A stretch of DNA of 64,000 nucleotides, taken from the NCBI GenBank assembly GCA_030539395.1, contig JAUNSC010000007.1, positions 1 to 64,000 on the forward strand. The letters are read 5' to 3'. Shown one piece after another: positions 1 to 64,000 of this stretch. Source of the DNA: Eubacteriales bacterium (GTDB lineage: Bacteria > Bacillota > Clostridia > Lachnospirales > Lachnospiraceae). Under the pieces are notes generated by a model. That model was not told the DNA's origin. It ran no database searches and saw nothing but the letters and a program-made list of their open reading frames with translations. Every line of letters starts with the position of its first letter. Within the stretch, counting starts at the first letter, position 1. A program made the position numbers and the translations under genes.

Positions 1-4435
<4,435 letters not shown>

Positions 4436-4439
<4 letters not shown>

Positions 4440-4604
4440 AAATGACCTCCATTTTTTATTTCCGATAATACAAAATTATGTACCGCATCATTTCTATTTT
4501 TACGAAGCAAATATAAAATATCATCAATCTTTCTCGGCAGTTGCTCCCACTTGAGCAAGTGCTGACCAATATTTATTATTTAGAAATTCAAAATTTGATT
4601 CCAT
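4436..4604 (-). pseudogene. DUF4145-type accessory gene of the hsd operon, internally deleted
   Basis: A strong ribosome site (AAAGGAGA) precedes ATG 4604. The frame reads MESNFEFLNNKYWSALAQVG then ATAEKD and stops at 4524-4526. In another frame the sequence goes on as RKIDDILYLLRKNRNDAVHN and runs to a stop that overlaps the hsdR start. Both pieces match the two ends of DUF4145-like proteins found next to, or fused to, type I R subunits (the xIDDILYxLRxxRNxAVH motif is characteristic). The middle, perhaps 50-60 residues, is missing and the frame is broken. Identification rests on motif memory, not alignment. Confidence 0.6.
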
Positions 4605-4626
4605 ACGCCTTCTCCTTTATAAAATA

Positions 4627-4651
4627 TTCTGATAATTTTGTATTATCAGAA
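4627..4651. repeat. Inverted repeat in the hsd leader
   Basis: Perfect 9-bp arms TTCTGATAA / TTATCAGAA separated by 7 nt, lying between the hsd promoter (4669-4697) and the first ribosome site. It could be a regulator operator or an mRNA hairpin. A near copy of one side (ATAATTTTGTATTATCGGAA on the minus strand) occurs near 4461-4480 just before hsdR. Confidence 0.45.
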
Positions 4652-4668
4652 GTTAATTTCTCATTTAT

Positions 4669-4697
4669 AATATATCAAATCTTCCCATTTCTTTCAA
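4669..4697 (-). promoter_or_regulatory. Sigma-A promoter of the hsd operon
   Basis: On the minus strand: -35 TTGAAA (4692-4697), 17-bp spacer, -10 TATATT (4669-4674). It lies about 65 bp upstream of the DUF4145 remnant and is the only good promoter seen for hsdR-hsdM-hsdS. Confidence 0.6.
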
Positions 4698-4735
4698 TCA
4701 TCTTCCCCTTAAAATACTCTCTCCAGACAAAGACA

Positions 4736-4757
4736 AAGCCGAGCTTCTGCCCGGCTT
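4736..4757 (-). terminator. Possible short terminator hairpin
   Basis: AAGCCG (4736-4741) pairs with CGGCTT (4752-4757) around a 10-nt loop. It sits between the spoIIID fragment and the hsd promoter. The stem is only 6 bp and the U tract is poor, so this is a weak call. Confidence 0.3.
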
Positions 4758-4803
4758 AACCACTGTCTTTATCCAATTTTATACATCCATCTTACAATAC
4801 GTT

Positions 4804-4935
4804 CTACTTTGTTACAACCACATGTACCGTACTTTTACTTACTCCGAACTTTTTCGCAGTCTGTCTTACCGTAGCATTGTTCTCAATGATATAATTTGCA
4901 ATCTCAATAGCACGTTCTTCAATATATTCTTTCAA
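4804..4935 (-). pseudogene. spoIIID: Truncated SpoIIID-like HTH protein
   Basis: A 43-residue frame with TTG start (4933-4935) behind GGGAG at an 8-nt spacing. It reads LKEYIEERAIEIANYIIENN then ATVRQTAKKFGVSKSTVH, which is the N-terminal helix-turn-helix of the sporulation regulator SpoIIID. Intact SpoIIID has about 80-95 residues; here the frame ends as VVVTK-stop right after the recognition helix, so the C-terminal basic region is gone. It lies among other gene fragments, so it is more likely a decayed extra copy than the organism's working spoIIID. A free HTH mini-protein cannot be excluded. Confidence 0.65.
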
Positions 4936-4984
4936 GGAAAAATCTCCCGAAACACTGTTTTTACAGTGTATGCGAAAGAATAAT

Positions 4985-5113
4985 TTAGTATGAATTACTC
5001 ACCTGCTTTCTAAAATAACTTTTCACAATCTCCGTCAAATGCTTCGCCAGTTCCTCCACTAACTCATACTTCTTTATCTCCGGTTTTGCTAACGGAATTC
5101 ATGGATTTTTCAT
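4985..5113 (-). pseudogene. Small unknown ORF with an in-frame TGA at codon 5
   Basis: ATG 5113 follows AAGGAAG at a 7-nt spacing. The frame reads MKNP, TGA, then IPLAKPEIKKYELVEELAKH and about 17 more residues to TAA 4985. The charged helical tail looks protein-like. Codon 5 TGA may be a decayed TGG. It begins about 30 nt after the end of the GNAT remnant, as if once in the same operon. I do not recognise the family. Confidence 0.4.
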
Positions 5114-5142
5114 TTGATTGCTTCCTTAAATCAAATTCTGCG

Positions 5143-5446
5143 TTAATATATAAACCGTTCAAATGCAATGTTTCCACGAACATACTCGTAATCGTCTAAT
5201 CTGATTTCCCTGAATCCGTATTTCTCATAAATATGAATCGCCGGTTTCAACTTGCGGTTAGATAGAATAAACAATCTTTTGGCATCATGGTCCATTGCCC
5301 ATTGCACCATTTTCTAATTCTTCATCAATTTTAGCAAAAGTCTCAAGATCCTCTTTCTCAAGGCATCCAAAATTATCAACAATCCAATCCGTATTAAACT
5401 GTATAAACGAATCCTTATACCTCGGATCATATTCAACAATGTTCAT
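5143..5446 (-). pseudogene. GNAT acetyltransferase, internally deleted and frameshifted
   Basis: The start ATG 5446 overlaps the end of the MarR gene. The first 50 or so residues (MNIVEYDPRYKDSFIQFNTD...) are the N-terminus of GNAT proteins commonly encoded behind MarR genes; this frame stops at 5285. In another frame the sequence continues with WAMDHDAKRLFILSNRKLKP and AIHIYEKYGFREIRL, the conserved GNAT C-terminus, ending at 5143. The acetyl-CoA-binding centre (around 50 residues) is missing. No function is expected. Confidence 0.75.
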
Positions 5447-5882
5447 TTCTTTCACCATCCAAGATTTCAATAATTTTTTCTAAATGATAAGTCAACTTAT
5501 CCAAATCACTCTCCGAAATCTCCATAATGTCTTTTTCTATCTGTCTGTTGGATTGCATAATGAGATCTTCGGCAAGCGCTTCTCCGTTTTTTGTAAGTGA
5601 GATAACCGTCATCCGGGAATCATCCTGTGAAACTTCCCGTTTGATTAAAGCTTTGGATTCAAATTTTTTCAATATTCTGCTTAAATAGCTTTTATCGACA
5701 TAGAGCTTCCTGACCATATCCCTGGCACTGATTTCTTTATTTTCGTATATTTCATATAGTATCCGCGCTTCTGCCACTGAATACTCTGAATTTAGATATT
5801 TCTGAGTCAGCAGATGAAAATACGGCAAATAAAACCGGTTGAATCTTCTTATGGTTATCGCTGTCTGCAAAGATTTTTTCAT
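5433..5882 (-). CDS. MarR-family transcriptional regulator
   Basis: About 149 aa from ATG 5882 (MKKSLQTAITIRRFNRFYLP); the ATG just behind the cupin stop is preceded by AGAGAGGA, while longer starts lack this. The winged-helix DNA-binding region includes ISARDMVRKLYVDKSYLSRI, and the wing contains KREVSQDDSRMTVISLT, a canonical MarR signature. MarR dimers repress or activate small operons and respond to small ligands. It lies between a cupin and a GNAT gene, both broken, so it has probably outlived its targets. The two GTTGATTTTGTCAAC palindromes upstream of the cupin are its likely operators (inference). Confidence 0.88.
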   Translation of the reverse strand: MKKSLQTAITIRRFNRFYLPYFHLLTQKYLNSEYSVAEARILYEIYENKEISARDMVRKLYVDKSYLSRILKKFESKALIKREVSQDDSRMTVISLTKNGEALAEDLIMQSNRQIEKDIMEISESDLDKLTYHLEKIIEILDGERNEHC

Positions 5883-5883
5883 G

Positions 5884-6045
5884 TTACAGATAATCCTCTC
5901 TCTGCGGTGTAAATACATCCATCACTTCCCCAGTCTTCAATACCTTGAATGAATGGAGTGCATTCCCTGGAATGGCATAACTGTGAACGCCCTTAAAAAC
6001 TCTCTTTTTGGCTTCTTCTTTTTTTACAACATCCAATGTATCCAT
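5884..6045 (-). pseudogene. Cupin protein with an in-frame central deletion
   Basis: 53 aa from ATG 6045, with GGGAGG upstream. The start MDTLDVVKKEEAKKRVFKGV and the end HSFKVLKTGEVMDVFTPQRE match the two termini of small cupins of about 105 residues. The central strands with the metal-binding histidine motif are missing, but the frame is preserved. The product could be made but cannot form a full cupin barrel. It is first in the MarR operon and has an excellent promoter, so it is probably still transcribed. Confidence 0.65.
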
Positions 6046-6070
6046 AAATTTATTACCTCCCGCATTTATT

Positions 6071-6124
6071 GTTGATTTTGTCAACCATATTCAATATATC
6101 ACTTAATGTTGATTTTGTCAACCA
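6071..6124. promoter_or_regulatory. Two direct copies of a palindromic operator (probable MarR sites)
   Basis: GTTGATTTTGTCAACCA occurs at 6071-6087 and again at 6108-6124, 37 bp apart. Each has the inverted arms GTTGA/TCAAC around a 5-bp centre. One copy overlaps the -35 element and the other lies just downstream of the -10 element of the cupin-marR promoter, the arrangement expected for autorepression. Confidence 0.7.
6093..6121 (-). promoter_or_regulatory. Sigma-A promoter of the cupin-marR-GNAT operon
   Basis: On the minus strand: -35 TTGACA (6116-6121), 17-bp spacer, -10 TATATT (6093-6098). The -35 sequence is part of the upstream operator copy. Confidence 0.78.
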
Positions 6125-6192
6125 AATTATTCTTCTGACTTATTCAACATACAACTGTTTCTGATTTCCATCCTGTCATCGAACATAAGAAG

Positions 6193-6921
6193 CTATATCG
6201 GCATTCCTTCCGTATGAATACTGTAGTCGCGATGAACCAGCGGCGCATTCAGTATTGCTTCCCTGATTGCTGTCACCGGATAGTCTGTACGATCCTGCCG
6301 CCTTCCGGTATCGCTGTCAATAATTGTTTTTGTACGCACATTTTTCCGCACAAAGCCGATTGCTGCTTCCAACATCTCTGGTATACTTCCCTCAATTCTC
6401 TGATTATCCAGAAATCGCTCTCCCATCGCTCCTGTTTCTCCAACTGCTGTTCCTGGAACAACGACTGCTGTAATACACAACTGCGGAAAATAAGCCTGGG
6501 AATAATAACTGAACAGAAGCGCCGCACTTAAAGTAATCACTCCATTTCTGGTAATACTCATCAAATCGTAGATTTCTTTGTCCGATAAATGCGCCAGATT
6601 CGGCTTTCCATCTTTTAGTTTCAATAGCATGGCCTGTCTGCCAGATCACCCCCGGAATTTCCCCTGCAACAAAACATTTTTCATTTTTTCCAGCACGGTA
6701 AAAAGAGGCCGCACCACCGGCTCCATCTGCAGACACTGTGCATTGATTTTCTTTTGAAGATCCTGTGCATCGTATACTCCAGATTCTTCATAATCATTTT
6801 TTTCATCAATTCCAAAAATAATGATCCCGCCATCATCCTGATTAGAGAAACTGGATAACGTATCATATAATCGCCTGGGACATCCAGACTTTTCACTTTT
6901 TAACTCTAAAATTTGAGATTC
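6193..6921 (-). pseudogene. AlbA_2/Schlafen-type ATP-binding regulator, frameshifted and truncated
   Basis: Frame 1 (from about 6921) reads ESQILELKSEKSGCPRRLYD and ISO GGIIIFGIDEKNDYEESGVY without an in-frame start, and stops at 6646. A second frame shows DLADRPCY. A third, 6193-6630, carries LSDKEIYDLMSITRNGVITL, YPVTAIREAILNA and LVHRDYSIHTEGMP, then stops. Together these are the AlbA_2 DNA-binding domain, linker and start of the GHKL-like ATPase of a common family of about 480-residue regulators. At least two frameshifts, no start and a lost C-terminus make it a pseudogene. Confidence 0.75.
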
Positions 6922-6933
6922 GCATTTTACTTT

Positions 6934-7077
6934 TTATATCTCATTTAATTTTTCAATAAATTCTTCAGTCGTCATTTCAGTTTCTTTGGGAATCACAAAA
7001 ACTGGCTGACTGAAACTATCTTCAATCAACCAGCTTTGTTTTCGTACACTATTTAATTGCCCAAATTTATTCTGTCC
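6934..7077 (-). pseudogene. Unidentified C-terminal protein fragment
   Basis: An open frame without a start codon runs from just after the nhaC stop to TAA 6934. It reads SGQNKFGQLNSVRKQSWLIE and ends FVIPKETEMTTEEFIEKLNE-I. The composition is protein-like and the end is a natural stop, but I do not recognise the family. It looks like the 3' remnant of a gene whose 5' part was lost when this stretch was joined to nhaC. Confidence 0.3.
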
Positions 7078-7080
7078 GCT

Positions 7081-8586
7081 TTATTTTACTCTCTCGTCTG
7101 CTTTATTCCATATAAACATGCAGCCAGTCAATACCGCCACGGCAAACACCACACACAGAGGGCTGCGGGTAAGACCGGCAAGAATAAAGGAAACAAAAGC
7201 AATGATACCATTGACACAGGCATACGGGAGCTGTGTCTTCACATGATCCACAAGGTCGCATTCTGCTCCTGTGGAGGACAGGATCGTGGTATCAGATATA
7301 GGTGAACAATGATCACCAAACAAGCCGCCGGACAGCACCGCTCCTACACAGATTGCATAGGGAATGCCAAACGCATGGGCCATTGGAATCGCAAGGGGCA
7401 TCATAATAGCAAAAGTGCCCCAGGAACTTCCTGTGGAAAAAGATACAAATGTGCCAAATAAAAAGATAAACGCGGGTATCAGCCATGCGCTGAAATTACT
7501 CTTCTGAAGTATTCCTATGATAAATTCTGCCGTTCCCAGATTGCTGATCATTGTTCCCAGAGACCATGCAAGTACCAGAGTGATGGCCACATCTGTCATC
7601 CCCTTCATACCATCCACATAGATCTTAAAGGTTTCTTTTACATCCTTCACTTTAAAGAAAATCATCATGGCCATAAGCAGCACCGCCGCCAGAAAATATC
7701 CCATAGTAAGAGCCACTCGAAAAATATTTCCATCCACTTTCTTAAATGGGAACCCCAACGGCACCAGATTCACAAACAAAGTAACAAACACTGTTATAAT
7801 AGGAAGAAGCACCATAACAGGCTTTGCATTTCCCATAGAATATCCTCTGTCATCCGTTTCCGCCACATAATTATCTTCCATCTCTGCAGGAACCGGATTT
7901 TTCTGAGCCTGAAGTTCCGCTTTCCTCATCTGTGAAAAATCTTTTTTAGTAAATGCTACCAGCGGAATCATGATGATAGCAAGGATTGCATAAATCTGGA
8001 ATGGAATTGCCTGAACAAAAGTAGAATAATCCGACTCTGCAACTCCCAGATTGGTGAATTCACTCTGAATAAGACCCATGATATATACGCCCCATCCAAT
8101 GAACGGAACCAAAATGGCAACCGGGGATGACGTTGAATCCAATATCCATGCCAGCTTTTCCCGCGACACTTTTAATTTATCAAACAGTGGTCTGAACACC
8201 GGGCCCACAAGCAGGGGAGTCCCCAGATCAGAAAAGAAAATCAAAATACCTCCCAGCCATGCACAAAGCTGAGCCTTCAGCTTCGTATCGATAACCTTAT
8301 GAACTCCTTTTGCAAATGCCTGGGCTCCTCCTGATTTTTCCATTAATTTAATGAAACCACCGATGAAGATTACAAGTACGATCACGCCTGCATTATAGCT
8401 GTCCGTAAGCTGAACGAAAAAGTAATCCCCTATCATAGATTTTATTGCCGCAAATGGATTTCCCACACACAGGATCAAAGCTCCCATGAATCCTCCGCAA
8501 AACAGAGAAAATATCACATTCTTACTCTTGATTGCCAATGCTACAGCCACCAACGGCGGAAGCAGGCTCAAAATACCATAACTCAT
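7081..8586 (-). CDS. nhaC: NhaC-family Na+/H+ (or amino acid) antiporter
   Basis: 501 aa integral membrane protein with about 11-12 hydrophobic segments. It has the NhaC-family features: an N-terminal MSYGILSLLPPLVAVALAIK segment, FSTGSSWGTFAIMMPLA, and GGLFGDHCSPISDTTILSST, a highly conserved re-entrant motif. Members exchange Na+ for H+ or, in some cases, malate/lactate or organic cations; the substrate here cannot be told. The gene is monocistronic with its own promoter and an AGAAAGGGA ribosome site. It is intact and ends where the region of decayed genes begins. Confidence 0.9.
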   Translation of the reverse strand: MSYGILSLLPPLVAVALAIKSKNVIFSLFCGGFMGALILCVGNPFAAIKSMIGDYFFVQLTDSYNAGVIVLVIFIGGFIKLMEKSGGAQAFAKGVHKVIDTKLKAQLCAWLGGILIFFSDLGTPLLVGPVFRPLFDKLKVSREKLAWILDSTSSPVAILVPFIGWGVYIMGLIQSEFTNLGVAESDYSTFVQAIPFQIYAILAIIMIPLVAFTKKDFSQMRKAELQAQKNPVPAEMEDNYVAETDDRGYSMGNAKPVMVLLPIITVFVTLFVNLVPLGFPFKKVDGNIFRVALTMGYFLAAVLLMAMMIFFKVKDVKETFKIYVDGMKGMTDVAITLVLAWSLGTMISNLGTAEFIIGILQKSNFSAWLIPAFIFLFGTFVSFSTGSSWGTFAIMMPLAIPMAHAFGIPYAICVGAVLSGGLFGDHCSPISDTTILSSTGAECDLVDHVKTQLPYACVNGIIAFVSFILAGLTRSPLCVVFAVAVLTGCMFIWNKADERVK

Positions 8587-8622
8587 TTTTTTCCCTTTCT
8601 TTCAGCTCTTATTTATTGCATA

Positions 8623-8651
8623 AATATACCAAACCAATGCATAAATGTCAA
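8623..8651 (-). promoter_or_regulatory. Sigma-A promoter of nhaC
   Basis: Minus strand: -35 TTGACA (8646-8651), 17-bp spacer, -10 TATATT (8623-8628), about 37 bp upstream of the start codon. Confidence 0.75.
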
Positions 8652-8695
8652 ATTACAGTTTTCACCGATACAGCGTCTTCCAATTATATTCCAGT

Positions 8696-10975
8696 TTATT
8701 TATTCTTTCCACAGCATTTCTTATACTTTTTCCCTGATCCGCAGGGGCAGGGATCATTTCTTCCTATTTTGGGGGTTTCTCTCACAAAAGGCCGGGATAC
8801 CGCTAAGAGATCTGATGTCATACCGTTCCATGAATATATTTCCATGTCATCCGCATCTTCTATAATATCCTGCCCGTCTTTCAGATTCTGTCTCAGGGAA
8901 GAAGCTGCCTGCTTTCCACGGGCAGAACTTCTCTCAAGCTTACGTATCAATTTCTCAGCAGCCGCAAATTCACACCCTGTAATATGTGCCTCGGCCAGAA
9001 GATAGAGGAACTCCTCCGATTTAATCTTCTCTTTTTCCTGATAATTCAAAAGCATTCTCATATTCTGTCCGTCTGCAAAACAGTATGCCTGATACATGGC
9101 CTCCTGAATTTCTGCCGGGAACTCACTCATATGCCGTTCTCTTGAATTTACGTATTCCTCCATTTCCTCTGTCATTCCTGTCTGCCATGGGGAAATTCCC
9201 TTTTCCTCTGCGTATTCATTACGGCTTCTTCCCTTCAGCATGGGAAGCTCCAGTTCCAGCATAAGTGCAGCTATACCTTCCCATAACTCGCACATCCCGT
9301 AAAGATTTTGCTTTGGCGGAAGAAGTATATATACTTTATCCAATATGTCATTTAAAGATTCCCCATTCATAATTGCAGAAAATATACCTTCCAGAATCAC
9401 GGCTGCCGCCTGATCCTGAATCCCGAATTGAAAATGCAAGGTTGTAAAAAGAATATCCAGCCAGTCATTTCTCATACTGATGTCCGCTGCCATCCTTTTA
9501 AGTTCTCCGGAAGGAAACATCACATATTCCAGATCATTCGCATATTCTTTCATTTTTACAAGAAGAGACTCCATATCCAGCTGTATTGATGCGGCGTAGC
9601 TTGTACCATCAACGGAATATGCGGTCCTTACCAGATTATTAAAACGTGCAAACCAATATACATATCGGTAAAATGACGTTTTATCCATCTTCTCATGATA
9701 GATCCGGCCAAACATATTATACAAACTGTCAAAATCTACAATTCCATAGACCAGAATCAGATTTTCCAGTTTCTCTGAGAATTTTTTAAGTTGCCGGTAT
9801 ATCTGTTTTCTTACGTCTGCGTCCAGAGGTTTTATAATGTCCCGGATATCTCCGGCAAAACCAAGTCTCGCCCTGCTCCTATTTTTACTCTTCTGTATGG
9901 ACACATCCGCCAGCCCCAGGCTTAGTGCCTTAATCAATACATTTTCCCTCCCGGGCTGCTCTTTGACTATACCACAGGGAATTTTCAGCCAACGCAGAAA
10001 TTCTTTATATTCCTCTTCATAAAAAACGTATAAAATATACTCCGGGTGCTCCTGAAATATCTGTGCAATAGCCTCAGTCATCTGGCTCTTCGTCCACGTA
10101 TCCTGTGCCGGGATCTGCAAATACTTACAGTAATCTGCGGCTTCCTTTAATCCCAGATTACGCAAAAGTTCTGCATTTGTTTTTTCTCCCGGGACAATTT
10201 CCAGCACATAGCCTGCTGCATCCACTTTCTCTTCTTCCTGCACATCTTTTTCCTGCACAAATGGCAATGTCATCTGCCTGTAACTGACCGCTTCCGTTTT
10301 CTCCTGCTCCAATGCCGCCTTCCTGCCCTCTGCAAACTCCTTCCATCTGTTGATTTTCTTTGACATCTGTGACGGCATATTTGCAGCCGAAGCTCTTTGC
10401 GCGCATGTCTTAAAATTTTTGCTCAGCTTTCGGATAAAATCATCCATTATCTTTTCAACATCTGCTTCTGTTATTTCCTCTATGAGGTTATCATGGATTG
10501 GACAAATCAGCTTTTTCAACTGCCGTTCCACTTCATTGCTCTTAAAAGATGTCCTGTTATCTCCATTTTCACCCCATACTCCGCCGCTGTCTTCCAGAAA
10601 ATTATCGCCTCTTGCTTTCAACAAAGAAGCATATCGTTTCTCATAGCTCTCCTCTGTTTTCTCATAAATAACCCTGTGCCTCCATTCATCTCCAAAGTCA
10701 TATGTATAACGCACCCATTTATTATTCAGAAGAAATCTCTCTATTAGTGTTTCATTTTCTGAATAATGACAGGCATCCCACCCCTCTTTTTCATCATCTA
10801 TACAAATAGATTTTGAAGGTATACGAAAATCATGAAGATGGCATCCGGTCCACCCAAAAATAATCTGAATAATCTCATGCAGTTCTAAAAAAGTCACCAT
10901 TTCCGGTACTATAACCCTCCGCCATACCGGAGGATGCGTGTCCTCAAGCACTATCTTTAATACATAACCTGCCAT
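8696..10975 (-). CDS. pRiA4b ORF-3-like domain protein with C-terminal SEC-C zinc motif
   Basis: 759 aa. Residues 1-190 match the plasmid pRiA4b ORF-3-like fold ([40 protein letters not shown], then HDF). A charged low-complexity linker follows, then a mostly helical central and C-terminal region without a family I recognise, and the extreme C-terminus is a SEC-C motif ([20 protein letters not shown]) with the Cys-x-Cys and Cys-Cys ligands. SEC-C motifs bind zinc and often tether proteins to ribosomes or SecA-like partners. The molecular role is unknown. It is a single gene reading away from the divergent GH36. Confidence 0.82.
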
Positions 10976-11194
10976 TTTCCAACATCTTCTTTCCTGTTTT
11001 CTAGGTTTATACCACGCTTTATCCTCATTTTAGCATATTTTATACTGTTATGCCCGTTTTATTTGTTAAATTAACCATAATCTCGCCGCATCGCTTTTTC
11101 CCCTTCTTTCATTAGTCAAAACCCACAAAGAGACCCCCTTATTTCCCGCAATATGCCAAGTGAGATTTTTCCCCCATTATGATAAAATGTGAAC

Positions 11195-11335
11195 GATAAG
11201 CGACGAACGCAGGACCGAAAAGCTAAAATGCGTGACTGCTTGCAGACAAAAGCATTTTTAGCTGTGCGGGCCTATGTGAGTGCAACGAACAGCGAAAAAC
11301 CGCAGGTTTTGAGCTTCCCGTTCGGAGCGTTTATC
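11195..11335 (+). ncRNA. Strongly structured element upstream of the alpha-galactosidase (leader RNA or small repeat)
   Basis: About 140 bases fold into nested helices. The closing stem pairs GATAAGCG (11195-11202) with GCGTTTATC (11327-11335), followed by CGAACG (11204-11209) with CGTTCG (11319-11324). Inside, AGGACC (11211-11216) pairs with GGGCCT (11268-11273) around a long hairpin AGCTAAAATGC / GCATTTTTAGCT (11221-11231 / 11252-11263), whose loop holds CTGC-TT-GCAG. A further hairpin AAAACC-GCA-GGTTTT lies on the 3' side. A TATGAT box (11178-11183) would start transcription near the first base, but no good -35 is visible. It could be a cis-regulatory RNA of the GH36 gene, a small RNA or a MITE-like repeat. 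I do not recognise a named family. Confidence 0.5.
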
Positions 11336-11365
11336 AGCTATCAAATAAACAACAGAGGGAATATT

Positions 11366-13552
11366 ATGGGAATTATATTTAATGAAAAAACTAAGACAAT
11401 CACATTACACACAAAGCATACCTCCTATCAGATGAAAATAGGAAATCTGGATTATCTTTTTCATCTCTATTATGGGCCAGGCATCTGCGATGCAGATATG
11501 AGCTACCAGATTATGCAGTATGACCGGGGATTTTCAGGAAACCCATATGAATCCAGAAATGCCAGGACCTTTTCTCTGGATGCTCAGCCCCAGGAATACA
11601 GTACACAGCAGCAGGGAGATTTTCGCACTGCCAGCATTGAGGTAGTAAACGGTGACGGCAGCTACTCCTTCCACGGAAAAGCTGTTGATTTTAAAATTAT
11701 AAAAGGGAAATATCAGCTGGATACTCTTCCCTGTGTCTTCGCCAATGAGGAAGATACTGTTGATACTCTGGAAGTCACGTTATCTGACGCTGTAAGCAAT
11801 GTTCAGGTACTTCTGTTGTACAGCGTATTTGAAGAAGCCGATATTATTACCCGGGCTGTAAAGGTTTTAAATTCCGGAAACGCCTCCATACATCTTAGAA
11901 AAATCATGTCTGTCTGCCTCGATTTTCTCAATGGCAAAGACTTTGATCTGGTAAGTCTTCCGGGCCGCTATGGTCAGGAAAGACAGGTGGAACGGCAGCG
12001 CATGACACATCACATCCATACAATAGGAAGTGTTCGCGGGTCTTCAAGCCATCAGCAGAATCCTTTTGTTATTCTGTGTGACAAAAATACTACGGAAGAT
12101 TTTGGAAAATGCTACGGTTTTTCCCTGATGTACAGCGGCAATTTTCTCGCTGAAGCAGAGCTTGACCAGTATGACCAGCTCCGCCTTGTTATGGGAATTA
12201 ATCCAAAACAATTTTACTATGAAGTAAAGCCCGGAGAGGTATTCGAAGGGCCGGAAGTAGTAATGGCATTTACCGAACACGGCTTCACCGGACTTTCTCA
12301 TTTGTACCATGACTTTTACCGTTCCAATCTCTGCAAGAGTAAATTTGTGAAGGACGCCAGACGTCCGGTTCTGATCAACAGCTGGGAAGCTGCTTTCATG
12401 GACTTTGATGATGTAAAACTGGTGGAGATTGCAAAAGCCGCAAAAAAGATGGGCGTTGATCTTCTGGTTATGGATGACGGATGGTTTGGAAAACGTAATG
12501 ATGACAACAGCAGCCTTGGAGACTGGTACGTAAATGAAAACAAAATCAAATGCGGTCTTCATAAGCTGGTAGAACAGATCAATGATCTGGGAATGAAGTT
12601 CGGTATCTGGTTTGAACCGGAAATGGTCTCTGAAGACAGTGATCTTTACCGTTCCCATCCCGAATGGACGATGCAGATTCCGGGGCGTCATGCAGTGCGC
12701 AGCCGCAATCAGATGGCTCTCGACATGAGCCGCAAAGAAGTGCAGGATTATCTCATTGAGAAAATCAATGCCATTCTGGATGACGCCAATATTTTTTATG
12801 TAAAATGGGATATCAATCGTTCTCTCGCCGACATCTGGTCCAATGACCTTCCTGCAGAAAAACAGGGCGAAGTTTATCATCGTTACGTTCTTGGACTATA
12901 CCGGGTAATGGACAATATTATCAAAACCCACCCTGATATCCTTTTTGAAGGCTGCAGCGGCGGCGGCGGACGCTATGATCCGGCCATGCTTCACTACTAT
13001 CCGCAGTACTGGGTAAGCGATAACAACCACCCCATTGACCGGCTGAAACTCCATTACGGAACTTCATTCGTATATCCGGTTTCTACTATGGGCGCTCATA
13101 TTTCTGACAGCGGAAGGCTTGTTCCTCTAAAAACCAAGGCCGTTGTAGCCATGTGCGGTACCTTCGGTTATGAGCTGGATGCCACTCATCTTTCCCCGGA
13201 AGAGCAGGAACTGTGCAGAGAACAGAGTGATTTGTTCCGTAAATATTACCATATCATTTTTGAGGGAGATTACTACCGTCTGACCAATCCTTTTGAGCCG
13301 GGCAATATGACAGCATGGCAGCACGTAACAAAAGATAAGCGTGAATCCCTTCTGAGCGTAGTTGTGACAAATCTTACCTGCAATGGACCGCAGGAATATG
13401 TACATGCCAGGGGGCTGAAGCCTGATGCCATGTATACCATCAATGACGGAGAAGCGGTTTATTCCGGCTCCGCGCTGATGAATGCAGGCATTCCTATTAA
13501 CCGGGAGATTCCTGAGTATACGGCATTCCAATTCCATATACAGCAAAAATAA
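11366..13552 (+). CDS. GH36 alpha-galactosidase
   Basis: 728 aa from ATG 11366 (MGIIFNEKTKTITLHTKHTS), chosen because AGAGGGA precedes it; the frame stays open upstream into the structured element but without a ribosome site. It hydrolyses terminal alpha-1,6-galactose from raffinose-type sugars. The order is an N-terminal beta-supersandwich, then the TIM barrel with LVMDDGWFGKRNDDNSSLGD, GIWFEPEMVS, the nucleophile Asp in KWDINRSLAD, CSGGGGRYDPAM and the acid/base region WVSDNNHPIDR, then a C-terminal beta domain. There is no signal peptide, so it acts in the cytoplasm. It is a single gene between a structured leader and a terminator. Confidence 0.93.
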   Translation: MGIIFNEKTKTITLHTKHTSYQMKIGNLDYLFHLYYGPGICDADMSYQIMQYDRGFSGNPYESRNARTFSLDAQPQEYSTQQQGDFRTASIEVVNGDGSYSFHGKAVDFKIIKGKYQLDTLPCVFANEEDTVDTLEVTLSDAVSNVQVLLLYSVFEEADIITRAVKVLNSGNASIHLRKIMSVCLDFLNGKDFDLVSLPGRYGQERQVERQRMTHHIHTIGSVRGSSSHQQNPFVILCDKNTTEDFGKCYGFSLMYSGNFLAEAELDQYDQLRLVMGINPKQFYYEVKPGEVFEGPEVVMAFTEHGFTGLSHLYHDFYRSNLCKSKFVKDARRPVLINSWEAAFMDFDDVKLVEIAKAAKKMGVDLLVMDDGWFGKRNDDNSSLGDWYVNENKIKCGLHKLVEQINDLGMKFGIWFEPEMVSEDSDLYRSHPEWTMQIPGRHAVRSRNQMALDMSRKEVQDYLIEKINAILDDANIFYVKWDINRSLADIWSNDLPAEKQGEVYHRYVLGLYRVMDNIIKTHPDILFEGCSGGGGRYDPAMLHYYPQYWVSDNNHPIDRLKLHYGTSFVYPVSTMGAHISDSGRLVPLKTKAVVAMCGTFGYELDATHLSPEEQELCREQSDLFRKYYHIIFEGDYYRLTNPFEPGNMTAWQHVTKDKRESLLSVVVTNLTCNGPQEYVHARGLKPDAMYTINDGEAVYSGSALMNAGIPINREIPEYTAFQFHIQQK

Positions 13553-13565
13553 TATCACATAGAAA

Positions 13566-13603
13566 AAGAAGGGGCATATCGCAAATGTGATATACTCCTT
13601 CTT
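13566..13603. terminator. Terminator after the alpha-galactosidase gene
   Basis: AAGAAGGGGCATATC (13566-13580) pairs with GATATACTCCTTCTT (13589-13603) around an 8-nt loop. The flanks are pyrimidine-rich on the plus strand and T-rich on the minus strand, so it may serve the two convergent units here. Confidence 0.6.
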
Positions 13604-13656
13604 CTCTTTCCTAAAAAACAGCTCTGTTATAAAAATGCTGCTGCCATCATCCTGTT

Positions 13657-13872
13657 TTATGTGCTGCGTCCAAGCATTGAAATCACACCAGCGACCAGAA
13701 GAACCGGCAATGCTATATATACCAGCCCTGCTACTGCAAGCCCTGTCAGAACCAGCGGCAGAAGAATAACAGTAAACAATATCTTTGTAATTCCCCACGA
13801 TGCCTTAACCGCAAATATAAGCAGCTTTCCGAATATGGAAATCATTAAAAATATAAATAGTAACGTGATCAT
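13657..13872 (-). CDS. Small two-helix membrane protein, function unknown
   Basis: 71 aa, preceded by GAGGAGGAAATGA. Nearly all of it is two hydrophobic stretches: MITLLFIFLMISIFGKLLIF at the N-terminus and LPLVLTGLAVAGLVYIALPV near the C-terminus, joined by a short loop and ending in SMLGRST. I do not recognise a family. It starts 40 nt after the zinc-ribbon gene on the same strand and probably shares its transcript. Confidence 0.65.
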   Translation of the reverse strand: MITLLFIFLMISIFGKLLIFAVKASWGITKILFTVILLPLVLTGLAVAGLVYIALPVLLVAGVISMLGRST

Positions 13873-13912
13873 TTCATTTCCTCCTCATTCTGTTTTCTTC
13901 CAAATCAGTCAT

Positions 13913-14296
13913 TCATTTTTTTAATAACTGCCCGCATCTGGGGCAATAAGAAAAATCTTCCATAGTAGCATATCCACAGTTCATACAGCGCTTCTCTTTA
14001 TTCTGCGCGTATCCTCCTCCGGAAATCTTCTGCAAATCTTCCGGACGGATCTCAACCTGCTCTCCATGTTCTATTCTTTTGCCTGCATCACCATTTAACT
14101 GATAAGTTGTGTTACAGCAGGTTGTTGTCACAAAATATCTGCGATTCCATTTAAAAACAGGGAGGAAGAAAAGAGATAAAACCGTATATGTCACGTATAC
14201 AACATATCTTCCGTAAGCACCGCAGATATTACACACAAATACCTGATTATAATCTAAATTTTTTCTTCCTTCCGTGATTCCCAGCATAAAAAACAT
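13913..14296 (-). CDS. Zinc-ribbon membrane-associated protein, function unknown
   Basis: 127 aa from ATG 14296, chosen because GAGGCGGTGAAGA precedes it. It has an N-terminal CNIC pair, a hydrophobic segment (VVYVTYTVLSLFFLPVF), a central CC pair, a basic linker, and a C-terminal zinc ribbon CMNCGYATMEDFSYCPRCGQ with two CxxC pairs. The composition suggests a membrane-anchored zinc-binding protein of the zinc_ribbon_2 / zinc-ribbon_15 type. Its neighbour downstream is a small membrane protein. Role unknown. Confidence 0.7.
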   Translation of the reverse strand: MFFMLGITEGRKNLDYNQVFVCNICGAYGRYVVYVTYTVLSLFFLPVFKWNRRYFVTTTCCNTTYQLNGDAGKRIEHGEQVEIRPEDLQKISGGGYAQNKEKRCMNCGYATMEDFSYCPRCGQLLKK

Positions 14297-14406
14297 TTCT
14301 TCACCGCCTCTTTTTATCTGCCGCCAAATTTTTCTTCCTATTTTATCATATACCATTGTATTATACAACTCATAAGAAAACGAGGAAAGTTTTTATAAAC
14401 AAATGT

Positions 14407-14438
14407 ATTTCACCTTCCAATTTATGCATTTCACCGTC
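14407..14438 (+). promoter_or_regulatory. Direct repeat, probable LytTR-binding site
   Basis: ATTTCACC occurs at 14407-14414 and 14428-14435, a 21-bp period (two helical turns), each followed by a C-rich trailer (TTCC, GTCA). Direct repeats about 21 bp apart just upstream of the -35 region are the typical binding layout of LytTR proteins. The repeat lies upstream of the LytTR gene, so autoregulation is likely. Confidence 0.55.
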
Positions 14439-14444
14439 AGGTTC

Positions 14445-14473
14445 GGGACAGACCGGTATTTTTATATTATACT
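14445..14473 (+). promoter_or_regulatory. Weak promoter of the LytTR-DUF3021 operon
   Basis: -35 GGGACA (14445-14450), 17-bp spacer, -10 TATACT (14468-14473). A poor -35 next to upstream direct repeats fits an activator-dependent promoter. Confidence 0.5.
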
Positions 14474-14505
14474 AATTACAGGTATCAGAAAGGAGGAGGA
14501 AAGAC

Positions 14506-14940
14506 ATAAAAGCAAGCATTGAACTTTCACCAGATTACAAAACACCCTATGCGGTGATTTATACAGACCGCATGACAGATGAAATCCAGAAAATACTGGA
14601 TTTTATGGATACCGGCAAATCTCCGATCACTGCCCAATCCGAAGAACGCATTATTATTTTGCAGCCGGAAGAAATTTACATGGTAAGGATTGAAGGCGGA
14701 GAAACTATAATTTACGGGAAACAGAAGCATTATTTTTCCAGAAAAAGGCTCTGGGAAATCAACCGGCAGCTGGGAAACCGGTTTATGCAGATATCTAAAA
14801 CAACCATTATAAACCTCTCATATATGGACAGCGTGGAAGCCGGATTTAACGGAACGCTCCTTCTGAAACTGAAAAACGGCTGCAGGGACTATGTATCAAG
14901 AAAATACTTGAAAAATTTTAAAAACTATCTGGGATTATAG
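14506..14940 (+). CDS. LytTR-domain transcriptional regulator (apparent ATA start)
   Basis: 144 aa if started at ATA 14506; the first methionine-class alternative is GTG 14554, giving 128 aa. AGGAGGAGGA ends 5 nt before ATA, and the codons between (KASIELSPDYKTPYA) match the expected N-terminus of this family. The C-terminal LytTR domain includes EEIYMVRIEGGETIIYGKQK and RFMQISKTTIINLSYMDSVE. It has no receiver domain, so it is a stand-alone LytTR regulator. It is followed 11 nt later by a DUF3021 membrane gene, a pairing in which the membrane protein restrains the regulator. The ATA may be a real rare start, a mutation or a sequencing error. Confidence 0.85.
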   Translation: MKASIELSPDYKTPYAVIYTDRMTDEIQKILDFMDTGKSPITAQSEERIIILQPEEIYMVRIEGGETIIYGKQKHYFSRKRLWEINRQLGNRFMQISKTTIINLSYMDSVEAGFNGTLLLKLKNGCRDYVSRKYLKNFKNYLGL

Positions 14941-14951
14941 GGGGAATTGTC

Positions 14952-15377
14952 ATGAAAAACATAATAAAAAATACACTTATCGGAATTGGAATGGCACTGT
15001 TCATTTTTTGTATGACGGGTATTATATTCGACTTCATTTATAAAGGAAGCTTTGTGCTGGAGGAATATTCCTTTACCAAAATGGTGATCGGCAGTATCCT
15101 CATCGGCATCGGGTTTGGAGCACCATCTGCCATATACGATAAAGATAACCTTACTCTTCCGATTCAAAGCGTCATCCATATGGGCAGCGGATGCATCGTC
15201 TATACTGTCGTTGCGTTCCAGGTCGGATGGATTCCTTCCGGGAACGGAATCGGTACATGCGCAATCGTTATCATTTGTCAAATTGCCATAGCCTTCGTAA
15301 TCTGGCTTTGTTTTCTTGGATATAACCTTCGTCTGGCAAAAAAAATGACCCGGAGGATACAGGAATTAAACCGTTGA
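14952..15377 (+). CDS. DUF3021 membrane protein, partner of LytTR regulator
   Basis: 141 aa with four hydrophobic segments, beginning NTLIGIGMALFIFCMTGIIF and ending with a basic tail (NLRLAKKMTRRIQELNR). DUF3021 proteins are usually encoded directly behind stand-alone LytTR regulators and act as membrane-bound inhibitors of them, forming LytTR regulatory systems. The gene starts 11 nt after the LytTR stop with GGGGGAA as ribosome site. Product and partner are both intact in the coding part. Confidence 0.85.
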   Translation: MKNIIKNTLIGIGMALFIFCMTGIIFDFIYKGSFVLEEYSFTKMVIGSILIGIGFGAPSAIYDKDNLTLPIQSVIHMGSGCIVYTVVAFQVGWIPSGNGIGTCAIVIICQIAIAFVIWLCFLGYNLRLAKKMTRRIQELNR

Positions 15378-15454
15378 CTGCCCGTGCAATACCCGGAAAT
15401 ACTTCTACTGTGTGACGGAGACTTTTAAAATACAAAATGAAGTTGAAAATATGC

Positions 15455-15491
15455 TGATGCCGGTGCTAAAAATCTTTTGGCCCCGGCATCA
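15455..15491. terminator. Hairpin between convergent LytTR and FGGY units
   Basis: TGATGCCGG (15455-15463) pairs with CCGGCATCA (15483-15491) around a loop that itself has complementary A and T runs. It lies just past the FGGY kinase stop and in the space behind DUF3021, and can serve both directions. Confidence 0.5.
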
Positions 15492-15495
15492 TGGA

Positions 15496-17016
15496 TTAAA
15501 GCAGATGCATCAAATCTTTATTTCTTACATACAATTCATGATAGATTTCCCGGTATTTTTTGTATTGCCGGTGTTTTTCCATATCCGGCTCTATCACATG
15601 CCGTATCTTTACCAGTTCTTTTATCTTTTCCGGTGAATCGATAACGCCAATTGCAAGGCCAGCCATAAGTGCATCTCCATAAGAGGCGCCAATTGTCACT
15701 TCCGGTACGATCTGTGTAATGCCGCAGATATTGCTGACAGTCTGAAGCCACAGCAGGGACTTTGTACCACCCCCGACTGCTGTCACTTTATCCAGCGGAA
15801 TTCCTGCCTCATGCATCAAATCCATGTTTTGAGCAATTCCATAACCGATTCCTTCAAAAGCCGCATGAACAATATGACCTCTGGTATGCTGCAGGTTCAA
15901 CCCAAACATCACACCTTTTGCCGCCGGATCCTGTATTGGCATACGCTCTCCCTGAAAATATGGCAGTATAATCAGGCCATCGCTGCCCGGAGAAATATTC
16001 TCTGCTTCACGAAACAGCGCCGTATAGGCATTTTCCCCGCCGTCAGCTTCTTTGGCCATCAAATCCGGTGCCAGCTCATCCCGAATCCACCGTGTAAGAG
16101 AACCTGTCGTAGCCATTCCTCCCGCACAGGAATATCTTCCGTCAATCGTATAAGGATTGCTCCAAAGCTTTGTATTTTTTCGTCCGTCTCCTGTCACGCT
16201 GATATAAAATGCCGTGGAACCATACATTAACATCGTATCCCCCGGATTTACCACGCCTACGCTGACAGCCTCGGCTCCCGCATCCGTTGTTCCGCATATT
16301 ACTGCAGTACCTTCTGCCAGACCCGTCTCCAGAGCACCGCGCTTTGTCACATTCCCCACAATAGAGTATGTACTGTCTGCAATTTCCGGAAGCCATTCTC
16401 TGGGGCATACCATCCTGCAAAACTCTTCATTCCATTCCTGTGTCTCAGGATTCAGCATTGGGAGTGCACTTGCCGCTGAATATTTATCTACAAAGTAATT
16501 GCCTGTCAGTCTCGCAGTAAGAAAACCGGAAGCAAATGTAACATGGCGGATCTTCTTAAAAATTTCCGGTTCATTTTTCCGAATCCACAGAAGCTTCGGT
16601 CCGAAATGTTCAATGGTGCAGACAGTTCCAAATTCCTGCAGCATTCTTTCCTCACCGATTTTTTCGTTAAGTTCTTCCGCCTGAGCAACACAGCGGCTGT
16701 CTATTCCGTAAAGAATGGCATTTCTGAGCGGTTCACAATTTTCGTCCACCACTGTAACTGCCGCCATAATCGTACTGATGCCCACAGCCGCAATTTCCTC
16801 CGCATGTCCTCCTGTCTTTTCAAGCAACTGACGGATAACCAGCCTAAAATCCTTCATCCAGTCATTAACAGGATCATGTTCTGCAAAACCGGGTTTCGGA
16901 GAATATACCGAATGAGAAACGGCTGCTGTTGCCAATATCTGTCCTTTCAAATCTGTCAAAGAACCTTTAGATTCCGATGTCCCCACATCAAAGCCCAGCA
17001 AATATTTCTTTTCCAT
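15496..17016 (-). CDS. FGGY-family carbohydrate kinase (xylulokinase-like)
   Basis: 506 aa, typical FGGY length. Phosphate-1 motif LGFDVGTSESKGSLTDLKG at the N-terminus, catalytic Asp region NAILYGIDSRC, the DAGAEAVSVGVVNPGD stretch and the adenosine motif VTAVGGGTKSLLWLQTVSNI. It phosphorylates a sugar or sugar acid/alcohol; the FGGY family is too varied to name the substrate. It is last in the eleven-gene DeoR-controlled operon and starts after GGGGAGG, 33 nt past the dehydrogenase. The context suggests it activates the imported or dehydrogenated substrate. Confidence 0.88.
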   Translation of the reverse strand: MEKKYLLGFDVGTSESKGSLTDLKGQILATAAVSHSVYSPKPGFAEHDPVNDWMKDFRLVIRQLLEKTGGHAEEIAAVGISTIMAAVTVVDENCEPLRNAILYGIDSRCVAQAEELNEKIGEERMLQEFGTVCTIEHFGPKLLWIRKNEPEIFKKIRHVTFASGFLTARLTGNYFVDKYSAASALPMLNPETQEWNEEFCRMVCPREWLPEIADSTYSIVGNVTKRGALETGLAEGTAVICGTTDAGAEAVSVGVVNPGDTMLMYGSTAFYISVTGDGRKNTKLWSNPYTIDGRYSCAGGMATTGSLTRWIRDELAPDLMAKEADGGENAYTALFREAENISPGSDGLIILPYFQGERMPIQDPAAKGVMFGLNLQHTRGHIVHAAFEGIGYGIAQNMDLMHEAGIPLDKVTAVGGGTKSLLWLQTVSNICGITQIVPEVTIGASYGDALMAGLAIGVIDSPEKIKELVKIRHVIEPDMEKHRQYKKYREIYHELYVRNKDLMHLL

Positions 17017-17049
17017 TGCATGCCTCCCCGGCCAAATGCCGCAAAACCC

Positions 17050-17928
17050 TTAGTTTTCAAAACCAAACAACTGATACATGGTTCTTCCCATATGCGCGAA
17101 CTCTAACGGATCTTCCGCTGTCTGGTCCTTCATGGTCACACGCGCCAGGTCTAAAGCTCCATCCAAAACAAATGCAGGAACATTTGATTCTTCAAACAGA
17201 CGCTTCATATAGCTCAAATCTTTAATACCATTGTTCAGTGAAAATCCACAGAAGTAATCATGTGACACATAACGCTTACTGTAAAACTGGAATACCCAGT
17301 TATCAAAAATCTCATTATTCAGACCGCTGTAAACAGCTTCCTCATCCAGACCATATTTCTTCATAACCGGATAAACCTGCGCAAACATAGCTGCCTGAAC
17401 GAGACTGCAGTAATTTACTGCAATTTTCATAAGATGACCTTTTCCGCTTTCTCCCATATACTGGTACGTTTTGGTAATCTGCTCCAAAAACTCTGTTATT
17501 TTCTCATAATCTTCTTTAGCTCCGCCTACTACAGCCAGAAGATCACCCGAATCAGATTCTTCCGGGCCCGCCAGCATAGGAGAATCAACCATTCCGCCTC
17601 CGCTCTCTTTAATTCTTGCAGCCAATTTTACAGTTGAAGGCGGATAACTGGTGGAAGTATCCACTAAAATTTTTCCTGTCATTCCCTTCTGGATAAAAGG
17701 CTCAACAACTGCCTCCACAATATTGGAATTCGGAAGAGACAGAAAAATAAAGTCACTGCGCTCATATACTTCCATGGTGTCTTTCGCCATATGTGCTTTG
17801 CCCGCATAGCGTTCCATGGCCTTCGGGTTTGTGTCATAAATCGTTACGTCATTTCCGGCTTTAATGAGATTCCCGCACATTCCGCGTCCCATATTTCCAA
17901 GTCCAATAAAGCCTACCTTTTTTCCCAT
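17050..17928 (-). CDS. NAD(P)-dependent beta-hydroxyacid dehydrogenase (3-hydroxyisobutyrate dehydrogenase family)
   Basis: 292 aa. Rossmann motif VGFIGLGNMGRGMCGNLIKA at the N-terminus, substrate loop MVDSPMLAGPEESDSGDLLA (the D-x-P-x-x-x-G-x-x-x-A signature), and the catalytic lysine region GKGHLMKIAVNYC with the conserved N a few residues on. The family oxidises or reduces beta-hydroxyacids such as tartronate semialdehyde, L-threonate or 3-hydroxyisobutyrate. It lies between the HAD phosphatase and the FGGY kinase, 12 nt after the former. The substrate is probably the operon's polyol-acid intermediate (inference). Confidence 0.88.
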   Translation of the reverse strand: MGKKVGFIGLGNMGRGMCGNLIKAGNDVTIYDTNPKAMERYAGKAHMAKDTMEVYERSDFIFLSLPNSNIVEAVVEPFIQKGMTGKILVDTSTSYPPSTVKLAARIKESGGGMVDSPMLAGPEESDSGDLLAVVGGAKEDYEKITEFLEQITKTYQYMGESGKGHLMKIAVNYCSLVQAAMFAQVYPVMKKYGLDEEAVYSGLNNEIFDNWVFQFYSKRYVSHDYFCGFSLNNGIKDLSYMKRLFEESNVPAFVLDGALDLARVTMKDQTAEDPLEFAHMGRTMYQLFGFEN

Positions 17929-17940
17929 TGTTTCTCCTCC

Positions 17941-18603
17941 TTATATTTCATTATTTAAAATGTTATCTAATTCTCTGATGCATTCTGCATACGTGTCCAA
18001 TTCAAAATCTGCCTCAGACGTGTCCTGCTTCAGTTCAGATCCCCGAAACCCCACAACACGCATACCTGCATTCCGTGCCGCCTGAATGCCAACAGGTGAA
18101 TCCTCAAACACAACACACTCCTCCGGTTTTGCTTTTAGCCATCCGGCCGCTTTCAAATAGCCTTCCGGATCCGGTTTCGGCGTTTTTACCATATCGCCGC
18201 ACACAACAGCATCCATATATGAAATCAGAGATAATCTGTTTAATGCCGTCAGTACGCTCATTGCCCTGGTAGATGAAACTACCGCCATGCGGATTCCCCT
18301 GCTCTTTAAAAGTTCCAGAAACTCATACATTCCGGGCATCACACACAATTGTCTGCTGTCGGCATAATAGTTTCCCATTTTCCGGTTTTTCTCCAGAAAT
18401 TCCTCTGCAGTCTCTGTGAGATTGTATTCTCGGATCAGTTCCTCCGCAACCTGCCTGCTGGTTTTTCCTATTTTCCCAAGTAAGGCAGCCATTTCGATAT
18501 GTATACCACGCTTCGATAGTGTTTCCCGCATAAAGCCAAAGCTGCCTGCCTCACTGTCAAGGAGCACTCCGTCCATGTCGAATAATATATATTTTCTTGT
18601 CAT
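17941..18603 (-). CDS. HAD-superfamily hydrolase (beta-phosphoglucomutase/phosphatase-like)
   Basis: 220 aa from ATG 18603, preceded by GGGATTAGGGAAAG; a longer frame has no ribosome site. HAD motif I FDMDGVLLDSEAG, helical cap with GKTSRQVAEELIREYN, motif II VVSSTRAMS, motif III KTPKPDPEGYL and motif IV VVFEDSPVGIQAARNAGMRV. It belongs to the GPH/beta-PGM-like group that dephosphorylates or isomerises sugar phosphates. It starts 8 nt after the SGNH gene. Confidence 0.88.
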   Translation of the reverse strand: MTRKYILFDMDGVLLDSEAGSFGFMRETLSKRGIHIEMAALLGKIGKTSRQVAEELIREYNLTETAEEFLEKNRKMGNYYADSRQLCVMPGMYEFLELLKSRGIRMAVVSSTRAMSVLTALNRLSLISYMDAVVCGDMVKTPKPDPEGYLKAAGWLKAKPEECVVFEDSPVGIQAARNAGMRVVGFRGSELKQDTSEADFELDTYAECIRELDNILNNEI

Positions 18604-18610
18604 ACTTTCC

Positions 18611-19270
18611 CTAATCCCCAAAGGCTGAACACACTTTTTTATACACTGCCTCTCCGAGTTTTTTGTGATCTTCCCTGCTGTAATGCAGTCCATCTAAATC
18701 GTTTAATGAAAAATTCATTTTTCCGCAATCTACAAAAAGGCATCCGTGATCTTCCGCAGCTTTTTGGTACAACACGCCAAATTGACAGCTCTTTTCATAA
18801 GCCAGAGGTCCGTAGCTAAATCCAAAAATGCCCTCTGCTATCTCTTTGCGTACCGGAGACGGCGCGATTAGCAGAACTTGCGGCACCGGATAGCCATAGT
18901 AGCTTTTCTGTATCTCACATATCATTTGTTCTATTCCATACGCAATCATACCCGCCGTCAGCTGAAACATATGCTTCAGATCATTTACCCCCAGCTGGAG
19001 AATCACCATGTCCAGAGGTGCATGGGAATCCAATGCTGCTTTCAGTGCGTCCATCCCCTTCACATTCGGAAAAAACGGATCATAACATATGGTCGTCCGT
19101 CCATTCATGGCTTCCTCAATGATTCTGTAATCACTCCCCAGCTTATTCTGCAATATTCCTGTCCAGCGCTCCCCAAAAGCCATCCGTTTTGTCAGCCCGG
19201 AAGAAATATCATATTGTGTATAATCATATCCCCATGTATTGGAATCCCCAAAACATAATATATTTTTCAT
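18611..19270 (-). CDS. SGNH/GDSL-type hydrolase
   Basis: 219 aa cytoplasmic esterase fold. Block I ILCFGDSNTWGYD (catalytic Ser), block II Gly near NGRTT, block III VILQLGVNDLKHMF (Asn) and block V DLDGLHYSREDHKKLG (Asp and His). It resembles arylesterase-like lipases/acetyl-xylan esterases that remove acyl groups from small sugars. There is no signal peptide, so it acts inside the cell. Its position in the operon suggests it deacylates an imported compound. Confidence 0.85.
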   Translation of the reverse strand: MKNILCFGDSNTWGYDYTQYDISSGLTKRMAFGERWTGILQNKLGSDYRIIEEAMNGRTTICYDPFFPNVKGMDALKAALDSHAPLDMVILQLGVNDLKHMFQLTAGMIAYGIEQMICEIQKSYYGYPVPQVLLIAPSPVRKEIAEGIFGFSYGPLAYEKSCQFGVLYQKAAEDHGCLFVDCGKMNFSLNDLDGLHYSREDHKKLGEAVYKKVCSAFGD

Positions 19271-19282
19271 AAATCTGCCTTC

Positions 19283-20374
19283 TTATTTAAATCTTGGGAG
19301 ATGGAACTCCTCATTTATCTGCGTTGTCATCCGGCAGCACAAAGTAACCAGCTGCTCGATATCTTTTACGCAGCATGTTTCCACCGGCGTATGGGTATAA
19401 CGGGTAGGAAAGCCCATATCCAGGGTTGCAACGCCCTTTCCTTCCAACTGTACATAGGAAGAATCCATCAGCATACCGTATGCGATCGTGCGCTGCAGCG
19501 GGACACCGGCCAAAGCCGCGCTCTCTTTTGCCAGCTCAAACAGTCCTTCATGAGGCAGTACGCCGTTGAGTGTTCCGCGTCCATGGAATGTAAGCAGTTC
19601 TACACAAGGGCCTTCTCCCAATTTCACGTCAAATACATTTTTCAAATTCGGTGTATCTCCTGCCAGTACCACATCCAGTGAGATACAGATATCCGGATTA
19701 ATATGGCGTGAAGCGATAATCGCTCCCCTCAGATTAAATTCCTCCCAGACAGTTCCCACCAGGTAAACATCTGCAGCCGGACGACTCTTTGAAAGCTGCT
19801 CTGCCATGCCGACCAAAGTTGCGCAGGCGCCCCTGTTATCTACAGAAGTACCGCAGATTTCATCATTCAGTATCTCATCCGCCATCGGTTTATATACCAC
19901 CGGACAGCCTATATGAATTCCCATCTTATTTAACTGAGATTTGGAAGACGCACCCATATCCAGATAAACCTGATTAACATTTTCTACCACATATTTTTCT
20001 TCCGGAGGCGTTACATGATGTGCTTTTGGCCCAATCGCTGCCGGATACCATTTTCCATCTTCACTTCTCACCAAAAATTTCGTTCCGGCCAGAACCTTTT
20101 CCTCAGTTCCGCCCAGCCGGCTAACCTGCAGATAACCATCTTCTTCAATCTTTCTCACCATCAGCCCAACAGAATCCATATGGCCGATAAACATCATTCG
20201 AGGAGCTTTCGGATTTGTTCCGGCTATTTTACCGATACAGTTTCCAACATTATCGACAAATACCTCATCGCAATATTTTTCAAAATGTTCTTTCATTTTA
20301 CGGCTCATTTCCTGCTCATATCCCGCCGGAGCCGGCGTGCACATAAAATCCTTTAAAATCTCTTTTATATCCAT
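19283..20374 (-). CDS. M42-family metallopeptidase (SgcX/FrvX-like)
   Basis: 363 aa from ATG 20374, with GAGGAGGATGGG before it. Metal and catalytic residues of the M42 family are present: GHMDSVGLMV (His, Asp), SVDNRGACATLVGM (Asp), TVWEEFNLRGAIIA (Glu pair), ISLDVVLAGD (Asp) and a late RYTHTPVETC (His). M42 enzymes are dodecameric aminopeptidases, but members encoded in sugar operons (SgcX, FrvX) have no established substrate. Here it is next to a BtpA/SgcQ gene and a DeoR regulator, as in the E. coli sgc locus, and may act as an amidohydrolase on a sugar conjugate (inference). Confidence 0.88.
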   Translation of the reverse strand: MDIKEILKDFMCTPAPAGYEQEMSRKMKEHFEKYCDEVFVDNVGNCIGKIAGTNPKAPRMMFIGHMDSVGLMVRKIEEDGYLQVSRLGGTEEKVLAGTKFLVRSEDGKWYPAAIGPKAHHVTPPEEKYVVENVNQVYLDMGASSKSQLNKMGIHIGCPVVYKPMADEILNDEICGTSVDNRGACATLVGMAEQLSKSRPAADVYLVGTVWEEFNLRGAIIASRHINPDICISLDVVLAGDTPNLKNVFDVKLGEGPCVELLTFHGRGTLNGVLPHEGLFELAKESAALAGVPLQRTIAYGMLMDSSYVQLEGKGVATLDMGFPTRYTHTPVETCCVKDIEQLVTLCCRMTTQINEEFHLPRFK

Positions 20375-20440
20375 ATTTTCCCATCCTCCTCTAAGCCGAA
20401 CCACAGCCGGATATAAATCCGGCGGCGGTTTTACATGTAT

Positions 20441-21283
20441 TTAGCGAACCTGATGCACTTTATCCATAAAGCGTTTTACTCTCTCCGGGTCAACCAGATT
20501 TTCAAATTTGCCATCAATTTTAAATGTCGTTCCAACCACTGCGCCGTCTGCGATTTTGAAAATATCTTCAATCGTCTCCATCCTGCATCCGGTATTTGCA
20601 AATACCGCCGTATCAGGAATTGCTTCTTTTACAACCGATAAGATGTTCATATCTGTGGAAGCTCCCGCATTTGTCCCGGAAACACAGATAACATCCGGCT
20701 TATTATTAAATACTGTTGTTTTGGCAATTTCTGCAATCGGTCTGTCCACCAGATAACGTGCAGATTCGGGAACTATATTAAAGAGCATTTTTACATTGTC
20801 CAAACCAAGTTTGCGTTTGTGCCTTACGATTTCTCCCGTGTTGGTATCCCATAATCCAAAATCACTTCCGTAAACACCGCTCATGATTTCACGGATAAAG
20901 CTGGCACCTACTGCAGCTGCCAGATCCAGTGAAGCATACGGATCCCACAGTACATTTACGCCAAAAGGTATTCGGATTTCAGATTTCAATTCTCCTATTA
21001 CTCTTGCCATTGCTGCTGTTGTCTCAGGATTTACCTTCCTCAAATAAGGCAGACTGAATTCATTGGAAAACATAACTGCATCGACACCGCCTTCCTGCAA
21101 TGCAAGAAAATCCTGTCTCGCCAGTTCTACCACTTTTTCCATTCCACCTTTTTCATCAAAGTTTGGGTCGCCTGGCATAGCCTGAAGGTGGCACATTGCT
21201 ATAACCGGTTTTGTCGTTTTAAATACTTCTTTTATCCACTCCATGTCATTTTTATGAACATATTGCCTTCGGCACTTGTCCAT
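20441..21283 (-). CDS. BtpA/SgcQ-family TIM-barrel protein
   Basis: 280 aa from ATG 21283, chosen for its GGAAAGGAG ribosome site. Conserved blocks are VIAMCHLQAMPGDPNFD, GGVDAVMFSNEFSLPYLRKV, FGVNVLWDPYASLDLAAAVG, FIREIMSGVYGSDFGLWDTN and the phosphate-binding end VFANTGCRMETIEDIFKIAD. The family includes E. coli SgcQ and cyanobacterial BtpA and has a (beta/alpha)8 fold with no proven reaction. It lies between the M42 gene and the binding-protein gene. A lyase or aldolase role in the pathway is plausible but unproven. Confidence 0.87.
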   Translation of the reverse strand: MDKCRRQYVHKNDMEWIKEVFKTTKPVIAMCHLQAMPGDPNFDEKGGMEKVVELARQDFLALQEGGVDAVMFSNEFSLPYLRKVNPETTAAMARVIGELKSEIRIPFGVNVLWDPYASLDLAAAVGASFIREIMSGVYGSDFGLWDTNTGEIVRHKRKLGLDNVKMLFNIVPESARYLVDRPIAEIAKTTVFNNKPDVICVSGTNAGASTDMNILSVVKEAIPDTAVFANTGCRMETIEDIFKIADGAVVGTTFKIDGKFENLVDPERVKRFMDKVHQVR

Positions 21284-21370
21284 ATGCTCCTTTCCAGTCC
21301 TTATTATAATTTTCAGGAGCGGGGGAATCCATGGGGATTCCCCGACATCCATTCATATATCCATTACCTT

Positions 21371-22459
21371 TTACTGTGCATTTGCATATACTTCTGACGT
21401 AAACTCATATGCCTCGATATCAGCCATTACATCCGCCTTGTCTTCTTCAGACAGCGGCTGCGGCAGGCATGTGTCAGTAAAACACTGCTCGTATGTAATC
21501 GTGTCGTCTGTGATAACACCTGCTGCAAGTGCTCCGTCAATAACATCTTTCCACTGTTCAGCTGTCAGATTTCCAAGACCTTCTGTAAATTTGCCTTCTC
21601 TTGCTGACTCATCATTGCCAAGAGCCTGTGCCACACGGCCTTCTGCGCATCCAACCGCGCCTTCCCATGTAATCTCAATTCCCGGGAATACTGTCAGAAC
21701 AGTATCTGCTGCCGCTTCAGGACTGTTGTACATAAAGTAAATGCTCTTCTGCATTGCATATAAGAAGGACTGCAGTTTATCTTTGTTTTCTTCATAATAA
21801 TTTGTTCCGGCGATCCACGGGTTAGCAAATGTAGCCAGAATCTCATTGCCATCAATATAATTGAAATCGTATCCCATACCTACCAGCTGTTTGTACTCAG
21901 ATACCCATGTAAACAGGACATCAATCTGTCCTTCCGCCACCATCTGATATCTGGAATCACCGCTCACTACAAATTCCACATCATTCTTCGGATCAATGCC
22001 TGCTGCGAGCAAAGTCGGAAGTGCGATAGTTTCCCATGCAGCATCACCCAGAGCAATTGTTTTTCCTTTCAAGTCTTCCCAGGTTTCAATACCGGAACCA
22101 TTCAAAGCCGAAAAACCAAAAATATTAATAGCGTCATATGCACTGACTGTGGTACACTCTACACCGGCTTCTACCTGACCCAGGTACACATTCGGTGACG
22201 GACAGCAAATATCAGCCTGACCGGTGGCTACCATCTGTAAGTCTGTCGGATTGGCAGCCGTAATCAATTCAACATCAACGCCGGCTTCCTCAAAATAGCC
22301 CTGCTGGATACCAACGTAAATTGCCATGTCATCGATGCATTCCAGGTCATGCGGTACTGCCACAATCACCTTTTGAAGATCCTCAGCGCCGGCAGTTCCG
22401 GCCATTGAGAGTGTCATCGCAGATGCGACAAAAAGAGATGCCATTTTTTTCAGTTTCAT
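21371..22459 (-). CDS. NMT1/THI5-like ABC transporter substrate-binding protein
   Basis: 362 aa from ATG 22459 (GGAGGAAAGAAT just before). Signal peptide MKLKKMASLFVASAMTLSMA followed by GTAGAE; no lipobox cysteine, which is unusual for a Gram-positive binding protein that must stay at the membrane. The mature part has the NMT1/SsuA periplasmic fold: IYVGIQQGYFEEAGVDVELI, QMVATGQADICCPSPNVYLG, and WEDLKGKTIALGDAAWETIA. Such proteins bind pyrimidines, sulfonates, nitrate or related small compounds. One binding protein serves two permease/ATPase pairs here. Confidence 0.88.
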   Translation of the reverse strand: MKLKKMASLFVASAMTLSMAGTAGAEDLQKVIVAVPHDLECIDDMAIYVGIQQGYFEEAGVDVELITAANPTDLQMVATGQADICCPSPNVYLGQVEAGVECTTVSAYDAINIFGFSALNGSGIETWEDLKGKTIALGDAAWETIALPTLLAAGIDPKNDVEFVVSGDSRYQMVAEGQIDVLFTWVSEYKQLVGMGYDFNYIDGNEILATFANPWIAGTNYYEENKDKLQSFLYAMQKSIYFMYNSPEAAADTVLTVFPGIEITWEGAVGCAEGRVAQALGNDESAREGKFTEGLGNLTAEQWKDVIDGALAAGVITDDTITYEQCFTDTCLPQPLSEEDKADVMADIEAYEFTSEVYANAQ

Positions 22460-22527
22460 ATTCTTTCCTCCTTTGAATAAAAAATTATATTTATTAGCTT
22501 CGGCCACTGTCCGAAGATAATATTCTG

Positions 22528-23340
22528 TCAGTCTTTCCACTTAATAAATATTGCTTCTATAATATCTGTGAGCATATAGAAGAAAACGCCAATAATTGCA
22601 ATAAAAATAATCGCACCGCACATCTGTTCCGTTCTGGAGTATGCTTTTGCTGTAATGACCAAAGCCCCCAGTCCTACTGCACTTCCGTTTACTTCCGCAC
22701 TGACACAGGTCGTAGTTGCAAAAATTGCAGATAATTTCATGCCTGTAAATACACTTGACAGGGCAGAAGGCAGATAACACTGAAACAATATCTGTCTCCT
22801 GGTTGCCCGCAGTGAAATCATCATTTCTTTTCGGATGATCGGAACATTTAAAAAGCCGGTAGAAGAATTCAGACACACAATCGCAAAAGACTGCAGAATA
22901 ATTGCAATAATGATGACATCCTGACCTACTCCCATAAAAACATACATCATTGGAACCAGCGTAATCACCGGAAGTGTACACAGGAAATTAATGTAGGGCG
23001 TCAGCATCGAGTTTAAAATAGGGAAGTTGCACATAAATGCAGCCGCGGTCACTCCCACCAGACATGCACAGCACCATCCTGCCAAAATAGATAAAAAGGT
23101 GCGCACCACATGGTTCATGTAGACTTCCTTAAAATCAAAAATCATGGACTGAAATACATTCAGCGGCGGCGACAGCTGCCATGCAGGAACATTATTTACC
23201 ACAATGAACAGCTGCCATACCAGGAACAGACATCCTATACCAACAACCGGCATGACGACAGATGATATCTTATCTCCCCGAACCCGTTTTTTCCTCTCTG
23301 CTACTCTCGCTGCACGAGTTTGCTCCAATAAAGAACTCAT
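22528..23340 (-). CDS. ABC transporter permease (SsuC/TauC type)
   Basis: 270 aa with six predicted membrane segments and the BPD_transp_1 EAA-like loop SLRATRRQILFQCYLPSALS. The N-terminus is basic (LEQTRAARVAERKKRVRGDK). It is the second permease of this operon and differs clearly from the one at 24182-24952, so two permeases may form a heterodimer. It starts 11 nt after the second ATPase gene. Confidence 0.88.
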   Translation of the reverse strand: MSSLLEQTRAARVAERKKRVRGDKISSVVMPVVGIGCLFLVWQLFIVVNNVPAWQLSPPLNVFQSMIFDFKEVYMNHVVRTFLSILAGWCCACLVGVTAAAFMCNFPILNSMLTPYINFLCTLPVITLVPMMYVFMGVGQDVIIIAIILQSFAIVCLNSSTGFLNVPIIRKEMMISLRATRRQILFQCYLPSALSSVFTGMKLSAIFATTTCVSAEVNGSAVGLGALVITAKAYSRTEQMCGAIIFIAIIGVFFYMLTDIIEAIFIKWKD

Positions 23341-23351
23341 CTTCGCACCTC

Positions 23352-24152
23352 CTATACAATCTTACTCAAATCAACTTTTCCGATATATCCTGTCAGCTCA
23401 TGGCAATAATCACGGAATTTTTCTTCTGTGAGAAGTGACAGTGTCCGCGGACCCTCAAAGTCCATTTTTACTTCCTTCACAATTCTTCCGGGATTTGTTC
23501 CCATAACATAAATTCTGTCCGACAAAAGCACGGCTTCTTCCACGTCATGAGTAATAAAGACAACCGTCTTTTTCATGGTCTTGCAGATATTAAGAATTTC
23601 CATGTCCAGCTGTTCCCTCATCATCGTATCCAAAGCTCCGAAAGGTTCATCCATAAATACGATTTCCGGTTTATGTACAAGTGCCCGCATAACACCGATT
23701 CTCTGTGCAACCCCTCCGGATATCTCTGATGGCCAGGCATCCTTATATTCCGTCAGGCCTCCAATTTCCATCAATTCATCCACATAAGCTTCCAGCTCGG
23801 CACTCTGTATCTTATAAATTTTTAACGGAAACGCAACATTGTCTCTTACTGTCAGCCAGGGAAGAAGATTTGGGATCTGAAAAATAAATCCAATTTTCCG
23901 GTTAATTTCCTTTGGTATGCGTTTATACGCCGTAACCTCGACACCATCCACAAAAATTTTCCCCGATGTAGGCTTGATCAAGTCATCAATCATTCGGATA
24001 ATTGTAGATTTTCCGCACCCGGACGGTCCGATCAACGACACAATCTCACCTTCTGCAATAGAAAGATTAACATCCTTTACTGCATGTATTACCTGTCTGC
24101 GGGTCTCAAATATTTTATTTAAATTTTCTATTCTGATTCTTTCGTTTTCCAC
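23352..24152 (-). CDS. ABC transporter ATP-binding protein (SsuB/TauB type), second copy
   Basis: 266 aa. Walker A LIGPSGCGKSTIIRM, signature EISGGVAQRIGVMRAL, Walker B IVFMDEPFGALD and the H-loop FITHDVEEAV. The signature reads SGGVAQR instead of the usual SGGMRQR, a slight deviation. It energises the nitrate/sulfonate/pyrimidine-class importer. It is preceded by the first permease and followed 11 nt later by its own permease. Confidence 0.9.
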   Translation of the reverse strand: MENERIRIENLNKIFETRRQVIHAVKDVNLSIAEGEIVSLIGPSGCGKSTIIRMIDDLIKPTSGKIFVDGVEVTAYKRIPKEINRKIGFIFQIPNLLPWLTVRDNVAFPLKIYKIQSAELEAYVDELMEIGGLTEYKDAWPSEISGGVAQRIGVMRALVHKPEIVFMDEPFGALDTMMREQLDMEILNICKTMKKTVVFITHDVEEAVLLSDRIYVMGTNPGRIVKEVKMDFEGPRTLSLLTEEKFRDYCHELTGYIGKVDLSKIV

Positions 24153-24181
24153 TTGCCCTGTCTCCCTTCATGCTGCATGAG

Positions 24182-24952
24182 TTACTTAATCCAGACTACA
24201 ACCCTTTTCTCTATCTCACATACAATCGTAAAGAGAACAATACCAATCATTGCTACCACAATAATGGTGGCATAAGCCATATCTGTCATCAGTGAACCAG
24301 AATACGCCGATATTTTCGTGCCCAGTCCGCTGTTTCCTGCAGCCAGATCTGCTCCCATTGCTGCAATGGTAGAGAATATACAGCCCAGTTTAAGTCCGGT
24401 AAATACCTGGGGCATTGCATTCGGAAAAATTAATTTGAAAAATATCTGCCTCCTTGTTGCTCCCAGTGACTCAAACAATTCTATTTTTGCACTTTCAACT
24501 TTACGAAATCCCGAAAGTGTATTCAGACAGATAACCGGCAATGCCTGCAGTACAACTGCAATAATGCGGATTTCAATTACAAGTCCCATACGAAGGATCA
24601 GGATCGGAACTACTGTCAGCATCGGAATGCAGATCATCAAAATAATGACCGGTGTAATTGCTTTTGACAGAAGCTTCGACTGAGAACAGATTGCTGCCAG
24701 ACAAATGCCGCCCGGTATGGCAATACAGTAACCTGTCAGGATTACCCTCAGCGTATACAGAAAGTCCTTCAACAAATCTCTTCGAAAACGCGTAAACAAT
24801 TTTCCAAAAATAACATGGGGTGCCGGAAGAATCCTGGGGTCAATACCAGAAACTGCCACGTATATTTCCAGCAAAACCACAATTACCGCCAATAACAAAA
24901 ACGGTGATAAAAAGTGCATCATTCCAGTAAATGATTTCCCTTTCTTTTTCAT
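24182..24952 (-). CDS. ABC transporter permease (SsuC/TauC type), first copy
   Basis: 256 aa from ATG 24952, preceded by TGGAGGTTTTATA. Six hydrophobic segments, starting FLSPFLLLAVIVVLLEIYVA, and the EAA loop SLGATRRQIFFKLIFPNAMP. It pairs with the ATPase at 24972-25751. Longer starts overlap the upstream gene and lack a ribosome site. Confidence 0.88.
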   Translation of the reverse strand: MKKKGKSFTGMMHFLSPFLLLAVIVVLLEIYVAVSGIDPRILPAPHVIFGKLFTRFRRDLLKDFLYTLRVILTGYCIAIPGGICLAAICSQSKLLSKAITPVIILMICIPMLTVVPILILRMGLVIEIRIIAVVLQALPVICLNTLSGFRKVESAKIELFESLGATRRQIFFKLIFPNAMPQVFTGLKLGCIFSTIAAMGADLAAGNSGLGTKISAYSGSLMTDMAYATIIVVAMIGIVLFTIVCEIEKRVVVWIK

Positions 24953-24971
24953 TATAAAACCTCCACATCTT

Positions 24972-25751
24972 TTAACCTTGTATGTCATGCACGATTTTAT
25001 CCAACTGTTTCCGGAGCCGGATAAACTCTTCGCTATATCCAATATCCTCATTTCGTTCTTCCATCGGGATTGTATTGTCTATCTCATGGATAATTTTCCC
25101 CTGACGGTTCAATACAATAATCCTCTGCGAAACCAAAAGCGCTTCTTCCACACTGTTTGTGATCATAACAATGGTTTTTTGTGTCTTTTTCCACAAATTT
25201 AACATTTCATAGGACAACATTTTTCTCGTAATTGCGTCCAAAGCTCCAAAGGGTTGATCCATAAGCAGAATCTCCGGATTGTGGACCAAAGCTCTGGCAA
25301 TCCCTGTCCTCTGTCTCATTCCGCCGGACAATTCATGGGGATAAATATTCGGATACGCATCCAAGCCTACCAGTTTGAGCATTTCACTAATACGGCTCTC
25401 CCACTCTTTTCCCTTTAATCTGAAAATCTCAAGGTTCAAATGAAGGTTCTGATATACCGTCCTCCATTCCAGAAGGTTGTGCTGCTGAAATACAAAACCA
25501 AAATTTTTTAACTGTTCCCTGGGAATCCCATTTTCGTAGCGATTGCCTTTCAATTCAATCGTTCCCAGCGTAGGAGCAATTATCCCGCCCGCAATTTTCA
25601 AAAGCGTAGATTTTCCGCATCCGGAAGGCCCCATAATACAGAGATATTCTTTCTCATGTACAGAAAAACTCAGGTCATCCAGTACGACCGTCTCATCCAG
25701 CCCTTTGTCAAAAACTTTACAGACACCTTCAAAACGCATTAAATCACTCAT
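24972..25751 (-). CDS. ABC transporter ATP-binding protein (SsuB/TauB type), first copy
   Basis: 259 aa from ATG 25751, behind AGTGGTGATTGT. Walker A MGPSGCGKSTLLKI, signature ELSGGMRQRTGIARAL, Walker B ILLMDQPFGALD (DQ rather than DE: the catalytic glutamate of Walker B is glutamine), and an H-loop replaced by MITNSVEEAL (Asn in place of His). These two changes suggest a weak or dead ATPase site that might work as the degenerate half of a heterodimer with the second ATPase. It is first in the operon, about 50 bp from the promoter. Confidence 0.88.
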   Translation of the reverse strand: MSDLMRFEGVCKVFDKGLDETVVLDDLSFSVHEKEYLCIMGPSGCGKSTLLKIAGGIIAPTLGTIELKGNRYENGIPREQLKNFGFVFQQHNLLEWRTVYQNLHLNLEIFRLKGKEWESRISEMLKLVGLDAYPNIYPHELSGGMRQRTGIARALVHNPEILLMDQPFGALDAITRKMLSYEMLNLWKKTQKTIVMITNSVEEALLVSQRIIVLNRQGKIIHEIDNTIPMEERNEDIGYSEEFIRLRKQLDKIVHDIQG

Positions 25752-25791
25752 ACAATCACCACTCTTTTTCTTTTTTGTTCTTTTGCTTTCG

Positions 25792-25802
25792 TTGTAACTA
25801 AT
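25792..25802. promoter_or_regulatory. DeoR half-operator near the operon promoter
   Basis: TTGTAACTAAT at 25792-25802 is the reverse complement of the sequence at 25932-25942 (ATTAGTTACAA) on the far side of the divergent region. It overlaps the -10 element and start site of the transport operon. Confidence 0.55.
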
Positions 25803-25828
25803 GTAGCTTATTTTTGTGTTCTTGTCAA
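25800..25828 (-). promoter_or_regulatory. Sigma-A promoter of the ABC/BtpA/M42/FGGY operon
   Basis: Minus strand: -35 TTGACA (25823-25828), 17-bp spacer, -10 TACATT (25800-25805). It is the only good promoter ahead of the eleven-gene operon. The whole stretch 25752-26066, about 315 bases, holds only this divergent control region. Confidence 0.75.
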
Positions 25829-25924
25829 TATTTTTTTGCACTTTTTTGTTATTTTTATGATTGTATCATTTTTATTATGATTAATTTGATAAATTTCGCT
25901 TTCTTTTCTGTTCTTTTTGTGATA

Positions 25925-25942
25925 AACTAATATTAGTTACAA
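25925..25942. promoter_or_regulatory. Palindromic DeoR operator
   Basis: AACTAATATTAGTT (25925-25938) is a perfect 14-bp palindrome that extends to TTACAA on the right. It sits upstream of the deoR -35 element, about 125 bp from the matching half site near the operon promoter, a distance that allows looping. Confidence 0.6.
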
Positions 25943-25960
25943 TCCAAAACGCACATATTA

Positions 25961-25989
25961 TTGACAATTTATGGAATTTAGCTTATAAT
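25961..25989 (+). promoter_or_regulatory. Consensus sigma-A promoter of the deoR-type gene
   Basis: -35 TTGACA (25961-25966), 17-bp spacer, -10 TATAAT (25984-25989): a perfect match to the consensus. Confidence 0.85.
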
Positions 25990-26066
25990 ATTTCTTATTA
26001 AAATTAATGTTATGCAGAGTTTGGATTTGACAAATATGACTTTAATTTCCGGAGGAATGATTGTTT

Positions 26067-26831
26067 ATGTTTCAGATTGAACGCCAAGAGCAGCTTTTAG
26101 ATTATATAAATAAAGCACATAAGGCAAACACTAACGAACTGGCCGAAAAATTTAACGTCTCAAAAGTAACGATTCGAAGGGACATTGACAAACTGGCCTC
26201 AGAAGGTCATATTGTTAAAACACACGGCGGAGCGGTTGCGGTAACAAAGGGCACTATGACCGAAATTCCCTATGCTTTTAAGGTAGAATATAACCAGCCC
26301 GCAAAAAAAAGAATTGGTGCCGTTGCCGCCAGTCTCATTAAGGACGGAGATATTATTATTCTGGATTCCGGTTCCACAACTCTGGAAATTGCTAAAAATA
26401 TTGTCCAGGACAATATCACTGTTGTCACAGATGACATAAAAATCGCCATGGAGCTTTCCTGCAAGAATAACATATCTGTCATTGTCTGCGGCGGTACCCT
26501 CAGCGATCCTGTTTATACTTTAACCGGAAATATTGCTGTAGATTTCTTTTCCAGGCTTCATGTAAATAAAACTTTTTTGGGATGTGATGCAGTAGATTTA
26601 GAGTTTGGAATTTCCAACCGAACTTATGAGGAAGTGGATATTAAATCTGCCATGATACGGGCGGCAGACGAAATAATCATGGTAACAGATGACAGCAAAC
26701 TGGACAAAAAAGTATTTTGCTATCTGTGTGATATTTCTGCCATCGACAAGTTGATTATCAATCGGATCGACGACAGAAACAGAAAAGGGTTCACAGAAAA
26801 AGGAGTGGAAATTATCACCACGGAAGAGTAA
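26067..26831 (+). CDS. DeoR-family transcriptional regulator (SgcR-like role)
   Basis: 254 aa from ATG 26067; GGAGGA ends 10 nt upstream. A TTG two codons earlier is too close to that site. The N-terminal HTH includes NTNELAEKFNVSKVTIRRDI, followed by the conserved VKTHGGAV; the C-terminal sugar-phosphate sensing domain has DGDIIILDSGSTTLEIAKNI and TFLGCDAVDLEFGISN. DeoR proteins repress sugar operons and release on binding a phosphorylated intermediate. It is divergent from the transport/catabolic operon and probably represses it. Confidence 0.92.
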   Translation: MFQIERQEQLLDYINKAHKANTNELAEKFNVSKVTIRRDIDKLASEGHIVKTHGGAVAVTKGTMTEIPYAFKVEYNQPAKKRIGAVAASLIKDGDIIILDSGSTTLEIAKNIVQDNITVVTDDIKIAMELSCKNNISVIVCGGTLSDPVYTLTGNIAVDFFSRLHVNKTFLGCDAVDLEFGISNRTYEEVDIKSAMIRAADEIIMVTDDSKLDKKVFCYLCDISAIDKLIINRIDDRNRKGFTEKGVEIITTEE

Positions 26832-26847
26832 ATTATGCTGTACATAC

Positions 26848-26883
26848 AGAAATGGAGCTGCGGCCGTTCGCAGCTCCATTTCT
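26848..26883. terminator. Bidirectional terminator between deoR-type gene and GH32
   Basis: AGAAATGGAGCTGCG (26848-26862) pairs perfectly with CGCAGCTCCATTTCT (26869-26883) around a 6-nt loop, between two convergent stop codons. U tracts are short on both sides. Confidence 0.7.
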
Positions 26884-28362
26884 CTAAAATTTCAATTCAT
26901 ATTTTTCCACATCAATCTGCGCGGTTCCTTCTGCCCGGAACGTGATTTTATCCGCATCCAGCGGAGTAAACAATGCCAGTGTACCGGCTTTTTCTCCGTC
27001 ATTTACAAATACCTCCAGACTATACCGATCAAGAATAAATCTGAGTTTTAGCCCTCCGTTCTTTGTCTGAACCGGAATATCTCTGCTGTGCACAATGTCA
27101 TACAAATATCCGGAAAAGTTTCTGTCAAGATTCAGAATACCCTTCTTCGGCATAAAGCTCACAGATGTATGGTAAACGTCATCTGCTGCCACGTTGATGA
27201 TCAGTTTTTTTAATTGGCTGATATCCCGAACCGTTACAGTCATATCCACGGTCCGGCCCTCTACATCTTCAAAAATACGTTCCTGTGCATCGACAGTTAC
27301 ACTTTCATGCAGAATCCTTTCACCCCGATAGTTCAAAATCTCACGGACCGGTGTCTGTATCAGCTTTCCATCCCGGATTTGAAGTTCTCTGGGCACTGTC
27401 ATCTGGCCAAAATATTTCACTCCGGGCGGCACGAATTTAGAATTTGACCACGCCTGCATCCATCCAATCATCACACGCCGCCCATCCGGTGTCAAAAGAC
27501 TCTGGGGCGCATAAAAATCGATACCGCAATCTATAGGCTGCAGATTTTCACCGGTAAACCGGTATGCTTTTTTATCATAATCTCCAATCAGAGCCAGTGT
27601 ATTGTGACCGACATGGAAATCCCTTCCATCCGGAAGCATTGCCATAGGGCTGACTAAAAGAGCCTGTTTCCCATCCAGTTCAAAAAAGTCAGGACATTCC
27701 CACATCCCTCCAAGTTTTGCACTGCTTTTAGCCAGAATACTGCAAAATTCCCAGGCCAGTGCATCCTGACTCCTGTACAGGGCAATCTGCCCGTTACCGT
27801 CTGCATCCATGCCTGCCGCAACTGCAAAAAATGTTCCGTCATCCTCCTGCCAGATTTTCGGATCACGAAAATCACAGGTGCTGCTTCCTTTCGGGAGTGT
27901 ATCCGCCTTAATCACCGGATTGCCTTCATATTTTTCGTAATTTACACCGTCTCCAAATGCAAGACACTGAGTCTGTGCTCCGGATTCACCGCTGAGGTCT
28001 GATGATTTCTGTACACCGGTATACATTAATAAGTGCCTGCCATCGGCCAGTTCCAGCGCACTTCCGGAAAAACATCCAAAATTATCATATTCCTGGTCCG
28101 GGGCCATAGCAATCGGAAGCCGTTTCCATGAAAGCATATCGCTGCTCTTTGCATGACCCCAATGCATTGGCCCCCAAATGTTGGAATAAGGATGATACTG
28201 ATAAAACAAATGATATTCGCCCTTATAGTATGAAAAACCATTGGGATCGTTGATCCACCCGCAGCCGCCTGTAAGGTGAAAAGCCGGGCGCTCTATATCA
28301 CGGATTCGGCTGATATGTTCTTCTTCAAAACCTCTGGCCTCTTTTAACTGTTTACTGATCAT
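26884..28362 (-). CDS. GH32 beta-fructofuranosidase / sucrose-6-phosphate hydrolase-type
   Basis: 492 aa. The five-blade propeller has the nucleophile motif GWINDPNGFSYYKG near residue 35, FRDPKIW (transition-state Asp) and the acid/base GGMWECPDFFEL; a C-terminal beta-sandwich follows. There is no signal peptide, so it cleaves sucrose or short fructans in the cytoplasm after import by the ABC system of this operon. It is the last gene of the operon and starts 20 nt after the LacI gene. Confidence 0.93.
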   Translation of the reverse strand: MISKQLKEARGFEEEHISRIRDIERPAFHLTGGCGWINDPNGFSYYKGEYHLFYQYHPYSNIWGPMHWGHAKSSDMLSWKRLPIAMAPDQEYDNFGCFSGSALELADGRHLLMYTGVQKSSDLSGESGAQTQCLAFGDGVNYEKYEGNPVIKADTLPKGSSTCDFRDPKIWQEDDGTFFAVAAGMDADGNGQIALYRSQDALAWEFCSILAKSSAKLGGMWECPDFFELDGKQALLVSPMAMLPDGRDFHVGHNTLALIGDYDKKAYRFTGENLQPIDCGIDFYAPQSLLTPDGRRVMIGWMQAWSNSKFVPPGVKYFGQMTVPRELQIRDGKLIQTPVREILNYRGERILHESVTVDAQERIFEDVEGRTVDMTVTVRDISQLKKLIINVAADDVYHTSVSFMPKKGILNLDRNFSGYLYDIVHSRDIPVQTKNGGLKLRFILDRYSLEVFVNDGEKAGTLALFTPLDADKITFRAEGTAQIDVEKYELKF

Positions 28363-28382
28363 ATCAAAATCCTGCCTTTATT

Positions 28383-29369
28383 TTAAAAACTTTTTGTTGA
28401 CTGCCCCTGCCGGAATGTTACATCCAGCTTTATATTTTTTTTCTCAGGAACTTTTCCCTGAATCAGTTCCATTAATATATCTACACAGGTAACCGCAAGC
28501 TTCTCAATAGGCTGCACTACTGTAGTAAGACTTGGATATGGAAGACTGCTGACAAAAGTTCCATCGTAAGCAACCACTTTGAAATCCTCTGCATACTTTC
28601 TTCCCCTGGACTCCATTGCATGAATCAATGATACAGCCATAATATCTGTTGCAAAAAAACCGTCAATATCCATATATTTATCTGCAATTTCTTCTGCCGC
28701 CTGCTTATAATCGGAATATTCAAATCCATTCCATTTTGAAAGATAATTGTAACAGGGAATACCATGCTCTTTCATCACCTGCTCAAAAATCTCATGCCTT
28801 ACATTAGACGGCGTTGACACTCTTCTTACACCGGTACACTGCAAAACCTTTTTACATCCGGCCTCTATCAGTGCTTCCGCCGCCATACGCCCACCCTTCT
28901 CATGATTCACTGCAACACATGGAATTTTCTCTCCCAGCTGCCGGTCCAGCGCCACGATAGGACGGTCAATAGTCTGATACTGTTCAATGTCCAGTGTATG
29001 CACGCCCGTAATAATACCATCAACCCGCTGCTGTTTCAAAAGTTCAAGATAGTGAGTCTCATAATTTTGCTCTCTCCATGTATTACAGATCATGCTCTGA
29101 TAACCATGACTGTAAAGCGCTATTTCCGCCGAATTTATAAATTCTGCAAAATACGGATGAGATACCTCCGGTACAATGATAGCCACAATACCACTTTTCC
29201 GATGGTACAGATTCCTGGCCATCTCATTAGGCGTATAATTTAATTCTTTGATAGCACGCAGTATTTTTTCTCTTGTTTCTTCTTTTACATATCCGCTCCC
29301 ATTCAGCACACGGGATACGGTTGCCGCTCCAACGTGAGCGTGCCGTGCAACATCCTGAATCGTTGTCAT
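28383..29369 (-). CDS. LacI-family repressor of the fructan/sucrose operon
   Basis: 328 aa. N-terminal HTH TTIQDVARHAHVGAATVSRV then LNGSGYV, hinge and a periplasmic-binding-like sensor domain (GIITGVHTLDIEQ, DGFFATDIMAVSLIHAME). It is inside the operon, between the permeases and GH32, and its own promoter carries an operator identical in design to the two ahead of the binding-protein gene, so it probably represses both and is autoregulated. The inducer is likely sucrose, a fructo-oligosaccharide or a phosphorylated derivative (inference). Confidence 0.93.
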   Translation of the reverse strand: MTTIQDVARHAHVGAATVSRVLNGSGYVKEETREKILRAIKELNYTPNEMARNLYHRKSGIVAIIVPEVSHPYFAEFINSAEIALYSHGYQSMICNTWREQNYETHYLELLKQQRVDGIITGVHTLDIEQYQTIDRPIVALDRQLGEKIPCVAVNHEKGGRMAAEALIEAGCKKVLQCTGVRRVSTPSNVRHEIFEQVMKEHGIPCYNYLSKWNGFEYSDYKQAAEEIADKYMDIDGFFATDIMAVSLIHAMESRGRKYAEDFKVVAYDGTFVSSLPYPSLTTVVQPIEKLAVTCVDILMELIQGKVPEKKNIKLDVTFRQGQSTKSF

Positions 29370-29430
29370 AGCACACCTCTTTCTGCTCTGAAAAACCTTT
29401 TTCTTATCATACCGTCCTTTCGGACATAAA

Positions 29431-29448
29431 TGTGGAACCTATTCCACA
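29431..29448. promoter_or_regulatory. LacI operator O3 (upstream of the repressor gene)
   Basis: TGTGGAACCTATTCCACA: an 18-bp palindrome with arms TGTGGAA / TTCCACA. It sits 5 bp downstream of the -10 element of the lacI-type promoter. Confidence 0.8.
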
Positions 29449-29452
29449 TTTA

Positions 29453-29481
29453 ATATTATCACCTGGCCAGACAGAAAACAA
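29453..29481 (-). promoter_or_regulatory. Internal promoter of the LacI-GH32 part
   Basis: Minus strand: -35 TTGTTT (29476-29481), 17-bp spacer, -10 TAATAT (29453-29458), directly followed by operator O3. Confidence 0.6.
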
Positions 29482-29515
29482 TATTAATTTCAACGGCAAT
29501 TTTACATCGCGCAGC

Positions 29516-30370
29516 TTATCCTTTGATTCCGGAAGATGCAATACCTTCTACATAATACTTCTGCATGAAGATAAACATAATGATCATCGGAATTGCAGAA
29601 ATAACAAGTGCTGCCATAATCGCGCTGTAATGTACCGGCTGTGTGCCGAAGAAAGACTGCACTGCCAGCTGAATCGTACGTTTATTTTCTCCTGTCATTA
29701 CCAGGAACGGCCACATGAAGTCGTTCCAGTGTGCTACAAAATCCAGAATAAATACAGTTGCATATACGGTCTTTGAAATCGGAACAACAATTTTAAAGAA
29801 TGTGCCTGCCGGACTGCATCCGTCAATGGCTGCCGCTTCTATCAGGTCATCCGGGACGTCACAGAAAAACTGCCGGAACATATAAATGGAAAAGCATTTT
29901 GCCACAAAAGGCATTACCAGAGCCATCAACGTATTTACCCAGTTCAACTGAGACATTTCGATATATAACGGCAGCATAATTGCCTCCATGGGAAGTACCA
30001 TCAACGCTACTACCAAATTTAATATCAGGCCTTTACCTTTGAAGTCAAATTTTGCCAATGCATAGCCGCACATGGAGTTTACAAGCAGATCCAGCACCAG
30101 AATCAATGCAATATACAGCAATGTATTTTTAAATACCTGCGGCAGGTTCATACGGGTAAAAACCTCGGCATAGTTCGCAAAGGACGCATGACTTGGGAAG
30201 AAGGTTTTTATTGAATTCATATTGGCAAAAATCTCTGCCTCCGGCTTCAGCGAAGCGGAAATCATCCAGATCAGGGGAGAAACAAAGATAATACCGATTA
30301 TAATGTTCCCAAAGTAAAACATAAACCTGGAAAATCCAGCTGAAAATTTAATTGATGATTTAGTCTTCAT
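29516..30370 (-). CDS. CUT1 sugar ABC transporter permease (MalG/MsmG type)
   Basis: 284 aa from ATG 30370, with AGGAGGTG before it. Six membrane segments and the cytoplasmic EAA loop EAAAIDGCSPAGTFFKIVVP. It forms the transmembrane pair with the permease at 30381-31280. It imports di- or oligosaccharides delivered by the binding protein at 31383-32699. No ATPase gene is in this operon, so a shared MsmK-type ATPase encoded elsewhere must power it. Confidence 0.92.
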   Translation of the reverse strand: MKTKSSIKFSAGFSRFMFYFGNIIIGIIFVSPLIWMISASLKPEAEIFANMNSIKTFFPSHASFANYAEVFTRMNLPQVFKNTLLYIALILVLDLLVNSMCGYALAKFDFKGKGLILNLVVALMVLPMEAIMLPLYIEMSQLNWVNTLMALVMPFVAKCFSIYMFRQFFCDVPDDLIEAAAIDGCSPAGTFFKIVVPISKTVYATVFILDFVAHWNDFMWPFLVMTGENKRTIQLAVQSFFGTQPVHYSAIMAALVISAIPMIIMFIFMQKYYVEGIASSGIKG

Positions 30371-30380
30371 TTCACACCTC

Positions 30381-31280
30381 CTAATCATTCGCCATAGTAA
30401 CCTTTTTCATTGTCAGTGACATGCACACTACTATAACAAAGAATATGGTTGCAATGGAGCAGGCATATCCAAAGTTACCCTTCTGAAAACCCTGAGTATA
30501 AATATAATATACCAGTGTCTTTGTGGAGTTCTTCGGACCTCCCTGTGTCATGATATAGGGCTGTGTAAATAATTTCATGGCCTGGATCATGGTAATCATG
30601 ATAACATATTTAATTGTGCCTTTCAGCCCCGGAAGCGTAATATACAGAAACTGTTTCATTTTTGTTGCACCATCCACAGATGCCGCTTCATACTGTTCTC
30701 TTGGAATTCCCTGCAGACCTGCCAGAAAAATCATCATCTGATAACCGGCTCCCTGCCATGCTGACATGAATATAATCGCATTCATGGCTGTGTGTTCGTT
30801 TGTCAGGAAATTGATCGGTTCCATCCCGAGACTTACCAAAAGTGAATTGATCAAACCAGTATTCGGATTTGCATTATAAAGTACGGACCACAAAACAGCA
30901 ATAACTACCATAGATGTGAGCTGAGGGCTGAAGTACATCGTTCTGAAAACAGCCACACCGCGGAACTTTTTAGATACAAGCAGCGCCAGGCCCAGAGCCA
31001 GCGCACACTGTACCGGTACAACTACGATCGTAAAATATACCGTATTTTTCAAAGCTACCCAGAAATTCTTATCTGAGAAAAGCTTTGTGTAATTTTCTAA
31101 ACCAATAAAACTGATTTTGTCCGGTCTCATGATCTGATATTTAAAACCCGAAAAATAGGCTGTATAAATCATTGGTACAACCAGAAAAGCAATCAAAAGA
31201 ATTACTGCTGGAATAACAAAGAAATATGCAGTTATTCTTTCATTTCTTTTCCGACCGCTTAAATTACCTGCTTTCGCCAT
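30381..31280 (-). CDS. CUT1 sugar ABC transporter permease (MalF/MsmF type)
   Basis: 299 aa from ATG 31280, preceded by AGAGAGGAAAAGG. It has six hydrophobic segments and the EAA loop EAASVDGATKMKQFLYITLP. It lies 10 nt upstream of the partner permease and 102 nt downstream of the binding-protein gene. Function as for the partner: sugar uptake for the GH32 enzyme. Confidence 0.92.
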   Translation of the reverse strand: MAKAGNLSGRKRNERITAYFFVIPAVILLIAFLVVPMIYTAYFSGFKYQIMRPDKISFIGLENYTKLFSDKNFWVALKNTVYFTIVVVPVQCALALGLALLVSKKFRGVAVFRTMYFSPQLTSMVVIAVLWSVLYNANPNTGLINSLLVSLGMEPINFLTNEHTAMNAIIFMSAWQGAGYQMMIFLAGLQGIPREQYEAASVDGATKMKQFLYITLPGLKGTIKYVIMITMIQAMKLFTQPYIMTQGGPKNSTKTLVYYIYTQGFQKGNFGYACSIATIFFVIVVCMSLTMKKVTMAND

Positions 31281-31382
31281 AACCTTTTCCTCTCTTATCA
31301 ATCAGAATTAAACGGAGCCGCCACCGGACAAATGCCCTGAACCCGGCATATACCAGATGGCAGCTCCAGTCCATTTTACAAA

Positions 31383-32699
31383 TTATTCTGCATAATATGT
31401 TTCATAGTCCTCTGTAAATAAATCTGCTACGTTTGTCAGTTCATCCTGAATGTAATCTGCATCCACTTCACCGTTTGTAGCTGCATCAGAGAAAATGTTT
31501 GTCATGGCTTCGGCATAATTTGCAGAGAATGTAGCATAGGAAGGTGTTCTCGGACGCGGAACTGCTGTATTATTAAGCTGTTCCACAAACAGAGCACGCG
31601 GTCCGTCTGCATATTCTGCCATTGCCTCATTTTCATAAGCGCTGTTGCGTGTAGCCGGTTTTGCAATTGCCGCCGCATAGGATGCAACATTTTCTGTATT
31701 CATCAGCCACTGAAGAAATTCGCCTGCTGCATCTACGTCTTCACAGTCTTTGCTGATTGCTGCAGACCAGTCGCCGCACGGAGAAACTGCTGTGCCTGTC
31801 TCATCTGATACCGGATAGTATGTTACGCCCCAGTCAAAATCTGCGCTCTGTTCCAGGATGGAAACATCCCATGAACCGCCAAGCATGGTTGCACATGCCT
31901 TGTTCAGGAATTCGTCCTGAATCGGATCAACGTTTGCATATCCGTTTGCAATCAGTTCTGCAAGATACTGAGTTGTCTTAACTGCCTCTTCACTGTCCAC
32001 ATAACCGGCAGCCATTGTTCCGTCTTCGCTGATATAATCCACGCCTTCAGAGATATACATTGGTTCCAGTGCATATGGGAGACCTTCACCGTGGTCCATG
32101 ATAATGTGTGTGCCAACATGGTCATCTGTAGTGCATTTTTCTGCGATCTCAGCCATTTCTGCCCATGTGAGCGGATTTTCCAGTGTACGTGAATCCAGAT
32201 CATCCGTATCAACACCGCACTCTTTCAACATATCTTTGTTATAATAGAATGCAACACTGGATTCTGTAGCAGAAATTGCATACAATTCTCCGTCATATGT
32301 ACACTGTGCAACTGTTGACGGAACGAAATCTGCCATTGTTTCCTCATCAAAATATTCTGTGATCGGAACAGTAATGCCATTTGCAGCATAATAGGAAACC
32401 TGCGGTCCATCTACGAAGAAAATAGATGGAAGGTCATTGGATGTTACAGCTGTTGCAATTTTGTTGTCATATGCATAAGAGTCAGAACGGTCGATTGCTT
32501 CACGGCTTACCTGTATTTCCGGATGTTCTTCATTCCACTCGGCAAGCTTTTCTACCCACCATGCTTCTACAGCCTCTTTATCTGTCGGACTCCAGATTGT
32601 CAGATTTACGGCATTTCCTCCTTCTGCCATTGCCGGTACAACCGTACATGCAGAAGCTGCAAATGCCAGACCTAAAATAACGCTCATTCCCTTTTTCAT
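31383..32699 (-). CDS. CUT1 extracellular sugar-binding protein
   Basis: 438 aa from ATG 32699, preceded by AAGGAGGAAAAAA. Signal region MKKGMSVILGLAFAASACTV then VPAMAEGG; the cysteine in ASAC is in a poor lipobox context (no Leu at -3), so lipid anchoring is uncertain and cleavage after AMA is an alternative. The mature domain has an SBP_bac_1 fold (NLTIWSPTDKEAVEAWWVEK; LTWAEMAEIAEKC; MLGGSWDVSIL). It gathers fructo-oligosaccharide or sucrose for the permeases (inferred from GH32). First gene of the operon. Confidence 0.9.
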   Translation of the reverse strand: MKKGMSVILGLAFAASACTVVPAMAEGGNAVNLTIWSPTDKEAVEAWWVEKLAEWNEEHPEIQVSREAIDRSDSYAYDNKIATAVTSNDLPSIFFVDGPQVSYYAANGITVPITEYFDEETMADFVPSTVAQCTYDGELYAISATESSVAFYYNKDMLKECGVDTDDLDSRTLENPLTWAEMAEIAEKCTTDDHVGTHIIMDHGEGLPYALEPMYISEGVDYISEDGTMAAGYVDSEEAVKTTQYLAELIANGYANVDPIQDEFLNKACATMLGGSWDVSILEQSADFDWGVTYYPVSDETGTAVSPCGDWSAAISKDCEDVDAAGEFLQWLMNTENVASYAAAIAKPATRNSAYENEAMAEYADGPRALFVEQLNNTAVPRPRTPSYATFSANYAEAMTNIFSDAATNGEVDADYIQDELTNVADLFTEDYETYYAE

Positions 32700-32765
32700 G
32701 CTTTTTTCCTCCTTATAAAACACTTTTTGTTTGCAAATATTTCCCTGTGCACAAGAAATACGGTT

Positions 32766-32783
32766 TGTGAAACCCGTTCCACA
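32766..32783. promoter_or_regulatory. LacI operator O2 (in the 5' UTR)
   Basis: TGTGAAACCCGTTCCACA, an 18-bp near palindrome with one mismatch to O1. It lies 83 bp (about eight helical turns) from O1, inside the transcribed leader. Confidence 0.78.
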
Positions 32784-32797
32784 TTTGTTGTTTTTAT

Positions 32798-32823
32798 ATC
32801 CACAGACATCTTTATCTGTGGAT
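32798..32823 (-). other. Hairpin in the operon leader between operators O1 and O2
   Basis: ATCCACAGA (32798-32806) pairs perfectly with TCTGTGGAT (32815-32823). On the transcribed (minus) strand it is not followed by a U tract, so it is not an intrinsic terminator; it may shape or stabilise the 5' end of the mRNA. Confidence 0.5.
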
Positions 32824-32848
32824 TTTTATTTGATATTATTTACTCTTT

Positions 32849-32866
32849 TGTGGAACCCGTTCCATA
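32849..32866. promoter_or_regulatory. LacI operator O1 (over the transcription start)
   Basis: TGTGGAACCCGTTCCATA, arms TGGAAC / GTTCCA. Its edge is 11 bp downstream of the -10 element, so bound repressor would cover the start site of the binding-protein gene. Confidence 0.8.
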
Positions 32867-32876
32867 TCGTAGTTTC

Positions 32877-32905
32877 ATAATACACAGAGCTATCATGTTT
32901 GTCAA
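32877..32905 (-). promoter_or_regulatory. Sigma-A promoter of the sugar-uptake/GH32 operon
   Basis: Minus strand: -35 TTGACA (32900-32905), 17-bp spacer, -10 TATTAT (32877-32882). The stretch 32700-33005 holds only this promoter, the operators and a terminator. Confidence 0.82.
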
Positions 32906-32928
32906 TACAATTTTTAACAAAAAAGCGC

Positions 32929-32970
32929 CAGAAGCGAAATTCTGTTTATTATTACAGAATTTCGCTTCTG
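32929..32970. terminator. Strong bidirectional terminator after ybaK
   Basis: CAGAAGCGAAATTCTG (32929-32944) pairs perfectly with CAGAATTTCGCTTCTG (32955-32970). On the minus strand the stem is followed by GGCGCTTTTTTG, so it ends the AAA-trmH-ybaK transcript. Confidence 0.85.
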
Positions 32971-33005
32971 ATTTTTATATATATTTCACAATAACTTTTT
33001 CAAAT

Positions 33006-33476
33006 TTATTCCCAGCCTTTACAAACATCAATCCATGCAGTATATGGCGCGTACTTTTCCAGTTCTTCGATAGTCAGCTCAATGGCGCTGTTGCTGCTGC
33101 CGCAGGCCGGAAACACTGTCTTGAATCTTTTCAGTGATTCATCAAGATAAACCGTAACTCCTTCGTTGACCGCGAAGGGGCAGACACCGCCTACGGCATG
33201 ACCGATGAGTGTTTCTGCCTCCCGGGCTGAAAGCATCCTGGCTTTTTTTCCGAACTTTTCTTTATATTTATGATTATCAACCTTTGCATCACCGGCAGTA
33301 ACCACCAAAATCGGTTCCTCCCCCACCATAAAAGAAAGACTCTTTGCAATCCTGCAGGGTTCACAGTGAAGTGCTTCGGCGGCCAGTTCCACCGTTGCGC
33401 TTGATACCGGAAATTCCAGCACACGTTCTTCCATACCATACTTCTTAAAATACTCTTTTACTTTCTCGATCGCCAA
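33006..33476 (-). CDS. ybaK: YbaK/EbsC-type aminoacyl-tRNA deacylase
   Basis: 156 aa from TTG 33476, chosen because GAGGAGGAAAATAAA is immediately upstream and the protein LAIEKVKEYFKKYGMEERVL starts as expected for the family; longer frames overlap the preceding gene. YbaK-type proteins remove wrongly attached amino acids from tRNA (for example Cys-tRNA(Pro)). Conserved blocks: CRIAKSLSFMVGEEPILVVT with the catalytic Lys, then GHAVGGVCPFAV. It is last in an operon with an RNA methyltransferase, fitting translation quality control. Confidence 0.88.
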   Translation of the reverse strand: MAIEKVKEYFKKYGMEERVLEFPVSSATVELAAEALHCEPCRIAKSLSFMVGEEPILVVTAGDAKVDNHKYKEKFGKKARMLSAREAETLIGHAVGGVCPFAVNEGVTVYLDESLKRFKTVFPACGSSNSAIELTIEELEKYAPYTAWIDVCKGWE

Positions 33477-33534
33477 TTTATTTTCCTCCTCAAGTCTGCT
33501 TCCAGAGAAGCATATTATTTTCAATTTTACCTGC

Positions 33535-34353
33535 TCAACTCTCTCTGCGGCCCAGCTGCCAGAAAGCCACTGCACTGGCGGCCGCCACATTTAATGAGTC
33601 CACGCCGTGCGCCATGGGAATTCTGACCGTATAATCGCACTCTGTAATCGTGGAAGACGCCAGCCCATCTCCTTCCGTTCCAAGCACAATGGCAAGTTTT
33701 TCTTCTTCCATCAGGTGGGAATCATCAATGCTTACGGAATCATCTTTAAGAGCCATGGCTGCTGTCTTAAATCCCAGCCCACGAAGAAGCTGCGTCCATG
33801 TCACTTCTTCCCTCAGGATTGTCCAGGGTATCTGAAAAACCGTACCCATACTTACTCTGACCGCCCTCCGGTAAAGGGGATTGCTGCAGGCAGGAGTGAG
33901 CAGGACAGCATCTATTCCAAGAGCCGCAGCCGAGCGGAAAATCGCCCCTACATTGGTAGGATTCATGACATTTTCCAGGACAGCAATCCGGTATGCATTT
34001 TTGCATATTTCTTCCGCTTCAGGCAGTCTGGGCCGTTTCATGGCGCAAAGCATGCCACGGGTCAGTTTAAATCCCGTAAGCTGTGTCAGCACATCAAATT
34101 CTGCTGTGTAAACCGGAATATCACCACAGCGCGCAAGAATGCCTTTCGCCTGCCCCTCTATATGCTTTTTCTCCAACAGAACAGATATCGGAATACATCC
34201 CGCATCCAGAGCCCGTTCAATTACTTTTGGACTCTCTGCAATAAAAATTCCTTTTTCCGGCTCATGGCGATTTAAAAGCTGTCCCTCCGTCAGTCTGGCA
34301 TAGATATCCAGTTCCGGCGCCTCAAAATTTGTAATTTCAATGATATTTGACAT
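33535..34353 (-). CDS. TrmH/SpoU-family RNA 2'-O-methyltransferase
   Basis: 272 aa. N-terminal substrate-binding domain (GIFIAESPKVIERALDAGCI) and a C-terminal trefoil-knot SPOUT domain with motif 1 ENVMNPTNVGAIFRSAAALG, motif 2 LAIVLGTEGDGL and motif 3 IPMAHGVDSLNVAAASAVA. It methylates ribose in rRNA or tRNA; the exact target is not readable. Its start abuts the stop of the AAA gene with no gap, so the two are translationally coupled. Confidence 0.92.
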   Translation of the reverse strand: MSNIIEITNFEAPELDIYARLTEGQLLNRHEPEKGIFIAESPKVIERALDAGCIPISVLLEKKHIEGQAKGILARCGDIPVYTAEFDVLTQLTGFKLTRGMLCAMKRPRLPEAEEICKNAYRIAVLENVMNPTNVGAIFRSAAALGIDAVLLTPACSNPLYRRAVRVSMGTVFQIPWTILREEVTWTQLLRGLGFKTAAMALKDDSVSIDDSHLMEEEKLAIVLGTEGDGLASSTITECDYTVRIPMAHGVDSLNVAAASAVAFWQLGRRES

Positions 34354-35343
34354 TTAATCGATATCCTCCGCATGGATAACTGTCATATCTTCATGATCCG
34401 GATTTTCCATCTGCGCAACTCTGGATGCCTGATTTGTAATGATATTTTCAAACAGATTCCGTACACTCCGGGCATTGGCAAAATTCTCATCTTTTTCACT
34501 CACCAGCGTGCGAATACGCTCTTCAATGATTTTTTCTGCATCTTCCTTTAACACATAATCGTACTTTTTGCACAGTCCCTTAAATATTTCAATCAATTCC
34601 TGTTCGCTGTAATCCGGGAAGTAAATATACTTATTAAATCTGGACTTAAGCCCCGGATTACTGTTGATAAAATGTTTCATCAGATCGGGATATCCCGCCG
34701 CAATAACCACCAGATCTTCTCTGTGGTCCTCCATTGCCTTCAATATAGTATCAATAGATTCCTGCCCGAAATCGTTCGCCCCGCCCTTTGCCAGTGTATA
34801 AGCTTCATCAATAAACAGAACTCCGCCAAGAGCCTGGGTGATTTTTTCCTGCGTCTTTATGGCAGTCTGTCCCACATATCCTGCCACCAGTGCAGACCGG
34901 TCGGCTTCTACAAGCTGTCCTTTAGACAATACTCCGATTTCTTTATAAAGCCCAGCCAGAATACGGGCGATCGTTGTTTTCCCGGTTCCCGGATTTCCCG
35001 TAAAGACCAGATGCAGAGATACCGGCACTGTCTTCAGCCCTTTTTCCTGACGCATCTTCTGCATCTTCATAAGATTTACCAGTTCCTTCACATCATTCTT
35101 CAGCTCTGTCAGACCAACCAGTCCATTCAACTCATCCATGGGATTTATCTTCGGTTCTTTTACAGTTTCTTTTTTCACTTTTATATCACTGCCAAAATCC
35201 TTTTCCAGTTCCGCTATCATCTCGGAATTGATTTTATCGATTTCTTCTATACTGGTTTTCCCTGTATCTGCCTCTTTTTCCGGCTCTTTTTTTACTTTAG
35301 ATCCCCAGAGGTCACCATATATATCTCCAAGCAAATTTTCCAT
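34354..35343 (-). CDS. CbxX/CfqX (SpoVK-like) AAA+ ATPase
   Basis: 329 aa. Residues 1-70 form a charged, probably coiled tail; then NPMDELNGLVGLTELKNDVK and an AAA domain with Walker A TGNPGTGKTTIARI (about 115-128), VEADRSALVAGYVGQTAIKT (pore loop region), Walker B GVLFIDEAYTLAKGG and sensor/arginine-finger PGLKSRFNKYIYFPDY. Relatives are SpoVK and rubisco activase CbbX, hexameric remodelling enzymes; the client here is unknown. First gene of the AAA-trmH-ybaK operon with its own promoter. Confidence 0.9.
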   Translation of the reverse strand: MENLLGDIYGDLWGSKVKKEPEKEADTGKTSIEEIDKINSEMIAELEKDFGSDIKVKKETVKEPKINPMDELNGLVGLTELKNDVKELVNLMKMQKMRQEKGLKTVPVSLHLVFTGNPGTGKTTIARILAGLYKEIGVLSKGQLVEADRSALVAGYVGQTAIKTQEKITQALGGVLFIDEAYTLAKGGANDFGQESIDTILKAMEDHREDLVVIAAGYPDLMKHFINSNPGLKSRFNKYIYFPDYSEQELIEIFKGLCKKYDYVLKEDAEKIIEERIRTLVSEKDENFANARSVRNLFENIITNQASRVAQMENPDHEDMTVIHAEDID

Positions 35344-35375
35344 GACAAACTTCTCCCGACAACAAAGATAAAGAC

Positions 35376-35405
35376 ATTATAGCTGATATCCATCATTCAT
35401 TGCAA
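35376..35405 (-). promoter_or_regulatory. Sigma-A promoter of the AAA-trmH-ybaK operon
   Basis: Minus strand: -35 TTGCAA (35400-35405), 18-bp spacer, -10 TATAAT (35376-35381). Confidence 0.65.
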
Positions 35406-35425
35406 CATTTTATTAAACAGGACTT

Positions 35426-35454
35426 TTGCACTTTTCAAACCCGCGGATTATAAT
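35426..35454 (+). promoter_or_regulatory. Sigma-A promoter of the AraC-GyrI gene
   Basis: -35 TTGCAC (35426-35431), 17-bp spacer, -10 TATAAT (35449-35454), about 105 bp upstream of the start codon. Confidence 0.65.
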
Positions 35455-35558
35455 ATACTCAAATTCCGGCAGCCTCTGTTATAGCACCTCTCAGCACTCA
35501 AAATCATGAAGGAACCGTTAATTTTCAATAAAATGTAAGCACAGGAAAGGATGGTATT

Positions 35559-36431
35559 ATGGATTGGATTACAGGCATTCAAAAAGCAATCGACTATGTG
35601 GAAGAACATCTGACAGAACCGATAGAATATGAAGAAGTGGCAAAAAGAGCGTATTCTTCAAGCTTCCATTTTCAACGCATCTTCAGCACAATCTGCGGTT
35701 TTACTCTGGGTGAGTATATTCGATACCGCAGACTTTCCCTTGCCGGCAGGGAACTTGCGGAGAATGACAAAAAGGTCATCGATGTTGCCCTGAAATATGG
35801 ATATGATTCACCTGAGAGTTTCTCCCGTGCGTTCACCCGGTTCCACGGAATTTCTCCCACACAGGCTAAAAATGGTGCCATGGTAAAATCTTTTTCACGC
35901 CTTTCTGTAAAACTTACATTACACGGAGGTACAATAATGGATTACAGAATTGAAAACAAAGAAGCATTTGATCTGATCATCAGAAAGAAGCATTTCCCCA
36001 AAAACACGGAACTCACAGCTGCAGAAATCTCCGGATTTTGGGCTGAATGCGGAAAAGACGGAACAATCGCCGAGATAATCAAATGTGCGGATGATAAGAT
36101 GTTCGGGCGGAATATAGTCGGTGTCAGCTTTGAAGCTGAAGGGGATGACAATGAATTTCCTTACGGCATCGGCGCTTCCTACAGTGGATTGAAAACCACA
36201 AATAAAAACCTGACAGTGATATCCATTCCGGCACACACTTATATTGTGTTTCAGTGTATCGGAAAAATGCCTGAGGCATTCCAGAAAACCTGCAATTATA
36301 TCTGCACGGAATTCTTCCCCACAAGCGACTATCAGCCCTTAGGTCTTGAATTTGAAGCATATCCGTCACCGGATGTTCAGGACTCGAACTATACTTGTGA
36401 AATTTGGGTTGCTGTGGAGAAAAAAAGATAA
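35559..36431 (+). CDS. AraC-family regulator with GyrI-like effector domain
   Basis: 290 aa. The N-terminal AraC DNA-binding pair of HTHs (residues about 5-105) reads AIDYVEEHLTEPIEYEEVAK, SSFHFQRIFSTICGFTLGEY, and GYDSPESFSRAFTRFHGISP. The C-terminal 160 residues are a GyrI-like/SOUL-type ligand domain beginning MDYRIENKEAFDLIIRKKHF and ending ENYTCEIWVAVEKK-like (DSNYTCEIWVAVEK). This Rob-like layout binds hydrophobic drugs or peptides. It precedes an AbrB gene and a glycosyltransferase on the same strand but those have their own promoter. Confidence 0.92.
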   Translation: MDWITGIQKAIDYVEEHLTEPIEYEEVAKRAYSSSFHFQRIFSTICGFTLGEYIRYRRLSLAGRELAENDKKVIDVALKYGYDSPESFSRAFTRFHGISPTQAKNGAMVKSFSRLSVKLTLHGGTIMDYRIENKEAFDLIIRKKHFPKNTELTAAEISGFWAECGKDGTIAEIIKCADDKMFGRNIVGVSFEAEGDDNEFPYGIGASYSGLKTTNKNLTVISIPAHTYIVFQCIGKMPEAFQKTCNYICTEFFPTSDYQPLGLEFEAYPSPDVQDSNYTCEIWVAVEKKR

Positions 36432-36492
36432 TACCAGAATACATCCTGTCTGACGGAACAAATTCTTCGCTGAACACGGAAAATAAAATTGC

Positions 36493-36521
36493 TTGACTTT
36501 CTCCTCCTCCTCGAGTATGAT
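36493..36521 (+). promoter_or_regulatory. Sigma-A promoter of the AbrB-glycosyltransferase operon
   Basis: -35 TTGACT (36493-36498), 17-bp spacer, -10 TATGAT (36516-36521). The -10 lies inside the left arm of the 45-bp inverted repeat, and transcription would start near the centre of the repeat. Confidence 0.75.
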
Positions 36522-36549
36522 TAGTATAACTAATCATACTCGAGGAGGA
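36505..36549. promoter_or_regulatory. Perfect 45-bp inverted repeat covering -10, start site and ribosome site
   Basis: The 21-bp arms are exact reverse complements (36505-36525 and 36529-36549) around ATA; the right arm is ACTAATCATACTCGAGGAGG plus A, which includes the ribosome site of the AbrB gene. As transcription starts near the centre, the mRNA keeps only the right arm, so this is best read as a DNA operator, probably bound by the AbrB-like product. Confidence 0.8.
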
Positions 36550-36555
36550 CATACT

Positions 36556-36777
36556 ATGGATTTCCCAAATGGAAAATATGCCTGGATGGTGAAAATCGGA
36601 GAGAAGGGACAATTTGTGATTCCTAAAGAAGCCCGGGATTTATTTGACCTTCAGCCTGGCAGCAGCATACTTGTACTGGGTGATATCCAAAAAGGGATCG
36701 CCATTTTGCCCAGAGAAATGCAAAGCCAGTATATTTCCAGAATTTTTTCTGAAATGGAAATAGACAAGGAGGAGTAA
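36556..36777 (+). CDS. AbrB/SpoVT-type DNA-binding regulator
   Basis: 73 aa from ATG 36556, behind CGAGGAGGACATACT. It has a swapped-hairpin AbrB fold: WMVKIGEKGQFVIPKEARDL, FDLQPGSSILVLGDIQKGIA, then ILPREMQ and a short helical tail. Such proteins bind DNA as dimers and regulate neighbouring genes or serve as antitoxins. Here the partner is a glycosyltransferase, 4 nt downstream, rather than a toxin. The promoter palindrome suggests tight autoregulation. A longer start at 36493 would lie in the promoter and is rejected. Confidence 0.9.
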   Translation: MDFPNGKYAWMVKIGEKGQFVIPKEARDLFDLQPGSSILVLGDIQKGIAILPREMQSQYISRIFSEMEIDKEE

Positions 36778-36781
36778 TAAT

Positions 36782-37960
36782 ATGAGCAAGATTGTTTTTT
36801 TCTGTATTCCTGCTCACGGGCATACCAATCCAACCCTGGGCGTAGTCCGGGAACTGATCAGCCGCGGGCATCAGGTATGGTATTATTCCTATAATATTCT
36901 GCGTGAAAAAATCGAGGCCACCGGAGCAGTTTTTATCTCCTGTGACGATTACGATATGGAACAAAAGCTCACCCCAAAAGATTCCGCTCGTATCAGTAAA
37001 GATATCGCATTCTCCACAAAGATCTTAGTTGACACCACATTGGCCCTTGACGATAAAGTCTGTGCCGATATGAAACGTCTAAAACCGGACTGCATTGTAG
37101 CAGATTCCATGGCTGTATGGGGAAAAGCCGTCGCTATAAAATCAGGGATTCCTTTTGTCTCTTCAACAACGACTTTCGCCTTTAATCAACACTCTGCCAG
37201 GATAATGAAACAGAGCTTCGGCGAATTATTATCTATGATCTTTTCTATGCCAAAGACCCAAAAACAGATTAAAAGATTGCAGGCCAAAGGTTATCCTGTA
37301 AAAAATATACTGGATATCATTCAGAATGATAACAATACGCACACTGTTGTTTATACATCCCCTGAATTTCAGCCCTGCTCAGATACCTTCTCGGATAAGT
37401 ATGCCTTTGTGGGGCCCTCCATCTGCCCTGCAACAGACGAAGTTCAAAAAAACAGAGAAAAACTCGTCTATATCTCCATGGGCACCGTCAATAATGATAT
37501 GCTGCCGCTTTACAGGCAGTTTGTCTCCTCATTTGCAAACACAGAATACCAGGTAATCATGTCTGTTGGGAGCTTTGTTTCTATTAAGGATTTTGGAAAG
37601 CTTCCCGGGAATATGTCTGTTTCACAGTACATTGACCAGATCGCAGTCCTTCAAAAAGCAGATGTTTTTGTTTCCCACTGCGGAATGAACAGTGTCAGCG
37701 AGAGTCTGTATTTCGGCGTTCCTCTGGTTATGCTGCCGCAGACTTCTGAACAGAACGGAGTATGTGAGAGAGTGCTGCAGCTTGGGGCAGGAGTAAAACT
37801 GAATAAAATCAATCCGCCTTCTATCCTTGCTGCTGTAAATAAGGTTCTGTCTGAATCATCTTACAAACAAAATGCCCAGATGATTTCTGATGGATTTAAG
37901 CGTTGTTCCGGTGCAAAAGGCGCCGCAGATAAAATTTTGCAGGTCTGCAGGGAAACCTGA
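36782..37960 (+). CDS. GT1 (MGT/UGT-type) glycosyltransferase
   Basis: 392 aa. N-terminal acceptor domain FCIPAHGHTNPTLGVVRELI with the catalytic His; C-terminal nucleotide-sugar domain KLVYISMGTVNNDMLPLYRQ and the donor motif VFVSHCGMNSVSESLYFGVP then LVMLPQTSEQ. These are hallmarks of macrolide glycosyltransferases, which inactivate antibiotics by glycosylation, and of lipid or natural-product UGTs. The acceptor is unknown. It forms a two-gene operon with the AbrB-like regulator (start 4 nt after its stop), suggesting inducible detoxification. Confidence 0.92.
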   Translation: MSKIVFFCIPAHGHTNPTLGVVRELISRGHQVWYYSYNILREKIEATGAVFISCDDYDMEQKLTPKDSARISKDIAFSTKILVDTTLALDDKVCADMKRLKPDCIVADSMAVWGKAVAIKSGIPFVSSTTTFAFNQHSARIMKQSFGELLSMIFSMPKTQKQIKRLQAKGYPVKNILDIIQNDNNTHTVVYTSPEFQPCSDTFSDKYAFVGPSICPATDEVQKNREKLVYISMGTVNNDMLPLYRQFVSSFANTEYQVIMSVGSFVSIKDFGKLPGNMSVSQYIDQIAVLQKADVFVSHCGMNSVSESLYFGVPLVMLPQTSEQNGVCERVLQLGAGVKLNKINPPSILAAVNKVLSESSYKQNAQMISDGFKRCSGAKGAADKILQVCRET

Positions 37961-37978
37961 CCAACTCTACCGCAACTC

Positions 37979-38251
37979 TCAAATGGAAACGAGAGGAAGT
38001 TTTCCGGATTTTTCTTCGCTCTCATTCAGCAATCCCAGCCCGAGGAGGATTTCCACTGCCCTTTCTTCGTCTTCCTTTGCCGTATACAATTCTATGCCCA
38101 GAATCGGCCGGAATCCGTATATCATTGACAAACCGTCAGACCCTCTGGTCTTTTTCAACACCGGTATTCCAGCCTCTTCAAAGGCAGCAATGACCATACC
38201 TGCCTGCATCTCATCTTCCGCCAGAAAAACCTGAGTAATTTCGCGTTCCAT
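37979..38251 (-). CDS. DUF2007 putative signal-transducing protein
   Basis: 90 aa. EITQVFLAEDEMQAGMVIAA and FEEAGIPVLKK, then YGFRPILGIELYTAKEDEER, the conserved features of DUF2007 (an ACT-like fold of unknown ligand). A GGAGGGGAAGA ribosome site precedes the start, which lies 18 nt after the DUF3169 stop, so it is probably the last gene of the NatA operon. Confidence 0.82.
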   Translation of the reverse strand: MEREITQVFLAEDEMQAGMVIAAFEEAGIPVLKKTRGSDGLSMIYGFRPILGIELYTAKEDEERAVEILLGLGLLNESEEKSGKLPLVSI

Positions 38252-38269
38252 TCTTCCCCTCCTTCATTC

Positions 38270-39055
38270 CTAATTAATCCTGCTTTTTCTCATAAACACA
38301 CAGGAACGTGTATAACAAATCGTTTCCATCAGCCATATGGCGGCTACAACGATTACCGCAAGCACTCCCGTTTCCAAAAACATATGAGTGAGCATTGTTA
38401 AGAGCAGAAGCACCGGTATGCTCTTATTTAACAGCATATATGTCTTATAAGAGCTCTGATAAATAATCTCACGTTCAGCTTCATCGCAGCTTTCCAGCCA
38501 CTGCTGCTGAAATTTTCTGGAGGACGGATCGGCCTTTATCTCCGGATGTGCTTTCTGCAACAGCTTTACATAACGAATCTGCCAGAAACAGTCATATCCA
38601 AAACAGACCATCCACACAATACATGCATATAGAAAGGTGCTTCTGTTGTGGTCCGAACTGGCGATATACTCCATAGAATATCCAAACGACAATATAATAA
38701 AGCAAAGAGCCTGAGAAAAGACATTGGCAATCATACCCTTTCCCCCTGTCCTTTCTTCCTCATAATCCAGCAAATCATACTCCTCATCCTGTGCTGTCTT
38801 CATTTTCTCATGTATCTTCCGGATATTACGGATACTTCGTTCTCCCAGAAAAACAGATACTGCCATTAACACGAGCAGGGCCGGCAAAATCATCATCTGC
38901 AAAATCTCTGTCACATTGGTCATCGCCTCTTTCACATCGTGTCCGAAAAAAAACCATGCTCCCAGAAGCCCTGCCACTCCTCCTGTTCCTGCGCTTATCA
39001 ACATCTTCAGACTGACTTTTGCGTAAGTATTCATTTTCTTCTTTTCGCTGTACAT
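38270..39055 (-). CDS. DUF3169 membrane protein
   Basis: 261 aa from ATG 39055, which overlaps the stop of the XRE gene (TGATG). It has six or so hydrophobic segments and the DUF3169 block ERSIRNIRKIHEKMKTAQDE. DUF3169 genes are usually found directly beside a small XRE (YozG-type) regulator, as here. Function unknown; the pairing suggests a membrane partner of the regulator. Confidence 0.85.
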   Translation of the reverse strand: MYSEKKKMNTYAKVSLKMLISAGTGGVAGLLGAWFFFGHDVKEAMTNVTEILQMMILPALLVLMAVSVFLGERSIRNIRKIHEKMKTAQDEEYDLLDYEEERTGGKGMIANVFSQALCFIILSFGYSMEYIASSDHNRSTFLYACIVWMVCFGYDCFWQIRYVKLLQKAHPEIKADPSSRKFQQQWLESCDEAEREIIYQSSYKTYMLLNKSIPVLLLLTMLTHMFLETGVLAVIVVAAIWLMETICYTRSCVFMRKSRIN

Positions 39056-39261
39056 CACACGTCCTCCTCATATTCAAAAATATCCTCTACCTGCACCTGA
39101 CAAATTTTCGCCAGCTTAAGTGCAAGTGTCACTGACGGAGAATAATCACCTCTTTCAATCAGACTTATGGTCTGGCGGGACACTCCCGCCAGCTTTCCCA
39201 AATCTGTCTGATTGATCCCCAGTTTTGAACGATATTCTTTTAAGTTATTCCTCAGCGGCAT
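39055..39261 (-). CDS. XRE-family (YozG-type) HTH regulator
   Basis: 68 aa, almost only the HTH: YRSKLGINQTDLGKLAGVSR then QTISLIERGDYSPSVTLALK. It is coupled to its neighbours, overlapping the NatB-CPBP stop by 17 nt and the DUF3169 start. It is the natural candidate to bind the three TTGACAA/TTGTCAA operators ahead of the NatA gene and control the operon (inference). Confidence 0.92.
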   Translation of the reverse strand: MPLRNNLKEYRSKLGINQTDLGKLAGVSRQTISLIERGDYSPSVTLALKLAKICQVQVEDIFEYEEDV

Positions 39262-41236
39262 TTGTGCTCCTCCGTTTCAAAATTATCCATCCTGCTCCTC
39301 CCAGCACGATTCCTGCCAGCAGCAGACAGAGTATTTCCTGCAAAGACAATGTTTCTTTCATCAGAAACGGCACCAGTTCCACTGCTTTTTCCGGATATTT
39401 AATCGTCAGAAACGAAATCGTGTTATTCAAAAAATGCAGGAACATGCCGATATATATCGTCCCTGTCCGCCATACAATCACTGCAAAGCAGGCCCCGAGC
39501 ATTGCTGTCGGCAGCAATTTTAACAGGCTCATATGAAAGATTCCAAAAACAAGAGCTGATACAAAAATTGCCCACCATGCCCCATGGCGGTGACGGATAC
39601 TCCCCATCACAAATCCCCGGAAGAGAAGTTCTTCTCCCACTGCCGGCATCAGAGCCAGCACCAGAAGCACAAAGAACAGTGGCTGCTCTGTCAGCATCTC
39701 ATAACTTTCTGCCAGTTCCACACTGCTCTCCGGCATTATTTTTACCAGAAAAACGCTTATCGTTATCATAATGCAGTACGTACCAAGGTACAGCAATAAT
39801 CCGCCCGGCACTCCGGATGCCCTGGGCACATGCAGAGAAAACAATTCTTTCACGTCGGATTTCATATACCAGACGGCTGCCACAGGTATCACCAATATCA
39901 TTAACTGCTGAAGAGCAGCGCCCCAGAATCCAAGATGCACCGTCGCAGCGGTTCCCACATATATCAGCAGCAGAAATGTCGCCGTTACAATCACCGCCGC
40001 ATCTCCTGCACCTGGCACAGTCCCTTTTTTTATGTCGCTGCGTTTCTGAAAAAGGCGAAACCCACGAAAACCATCCGAGAACAGGATATCCTCACTGTTA
40101 TAGATTCTGGACAATACCCAGACGATCAATATACTGTATCCGGCATTTACACCTATGGTAACGCCTGCCAGCGAGAGACTGAACTGCTGTGCCAAAATCT
40201 GTTTTATCATCAGTGAAACATTTACCACCGGTATAAGAGCAGTCTGATAATCCAGTCTCAGTGTAGGAATCATTGCCGCCATGGATGCAAACATAATCAC
40301 CAGCAAAACCGGAGTAATATAATTATTTGCTTCTTTAAAGCTTCTGGCAAATACGCAGAAGCACATACAGACAGCCGTAATAAACAGCGCCACCGCAACC
40401 ATTGTCATAAGGATTACCGGAATTGCAGGCAGGAGCGCTGAAAACTGCGGTATCTGGCTTCCCACTTCCTCTGTCACGCTGCTCATCAAAATAAGGGCTG
40501 ACCCGCCAAGGGAAATCAGAGAAATAATAGCCGTCACGCAGGAAAACAGCGCCACTGACAGATATTTACTCATAATCAATTCAAAATTGCTGACCGGAAG
40601 GGTAAGCAATGTTTCCAGCGTTCCCCTCTCTTTTTCACCTGCTGTTGCATCAATGGCCGGATACATAGCTCCCATAAGGATTGTAACAATCAGCATCATA
40701 CCGATGCTTCCGCCGATGTCCATTCCAAAACTTTCTGATTCTGACGCCTGATCGATACTCTCTACTTTTACCGGATGAAGAAACTCCTGCGGCAGACCCT
40801 TTTCTTTCAGATTTTCCGAAAGCAGCTTCTCCTGATAGATATCCAGCAGTTCTTCCATGGCTTCACAGGCATACCGTGAATCCTGCTCTGTGGATATATA
40901 GTGAATTTTTACATCATAACCATTATCACTTTCCGCCACTTCCAGCCATGCATCTGCGTCTGTGCCCCGGATAAAATCCAGGTTTGTTCCGATTTCTTCC
41001 TTATTCTTTTCATACAATTCTTTCAGCTCATCAAGTGCAGCATCAGAAATTGTTTCAAATCCTGCCGTATGTACCTTTTCCGACTGGGACTGCATAAAAA
41101 ATCCAACTCCCAGAGTTATTCCCAGCAGCAAAAGGGGATACAGCAAAATGGGTACCACTACCATCATAATGAGCGTTTTTCTATCCCTGAGAATATCCAT
41201 TACTTCTTTTTTTACCAATACCCTGATTTTTCTCAT
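39245..41236 (-). CDS. NatB-type ABC-2 permease fused to a CPBP (CAAX-type) intramembrane protease
   Basis: 663 aa. Residues 1-410 are an ABC-2 permease of the NatB/YhaP type: an N-terminal RVLVKKEVMDILRDRKTLIM, a large extracytoplasmic domain, and a TLETLLTLPVSNFELIMSKY block before five membrane spans. Residues 430-663 form a CPBP protease domain with the EExxxR motif in MPAVGEELLFRGFVMGSIRH and the later FGIFHMSLLKLLPTAMLGAC. The fusion is a recognised architecture. It may export and process a peptide or act in Na+ or peptide-antibiotic resistance. Its start overlaps the NatA stop (ATGA). Confidence 0.9.
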   Translation of the reverse strand: MRKIRVLVKKEVMDILRDRKTLIMMVVVPILLYPLLLLGITLGVGFFMQSQSEKVHTAGFETISDAALDELKELYEKNKEEIGTNLDFIRGTDADAWLEVAESDNGYDVKIHYISTEQDSRYACEAMEELLDIYQEKLLSENLKEKGLPQEFLHPVKVESIDQASESESFGMDIGGSIGMMLIVTILMGAMYPAIDATAGEKERGTLETLLTLPVSNFELIMSKYLSVALFSCVTAIISLISLGGSALILMSSVTEEVGSQIPQFSALLPAIPVILMTMVAVALFITAVCMCFCVFARSFKEANNYITPVLLVIMFASMAAMIPTLRLDYQTALIPVVNVSLMIKQILAQQFSLSLAGVTIGVNAGYSILIVWVLSRIYNSEDILFSDGFRGFRLFQKRSDIKKGTVPGAGDAAVIVTATFLLLIYVGTAATVHLGFWGAALQQLMILVIPVAAVWYMKSDVKELFSLHVPRASGVPGGLLLYLGTYCIMITISVFLVKIMPESSVELAESYEMLTEQPLFFVLLVLALMPAVGEELLFRGFVMGSIRHRHGAWWAIFVSALVFGIFHMSLLKLLPTAMLGACFAVIVWRTGTIYIGMFLHFLNNTISFLTIKYPEKAVELVPFLMKETLSLQEILCLLLAGIVLGGAGWIILKRRSTNAAEE

Positions 41237-42027
41237 CCGATATCACTCCCCTCTCTTTCCATAAATCCGGCTTTTTCACAGATAACATGGAACGTCTCCC
41301 GAAGGCTGTCTGTGCCGGTCCGCTCCATCAGACCGGTCGGTGTTCCCTCCGCTGCAACCTTTCCGTCTAAAATCAGATAAATGTAATCGCATAAAAACTG
41401 CGCTTCTTCCAGATAATGGGTGGAATATAAAACTGTTTTCCCACATTCTTTCTGCTTTTTCATAAAATGAATAATCGCATCCGCACTCAAAATATCAAGC
41501 CCCAGTGTAGGCTCATCCAGGATATAGATATCCGGATCTGCAAAAAGACATCTTGCAATGGAAGCGCGCTGCAGTTGTCCGGTAGAAAGGCGTTCAATAC
41601 GATTATCCGCAAATTTCGCCATGTTAAGAACGTCAATGATTTCCCGGATACGTTCCTGAGTCTGCTCTTTTGAAAATCCATACAGTTCTCCCAAAAATTC
41701 CAGATATTCCCGGATAGAAAACCGGGGATACATTTTTGTATTTCCCGAAAGATATCCGATAGCCGCTTTCTTCTGCACCGGATCTTCCAGAACACTTCCT
41801 CCATCGTCCGTAATGATAATTTCACCTTCAGTCGGTGTCATCAGCATACCCAGCATTCTGAGAAACGTGGTTTTTCCCGCTCCATTCGGTCCCAGAATAC
41901 CGACAATCTCTCCCTTATTGGCCTTCAGGGAAATATGATCCACTGCATAAAACTCTTCTTTGCGGGTCTTTCTTCCTTCTTTTATATTTCGTTCAAACTT
42001 CTTACACAAGTGATCTGCTTTTATCAT
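41233..42027 (-). CDS. ABC transporter ATP-binding protein (NatA type)
   Basis: 264 aa. Walker A LGPNGAGKTTFLRM, signature RLSTGQLQRASIARCL, Walker B IYILDEPTLGLD and H-loop TVLYSTHYLEEAQ. The long basic insert near residue 15 (NIKEGRKTRKEEFYAVDHIS) is seen in NatA. It drives the permease-protease fusion encoded next, and is the first gene of the operon, 57 nt from the triple operator. Confidence 0.92.
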   Translation of the reverse strand: MIKADHLCKKFERNIKEGRKTRKEEFYAVDHISLKANKGEIVGILGPNGAGKTTFLRMLGMLMTPTEGEIIITDDGGSVLEDPVQKKAAIGYLSGNTKMYPRFSIREYLEFLGELYGFSKEQTQERIREIIDVLNMAKFADNRIERLSTGQLQRASIARCLFADPDIYILDEPTLGLDILSADAIIHFMKKQKECGKTVLYSTHYLEEAQFLCDYIYLILDGKVAAEGTPTGLMERTGTDSLRETFHVICEKAGFMEREGSDIG

Positions 42028-42057
42028 GCTGCACCTCGCTTTTATTCAATAAAATAA

Positions 42058-42139
42058 GGATGACAACTTTTCTTGTCATCCCCACTGTATCATTGACAAC
42101 TTTACTTGTCAACCTGTTTTGACAACTATTTTTGTCAAA
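42058..42139. promoter_or_regulatory. Three tandem palindromic operators upstream of the NatA operon
   Basis: GGATGACAA-CTTTTC-TTGTCATCC (42058-42081), TTGACAA-CTTTAC-TTGTCAA (42093-42112) and TTTGACAA-CTATTT-TTGTCAAA (42118-42139). All share arms TGACAA/TTGTCA with a 6-bp centre; centres are 33 and 26 bp apart. The third reaches into the end of the ABC-exporter gene, the second covers the promoter -35 and the first the start region. Confidence 0.8.
42084..42112 (-). promoter_or_regulatory. Sigma-A promoter of the NatA operon
   Basis: Minus strand: -35 TTGACA (42107-42112, within operator 2), 17-bp spacer, -10 TACAGT (42084-42089). Confidence 0.65.
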
Positions 42140-43919
42140 CCGCATTTTCCTGAACCGGTATCTGATTCCACAAACGGTAATATATTCCATCGTGTGCCAG
42201 AAGCTGTTCATGTGTTCCTTCTTCTACGATTCCTTCCTGTCCCAGTACCAGAATACGGTCATAATCCTTTATGGTGGTCAATCTATGGGCAATCGTTAAA
42301 GTAGTTCTGCCCTTTGCAAGCTTTTCAAGGCTCTGTCCCACTAAAATCTCGCTCTCATTATCCAGTGCACTGGTGGCCTCGTCAAGAATCAGAATAGGCG
42401 GATTTTTCAAAAATACTCTTGCAATGGCAATTCTCTGTTTTTGTCCTCCCGACAGCTTGACCCCGCGTTCACCCACATAAGTATCATAACCATTCGACAA
42501 CTGCTGTATAAATCCATCTGCTCCGGCCAGTACTGCCGCCTGACGGATTTCCTCCCTTGTTGCCCCTTTTTTTCCGTAAGAGATATTTTCCGCAACTGAA
42601 CCGCTGAACAGATAAACGTCCTGCTGCACAATACCGATTGCTCCCCGGAGACTGTCTAACGTCACCCTGCGGATATCCTGTCCGTCAACATCAATTTCTC
42701 CGTCAGTCACATCATAAAACCTTGGGATCAGATTACACAGTGTGGTCTTTCCACCGCCGGAAGTTCCTACCAACGCCACACGTTCCCCGGCCTGAATGGT
42801 CAGATTCAAATGACGCAGTACATTATTGTGATCATCCGGATATTCGAAACTCACGTTCTTAAAGTCAATACGGCCCTTTCCGATATCGAGAGGTTTTGCA
42901 TCCGGTGCATCTTCTATCTCAATCGGAGCATCCATGATCTCAAAGAAACGCTCAATTCCGGTCATACCTCTCTGGAACTGCTCTGCAAATTCTACAATAC
43001 GGCGAATCGTTGCAATCATCGTAGATACATACAGCACATATGCTACCAGATCACCCGGGGAAATGGCCCCATATACCACGAAAAGTCCTCCGCCAAGCAC
43101 CACCACCAGATACATCAGTCCGTCAAAAAGACGGGTAGATGCCTGAAAAAGGGCCATATAATGATATGTTTTTTTCTTAATCGTCTGAAAATCCTGATTG
43201 CCCCGGGTAAATTTTTCCGCTTCCATTTCCTCGGCACCGAAAGCCTTTACCACACGTTCTCCAAGCAGACTGTCCTCAATCTGCGCATTCAGCTCACCTA
43301 TCTGCACACGCTGACGGAAAAAAGCCTGCCGCAGACGATGATTGAGCACAGTAGAAACCACTGCCATCAGCGGCACACACAGGAAAATCAGAATCGTCAA
43401 CGGAATATTATAAGTGCACAAAATGCAAAAACTGACCACGATCTTCAGCCCTGCAATAAAAAACTCCTCCGGACAATGATGGGAGAACTCTGTCACTTCA
43501 AAAAGGTCATTAGTAATTCTTCCCATTATCTGACCAATTTTGGTGTTGGAATAATAAGTATAACCCAGCCGCTGCAGATGCTCAAATGCATCCTCTCTCA
43601 TGTCTGTCTCAATATAGACCCCCATCACATGTCCCATATCTGCCATAAAATACTGCGCCGCCGCATCAATCAGGCGAAGTACCAGATAAAGAACCGCCAG
43701 TTTTACCACCAGTCCGGCAGTAAGCGCCGCCAGGTCATTCATTGCCGTATTAGTAATCGTCCGCAGAATTAACGGCAGGATCAGATCACACAGACAGGTA
43801 AGTGCCGCACAAAACAAATCCAGGAACATGGTTTTTCTGTACTTTTTCAAATATGGCCAATATCGTTTCATCAGGTGTGCACTGCTTTGTGTATGTGTAT
43901 TTGCATTTGCCTGCGCCAT
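42135..43919 (-). CDS. ABC exporter, fused membrane and ATPase domains
   Basis: 594 aa half-transporter. Six-helix ABC_membrane domain, then an ATPase with Walker A ALVGTSGGGKTTLCNLIPRF, Q-loop GIVQQDVYLFSG, signature VKLSGGQKQRIAIARVFL, Walker B ILILDEATSALD and H-loop IAHRLTTI. It belongs to the MsbA/LmrA/MDL type, which exports lipids, drugs or peptides as dimers. Its substrate is not evident. It reads ahead of the NatA operon on the same strand but each has its own promoter. Confidence 0.92.
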   Translation of the reverse strand: MAQANANTHTQSSAHLMKRYWPYLKKYRKTMFLDLFCAALTCLCDLILPLILRTITNTAMNDLAALTAGLVVKLAVLYLVLRLIDAAAQYFMADMGHVMGVYIETDMREDAFEHLQRLGYTYYSNTKIGQIMGRITNDLFEVTEFSHHCPEEFFIAGLKIVVSFCILCTYNIPLTILIFLCVPLMAVVSTVLNHRLRQAFFRQRVQIGELNAQIEDSLLGERVVKAFGAEEMEAEKFTRGNQDFQTIKKKTYHYMALFQASTRLFDGLMYLVVVLGGGLFVVYGAISPGDLVAYVLYVSTMIATIRRIVEFAEQFQRGMTGIERFFEIMDAPIEIEDAPDAKPLDIGKGRIDFKNVSFEYPDDHNNVLRHLNLTIQAGERVALVGTSGGGKTTLCNLIPRFYDVTDGEIDVDGQDIRRVTLDSLRGAIGIVQQDVYLFSGSVAENISYGKKGATREEIRQAAVLAGADGFIQQLSNGYDTYVGERGVKLSGGQKQRIAIARVFLKNPPILILDEATSALDNESEILVGQSLEKLAKGRTTLTIAHRLTTIKDYDRILVLGQEGIVEEGTHEQLLAHDGIYYRLWNQIPVQENAV

Positions 43920-43950
43920 TTTTTTAACCTCCGAAATAGTTTTTCTATCA

Positions 43951-43979
43951 GTTTAAACCTATTCCGTTTTATCTGTCAA
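43951..43979 (-). promoter_or_regulatory. Probable promoter of the ABC exporter gene
   Basis: Minus strand: -35 TTGACA (43974-43979), 17-bp spacer, weak -10 TTAAAC (43951-43956). Confidence 0.45.
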
Positions 43980-43996
43980 TGCTGTTTAAAAAGAGA

Positions 43997-44018
43997 AACA
44001 TTCCGTTGACGGAACGTT
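43997..44018 (-). terminator. Terminator of the MacB-FtsX operon
   Basis: AACATTCCGT (43997-44006) pairs with ACGGAACGTT (44009-44018) with one G-T-type pair; on the minus strand it is followed by TCTCTTTTT. Confidence 0.7.
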
Positions 44019-44028
44019 CCCCCTCCTG

Positions 44029-46299
44029 TTACTCAGTGCTTTTCAGCGCCTCCACCATATCAATTTTGCGGTTCTTTCGGGCAACCGCCCAGCCAACAAT
44101 AAGCGATACGCCAAAAGTCAGCAGTATGCTCACCGAATAAGTAAGTGCACCCAGCATCAATTTCAATTCATACTCACTTGCCAGGGATATGATCAGAATA
44201 GAAAGAACTCCTACGCCTGCCGGCAGACCGGTCAAAACTCCGATGACAGTCAGCCAGATATTCTGGCTGACCAGCAGCCTGCCGATATGGCGGTCCCGAA
44301 ATCCCAGCACTTTTAAAGTTGCAAGTTCCCTGCTTCGTTCTACATAACTCATAATTCCCAGATTATAAAGTACCACTACTCCCAAAATTACTGCCGCCAG
44401 CACAAAAATCCACACCATCAGATCCATGATTTCCATAAAACTGTCATAGCTTTCCATTATCATCTGTTTATCCTGTTTTCCGGCGATCAGCGGAGAATTT
44501 TCAATATTCTCAGCAGCCTCATCCGTATAAATAGAATTAATGTGACAAGGGACTCCCACACTTTCGGCATATGTATCTGTCATCACAATACACTCTGTCA
44601 TAAGGGACCGCAGATAACCTGCCACCCGAACCTTATACGTCTCCTCACTTCCATAGGGGGAGAACTCTATCAATTCTCCAACAGAGGCTGTATCCGCAAG
44701 ACGCTGACACAGATATACGCCCTCATCTCCCAGTTTCATCAGATTATTATTTTTATCTACAAAACGGATTTTATCGTTATCCTCATGATATACTTCCAGA
44801 TAAACCGTTTTTCCCTCATAGCTGATTCCTGATTCCGCCTGCCAGTCTCCATTCACATTTTCTGCAAGCTTTTTAGCTTCGTCTTTATCCGCCGATTCAA
44901 TTAAATTGATTTTCGTAGTATAATTGCTGATATCCTTATCCAGCGTTTCCATAAACCGCTCCATAGTATCTTTCATTCCAAGTCCGCCCACCAGAAGAAG
45001 CATACACCCGATAACGCCCACCAGTGTCATGGCTGAACGTGATTTATGCCGGAGAATATCCCTGATATTCCATTTTGTTCCAAATGATAATCTTTCCCAT
45101 AAGGGCAGCTTTTCTATCACACTCTTTTTCATTACCCTGGGGACATATGGACGAAGAGCATCAGCTGCCGTACCTTTCAGCATCTCCTTTATCGAAAGAT
45201 AGCTGATCAATGTGAGAAGTATGACCGTTCCAACAAGAAGCGGCCAGCAAAAAGCCGGCATCACCAATGACCAGTCCGGCAGGTCGAAATACGTGCTCAT
45301 CATGCCATCAGGACTGATAATGAGTGCGGCAATACCGTATCCCATAAAAACTCCCAAAATCGTTCCTGTAAGGCCAATCACCAATCCATAAGAAGTATAA
45401 TGACGCAGAATACGGCGGTCCCGAAAGCCGAGTGCTTTTAATGTGCCTATCTGTGTTTTTTCATTGGCCGCAATACGGTGCATTGTAGTGACCATAGTCA
45501 ATATGGCAATCGCCAGAAACAGTACCGGCAGAACCGAACCCATGGTTTTCCCTTCCTCCGCCTCACTTTTGGCTCCTGCCCAGGCTGTATGCTCATCCTT
45601 TGAGGTCACAAGAATGGTCTTTCCCAATGCATTTTTTATGGCCTTTTCCATCTCCTCCTTTTCCATATCGGCACGCACGTTTATCTGTGGATAGAAAGCA
45701 ATGCCAATCACACTCTTCAATTTGACAGGAGAAATATATGCAAAACCGAATGATTCATAATCCGGCATCAGCTGATTTTCATCCGCTGTACAGATCATCA
45801 TTTCCCCGCTTTTTACAAATCCCTCAATCTCTCCGCTGATTTCAAGGCCCTGGTAAGTCAATGTGAGAGTATCGCCAAGTGCATATCCGTTTTTTTCCGC
45901 AAACTGATCCGACAGCCAGATTCCGTCTGATTCATCATCATAAGGATTTCCTTCCATGACTGTCATGATAGAAACGGTATAGTCTTCGGAAACATTCAGG
46001 TTCACAGATTTCTTTGTATCCTTAATATCTGCATTGACAGACAGATACCTTGTAGCTGCTGTCACTTCCGGAATATCCTTTACTGCCGTGATATCTTTTT
46101 CTGAAAATCCCATCTCAGAGTAAAGCCTGAAATCGGCATACAGGGTATCTTCAAAAAATGCGGAGGTATCCGCCTCAATACTCATCCATTCAATGTTAAA
46201 GCCGAGAAAAACGCCCACACCGATAGCTACCATGATAATCATTGAAATAAACTGTGGCTTATATTTCCACGCAGTACGAAATAATTTTCTTGTCAGCAT
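44029..46299 (-). CDS. FtsX-family ABC permease (MacB/YtrF-like)
   Basis: 756 aa from ATG 46299, preceded by GAGGTGGAGTGG; longer starts overlap the ATPase gene. An N-terminal membrane helix, a large extracellular MacB-PCD-type domain, three helices of one FtsX domain (IAILTMVTTMHRIAANEKTQ... LKALGFRDRRIL), a second extracellular domain and a second FtsX domain (RELATLKVLGFRDRHIGRLL). Such ten-helix permeases, with an MacB-type ATPase, work as mechanotransmission devices in peptide-antibiotic resistance or lipoprotein handling. The substrate is unknown. Confidence 0.9.
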   Translation of the reverse strand: MLTRKLFRTAWKYKPQFISMIIMVAIGVGVFLGFNIEWMSIEADTSAFFEDTLYADFRLYSEMGFSEKDITAVKDIPEVTAATRYLSVNADIKDTKKSVNLNVSEDYTVSIMTVMEGNPYDDESDGIWLSDQFAEKNGYALGDTLTLTYQGLEISGEIEGFVKSGEMMICTADENQLMPDYESFGFAYISPVKLKSVIGIAFYPQINVRADMEKEEMEKAIKNALGKTILVTSKDEHTAWAGAKSEAEEGKTMGSVLPVLFLAIAILTMVTTMHRIAANEKTQIGTLKALGFRDRRILRHYTSYGLVIGLTGTILGVFMGYGIAALIISPDGMMSTYFDLPDWSLVMPAFCWPLLVGTVILLTLISYLSIKEMLKGTAADALRPYVPRVMKKSVIEKLPLWERLSFGTKWNIRDILRHKSRSAMTLVGVIGCMLLLVGGLGMKDTMERFMETLDKDISNYTTKINLIESADKDEAKKLAENVNGDWQAESGISYEGKTVYLEVYHEDNDKIRFVDKNNNLMKLGDEGVYLCQRLADTASVGELIEFSPYGSEETYKVRVAGYLRSLMTECIVMTDTYAESVGVPCHINSIYTDEAAENIENSPLIAGKQDKQMIMESYDSFMEIMDLMVWIFVLAAVILGVVVLYNLGIMSYVERSRELATLKVLGFRDRHIGRLLVSQNIWLTVIGVLTGLPAGVGVLSILIISLASEYELKLMLGALTYSVSILLTFGVSLIVGWAVARKNRKIDMVEALKSTE

Positions 46300-46300
46300 A

Positions 46301-47002
46301 TTACCACTCCACCTCATCTGCACTCATTGGATTTTCCTGTTCCACACAGGATTTTATTTTGCCGTTTTTCACACGGATAATCACATCCGCCATTTTTGCA
46401 ATGCTCTGGTTATGAGTGACGATCACAATGGTCTTACCATAATTTCTCGCCATGGAAAGCAGAAGTTTTAACACCAGCACACCGGTTTCGGAATCCAGTG
46501 CACCGGTAGGTTCGTCGCAAAGAAGGATCCGGGGATTTTTCGCAAGAGCTCTCGCTATGGATACTCTCTGCTGCTCACCTCCTGAAAGCTCGGAAGGAAA
46601 GTTTTTCAGATGATCAGAGAGCCCTACCTCCGCAATCATCTTTTTCGCATCCAGAGCATCGGGAGATATTTCCTGCACCAGAGCCACATTCTCCTGTACT
46701 GTCAATGTCGGAATGAGATTATAGAACTGAAACACAAATCCTACAGCAGAGGCTCGATAATCAGCAAGTTCATTATTGGTAAGCGAGGAAATATCCCTGC
46801 CATTTACAATAATCGTTCCGCCTGTGGGACTGTCCAGCCCTCCCAGGAGATTAAGAAGAGTACTTTTTCCCGCACCGCTGGGACCAAGGATCACAACAAA
46901 TTTCCCTTCCTCCAGAGTGAAACTCACTTTATCAAGTGCCCGCAGCTCATGATCGCCAGTGGTATACACACGTGTTACATCTTTAAATTCGACAATAGCC
47001 AT
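46301..47002 (-). CDS. ABC ATP-binding protein (MacB/LolD type)
   Basis: 233 aa from ATG 47002, with ATGGAGGAA before it. Walker [19 protein letters not shown], LolD-type [20 protein letters not shown], signature [16 protein letters not shown], Walker [12 protein letters not shown] and IVTHNQSIA. It ends 2 nt before the FtsX permease starts and powers it. A hairpin and a palindrome lie between its promoter and start codon. Confidence 0.92.
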
Positions 47003-47021
47003 CTCGCATTCCTCCATTTTT

Positions 47022-47041
47022 AGGTTAGTTGCAGCTAACCT
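47022..47041. promoter_or_regulatory. Palindrome near the ribosome site of the MacB-type gene
   Basis: AGGTTAGTTGCAGCTAACCT, 20 bp with one mismatch. The arms TTAGGTTAG / CTAACCT resemble DtxR/IdeR-type iron boxes. It could be an operator in the leader; the resemblance is from memory. Confidence 0.45.
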
Positions 47042-47055
47042 TCTCTCAAAAACAA

Positions 47056-47077
47056 CGCCCGCTCTAATTAGCGGGCG
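47056..47077 (-). terminator. Leader hairpin: terminator or attenuator
   Basis: CGCCCGCT (47056-47063) pairs perfectly with AGCGGGCG (47070-47077), loop of 6; on the minus strand followed by TTGTTTTTG. It lies downstream of a near-consensus promoter and upstream of the MacB-type gene, so it may be an attenuator as well as the end of the upstream peptidase operon. Confidence 0.6.
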
Positions 47078-47091
47078 CTAACTACTACAAT

Positions 47092-47121
47092 ACTGTATCA
47101 CCCGGCAATCCGATTTGTCAA
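47092..47121 (-). promoter_or_regulatory. Sigma-A promoter of the MacB-FtsX operon
   Basis: Minus strand: -35 TTGACA (47116-47121), 18-bp spacer, -10 TACAGT (47092-47097). Confidence 0.6.
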
Positions 47122-47147
47122 TACTTTCATGCAAGTGAATCCCTTTT

Positions 47148-48077
47148 TTACTCTGATGGAACAATCTTCAAAACAGCAGTATTTGCATACGTCATCGGAT
47201 GATTGTGAACGAAGAAGATAACGCCGTCCACAGGAGATAACAGTTCTTCCCTGCAGGAACCGTCATAGGGGTTTATGATCTGTGCCAGTTTTTGGCCCTT
47301 TTCCACCCGTTGGTTTACATGAATTTTACTTTGAAAAATACCGGCTCTTGAAGGCCGTACAACTGCCAGTTCACTGTCATCGATGATCTGTGAACGATAA
47401 CCTTCCGGGACTTTTTTCAAAATCAATCCTTCTTTATTCATGAAACACATCACTGCATTTACCATATTTTCTGCCGCATCTTCATCGATAGACTCTGTTG
47501 TGGTGGAATACAGACTGAAAGCCTGTGTATCCCAAATCTGCCAGTTATAATTCAATGTCGTCGTATCATAGGGTTTGGGCTCTCTGGTGACTATGTAGGG
47601 AAGTCCAAATTCTTCTGCTTTTTCAATGTGTTCAAATCCTGTTTTCATCAGCCGCACATGGGGTGCAAAATTTCCCGTCATATAAAAGGAAGGAAATTGT
47701 ATACCATAACGGTAACCGGTAACCGCTTCAAAAACACCTCCTGCAATCCGCTGCGTTGTCTCCCCCAATAAATATCCCGGGAACATACGGTTTATATCAG
47801 TATTGTCTGTAGGCCAGAATCTCTTCTCAATATTCATGGAATAAGGATTCACTGATGGAATCACCATAATTTCATGGCCTTCACAGATACGGCCTGCCTC
47901 CTCCAGTTCTTTCAGTTTTTTTACAATCTGTGAGCAGATAAAAATCTGCTGATATTCATTACCGCGCGTATTTCCAAGAATGCAGAGAGATTTTTCACCC
48001 TGACCGAAAGAAAACCCTGTCACCCGGAAATTATCACGGTACAGCGATTCCAGTTCATATACTACCTTCTTCTCCAT
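47148..48077 (-). CDS. AstE/AspA-like M14-family protein, zinc ligands lost (pseudoenzyme)
   Basis: 309 aa. It aligns by eye with its upstream neighbour along the full length, including the C-terminal barrel-like domain (VRPSRAGIFQSKIHVNQRVE; LLSPVDGVIFFVHNHPMTYA). Where the neighbour has HGDE, this protein has RGNE (His to Arg); where the neighbour has the second ligand DIHASN, it has GIQFPS (His to Gln). Two of three zinc ligands are therefore absent and it should not be an active peptidase or deacylase. Its start overlaps the neighbour's stop by 23 nt, so a heterodimer with the active paralogue is likely (inference). Confidence 0.82.
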   Translation of the reverse strand: MEKKVVYELESLYRDNFRVTGFSFGQGEKSLCILGNTRGNEYQQIFICSQIVKKLKELEEAGRICEGHEIMVIPSVNPYSMNIEKRFWPTDNTDINRMFPGYLLGETTQRIAGGVFEAVTGYRYGIQFPSFYMTGNFAPHVRLMKTGFEHIEKAEEFGLPYIVTREPKPYDTTTLNYNWQIWDTQAFSLYSTTTESIDEDAAENMVNAVMCFMNKEGLILKKVPEGYRSQIIDDSELAVVRPSRAGIFQSKIHVNQRVEKGQKLAQIINPYDGSCREELLSPVDGVIFFVHNHPMTYANTAVLKIVPSE

Positions 48078-49026
48078 CTTCCTCTGCAGTCCTTTCTTCC
48101 ATTTTTAAAATGCGTGCCATCAGGGATCCCTCCTCAACCACCGGATATTCTCTGATCGTAAACAGCAGTCCTTCCTCTTCAGTGACCACATCCTCCAACA
48201 CAATTCCATTCAGCGGATCCACTACTTTCCCGATAGACTGTCCCTTTTTGACATAGGTATTATGCCGGGTTTCCTGTATGAAAATACCCGAGCGGGAAGC
48301 ATTCAAAAATAAAACATCTTCCACCTGTTCAGATATTATGGGTTCCCTCGCTTTTACCGTCTCGCCGGTCCAAATCCCCAGTTTTTTCATTACATTCAGA
48401 ATGCCTTCCACCATCTGATTGCCAATTCTTTTTGTAATCCTCATTCCTACACCCATCTCCACCACCAGCGTTGGTGTCCCGCGGCTGTTCAGACTGCAGG
48501 CAAGTGTTGATTCCAGCACAGTGCTTGTGCCATGGACCCAGATAAAATCCACGTTGCACTCTTTTGCCAGAGGAACAAGTTTTTCTTTATGCAGTTCATT
48601 AATCCGAATCTGCGGCAATTCCGTAAGATAAATATTGCTGGCATGGATATCCAGGCACAGATCACTTCCCTCCAGATCACGGACTATTTCCATTGCCAGA
48701 TATTCTGTCATGGAACCGTCCATGCTGCCGGGAAAGGTTCTGTTCATGTCCAGATCAAATCCCGGAATTCCCCGTGTAATGGAATCTATGCCAAGAGGAT
48801 TCATAGCCGGATAAATGTCCACTGTACCTGTAAGGTACTCTTTGTGTTCCTGAATCCTTCTGGCAAGTTCATAACATACATATTGCCCTTCCAGTTCATC
48901 TCCATGGATTCCTGTGACAATACTGATTCTTTTTTTATTGTCCGGACCCTCCGGCAAAAATCGTTTTTTCCGGATTTCCAGACATTCATCTACCGGCATC
49001 TCTATGGACGCAAATGTTTCCACCAT
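48055..49026 (-). CDS. AstE/AspA-like M14-family zinc metallopeptidase
   Basis: 323 aa. The zinc site is intact: VTGIHGDELEGQYVCYELAR (His and Glu), DLCLDIHASNIYLTE (His), and a later TLVVEMGVGMRI Glu. The MNPLGIDSITRG and DMNRTFPGSMDG blocks are typical of succinylglutamate desuccinylase/aspartoacylase-type amidohydrolases. A C-terminal beta domain (SRSGIFIQETRHNTYVKKGQ) follows. It may trim an amino-acid or peptide tag made by the ATP-grasp ligase of the same operon. It starts 7 nt after the transglutaminase stop. Confidence 0.87.
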   Translation of the reverse strand: MVETFASIEMPVDECLEIRKKRFLPEGPDNKKRISIVTGIHGDELEGQYVCYELARRIQEHKEYLTGTVDIYPAMNPLGIDSITRGIPGFDLDMNRTFPGSMDGSMTEYLAMEIVRDLEGSDLCLDIHASNIYLTELPQIRINELHKEKLVPLAKECNVDFIWVHGTSTVLESTLACSLNSRGTPTLVVEMGVGMRITKRIGNQMVEGILNVMKKLGIWTGETVKAREPIISEQVEDVLFLNASRSGIFIQETRHNTYVKKGQSIGKVVDPLNGIVLEDVVTEEEGLLFTIREYPVVEEGSLMARILKMEERTAEEDGEEGSI

Positions 49027-49033
49027 AATTTGT

Positions 49034-49828
49034 TCATTCCTCTCTGATTTCTTCTACCAGGACTTCTATCTCCTGCTTCTGCTGTGCAAGCCCCGTCATA
49101 ATGCCCTGGTTAATCACGCAATCCTGGTAATCTCTGCCCCCTGAGATTTTGATGTGCTGGTCATTTACCATTAACATATTTGTAGGATCCAGTGCAATCC
49201 AATACGGTTCATCATATACTTCTACCCAGGCATGGCTCGCGCCCTCACCAATCAGCATTCCTACCACATAGCGTGCCGGAATCCCCTCCATGCGGCACAG
49301 GGAAATCAATATGTGTGCATAATCCTGACATACACCCTTCCCCAAAACCATAGCTTCTTCCGCTGTTGTATGAATTGTCGTAACTCCCTGTACATATTGA
49401 AAGTTTTTATACAACGTCTCCATCATAAGGACCGCCTTCTGCAGATTTGTCTTCCCCTTCAGAGAAGGAATCCGACTGTGGAAATCTCTGATGGCATCTC
49501 CGGGATGGGTATAGACAGTCTGATAACGATAACGCCCCATCCGGTAATCTTCCCCTGCATACTCTGCATCCTTCAGCCCTACCTGAGCAATCCCCCGTAC
49601 TTCTGCCATAAACAGATCATGCGGTGATTTACAGTTGCCATATATACAATAGTTCCCAAAGGAATCCGTACTGCTGCTTAAATTTTCTTTTGGAAGAACA
49701 GAAATCTCCATTTGTTTCATCTTCTGCCGCTCATTGTTACAGGGAACGCACCGCAGGGTAAACCGATGGTCTTTTACGGGACTGGAAAATCGAATCTTTA
49801 GCATATAGTAGAAGGACAGCTCCTTCAT
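49034..49828 (-). CDS. Transglutaminase-like cysteine protease domain protein
   Basis: 264 aa. N-terminal beta domain (bacterial transglutaminase-like N, with FTLRCVPCN), then the catalytic core: GKGVCQDYAHILISLCRMEG (Cys), GEGASHAWVEVYDEPYWIAL (His) and DPTNMLM (Asp). Proteins of this type occur with alpha-E and circularly permuted ATP-grasp proteins; they may cut or cross-link peptides. No signal peptide, so it is cytoplasmic. It starts after GGGAGGGAATTAG, 37 nt from the alpha-E gene. Confidence 0.9.
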   Translation of the reverse strand: MKELSFYYMLKIRFSSPVKDHRFTLRCVPCNNERQKMKQMEISVLPKENLSSSTDSFGNYCIYGNCKSPHDLFMAEVRGIAQVGLKDAEYAGEDYRMGRYRYQTVYTHPGDAIRDFHSRIPSLKGKTNLQKAVLMMETLYKNFQYVQGVTTIHTTAEEAMVLGKGVCQDYAHILISLCRMEGIPARYVVGMLIGEGASHAWVEVYDEPYWIALDPTNMLMVNDQHIKISGGRDYQDCVINQGIMTGLAQQKQEIEVLVEEIREE

Positions 49829-49865
49829 ACTAATTCCCTCCCCTCAAAAGAATATATTTTGAAAA

Positions 49866-50543
49866 TCAGTTCTGCTGCATGATCAGCGATTCTATTTCCA
49901 CGATAATTCCGTTATAATTAATGTCCTGCTCCTGTATCATTTCTTTCAGCCGTTCCAGGTGTTCCTTCACATAGACCACACTGCTGCGGTCAATTCTGCC
50001 CACCAGCCTGGACACTTCCCGAATCATATCTTCTCTCGGCTGCCTGAGCCTTGCGTACAGATCAATACGCTCCACACGTTTACCAACTTTTATGATATTA
50101 CGGATATCTTCGCTTTCAATCTCATCATCTGCAATTCCCCAGAAAGCCAGCAGATTATCACGTATTTTCTGCATCTCAAGAAGCGGTGCCCTGCTCTCTC
50201 CTGCTTTCTTCATATCATAGATCGCCAGCTGCACATAAGAAAGCGTATCACTCCCGATAAGCTCCCGCAGAACGATTGCATTATCATACGCCCTGTTAAG
50301 GTTGCTGACAATGGAATTTTCATCCTCAGTATCAAATGCATACCTCTTCTGGAAATCCTCATTTGATTCATAAATATTGGGAATCTCCAGATCCTGGCAA
50401 AACTGAGCATACCCTCCGCCCGGAAGCCCGTCCAGCATTCTGTCAGCAGCTGCATCAAAAAGCCGTATTGTTGTATAAACACGTTCTGTATACCTGCCCA
50501 GCCAAAAAAGCCTGTCTGTCTGTTCTATTGAGATAACACCCAT
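49866..50543 (-). CDS. Alpha-E domain protein (DUF403)
   Basis: 225 aa, all-helical: begins ISIEQTDRLFWLGRYTERVY, with NAIVLRELIGSDTLSYVQLA and GKRVERIDLYARLRQPRED. Alpha-E proteins are always next to circularly permuted ATP-grasp genes and are thought to act as partner or scaffold. This one is shorter than the common ~310-residue form. Its start overlaps the ATP-grasp stop by 19 nt. Confidence 0.88.
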   Translation of the reverse strand: MGVISIEQTDRLFWLGRYTERVYTTIRLFDAAADRMLDGLPGGGYAQFCQDLEIPNIYESNEDFQKRYAFDTEDENSIVSNLNRAYDNAIVLRELIGSDTLSYVQLAIYDMKKAGESRAPLLEMQKIRDNLLAFWGIADDEIESEDIRNIIKVGKRVERIDLYARLRQPREDMIREVSRLVGRIDRSSVVYVKEHLERLKEMIQEQDINYNGIIVEIESLIMQQN

Positions 50544-51844
50544 GTGTCTTTAAATCCTCCTCCCTGTGATGAATTTACAATAAAAGAATCCGGATTTCTG
50601 GAAAAGCGTGTCAGGCCGCTCTTCCACACTACTGTTTCTTTTCCTGACAGAACAAATGCACGCAAATCTGCTTTTCGCGGCACGATGTGTCCTTCATCCA
50701 TAATATCAATATCCAGGAAATCTATGACTTCCTGTGCGATAAAACGCCGGGGTTCTTTTTTCAAAAGCCTGATAAAGCTCTCTTTCTGCGCTTTTGTCAT
50801 GCTGCTTCCAAATACCACGCCATAACCGCCTGCCTCTGCCACATCTTTCAGCACCAGATCATCAAAATGCTCCAGTACGTATGCCATGTCCTTCTCATAA
50901 AACGGCAGATAGGTAGGAGCATTGTTTAAAACAGGCTCCTCTCCCATATAATAACGTATCATTGACGGTACAAAATAATAGATACCCTTATCATCCCCGA
51001 TCCCGTTGCCCGGAGCATTCATAAGAGCCACATTTCCTTTTCGGTAAACATCAAAAATATGGGGGATTCCAATCACAGATTCAGGAAGAAAATTCATGGG
51101 ATCCAGATATTCGTCTGAAATTCTGCGGTACACAGCTCCAACCTTTTCTTTCTTGCCGTTGCTCTTTATAAAATATAGATGATCATCTTCTACAACAAGC
51201 TCATTACCATTCACCAGCTGCACACCCGTTTTTTCTGCCAGATAAGAATGCTCAAAGTACGCGGCATTATATCTTCCCGGTGTAAGAAGCACGATCAGCC
51301 CGTCTACCTTTACATCATCCATGGTTTTTCTGAGGAGGGCCGCATAATCCCGGTTATCCGCAATATGATTCTCTCTGAATGTGACCGGGCTGCTTCTTCT
51401 GCAGATTTTTCTGGCTATCATCGGATAGGAAGCCCCGGAAGGCACCCGAAGGTTATCCTCCAATATGTACCACTCTTTATTTTTCCCCTGCACCAGATCG
51501 ATACCGGAAATATGGGAATATACCTCTTTTGGCGGCATGATTCCCTCACACTGAACAAGATATCCGCTGGAAGCGTAAATGAATTCCTCAGGTACTACTT
51601 TATCACGGATAATTTTTTTATCATGATAAATATCCTTCAGAAAAAAGTTAAGCGCCTGTACTCGCTGTCTCAGTCCCTTTTCCAGATAATCAAACTCCGT
51701 CTTATCAATGATTCTTGGAATAGCGTCAAACGGAAATAACTGTTCTTTAAAGGTATTATTTTTATATATTCCAAATTTCACACCATATCTTGCAAGCTGT
51801 TCATTGACCGTATCCGTGTGTTCAAGTAAATCTAACCGGTTCAT
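50525..51844 (-). CDS. Circularly permuted type 2 ATP-grasp protein
   Basis: 439 aa from ATG 51844 (GGAAAGGAAGTGG before it; the TTG just upstream is less likely). Conserved blocks: EFIYASSGYLVQCEGIMPPK, WYILEDNLRVPSGASYPMIA, NAPGNGIGDDKGIYYFVPSM, VLKDVAEAGGYGVVFG and the C-terminal KADLRAFVLSGKETVVWKSG then TRFSRNPDSFIVNSSQGGGF. The family is predicted to ligate amino acids or peptides to an unknown acceptor (ATP-grasp/alpha-E/transglutaminase systems described by Iyer and Aravind). First gene of the five-gene operon. Confidence 0.92.
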   Translation of the reverse strand: MNRLDLLEHTDTVNEQLARYGVKFGIYKNNTFKEQLFPFDAIPRIIDKTEFDYLEKGLRQRVQALNFFLKDIYHDKKIIRDKVVPEEFIYASSGYLVQCEGIMPPKEVYSHISGIDLVQGKNKEWYILEDNLRVPSGASYPMIARKICRRSSPVTFRENHIADNRDYAALLRKTMDDVKVDGLIVLLTPGRYNAAYFEHSYLAEKTGVQLVNGNELVVEDDHLYFIKSNGKKEKVGAVYRRISDEYLDPMNFLPESVIGIPHIFDVYRKGNVALMNAPGNGIGDDKGIYYFVPSMIRYYMGEEPVLNNAPTYLPFYEKDMAYVLEHFDDLVLKDVAEAGGYGVVFGSSMTKAQKESFIRLLKKEPRRFIAQEVIDFLDIDIMDEGHIVPRKADLRAFVLSGKETVVWKSGLTRFSRNPDSFIVNSSQGGGFKDTWVLSQ

Positions 51845-51886
51845 CAAAATACCACTTCCTTTCCGTTGCTGTGCGATAGATTTTTT

Positions 51887-51911
51887 GTGGAACAGGAAAT
51901 TCCTGTTCCAC
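51887..51911 (-). other. Perfect palindromic hairpin in the leader of the ATP-grasp operon
   Basis: GTGGAACAGGAA (51887-51898) and TTCCTGTTCCAC (51900-51911) around one base. Flanking runs are T on the left and A on the right of the plus strand, so it is not an intrinsic terminator in either direction; operator or RNA hairpin. Confidence 0.55.
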
Positions 51912-51918
51912 GAAAAAA

Positions 51919-51952
51919 GACGTTTTCCCGTAAATACTTACAGAAAAACGCC
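51919..51952 (-). terminator. Terminator: end of MATE gene and possible attenuator
   Basis: On the minus strand a 15-bp stem (GGCGTTTTTCTGTAA with its partner, containing GU pairs) is followed by TTTTTT (51913-51918). It lies between the promoter at 51977-52005 and the ATP-grasp gene. Confidence 0.7.
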
Positions 51953-51976
51953 TTTGTTTCACATCAACTGATTTTT

Positions 51977-52005
51977 ATTCTATTATACCCTTTTTAAATT
52001 GTCAA
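51977..52005 (-). promoter_or_regulatory. Probable promoter of the ATP-grasp operon
   Basis: Minus strand: -35 TTGACA (52000-52005), 17-bp spacer, -10 TAGAAT (51977-51982). A TATAAT is also present but only 12 bp from the -35. Confidence 0.6.
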
Positions 52006-52024
52006 TCATTTTTTAAATTTTACC

Positions 52025-53446
52025 TTATCTTATAATTTCCTTATTCGATAAAAGATGTGTATTGAGTTCTTTATATGTCCTTTGAATCAGGAACAAAGCA
52101 ATCAAAAAAGTAAGGATATCTGATACCGGCATAGAATAGAGTACTCCGTCCAGTCCGAAAAATGAAGGCAGAAGCAAAGCAAAGCCCACTCCGAATACAA
52201 TTTCACGAATCATGGACAATAATGTAGACTCTACTGCTTTTCCCATTGCCTGTAAAAAGATAAAGCATGCTTTATTGACACAGGCAAGAATCATCATACA
52301 CAGATAGATGCGGAAAGAATGAATTGCAAAGTCCGTGTAATAGCTGCTCTCATTTGCTGCACCAAAAATTGCAATAAGCTGCTGGGGAAACAGTTCCACA
52401 ATTAATAATGCCACTGCGCCGACGCACGCTTCGGCGGTCAGAAGTCTTGTAAACAGATTTTTTACTCTCGGCTTAAGCCCGGCGCCCATATTATAACCGG
52501 CAATCGGAATACATCCGGCTGCCATACCTACTACGATGGAAATGACTATCTGGAAAAATTTCATCACAATGCCTACCACTGCCATAGGAATCTGGGCATA
52601 TTGTTCCTGTGAGAAAACCGGATCAAGTGCTCCATATTTTCGGATCATGTTATTAATAGCTGCCATAGCTGCAACCAGAGAAATCTGCGAAAGAAAACTG
52701 CAGATTCCAAGCACCAGCGTTTTTCTGGATATGCTCCAGTCCAAAACATAATCATGCTTTTTCGGCCTGATTTCTTTCATATGCAGCAAATACCATATTG
52801 CCAGCACTGCCGTAACCACCTGTCCCATAACAGTCGCTACCGCAGCTCCCATCATGCCCCATTTAAATACAAATATAAAAATCGGGTCAAAAATAATATT
52901 TAAAACAGCTCCGGCCAGGGTTGACACCATTGCAAACTTTGGATTTCCGTCTGCACGAATGATCGGATTCATAGCCTGCCCAAACATATAAAAAGGAACA
53001 CCCAGGGAAATATAGAAAAAATATTCCATAGAGTGCTTAAATGTCTCTGCATTAACATTTCCACCGAACATAGTAACAATCTGACGTCTGAAAACCAGAT
53101 AAATGATGCACAAGACCACACTGCTGACGATAACCAGTACAACTGAATTACCCACACTCTTTTTTGCATCCTCCGGCTCCTGCTTACCAAGACTCAAACT
53201 GACAAACGCACAGCACCCGTCACCGATCATAACTGCAATCGCAAGAGCAATGACAGTAAGGGGAAAGACTACAGTATTTGCAGCGTTTCCATATGACCCC
53301 AGATATGTTGCATTTGCAATAAAAATCTGATCTACAATGTTATAAAGTGCACCTACCAGAAGTGAAATGATACAGGGAATTGCATAGGATTTCATCAACT
53401 TTCCAATGCGCTCTGTTCCCAAAAACTGATTTGAATTTGTTTCCAT
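52025..53446 (-). CDS. MATE-family multidrug/Na+ efflux transporter
   Basis: 473 aa from ATG 53446, preceded by GAGAGGAG. Twelve hydrophobic segments in two halves; blocks KLMKSYAIPCIISLLVGALY and NIVDQIFIANATY near the N-terminus, FAMVSTLAGAVLNIIFDPIF in the middle, and AGCIPIAGYNMGAGLKPRVK in the second half. MATE proteins pump cationic drugs or metabolites out in exchange for Na+ or H+. Downstream of an EamA gene on the same strand but separated by a terminator. Confidence 0.92.
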   Translation of the reverse strand: METNSNQFLGTERIGKLMKSYAIPCIISLLVGALYNIVDQIFIANATYLGSYGNAANTVVFPLTVIALAIAVMIGDGCCAFVSLSLGKQEPEDAKKSVGNSVVLVIVSSVVLCIIYLVFRRQIVTMFGGNVNAETFKHSMEYFFYISLGVPFYMFGQAMNPIIRADGNPKFAMVSTLAGAVLNIIFDPIFIFVFKWGMMGAAVATVMGQVVTAVLAIWYLLHMKEIRPKKHDYVLDWSISRKTLVLGICSFLSQISLVAAMAAINNMIRKYGALDPVFSQEQYAQIPMAVVGIVMKFFQIVISIVVGMAAGCIPIAGYNMGAGLKPRVKNLFTRLLTAEACVGAVALLIVELFPQQLIAIFGAANESSYYTDFAIHSFRIYLCMMILACVNKACFIFLQAMGKAVESTLLSMIREIVFGVGFALLLPSFFGLDGVLYSMPVSDILTFLIALFLIQRTYKELNTHLLSNKEIIR

Positions 53447-53548
53447 AAAAAACTCCTCTCTGTTACTAATATTGCTGTCCTCCATTTTGCCGCAATGCGA
53501 TCCCCGGAGGTTTTTTCGTATAAGGGACAAAGTTTCCCATACAAAAAA

Positions 53549-53590
53549 AGTGTGCAGCAATCAGCCGGATTTACGCTATTGCTACACACT
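53549..53590 (-). terminator. Terminator of the EamA gene
   Basis: On the minus strand AGTGTGTAGCAAT pairs with ATTGCTGCACACT (13 bp, one G-U) and is followed by seven T's. Confidence 0.75.
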
Positions 53591-53653
53591 GCGGGTTTAT
53601 TATATTAATTTTCAGGAATTTTTTCAAAGGTTATTTTTAACAAAAAAACAGGA

Positions 53654-54523
53654 TCATATATCCTTCTTTTTGCGATTATACAGAAACATAAGCAGAGACG
53701 CTGCTACAATTAATCCATATCCAATAAAACTATATACATCCGGAATTTCGCCAAACAGACAAAATCCAAGAATGGTTGCAAACAAAATCTGCGAATAGTC
53801 ATATATGGAAATTTTCCGCGCCGGCGCATACGTATAGGCTGCAGTGATACAGAACTGGCCTCCTGCTGCAAAGAGTCCTGCCATCAACAGAATGCAGAGC
53901 TGTTTCACACTCACAGGAACAAAACCGGCTATCACCCACGGCAAAACAATCAGGCAGGAAAACAGTGAAAAATAGAAAACAATCACCGGACCTTTTAATC
54001 CATGATTTCCCAGATATCTCACCATAGTGTAGGCAATACCGGCGCCCAGCCCTCCGCATACTCCGATCAGTGCCGGCATAAGTGCCGTATTCTGAAAACT
54101 GGGCTTCACAATAAACAGACATCCCACAAATGCCAGGACCACACAACCCGACTGAAAACGGGTAATTTTTTCTTTTAAGAACAGGAGCGAAAACAGAATA
54201 GCAAAAAACGGTGACAATTTATTTAATATAGAAGCATCCGCCACCATAAGATGATCCACCGCATAAAAATTACAGAGAATTCCCATCGTACCGAAAATGC
54301 ATCTCATTGCCAAAGGGATGCGGCAATCTTTTTGTACCTTTAATGAGGTATGGTTTTTCAAAATTACTATTGCCGCAAAAACCGCTGCTACAAGATTTCT
54401 AAAAAAACTTTTCTGAACAAAGGGCAAATCCCCTGACAGCCGTACACATACATTCATACATGCAAAGAAAAACGCTGACAGAATGATCATCAGCATCCCT
54501 CTTAAATAATTTTCTTTATTCAT
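53654..54523 (-). CDS. EamA/DMT-superfamily transporter
   Basis: 289 aa from ATG 54523, with AAAGGAAGC before it. Ten membrane segments arranged as two EamA repeats (MIILSAFFFACMNVCVRLSG first; LLMAGLFAAGGQFCITAAYT second). DMT transporters carry amino acids, nucleosides or drugs. A lone gene divergent from a TetR regulator. Confidence 0.9.
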   Translation of the reverse strand: MNKENYLRGMLMIILSAFFFACMNVCVRLSGDLPFVQKSFFRNLVAAVFAAIVILKNHTSLKVQKDCRIPLAMRCIFGTMGILCNFYAVDHLMVADASILNKLSPFFAILFSLLFLKEKITRFQSGCVVLAFVGCLFIVKPSFQNTALMPALIGVCGGLGAGIAYTMVRYLGNHGLKGPVIVFYFSLFSCLIVLPWVIAGFVPVSVKQLCILLMAGLFAAGGQFCITAAYTYAPARKISIYDYSQILFATILGFCLFGEIPDVYSFIGYGLIVAASLLMFLYNRKKKDI

Positions 54524-54649
54524 GATACGCTTCCTTTCTGCCATTTATCCAGATTACTGTATCATATTCGGTAAATTTTGCAAACTGTTTCAAACGATTA
54601 TTTTAAGGGAACTTCCCAGACAGTCCTAAAACTCTTTTCCATCAGATGG

Positions 54650-54678
54650 TTGATTTTCCACCTGCAATCTGATATTCT
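54650..54678 (+). promoter_or_regulatory. Sigma-A promoter of the TetR gene
   Basis: -35 TTGATT (54650-54655), 17-bp spacer, -10 TATTCT (54673-54678), about 30 bp upstream of the start. Confidence 0.6.
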
Positions 54679-54708
54679 TTGCATATAACTTTCCCGGAGG
54701 AACAGCCC

Positions 54709-55272
54709 ATGCCTAATATCACAAAACACGCTTTGGAAGCATCACTGAAAAATCTGATGTTAAAAAAACCTTTGGATAAAATCACAATCAGTGACCTTAC
54801 CGCCGACTGCGGCATCAGCCGCATGGCTTTTTACTATCACTTTAAAGACATTTACGATCTGATTGAATGGTCCTGCATTGAAGATGCCTCCAGGGCACTT
54901 CAGGGAAAGAAGACATATGACACCTGGCAGGAAGGACTTTTGCAGATTTTTGAAGTTGTTCTGGAAAACAAACCTTTCATCCTGAATGCCTACCGCTGTA
55001 TCAGCCGGGATCAGATTGAAAACTATCTCTTCCAGCTCACCCATTCCCTGATCATGGGAGTTGTGGAGGAAAAATCGGTTAACACCCATATCTCTGTTCC
55101 AGAAAAAAATTTTATTGCCGATTTTTATAAGTACAGTTTTGTGGGAATTATGCTGGACTGGATCAAGAACGGAATGAAAGATGACTATCAGAAAATCGTA
55201 GAATATATGTGTATTACTCTTCATGGAAACATTACAAATTCCATTCATAATTTTACAAAACGGGACATTTGA
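54709..55272 (+). CDS. TetR-family regulator (DhaS-like C-terminus)
   Basis: 187 aa from ATG 54709 (CGGAGGAACAG upstream). N-terminal HTH ITISDLTADCGISRMAFYYH then FKDIYDLIEW; the C-terminal ligand domain is of the DhaS/TetR_C type. It precedes the oleate hydratase gene on the same strand by 112 bp and probably regulates it, responding to fatty acids (inference). Confidence 0.9.
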   Translation: MPNITKHALEASLKNLMLKKPLDKITISDLTADCGISRMAFYYHFKDIYDLIEWSCIEDASRALQGKKTYDTWQEGLLQIFEVVLENKPFILNAYRCISRDQIENYLFQLTHSLIMGVVEEKSVNTHISVPEKNFIADFYKYSFVGIMLDWIKNGMKDDYQKIVEYMCITLHGNITNSIHNFTKRDI

Positions 55273-55304
55273 TAAAATTTTTATCATCTGTCCTTTTTTG
55301 TAAA

Positions 55305-55333
55305 TTGAATATCCATAAAAATGACACTATGAT
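55305..55333 (+). promoter_or_regulatory. Sigma-A promoter of the oleate hydratase gene
   Basis: -35 TTGAAT (55305-55310), 17-bp spacer, -10 TATGAT (55328-55333). Confidence 0.65.
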
Positions 55334-55384
55334 AATAGCATAAATCAGAACAACAAAGTTCCTTCAAAGAAAGGTGGTCATTTT

Positions 55385-57340
55385 ATGAAAAATAAAGGGA
55401 AAAAACTTGGTATTGCCATAGCTGCAGGAGCAGGCGCCGCCGCTTATCTGTCTAAGAAAACTAAAAGAACAAATCAATCAAAATCATCCGTACAGTCCGG
55501 CAGCGATTACCGCAATACGGAGCGGGGCAAAGATGCCAAAAACAGTAAAGGCATTTATTACAGCAATGGAAACTACGAAGCATTTGCCCGCCCGGAAAAG
55601 CCGGAAGATGTGGATAATAAAAACGCCTATATCGTGGGGAGTGGCCTTGCTTCTCTTGCCGCTGCCTGTTTCCTTGTCCGTGACGGCCAGATGCCCGGTT
55701 CCCATATTCATATTCTGGAAGCCATGGATATCGCAGGAGGTGCCTGTGACGGTATTTTCGACCCTTCCCGCGGCTATGTGATGCGCGGAGGCCGTGAAAT
55801 GGAAAACCATTTTGAATGTCTGTGGGATTTGTTCCGCAGTATTCCTTCCATTGAAACACCTGGTGTCTCTGTACTGGATGAGTACTACTGGCTCAACAAG
55901 CATGACCCGAACTACTCTCTCTGCAGGGCAACCATAAATCAGGGTAAAGATGCTCATACAGACGGCAAATTCAATTTAAGCCAAAAGGGCTGCATGGAAA
56001 TCATGAAGCTCTTTATGACAAAAGATGAGGATCTGTATGATAAGACGATTGAAGATGTCTTTGATGATGAAGTGTTTAATTCTACATTCTGGCTCTACTG
56101 GCGGACAATGTTTGCTTTTGAAAACTGGCACAGCGCTCTGGAAATGAAGCTGTACTTCCAGAGATTTATCCATCATATTGCCGGACTGCCGGATTTTAGC
56201 GCACTGAAATTTACCAAATACAATCAATATGAATCCCTGATTCTCCCAATGCAGAAATATCTTGAAGCAGCCGGAGTAGATTTCCAGTTTAACACAGAAG
56301 TAACAAACGTTATTTTTGAATGCAAAGATGGAAAGAAAACAGCGACAGCCATTGAATGTAAGGTAAACGGTGTGGAAAAAGGCATCCTCCTTACAGAAAA
56401 TGATCTGGTGTTTGTTACTAACGGAAGCTGCACAGAAGGAACCATCTACGGCGACCATCATCATGCGCCAAACGGCGATGCAGAAGTCCGTACCAGCGGA
56501 TGCTGGAGCCTTTGGAAGAATATCGCAAAACAGGATGCATCGTTCGGGCATCCGGAAAAATTCTGTTCTGATATTGCAAAAACAAACTGGGAATCAGCAA
56601 CCATCACTACACTGGATGATAAAATCATCCCATACATCACCAACATCTGCAAACGCGACCCCCGTACCGGTAAAGTAGTAACCGGAGGCATTGTCAGCTG
56701 TCAGGATTCCAGTTGGCTTCTGAGCTGGACGATTAACCGTCAGGGACAGTTTAAAGAGCAGGACCCGCACAAAGTCTGTGTCTGGGTGTACGGTCTTTTT
56801 ACCGATGTCCCGGGCGATTATGTGAAAAAGCCGATGAAAGACTGTACAGGAGAAGAAATTACTCAGGAATGGCTGTACCATATGGGAGTTCCTGTTGAAC
56901 AGATTGCGGAACTGGCCAAAAACAGCGCCGTATGCGTACCTACCATGATGCCGTATATTACCGCTTTCTTTATGCCGAGAACTAAAGGCGATCGCCCGGA
57001 TGTTATCCCCGATGGATGTGTAAACTTTGCATTCCTTGGCCAGTTTGCAGAAACACCGAGAGATACCGTCTTTACAACGGAATATTCTGTCAGAACTGCC
57101 ATGGAAGCCGTATATGGACTGCTGGGTGTTGACAGAGGTGTTCCTGAAGTATGGGGCAGTGTTTATGATATCCGTGAGCTGCTGGACAGTTCCGTAAAAC
57201 TCATGGACGGAAAATCTCCCCTCGAAATAGAGCTTCCTGGTCCGCTGAACGCATTAAAAACTCCATTAATCAAAATAGTAAAAGGAACTGTCATAGAAAA
57301 AGTTCTTCGTGACCATGATGTACTGAAAAGTTATATGTAA
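55385..57340 (+). CDS. ohyA: Oleate hydratase
   Basis: 651 aa. A short N-terminal hydrophobic stretch (LGIAIAAGAGAAAYLSKKTK), absent from most family members, then the FAD-binding fold AYIVGSGLASLAAACFLVRD with HILEAMDIAGGACDG, and RGGREMENHFECLWDLFRSI, the hallmark of oleate hydratases (formerly 67-kDa myosin-cross-reactive antigens). The C-terminus includes DTVFTTEYSVRTAMEAVYGL. It adds water to cis-9 double bonds of oleate or linoleate, making 10-hydroxy fatty acids and detoxifying host or diet lipids. The N-terminal extension may tether it to the membrane. Confidence 0.95.
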   Translation: MKNKGKKLGIAIAAGAGAAAYLSKKTKRTNQSKSSVQSGSDYRNTERGKDAKNSKGIYYSNGNYEAFARPEKPEDVDNKNAYIVGSGLASLAAACFLVRDGQMPGSHIHILEAMDIAGGACDGIFDPSRGYVMRGGREMENHFECLWDLFRSIPSIETPGVSVLDEYYWLNKHDPNYSLCRATINQGKDAHTDGKFNLSQKGCMEIMKLFMTKDEDLYDKTIEDVFDDEVFNSTFWLYWRTMFAFENWHSALEMKLYFQRFIHHIAGLPDFSALKFTKYNQYESLILPMQKYLEAAGVDFQFNTEVTNVIFECKDGKKTATAIECKVNGVEKGILLTENDLVFVTNGSCTEGTIYGDHHHAPNGDAEVRTSGCWSLWKNIAKQDASFGHPEKFCSDIAKTNWESATITTLDDKIIPYITNICKRDPRTGKVVTGGIVSCQDSSWLLSWTINRQGQFKEQDPHKVCVWVYGLFTDVPGDYVKKPMKDCTGEEITQEWLYHMGVPVEQIAELAKNSAVCVPTMMPYITAFFMPRTKGDRPDVIPDGCVNFAFLGQFAETPRDTVFTTEYSVRTAMEAVYGLLGVDRGVPEVWGSVYDIRELLDSSVKLMDGKSPLEIELPGPLNALKTPLIKIVKGTVIEKVLRDHDVLKSYM

Positions 57341-57349
57341 CGAGTTTAA

Positions 57350-57372
57350 CGGCCGGGATCATTTCCCGGCCG
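57350..57372. terminator. Terminator after ohyA
   Basis: CGGCCGGGA (57350-57358) pairs perfectly with TCCCGGCCG (57364-57372), followed by CTTTTAT. It also faces the convergent gene at 57380. Confidence 0.85.
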
Positions 57373-57379
57373 CTTTTAT

Positions 57380-59206
57380 CTACATCCCGCTGTCTTTCAC
57401 ATTTGCAAATGCGTTTACCTTATCCGTCATGTGGAATTCCGCAGAAGACTGATCCCCTCCTTCTGTTGTTTCCTGCGGCTTTTCATCCGGCATCGCAGGA
57501 TTTTCCGCCTTCCCTTCCTGCGGCTTTTCATCCGGCGTCCGGGGCATCTCACCGTCAGATGGCCGGAATCCTTCTCCCGCACCTGACATGTCTCTATCTT
57601 CGAATTTATTCTCCCCGTATAAAAGTTCCGAAAGCTCCTGCAATGTTGTACACGCCTTGATTTCTTCTGCAGTGATATCTCCGGAAAAGTTCTGATTTTC
57701 CATCATCTGCAGGATGGTTTCTGCTGCTTCATCAGAAACTTCTACCGCAATGCCGTCGACTGAAAACAGCTGCATTATCTGCATCATGCCGCCCTCTATG
57801 CGCTGTCCGCCAAATCCTTCGGGACCGCCTGATCTTCCAATATCTGATCCGCTGTATTCCTGCTGCACACTGCCTTCCATTCCGGTAACTGTATCTGCAT
57901 CATAAAGTCCGTCTGTCTCTTCACCGATGACGTCACCGCCTACATATATATGATAATCCTCCCCTGTTTTAAAAGAAGGACTGCTGATGACTGCACCCTG
58001 ATAATCCCGGTTATTTTCCCCTGTTGTCTCATCCTTGTCCGGATCGTAGGCAAACAGAACACTGCCTTCTGTATCCGTTACGATCAGTGCCTCATCCGCA
58101 GCCTGCATCTGGGCAAACTGAAGATTTATTGTCACCTGATCTGAATCACTTTCCGGCCAGTCCATGGTAGAGCCGGTGGCAATCACTGTTCCACCATTGA
58201 TATAAGAACCGCTGTCACTGTCCAGCCCGGAATCAGAAGCCGGGTTGGCTGTTGCAATGACAGTTCCGCCATTAATGACCAGATATCCATTGGAGTCAAT
58301 GCCATCCCCTTCTTTGCCGAGTCCTGCCGTAATATGTACTGCACCGCCATTGATTGTGGTCACTGATACTCCATCCTCATTCGTATTGATTCCGTCATCC
58401 TGCGACTGTATGTTTACTTTTCCGCCATTAACAGTAAGGTGGAGCTCACTGTCAAGGCCTTCATTATCCGCCACAATATTCAGCACACCGTCTCCTGTTT
58501 CCTCTCCATCCACGTTCATAGACATCTTCGAATAGAATGCACCATCATATTTATGTTTCTTCTTTTCTTCCTCGCTGTCTTCGTATATCCTTGCCACATA
58601 CGAACCGTTTATATTGTTCACACTTCCGTCCGCGATGATCACATTTGCCCCCGCCTGTGATGTATCCTGCTCTGCTTTTGCCTCATAATCAGAAACATCG
58701 CCCTCATCGTATTCTACCCACTGCGTATCGCATTCATAGGTATTATAAAAAATCACTGCGGGGGCTACTGTACACGTGATATCCGCATTCTCAAGAATCA
58801 ATGTCACAACCGCCTCGGGGTCTGTCTTTGCTTCCTCTCCCAGATCCACGGCGATCTGCCCCTGGGAAAGCGTCCCTGTGATACGGTAAGTCCCAGGCTG
58901 TGTAATATTCACAACCGTATGTGCATCCGCTTCGCTTTCCGAATGCTGATCATCCACCTCACCTTCCCCATATGGGTTTCCGCTGTCATAAGTTTCTCTT
59001 TCTTCATAATAGATAATGTCATGGGACAGATAAACAGTATCTCCTCTCTCTTCCGAGGCACTTTCATCATTTACTTTTACCCCGTCATCTGAAAGCATGA
59101 TAAGTGTTTCTTCTGTATCATTTACCCTTTCTGATGCCAAAGTCCCCTGACTCATCAGCAGTGCCATCACTGTCGTTCCCATCCATATCTTTCCAGACCA
59201 ATGCAT
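57380..59206 (-). CDS. Secreted carbohydrate-binding (DUF4353-type) beta-helix protein
   Basis: 608 aa, with CAGGAGGTAAAT before the start. Signal peptide KIWMGTTVMALLMSQGTLAS, then an acidic linker and a parallel-beta repeat region with NGGKVNIQSQDDGINTNEDG, INGGAVHITAGLGKEGDGID, SNGYLVINGGTVIATANPAS and INGGTVIATGS. The C-terminus has two DEKPQE proline-rich repeats and ends VNAFANVKDSGM, which looks like the first residues of an S-layer-homology motif cut short. There is no LPxTG. Likely a cell-surface or secreted carbohydrate-binding protein. Confidence 0.85.
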   Translation of the reverse strand: MHWSGKIWMGTTVMALLMSQGTLASERVNDTEETLIMLSDDGVKVNDESASEERGDTVYLSHDIIYYEERETYDSGNPYGEGEVDDQHSESEADAHTVVNITQPGTYRITGTLSQGQIAVDLGEEAKTDPEAVVTLILENADITCTVAPAVIFYNTYECDTQWVEYDEGDVSDYEAKAEQDTSQAGANVIIADGSVNNINGSYVARIYEDSEEEKKKHKYDGAFYSKMSMNVDGEETGDGVLNIVADNEGLDSELHLTVNGGKVNIQSQDDGINTNEDGVSVTTINGGAVHITAGLGKEGDGIDSNGYLVINGGTVIATANPASDSGLDSDSGSYINGGTVIATGSTMDWPESDSDQVTINLQFAQMQAADEALIVTDTEGSVLFAYDPDKDETTGENNRDYQGAVISSPSFKTGEDYHIYVGGDVIGEETDGLYDADTVTGMEGSVQQEYSGSDIGRSGGPEGFGGQRIEGGMMQIMQLFSVDGIAVEVSDEAAETILQMMENQNFSGDITAEEIKACTTLQELSELLYGENKFEDRDMSGAGEGFRPSDGEMPRTPDEKPQEGKAENPAMPDEKPQETTEGGDQSSAEFHMTDKVNAFANVKDSGM

Positions 59207-59259
59207 TATTTACCTCCTGAACAATTAAATTCTGCCTGCAAAAACTTCCGCAAAGCATT

Positions 59260-59299
59260 TTACCACCAGATGAAAGGCAGCTATATCATCTGATGGTAA
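59260..59299 (-). other. Hairpin between two minus-strand genes
   Basis: TTACCACCAGATGA (59260-59273) and TCATCTGATGGTAA (59286-59299), 13 of 14 paired. No U tract on either strand, so it is not a clear terminator. Confidence 0.4.
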
Positions 59300-59350
59300 T
59301 CCAAAGTTGTGTTCATTATGTGTTTATTTTTTTAAATATTTGTGGCTTTC

Positions 59351-59545
59351 CTACATTTGCCTGCGCACGACCGCATACTCATCTCCATTGCGGTAATAGG
59401 GACAGCTATAGTGGCTGTCTGTCATAAAACGGATCAGTTCATCCTCATCCATATCCATGTCACACATATAGCATTCATAGTCTTCATCATAACTGTAATA
59501 CGCACATGTATCACAGCTGCTCTGTACCTTCGCCACTTCTCTCAC
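59351..59545 (-). CDS. Small Cys-rich protein (DUF6472-like)
   Basis: Up to 64 aa; a GTG start at 59545 or at 59536, with AAGAGGTGAGAG nearby, so the exact start is open. It has CDTCAYYSYDEDYECYMCDM then DELIRFMTDSHYSCPYYRNG: five cysteines that may form a zinc site, and an acidic middle. It looks like the family of small DUF6472 proteins found in Lachnospiraceae (from memory). Function unknown. Confidence 0.7.
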   Translation of the reverse strand: MREVAKVQSSCDTCAYYSYDEDYECYMCDMDMDEDELIRFMTDSHYSCPYYRNGDEYAVVRRQM

Positions 59546-59623
59546 CTCTTAATTCTTACATTGTATTTTCATCCCATATCTGCTATATTATAACAAAATA
59601 TTACACGATTGGGGGAAGCTCTC

Positions 59624-59911
59624 ATGAAAAAGTTTTTTGATGAATTCAAAACATTCATCCTGCGCGGCAATGTCATGGATCTGGCAGTCGGCGTTATCAT
59701 CGGCGGTGCATTTCAGTCTATTGTCAATTCACTGGTAAATGACATCATAATGCCGCTTATCAGTCTTATCACCAATGGTATTGACTTTTCAAATATGTTT
59801 GTTCAGCTCAGCGGCGATGAAATCCGGCATTTTTGTAACGGGAACTTTTTAATAAATCAAAACTGCATATCCCTGTGTAATATAGCTGAAAATTTCTGCT
59901 GCCACATATGA
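59624..59911 (+). pseudogene. mscL: MscL mechanosensitive channel, 3'-truncated
   Basis: Starts at ATG 59624 (GGGGGAAG upstream) with [20 protein letters not shown] and [20 protein letters not shown], the first transmembrane helix of MscL. After MFVQLSGDE the sequence leaves the family: the second helix and C-terminal bundle (about 50-60 residues) are missing, and the frame runs 63 nt antisense into the 3' end of the L,D-transpeptidase gene before stopping. A 95-residue product could not form a channel. The join looks like a deletion fusing the two convergent genes. Confidence 0.8.
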
Positions 59912-61492
59912 GGGCAGATTAATACATCCATGACTTCCGTCTGTCTGATAAATCGTTCCTCCAAAGGCGCCTCTCCAGGCTGCATCATGCAGGCCCTGCC
60001 CTTCCACAAACGGCATCCAGTATTCCACATCCGTTTCGTATCCGTATATATCGCTGCTGAGCGTTGCCGGACTTTCTTTGTAGGCAATCGGATAAGCTCC
60101 TTTATAAGTGGACCAGTCTTCCTGCTCTCCCGTCGTTTTATTGATACCCACCGGCTGTCCGGAAACAATATCCGATTCTACTACCAGCGCACCATCTTTA
60201 TACATCCAGAGATGCTGCTGTTCCAGGCTCACTTCCACATAATTTCCCAAAAGGTCATCATCACCATTTCGCCCCAGTGCTTCATGACTGTATATGGGCT
60301 CACGCTCTACTGCCGTTCCGCTCTCCAGATCCTGTATCAGCTGCTCAAACTCTGCCTGCTGGTCAATCTGATAGCCATATTCATTGTTATCAATCTGCAC
60401 CGTATATCCGCCTGAGCTTTCAAGATACCTTGGAACATAAAGTGTATTATATTTTGTCGCCAGATCATATATAAACTCCCAGACAGCGTCCTCATCCAGA
60501 CGGATATTGTCTTCCTCCTTTATTACCCAGCTCTGTATTGTATCCTGATTCAATACCTCCGTCACATCACCAAATGTATATGTAACCGTTGTTTTGGGAT
60601 AATTCTCAAGCTTTGTGTTCAGTTCCTCCTGCCGTTTAAGCAATGCCTCCTGTTTTTCATCCACCTCCGGTGTCTGATATACATCAACGTTCAGTTCAAA
60701 CTCTACCGGATCTTTTAAAAGTGCTTCCGAAAAGCTGTTATCAAGATATTCCTGTACCTTTGCAGGCAGTTTTTCCTCATCAATCTGATTTCCCTGCAAA
60801 TGATCTATAATATCATACCGGTCTGTCTCTTCATTGTATTTAATATGGGCATCTACACTGTCTTTACGCCCCTTTCCGGTCTCAAAGTGAGATGCGGCAA
60901 AAGCAGATTTCTTTTTATCTTCCTGCACATTCACATGATAGGGAATTTCATAATTCTTATATTTTTCAAACAGCGTATAGCAGGACGTACGCTGATTCCG
61001 AAGATTTGTCAGTTCCTGAATAAGTGCATCTTTATCCAGAGAATAGCCGGCTTCTCCCAGCGAAACCTGATAGACTGTGCCTCCGTCTTCTTTAAATTTA
61101 ATTTGAATATTTTCGAACTTCTCAGCTATCTTCTCCGCTGCTTTTTCTTCCGAAAGCCAGGAAACAGAAAGTCCGGACACCGAAATCCTGCACCCCATAC
61201 TCCTGCCATCCATCACCCTGTCGTAAATCACATAAGCTGCTGCCAGAAGTACCAGACATAAAAAAACAATTTGCATCCTCAGAATTCTTTTTCGCTTTCT
61301 CCGTTTTTTGTTTCTCAATTCTTCCTTGTCCGGATTTCTTACCGGCTGTATATTTTGAAAGTTCCCCTGAACCATCTGCTGCATTCTCCGCTGTTCCCGC
61401 TGCTGCGGTGTCTGCCGCGTTCTTCGACGCTCCCGTTTCTGCATCTGCGGCGTTCTGCCAGCGTCGCTTCTGATTTTATCTCTCTTACGCAT
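59849..61492 (-). CDS. Membrane-anchored L,D-transpeptidase with PG_binding_4 domains
   Basis: 547 aa. A very basic cytoplasmic tail, a membrane helix ([18 protein letters not shown] near residues 74-92), two PG_binding_4 domains ([20 protein letters not shown]; later [20 protein letters not shown]), and a C-terminal YkuD domain with [20 protein letters not shown] and SHGCINLP (catalytic Cys near 523). It makes 3-3 cross-links in peptidoglycan or attaches proteins to it, outside the cell. Its last residues overlap the truncated mscL. Confidence 0.93.
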
Positions 61493-61661
61493 TTTATCGT
61501 TTTCTCCCCTGTGTTTCTATCCATGCTCATTCCTTCCCGTTTTACCCCGGTCCGGCAAGCCTGTCTTTCATATCATTTTCATCTTAACATACTTTTCTTT
61601 ATTTAAAATCTATTTATTCTTAATTTTTCCATAATTTAATACTTATCAGTGTACTTCCTCA

Positions 61662-61690
61662 TTGACAAATTTATATTTTCGAGTTAAATA
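61662..61690 (+). promoter_or_regulatory. Sigma-A promoter of the LTA-synthase-like gene
   Basis: -35 TTGACA (61662-61667), 17-bp spacer, -10 TAAATA (61685-61690). Confidence 0.6.
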
Positions 61691-61746
61691 TAATGATATC
61701 GCAAATTTACCTTTTACAATGAGATTTATAATGAGACAGGGATATT

Positions 61747-63801
61747 ATGAACATTAAAAGTTTATTTAAAAAAACTCCACCGGAAAATTATAATCGTTTT
61801 CAGATATTCATAGACAAATGTCAGCCGATCCATACTGCAAAAGGATACTTTTTTACTTTTTTCTTATTACCTTTTATATTGGTTTTTTTGTTTGAGTGTC
61901 TGGGATACAAATCTGTGTTTGGCGGATTTAAATTTTTATTTTCTCACCCGGTTCCATATCTTTGCAATATGCTGATCATCAGCGTTACTTTTTCTATTGC
62001 GCTGCTGTTCCGGAAACAGATCTGCATCATTGCCACAATGACCTTTATCTGGTTTGTCGGGGCTTTTGTCAACTTCATCCTTCTGTGCTGCCGTGTTACG
62101 CCACTGACCCGGAGTGATCTGATGCTGCTTTCTGATGCCAAAAGTATCATTTCAAAATATTTAAATATTTTCCAGGTCATATTAATTGCTGTACTCGTAT
62201 TTGTTGTGATCCTTGGCATTATTATTGCTTTCATCCAGTCGCCTTCAGTCAGAGGAAAACTTGACAGACTCCATTCGATTTTTATTATCCTGGGTCTGTA
62301 TGTGCTGACCTGGCTGCTTTTTCTGATTGGCTGGAATACCGGTACGCTTGAAAACCAGTTTCATGAATTATCAAAATCTTATAAAAAGAATGGATTTGTC
62401 TACTGTTTCTCCAGAAGTCTGGTAGATGTGGGAGTCAGCAAACCTGATAATTATTCGGAAGAAGCAATGGAAGAATTGCTGGAGGGAAGTGAAACAGAAA
62501 CAAACGCTCCTGTTTCATACCGTTTAAAAGACCCCAATATTGTTATTGTTCAGTTGGAATCATTCTTTAATATTAACCGCCTGAAAGATGTTACCTTTAC
62601 AGAAAATCCAATTCCGAACTTCACAAAATATATGGAACAGTGTGGTTCCGGTTTCTTTAATGTCCCGGTCGTAGGCGCCGGAACGGTAAACTCGGAATTT
62701 GAAGTACTGACGGGCATGAATATTGATGATTTTGGTGCCGGAGAATATCCATACAAAACGATCCTCACACAGTCCACTTGTGAGACAATTGCCTATGACC
62801 TTACAGAAGACGGCTATACTTCTCATGTTATTCACAATAATACAGGTGATTTTTATGGGCGCAACACAGTGTATCCCAACATGGGGTTCCAGTCGTTTAC
62901 CCCCATCGAATACATGTGGCCTGAAGAATTTACCGCTATGGGCTGGGCAAAAGACAGTATACTGACAGACGAAATCTCAAAAGCTCTGGATTCCACCGAA
63001 AAGCAGGACTTTGTTTTTACGATCTCCGTACAGGGCCACGGCAGTTATCCTGGCGGAAACGATACGGACTATGTAAAACATGTAGATATTTCCAGCACAC
63101 AGATTGAAGATGAAAGTTATCTCAACCAGCTTCGATACTACGCAAATCAGCTTTATGAGATGGATGAATTTGTGGGAGAACTTATCCGTACACTGGCCAT
63201 GCGCAATGAAAATACCATTCTTTTGATGTATGGGGATCATTGTCCCAGTCTGGATTTTACAGATGAATCATTTACCAGCGGAACTATTTACCAGACAGAA
63301 TATTTTATCTGGAATAATATGGGACTGGAGTTTCCCAAAAAAGATATCGAGGCATACAAGGTTGGTTCAGAAATCCTCGCTTCTCTCGGTGTTACCCGGG
63401 GTGCCGTCAATGCCTTTCATCAAACCTATGGCCTTCAGTTGGAAAATGGAGAGATTGCAGAAGAAGAGTATCTGGAACGATTAAAGGAACTGGAATATGA
63501 TATTCTTTACGGAGATAAACTTGCGTATGAAGGTATCAATCCCTATGAGCCCACAGAGCTTCAAATGGGTACACTTCCCATCTCAATAAGTGATGTTTCC
63601 ACCAATATTGCCGGCAACGTTCTGGTCACAGGAGAAAACTTTACTCCGGGCAGTATTGTCCATATCAACGACAACGTCTGCGAGACATTTTATGTGGATT
63701 CCACCATGCTCCTGCTTCATGACACAGAGCTGATTTCAGGTGACGAAGTCACCGTATGGCAAAAATCTTTAAGCAGCACTTCCCCGTATATTTACAGGTA
63801 A
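61747..63801 (+). CDS. LTA-synthase-family membrane sulfatase with C-terminal beta domain
   Basis: 684 aa. Five N-terminal membrane segments (GYFFTFFLLPFILVFLFECL; MLIISVTFSIALLF; and others), then the extracellular phosphoglycerol transferase domain: NIVIVQLESFFNINRL, the nucleophile Thr in VVGAGTVNSEFEVLTGM, FVFTISVQGHGSYPGG, and MYGDHCPSLDF for the metal. The last 75 residues (LPISISDVSTNIAGNVLVTG; SIVHINDNVCETFY) look like an added IPT/TIG-type beta domain, which is uncommon for this family. It transfers glycerophosphate to teichoic acids or related surface polymers. Confidence 0.9.
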   Translation: MNIKSLFKKTPPENYNRFQIFIDKCQPIHTAKGYFFTFFLLPFILVFLFECLGYKSVFGGFKFLFSHPVPYLCNMLIISVTFSIALLFRKQICIIATMTFIWFVGAFVNFILLCCRVTPLTRSDLMLLSDAKSIISKYLNIFQVILIAVLVFVVILGIIIAFIQSPSVRGKLDRLHSIFIILGLYVLTWLLFLIGWNTGTLENQFHELSKSYKKNGFVYCFSRSLVDVGVSKPDNYSEEAMEELLEGSETETNAPVSYRLKDPNIVIVQLESFFNINRLKDVTFTENPIPNFTKYMEQCGSGFFNVPVVGAGTVNSEFEVLTGMNIDDFGAGEYPYKTILTQSTCETIAYDLTEDGYTSHVIHNNTGDFYGRNTVYPNMGFQSFTPIEYMWPEEFTAMGWAKDSILTDEISKALDSTEKQDFVFTISVQGHGSYPGGNDTDYVKHVDISSTQIEDESYLNQLRYYANQLYEMDEFVGELIRTLAMRNENTILLMYGDHCPSLDFTDESFTSGTIYQTEYFIWNNMGLEFPKKDIEAYKVGSEILASLGVTRGAVNAFHQTYGLQLENGEIAEEEYLERLKELEYDILYGDKLAYEGINPYEPTELQMGTLPISISDVSTNIAGNVLVTGENFTPGSIVHINDNVCETFYVDSTMLLLHDTELISGDEVTVWQKSLSSTSPYIYR

Positions 63802-63810
63802 GTGCTGCTT
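63771..63810 (+). terminator. Terminator that overlaps the 3' end of the LTA-synthase-like gene
   Basis: AAGCAGCACTT (63771-63781) lies inside the coding sequence and pairs perfectly with AAGTGCTGCTT (63800-63810), which begins within the TAA stop codon; ACTTTTTATT follows. Confidence 0.8.
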
Positions 63811-63831
63811 ACTTTTTATTACCATTTTCTT

Positions 63832-64000
63832 TTATGTACGTTCATGCATAATACTTTCAACAATCTTTTTCGTCCTGGGAAGCCAGAACTGTACCAGCGG
63901 TCCCGTCAGGAAAACAGCCACAACTGTTCCTATGCCAACAGTTCCCCCAAGTAAAAATCCAAGTACCACAAAAAACAGATCGCATGCTACTCTCACCCAA
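63832..64000 (-). CDS. YczE/YyaS/YitT-family membrane protein (C-terminal part, runs off window)
   Basis: Partial: 55 codons to TAA at 63832. The visible end reads RVACDLFFVVLGFLLGGTVG then IGTVVAVFLTGPLVQFWLPR and a basic tail to HERT. The LGGTVGIGTVVAVFLTGP segment is typical of the YczE/YyaS membrane-protein group of unknown function. Confidence 0.75.
   Translation of the reverse strand, partial: WVRVACDLFFVVLGFLLGGTVGIGTVVAVFLTGPLVQFWLPRTKKIVESIMHERT

Follow-up and report, generated by a model that had tools for sequence, protein, structure and literature searches.

Two AstE/AspA-type proteins, one with an intact and one with a lost zinc site, accompany the ATP-grasp, alpha-E and transglutaminase-like genes of a clostridial order

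An ATP-grasp/alpha-E/transglutaminase operon of a Lachnospiraceae bacterium (Lachnospirales) includes two AstE/AspA-type genes, here called A1 and A2, of which A1 has a complete zinc site and A2 has lost it. This pairing of A1 with A2 is well supported. As all alpha-E loci sampled in this one order carry the pair, it may serve as a reverse-reaction handle, i.e., the substrate of A1-A2 would suggest the product of the ligases. Our tentative reading, to which we give slightly less than even chances, is that a ligase module and a heteromeric amidohydrolase with a pseudoenzyme partner act on a small amide.

In the window, i.e., the whole analysed stretch of 64,000 nucleotides, positions 47148-51847 contain five minus-strand open reading frames, which encode in turn ATP-grasp, alpha-E, transglutaminase, A1 and A2. 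The order is the one originally predicted, and each frame has a Pfam match exceeding the curated cut-off. The circularly permuted type 2 ATP-grasp protein (440 aa, 50525..51847; CP_ATPgrasp_2, 451 bits), whose presence is one mark of this operon type, matches 3n6x as the sole solved chain found by sequence (E 9e-113). Its frame overlaps by 19 nt with that of the adjacent alpha-E protein, a short form of 225 aa (49866..50543) which scores 86.8 bits against the Alpha-E cut-off of 20.8, yet covers only positions 7-166 of the 294 in the profile. The transglutaminase-like protein (49034..49828; Transglut_core, 75.3 bits) has the Cys-His-Asp triad at C167, H199 and D214, and the triad is found in 82 of 82 aligned sequences, counting those longer than 200 aa and above 90 bits and leaving out shorter or split frames. 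A1 (48055..49026; AstE_AspA_cat, 89.9 bits) and A2 (47148..48077; AstE_AspA_cat, 44.4 bits) complete the operon, and their predicted overlap of 23 nt is confirmed at 48055..48077, with the A1 frame running to 48055 and the A2 frame starting at 48077.

Ahead of the operon, a promoter-like site TTGACA-17-TAGAAT (51977..52005, minus strand, 11 of 12 matches) is suggestive, the 14 such sites in the region being within the shuffled range (11.7, sd 3.9). A terminator-like stem-loop with 11 pairs and a T tail lies 3' of A2 (47053..47080, minus strand), where the count of 5 such sites in the region is likewise within the shuffled range and near its mean (4.0, sd 2.1). The operon is flanked downstream by an ABC transporter ATPase and permease and upstream by a MATE protein (Pfam), and no RNA family scored above threshold within the window. 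The source genome, which is 94% complete, contains a single alpha-E gene; of its three AstE-type genes, one lies on another contig.

Site positions in A1 and A2 were located by alignment to the AstE/AspA family, and the roles of the zinc ligands and the catalytic Glu (His-x-x-Glu, His, Glu) follow those in aspartoacylase. A1 of the window has the motifs HGDE, DMNR, DIH and VVEM and thereby the residue set of AstE/AspA zinc amidohydrolases, i.e., His-x-x-Glu, second His, catalytic Glu and Asn-Arg. A2 has RGNE, DINR and AFSLY; its zinc His residues are replaced by Arg and Pro, leaving no second His, and the catalytic Glu by Tyr, so that only the HxxE Glu and Asn-Arg of the set are kept. The proposed combination of an active and a zinc-less protein therefore holds at the motif level. 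Despite these losses, the A2 model is predicted to keep the AstE/AspA fold, with the catalytic domain and an AstE/DoeB-type C-terminal domain.

The same pattern extends across the aligned loci (five genomes are counted twice in both rows). All 115 A1 sequences have the second zinc His along with the catalytic Glu, and 110 have the first His, the others showing two gaps, two Tyr and one Gln. Of the 116 A2 sequences, 114 show Arg in place of the first His, 114 another residue in place of the second (Thr 58, Ala 45, Pro 5, Ser 4, Val 2) and 114 Tyr in place of the catalytic Glu; all 116 retain the HxxE Glu and Asn, and 115 the Arg after Asn. The order sample described below adds 15 new loci, which repeat this pattern with zero exceptions. 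Three A1 proteins adjoining purL (L052, L056 and L060) lack the first zinc His. The two A2 exceptions (L152 and L153) keep His, Glu and His and have Met at the position of the catalytic Glu; they come from one family of another class, by our guess heliobacteria-like, and the pair is present in 6 of 9 genomes of that family. Since the zinc ligands are kept there together with Met, the catalytic Glu may have been lost before the zinc if this branch represents the older state, an order of loss that rests on two sequences.

Genomes were sampled by alpha-E alone, and the sampling is therefore not biased towards the pair. Of the 246 genomes in the order sample, 17 from five families carry alpha-E, and all 17 match the five genes in order; two of these (G000 and G060) were already known, one locus has a split transglutaminase frame (L178) and another a gap of about 1.5 kb ahead of A1 (L187). 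In the family sample, alpha-E was found in 14 of 120 genomes, with the pair on the same contig in 12, including G037, in which the alpha-E frame is broken and the ATP-grasp frame short, and G036, whose transglutaminase frame is split. The two halves of the set lie on different contigs in G114 and in G076, where a contig ends inside the transglutaminase gene. These counts bear out the claim that the pair belongs with the ATP-grasp/alpha-E/transglutaminase set. The view of the pair as an unusual accessory needs correcting, since in this order an alpha-E locus regularly has the pair. A Pfam scan detected no Anbu-type Ntn hydrolase among the five operon genes and five neighbours. Of the 398 genomes in the phylum sample, 9 carry alpha-E, and the pair is present in 6 and absent in 3. 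Two heliobacteria-like genomes have the pair behind the ligase genes in the same order.

A further set of 80 loci (of 570 confirmed) was fetched with A2 and is hence biased towards the pair; all five genes are present in 69. Eight of the remaining 11 are cut by a contig start, and the others are L146 with an N gap in the locus, L094 with A2 and an alpha-E stub, and L125 with A2, an N-terminally shortened A1 and no ligase. An apparent transglutaminase-A1 fusion in L146 was rejected, as the frame crosses the run of N. Across 131 A2-bearing loci, A2 stands without A1 in two (L066 and L094), which like the shortened A1 of L125 are points against a heteromer. None of eight plasmid ATP-grasp loci (of 117 matched records; seven from other phyla and one from Paenibacillus) has a pair within 4.5 kb. 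A phage origin is unsupported; five records of a phage collection matched, given there with no annotation, and the one examined (MT835471) is marked UNVERIFIED.

The pair is also found where the ligases are missing. A strong A2 is present in 27 of the 120 family-sample genomes, a count that leaves out three weaker matches, and 13 of the 27 have no alpha-E and no intact circularly permuted ATP-grasp gene, one of them (G094) keeping a 39-position ATP-grasp remnant. Twelve of the 13 have the pair and one (G061) has A2 only. Therefore, the hydrolase cannot act solely on the product of its own operon. Co-inheritance in related genomes, on which the original prediction was staked, thus runs in one direction within the order, from alpha-E to the pair; it does not hold for these 13 genomes or for the three phylum-sample genomes with alpha-E alone, and the outcome named as refuting that prediction was in part observed. 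Additionally, 5 of the 14 alpha-E genomes of the family sample have a second pair elsewhere in the genome.

The 12 pairs of genomes lacking alpha-E and the 5 second pairs together give 17 ligase-free pair loci. Of these, purL is the next gene on the same strand in 10 (in L056 seen just as a part at the contig end) and lies within 4 kb in 2 more; it was unseen in the other 5, of which L057 is cut there by a contig end. RNA families in 8 of the 17 were rRNA and tRNA only. At L067, purL is found beside A2 and ATP-grasp remnants, and at L041 a full operon lies four genes from purL, which fits a descent of the ligase-free pairs from the full operon by loss. In trees of 52 rows, which drew on 17 of the 80 loci fetched with A2, the ligase-free loci form one clade when both proteins are used jointly (support 0.94, with 16 of the 17 loci) and when A2 is used alone (0.79), but the clade was not recovered in the A1-only tree, and their common descent is therefore just likely.

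To describe coupling within the operon, partial correlations of tree distances were calculated for 68 complete loci, with the other three proteins held fixed. ATP-grasp and alpha-E reached 0.72 and A1 and A2 reached 0.68, while the other eight pairs were at 0.23 or below. Two modules thus emerge within the operon, one of ATP-grasp and alpha-E, the other of A1 and A2. Alpha-E with transglutaminase (0.18) and transglutaminase with A1 (0.21) score low although they are neighbours, and adjacency alone is therefore insufficient to explain the two high values. Joint exchange of neighbouring gene blocks could still contribute partly to the coupling. When ATP-grasp alone is held fixed, the correlation of the transglutaminase is 0.50 both with A1 and with A2.

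Purifying selection on A2 is clear and comparable with that on A1, and the measures differ on which is stronger. Three of them (dN/dS, mean column identity and tree length) rank A2 as the better conserved protein, whereas the mean pairwise identity over 76 loci is 66.0% for A2 against 71.3% for A1, with A2 higher in just 350 of 2850 pairs. We therefore dropped the statement that A2 is more conserved than A1. This leaves the odds of a heteromer unchanged, since that reading needs A2 to be conserved and not to be more conserved. In 20 aligned sequences, ligase-free loci included, R38, E41, N96, R97, Q127, S130, T174-L175-N176, W179-Q180, F187-S188 and Y190 of A2 are all invariant.

In the reading we tentatively favour, ATP-grasp and alpha-E would build an amide bond onto a small substrate resembling an amino acid, and A1 would hold the zinc and cut as part of a heteromeric amidohydrolase with A2. 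A2 would be its pseudoenzyme partner, responsible for substrate binding or gating, by analogy with TldE and its partner TldD, and the transglutaminase-like protein might act between the modules as a cysteine amidase or transferase. The product would most likely be a small amide or isopeptide for nitrogen economy and not a protein tag; cyanophycin was considered as the product, prompted by the CphZ match. The sequences themselves show the gene order, the co-inheritance, the intact site of A1 and the altered one of A2, the purifying selection on A2 and the two tree-distance couplings; from these and the literature we infer the A1-A2 complex, the reaction directions, the transglutaminase role, the substrate and the nitrogen role. 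A more detailed version, which we regard as possible but doubtful, makes A2 an ancient pseudoenzyme subunit that lost first the catalytic Glu and then the zinc, its conserved Arg and Tyr forming a metal-free pocket that reads or gates the ATP-grasp/alpha-E amide, with A1-A2 later freed and re-used beside purL. The active/dead pairing may also exemplify stepwise enzyme death with conservation.

A2 might instead work by itself, as a ligand-binding, sensing or newly catalytic protein with a metal-free AstE pocket, co-expressed with A1 but outside its complex, which we consider unlikely. The invariant residues in the 20 sequences are A2's own and do not resemble random decay, and the two loci with A2 but no A1 fit such independence. 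These are rare, though, and L094 adjoins an alpha-E stub and may reflect decay, while A1/A2 is one of the only two pairs strongly coupled by tree distance. Some of the A2 residues also vary further out: in the 15 order-sample loci His replaces Q127 five times and Leu replaces W179 once, and both heliobacteria-like loci have Met in place of Y190. Still less probable is that pair and ligase set are neighbours in one operon with no common pathway. Pairs without alpha-E in 12 of the 27 strong-A2 family genomes agree with this, as do the ligases without the pair in three of nine phylum-sample genomes and at all eight plasmid loci, but it accounts poorly for 17 of 17 co-inheritance in fixed order over five families and for the same order in the two heliobacteria-like genomes. 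The make-and-trim system suggested originally, in which proteins would be tagged with a peptide or an amino acid, is equally improbable in our view. It draws on the proposal of Iyer 2009, as cited in the parts consulted of PMC5666114 and PMC6376114, that ATP-grasp/alpha-E/transglutaminase loci tag proteins or make peptides. A protein tag is unsupported here, as DoeB and CphZ are the nearest relatives of A1 that have both a solved structure and a known activity, and the pair is retained where an intact ligase of this kind is absent. DoeB and AstE have small N-acyl amino acids as substrates. AstE-type enzymes are also named as beta-Asp-Arg/Lys dipeptidases, and the CphZ type acts on dipeptides (PMC10206079, in part).

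For the Anbu operon, consisting of ATP-grasp, alpha-E, transglutaminase and Anbu, the consulted parts of the literature describe function hypotheses as unconfirmed (PMC5666114; PMC6376114). There, the ATP-grasp protein releases phosphate, Anbu peptidase activity was not found, and pull-downs with the Yersinia operon gave no specific complex with Anbu (PMC6376114), a point against the reading favoured here. Anbu is reported as expressed under nitrogen starvation (PMC5666114; PMC6376114), and the sections consulted of a Burkholderia NtrC study (PMC5491218) and a marine metagenome study (PMC3597751) together link the three-gene set to nitrogen and urea. This nitrogen evidence comes from organisms other than pair carriers. 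The AstE pair in these operons is undescribed in the partial texts covered by our full-text literature search, a scope outside which Iyer 2009 falls, and no active/inactive pair within the AstE/AspA family was met in the same portion of the literature.

Compared with the Anbu operon (Iyer et al. 2009), the present operon is alike in its first three genes, their order and the intact transglutaminase triad, and differs in having no Anbu, an AstE/AspA pair instead, and a short alpha-E. Compared with DoeB (N-acetyl-diaminobutanoate deacetylase) and CphZ (beta-Asp-Arg hydrolase), the models of A1 and A2 share the full two-domain fold, and A1 shares the zinc and catalytic residues, whereas A2 lacks the site. 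Both proteins score below the NCBIfam DoeB equivalog cut-off of 402.7 bits, A1 far under it at 65.4 and A2 at 24.9. TldD is not known to have the M14/AstE fold, and the likeness to TldD/TldE lies in two conserved homologues, of which one bears a metal and the other does not, and by hypothesis in the working mode, while the protein family differs and the A1 and A2 models are single-chain predictions. TldD/TldE nevertheless provides a precedent for a heteromer (PMC5810440, in the part consulted).

The two AstE/AspA-type proteins, A1 with a complete zinc site and A2 with an altered one, are also encoded as a pair without the ATP-grasp/alpha-E genes, and purL lies immediately downstream of such pairs in 10 of 17 loci, for example at L051 (5611-11328), where the pair sits directly upstream of purL. 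The first zinc histidine of A1 is replaced by tyrosine at L052 and L056 and by glutamine at L060. Because this residue is lost, some of the purL-type pairs may, judging from their sequences, have no active member. The genome G094 retains a separate pair by purL besides remnants on contig 24, where an ATP-grasp remnant adjoins an A2 remnant (26843-27055). The contig 24 remnants are apparently a collapsed operon.

Unusual frames and spacing were seen at three further loci. At L149 (6669-8204), the frame of A2 runs on, to a total of 511 aa, into a putative C-terminal part of a methyltransferase. A single 633-aa frame at L156 (8561-10462), a locus where the AstE pair is absent, appears to span alpha-E and transglutaminase. 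At L187 (6974-8500), transglutaminase and A1 are separated by a gap of about 1.5 kb.

Some records carry doubtful labels. The operons at L099, L122, L126 and L128 are close to those of Lachnospiraceae, and the titles of these records (Gastranaerophilales, Bacteroidales, Bacteroides or Muribaculaceae) look wrong. Relatives of the pair are also present in unverified phage records such as L172 (MT835471), which are probably bacterial DNA.

The genome carrying the window, G000, has a third AstE-type gene (L162, contig 77), which exceeds the Pfam cut-off and, compared with A1, shows a weak likeness of 36 bits.
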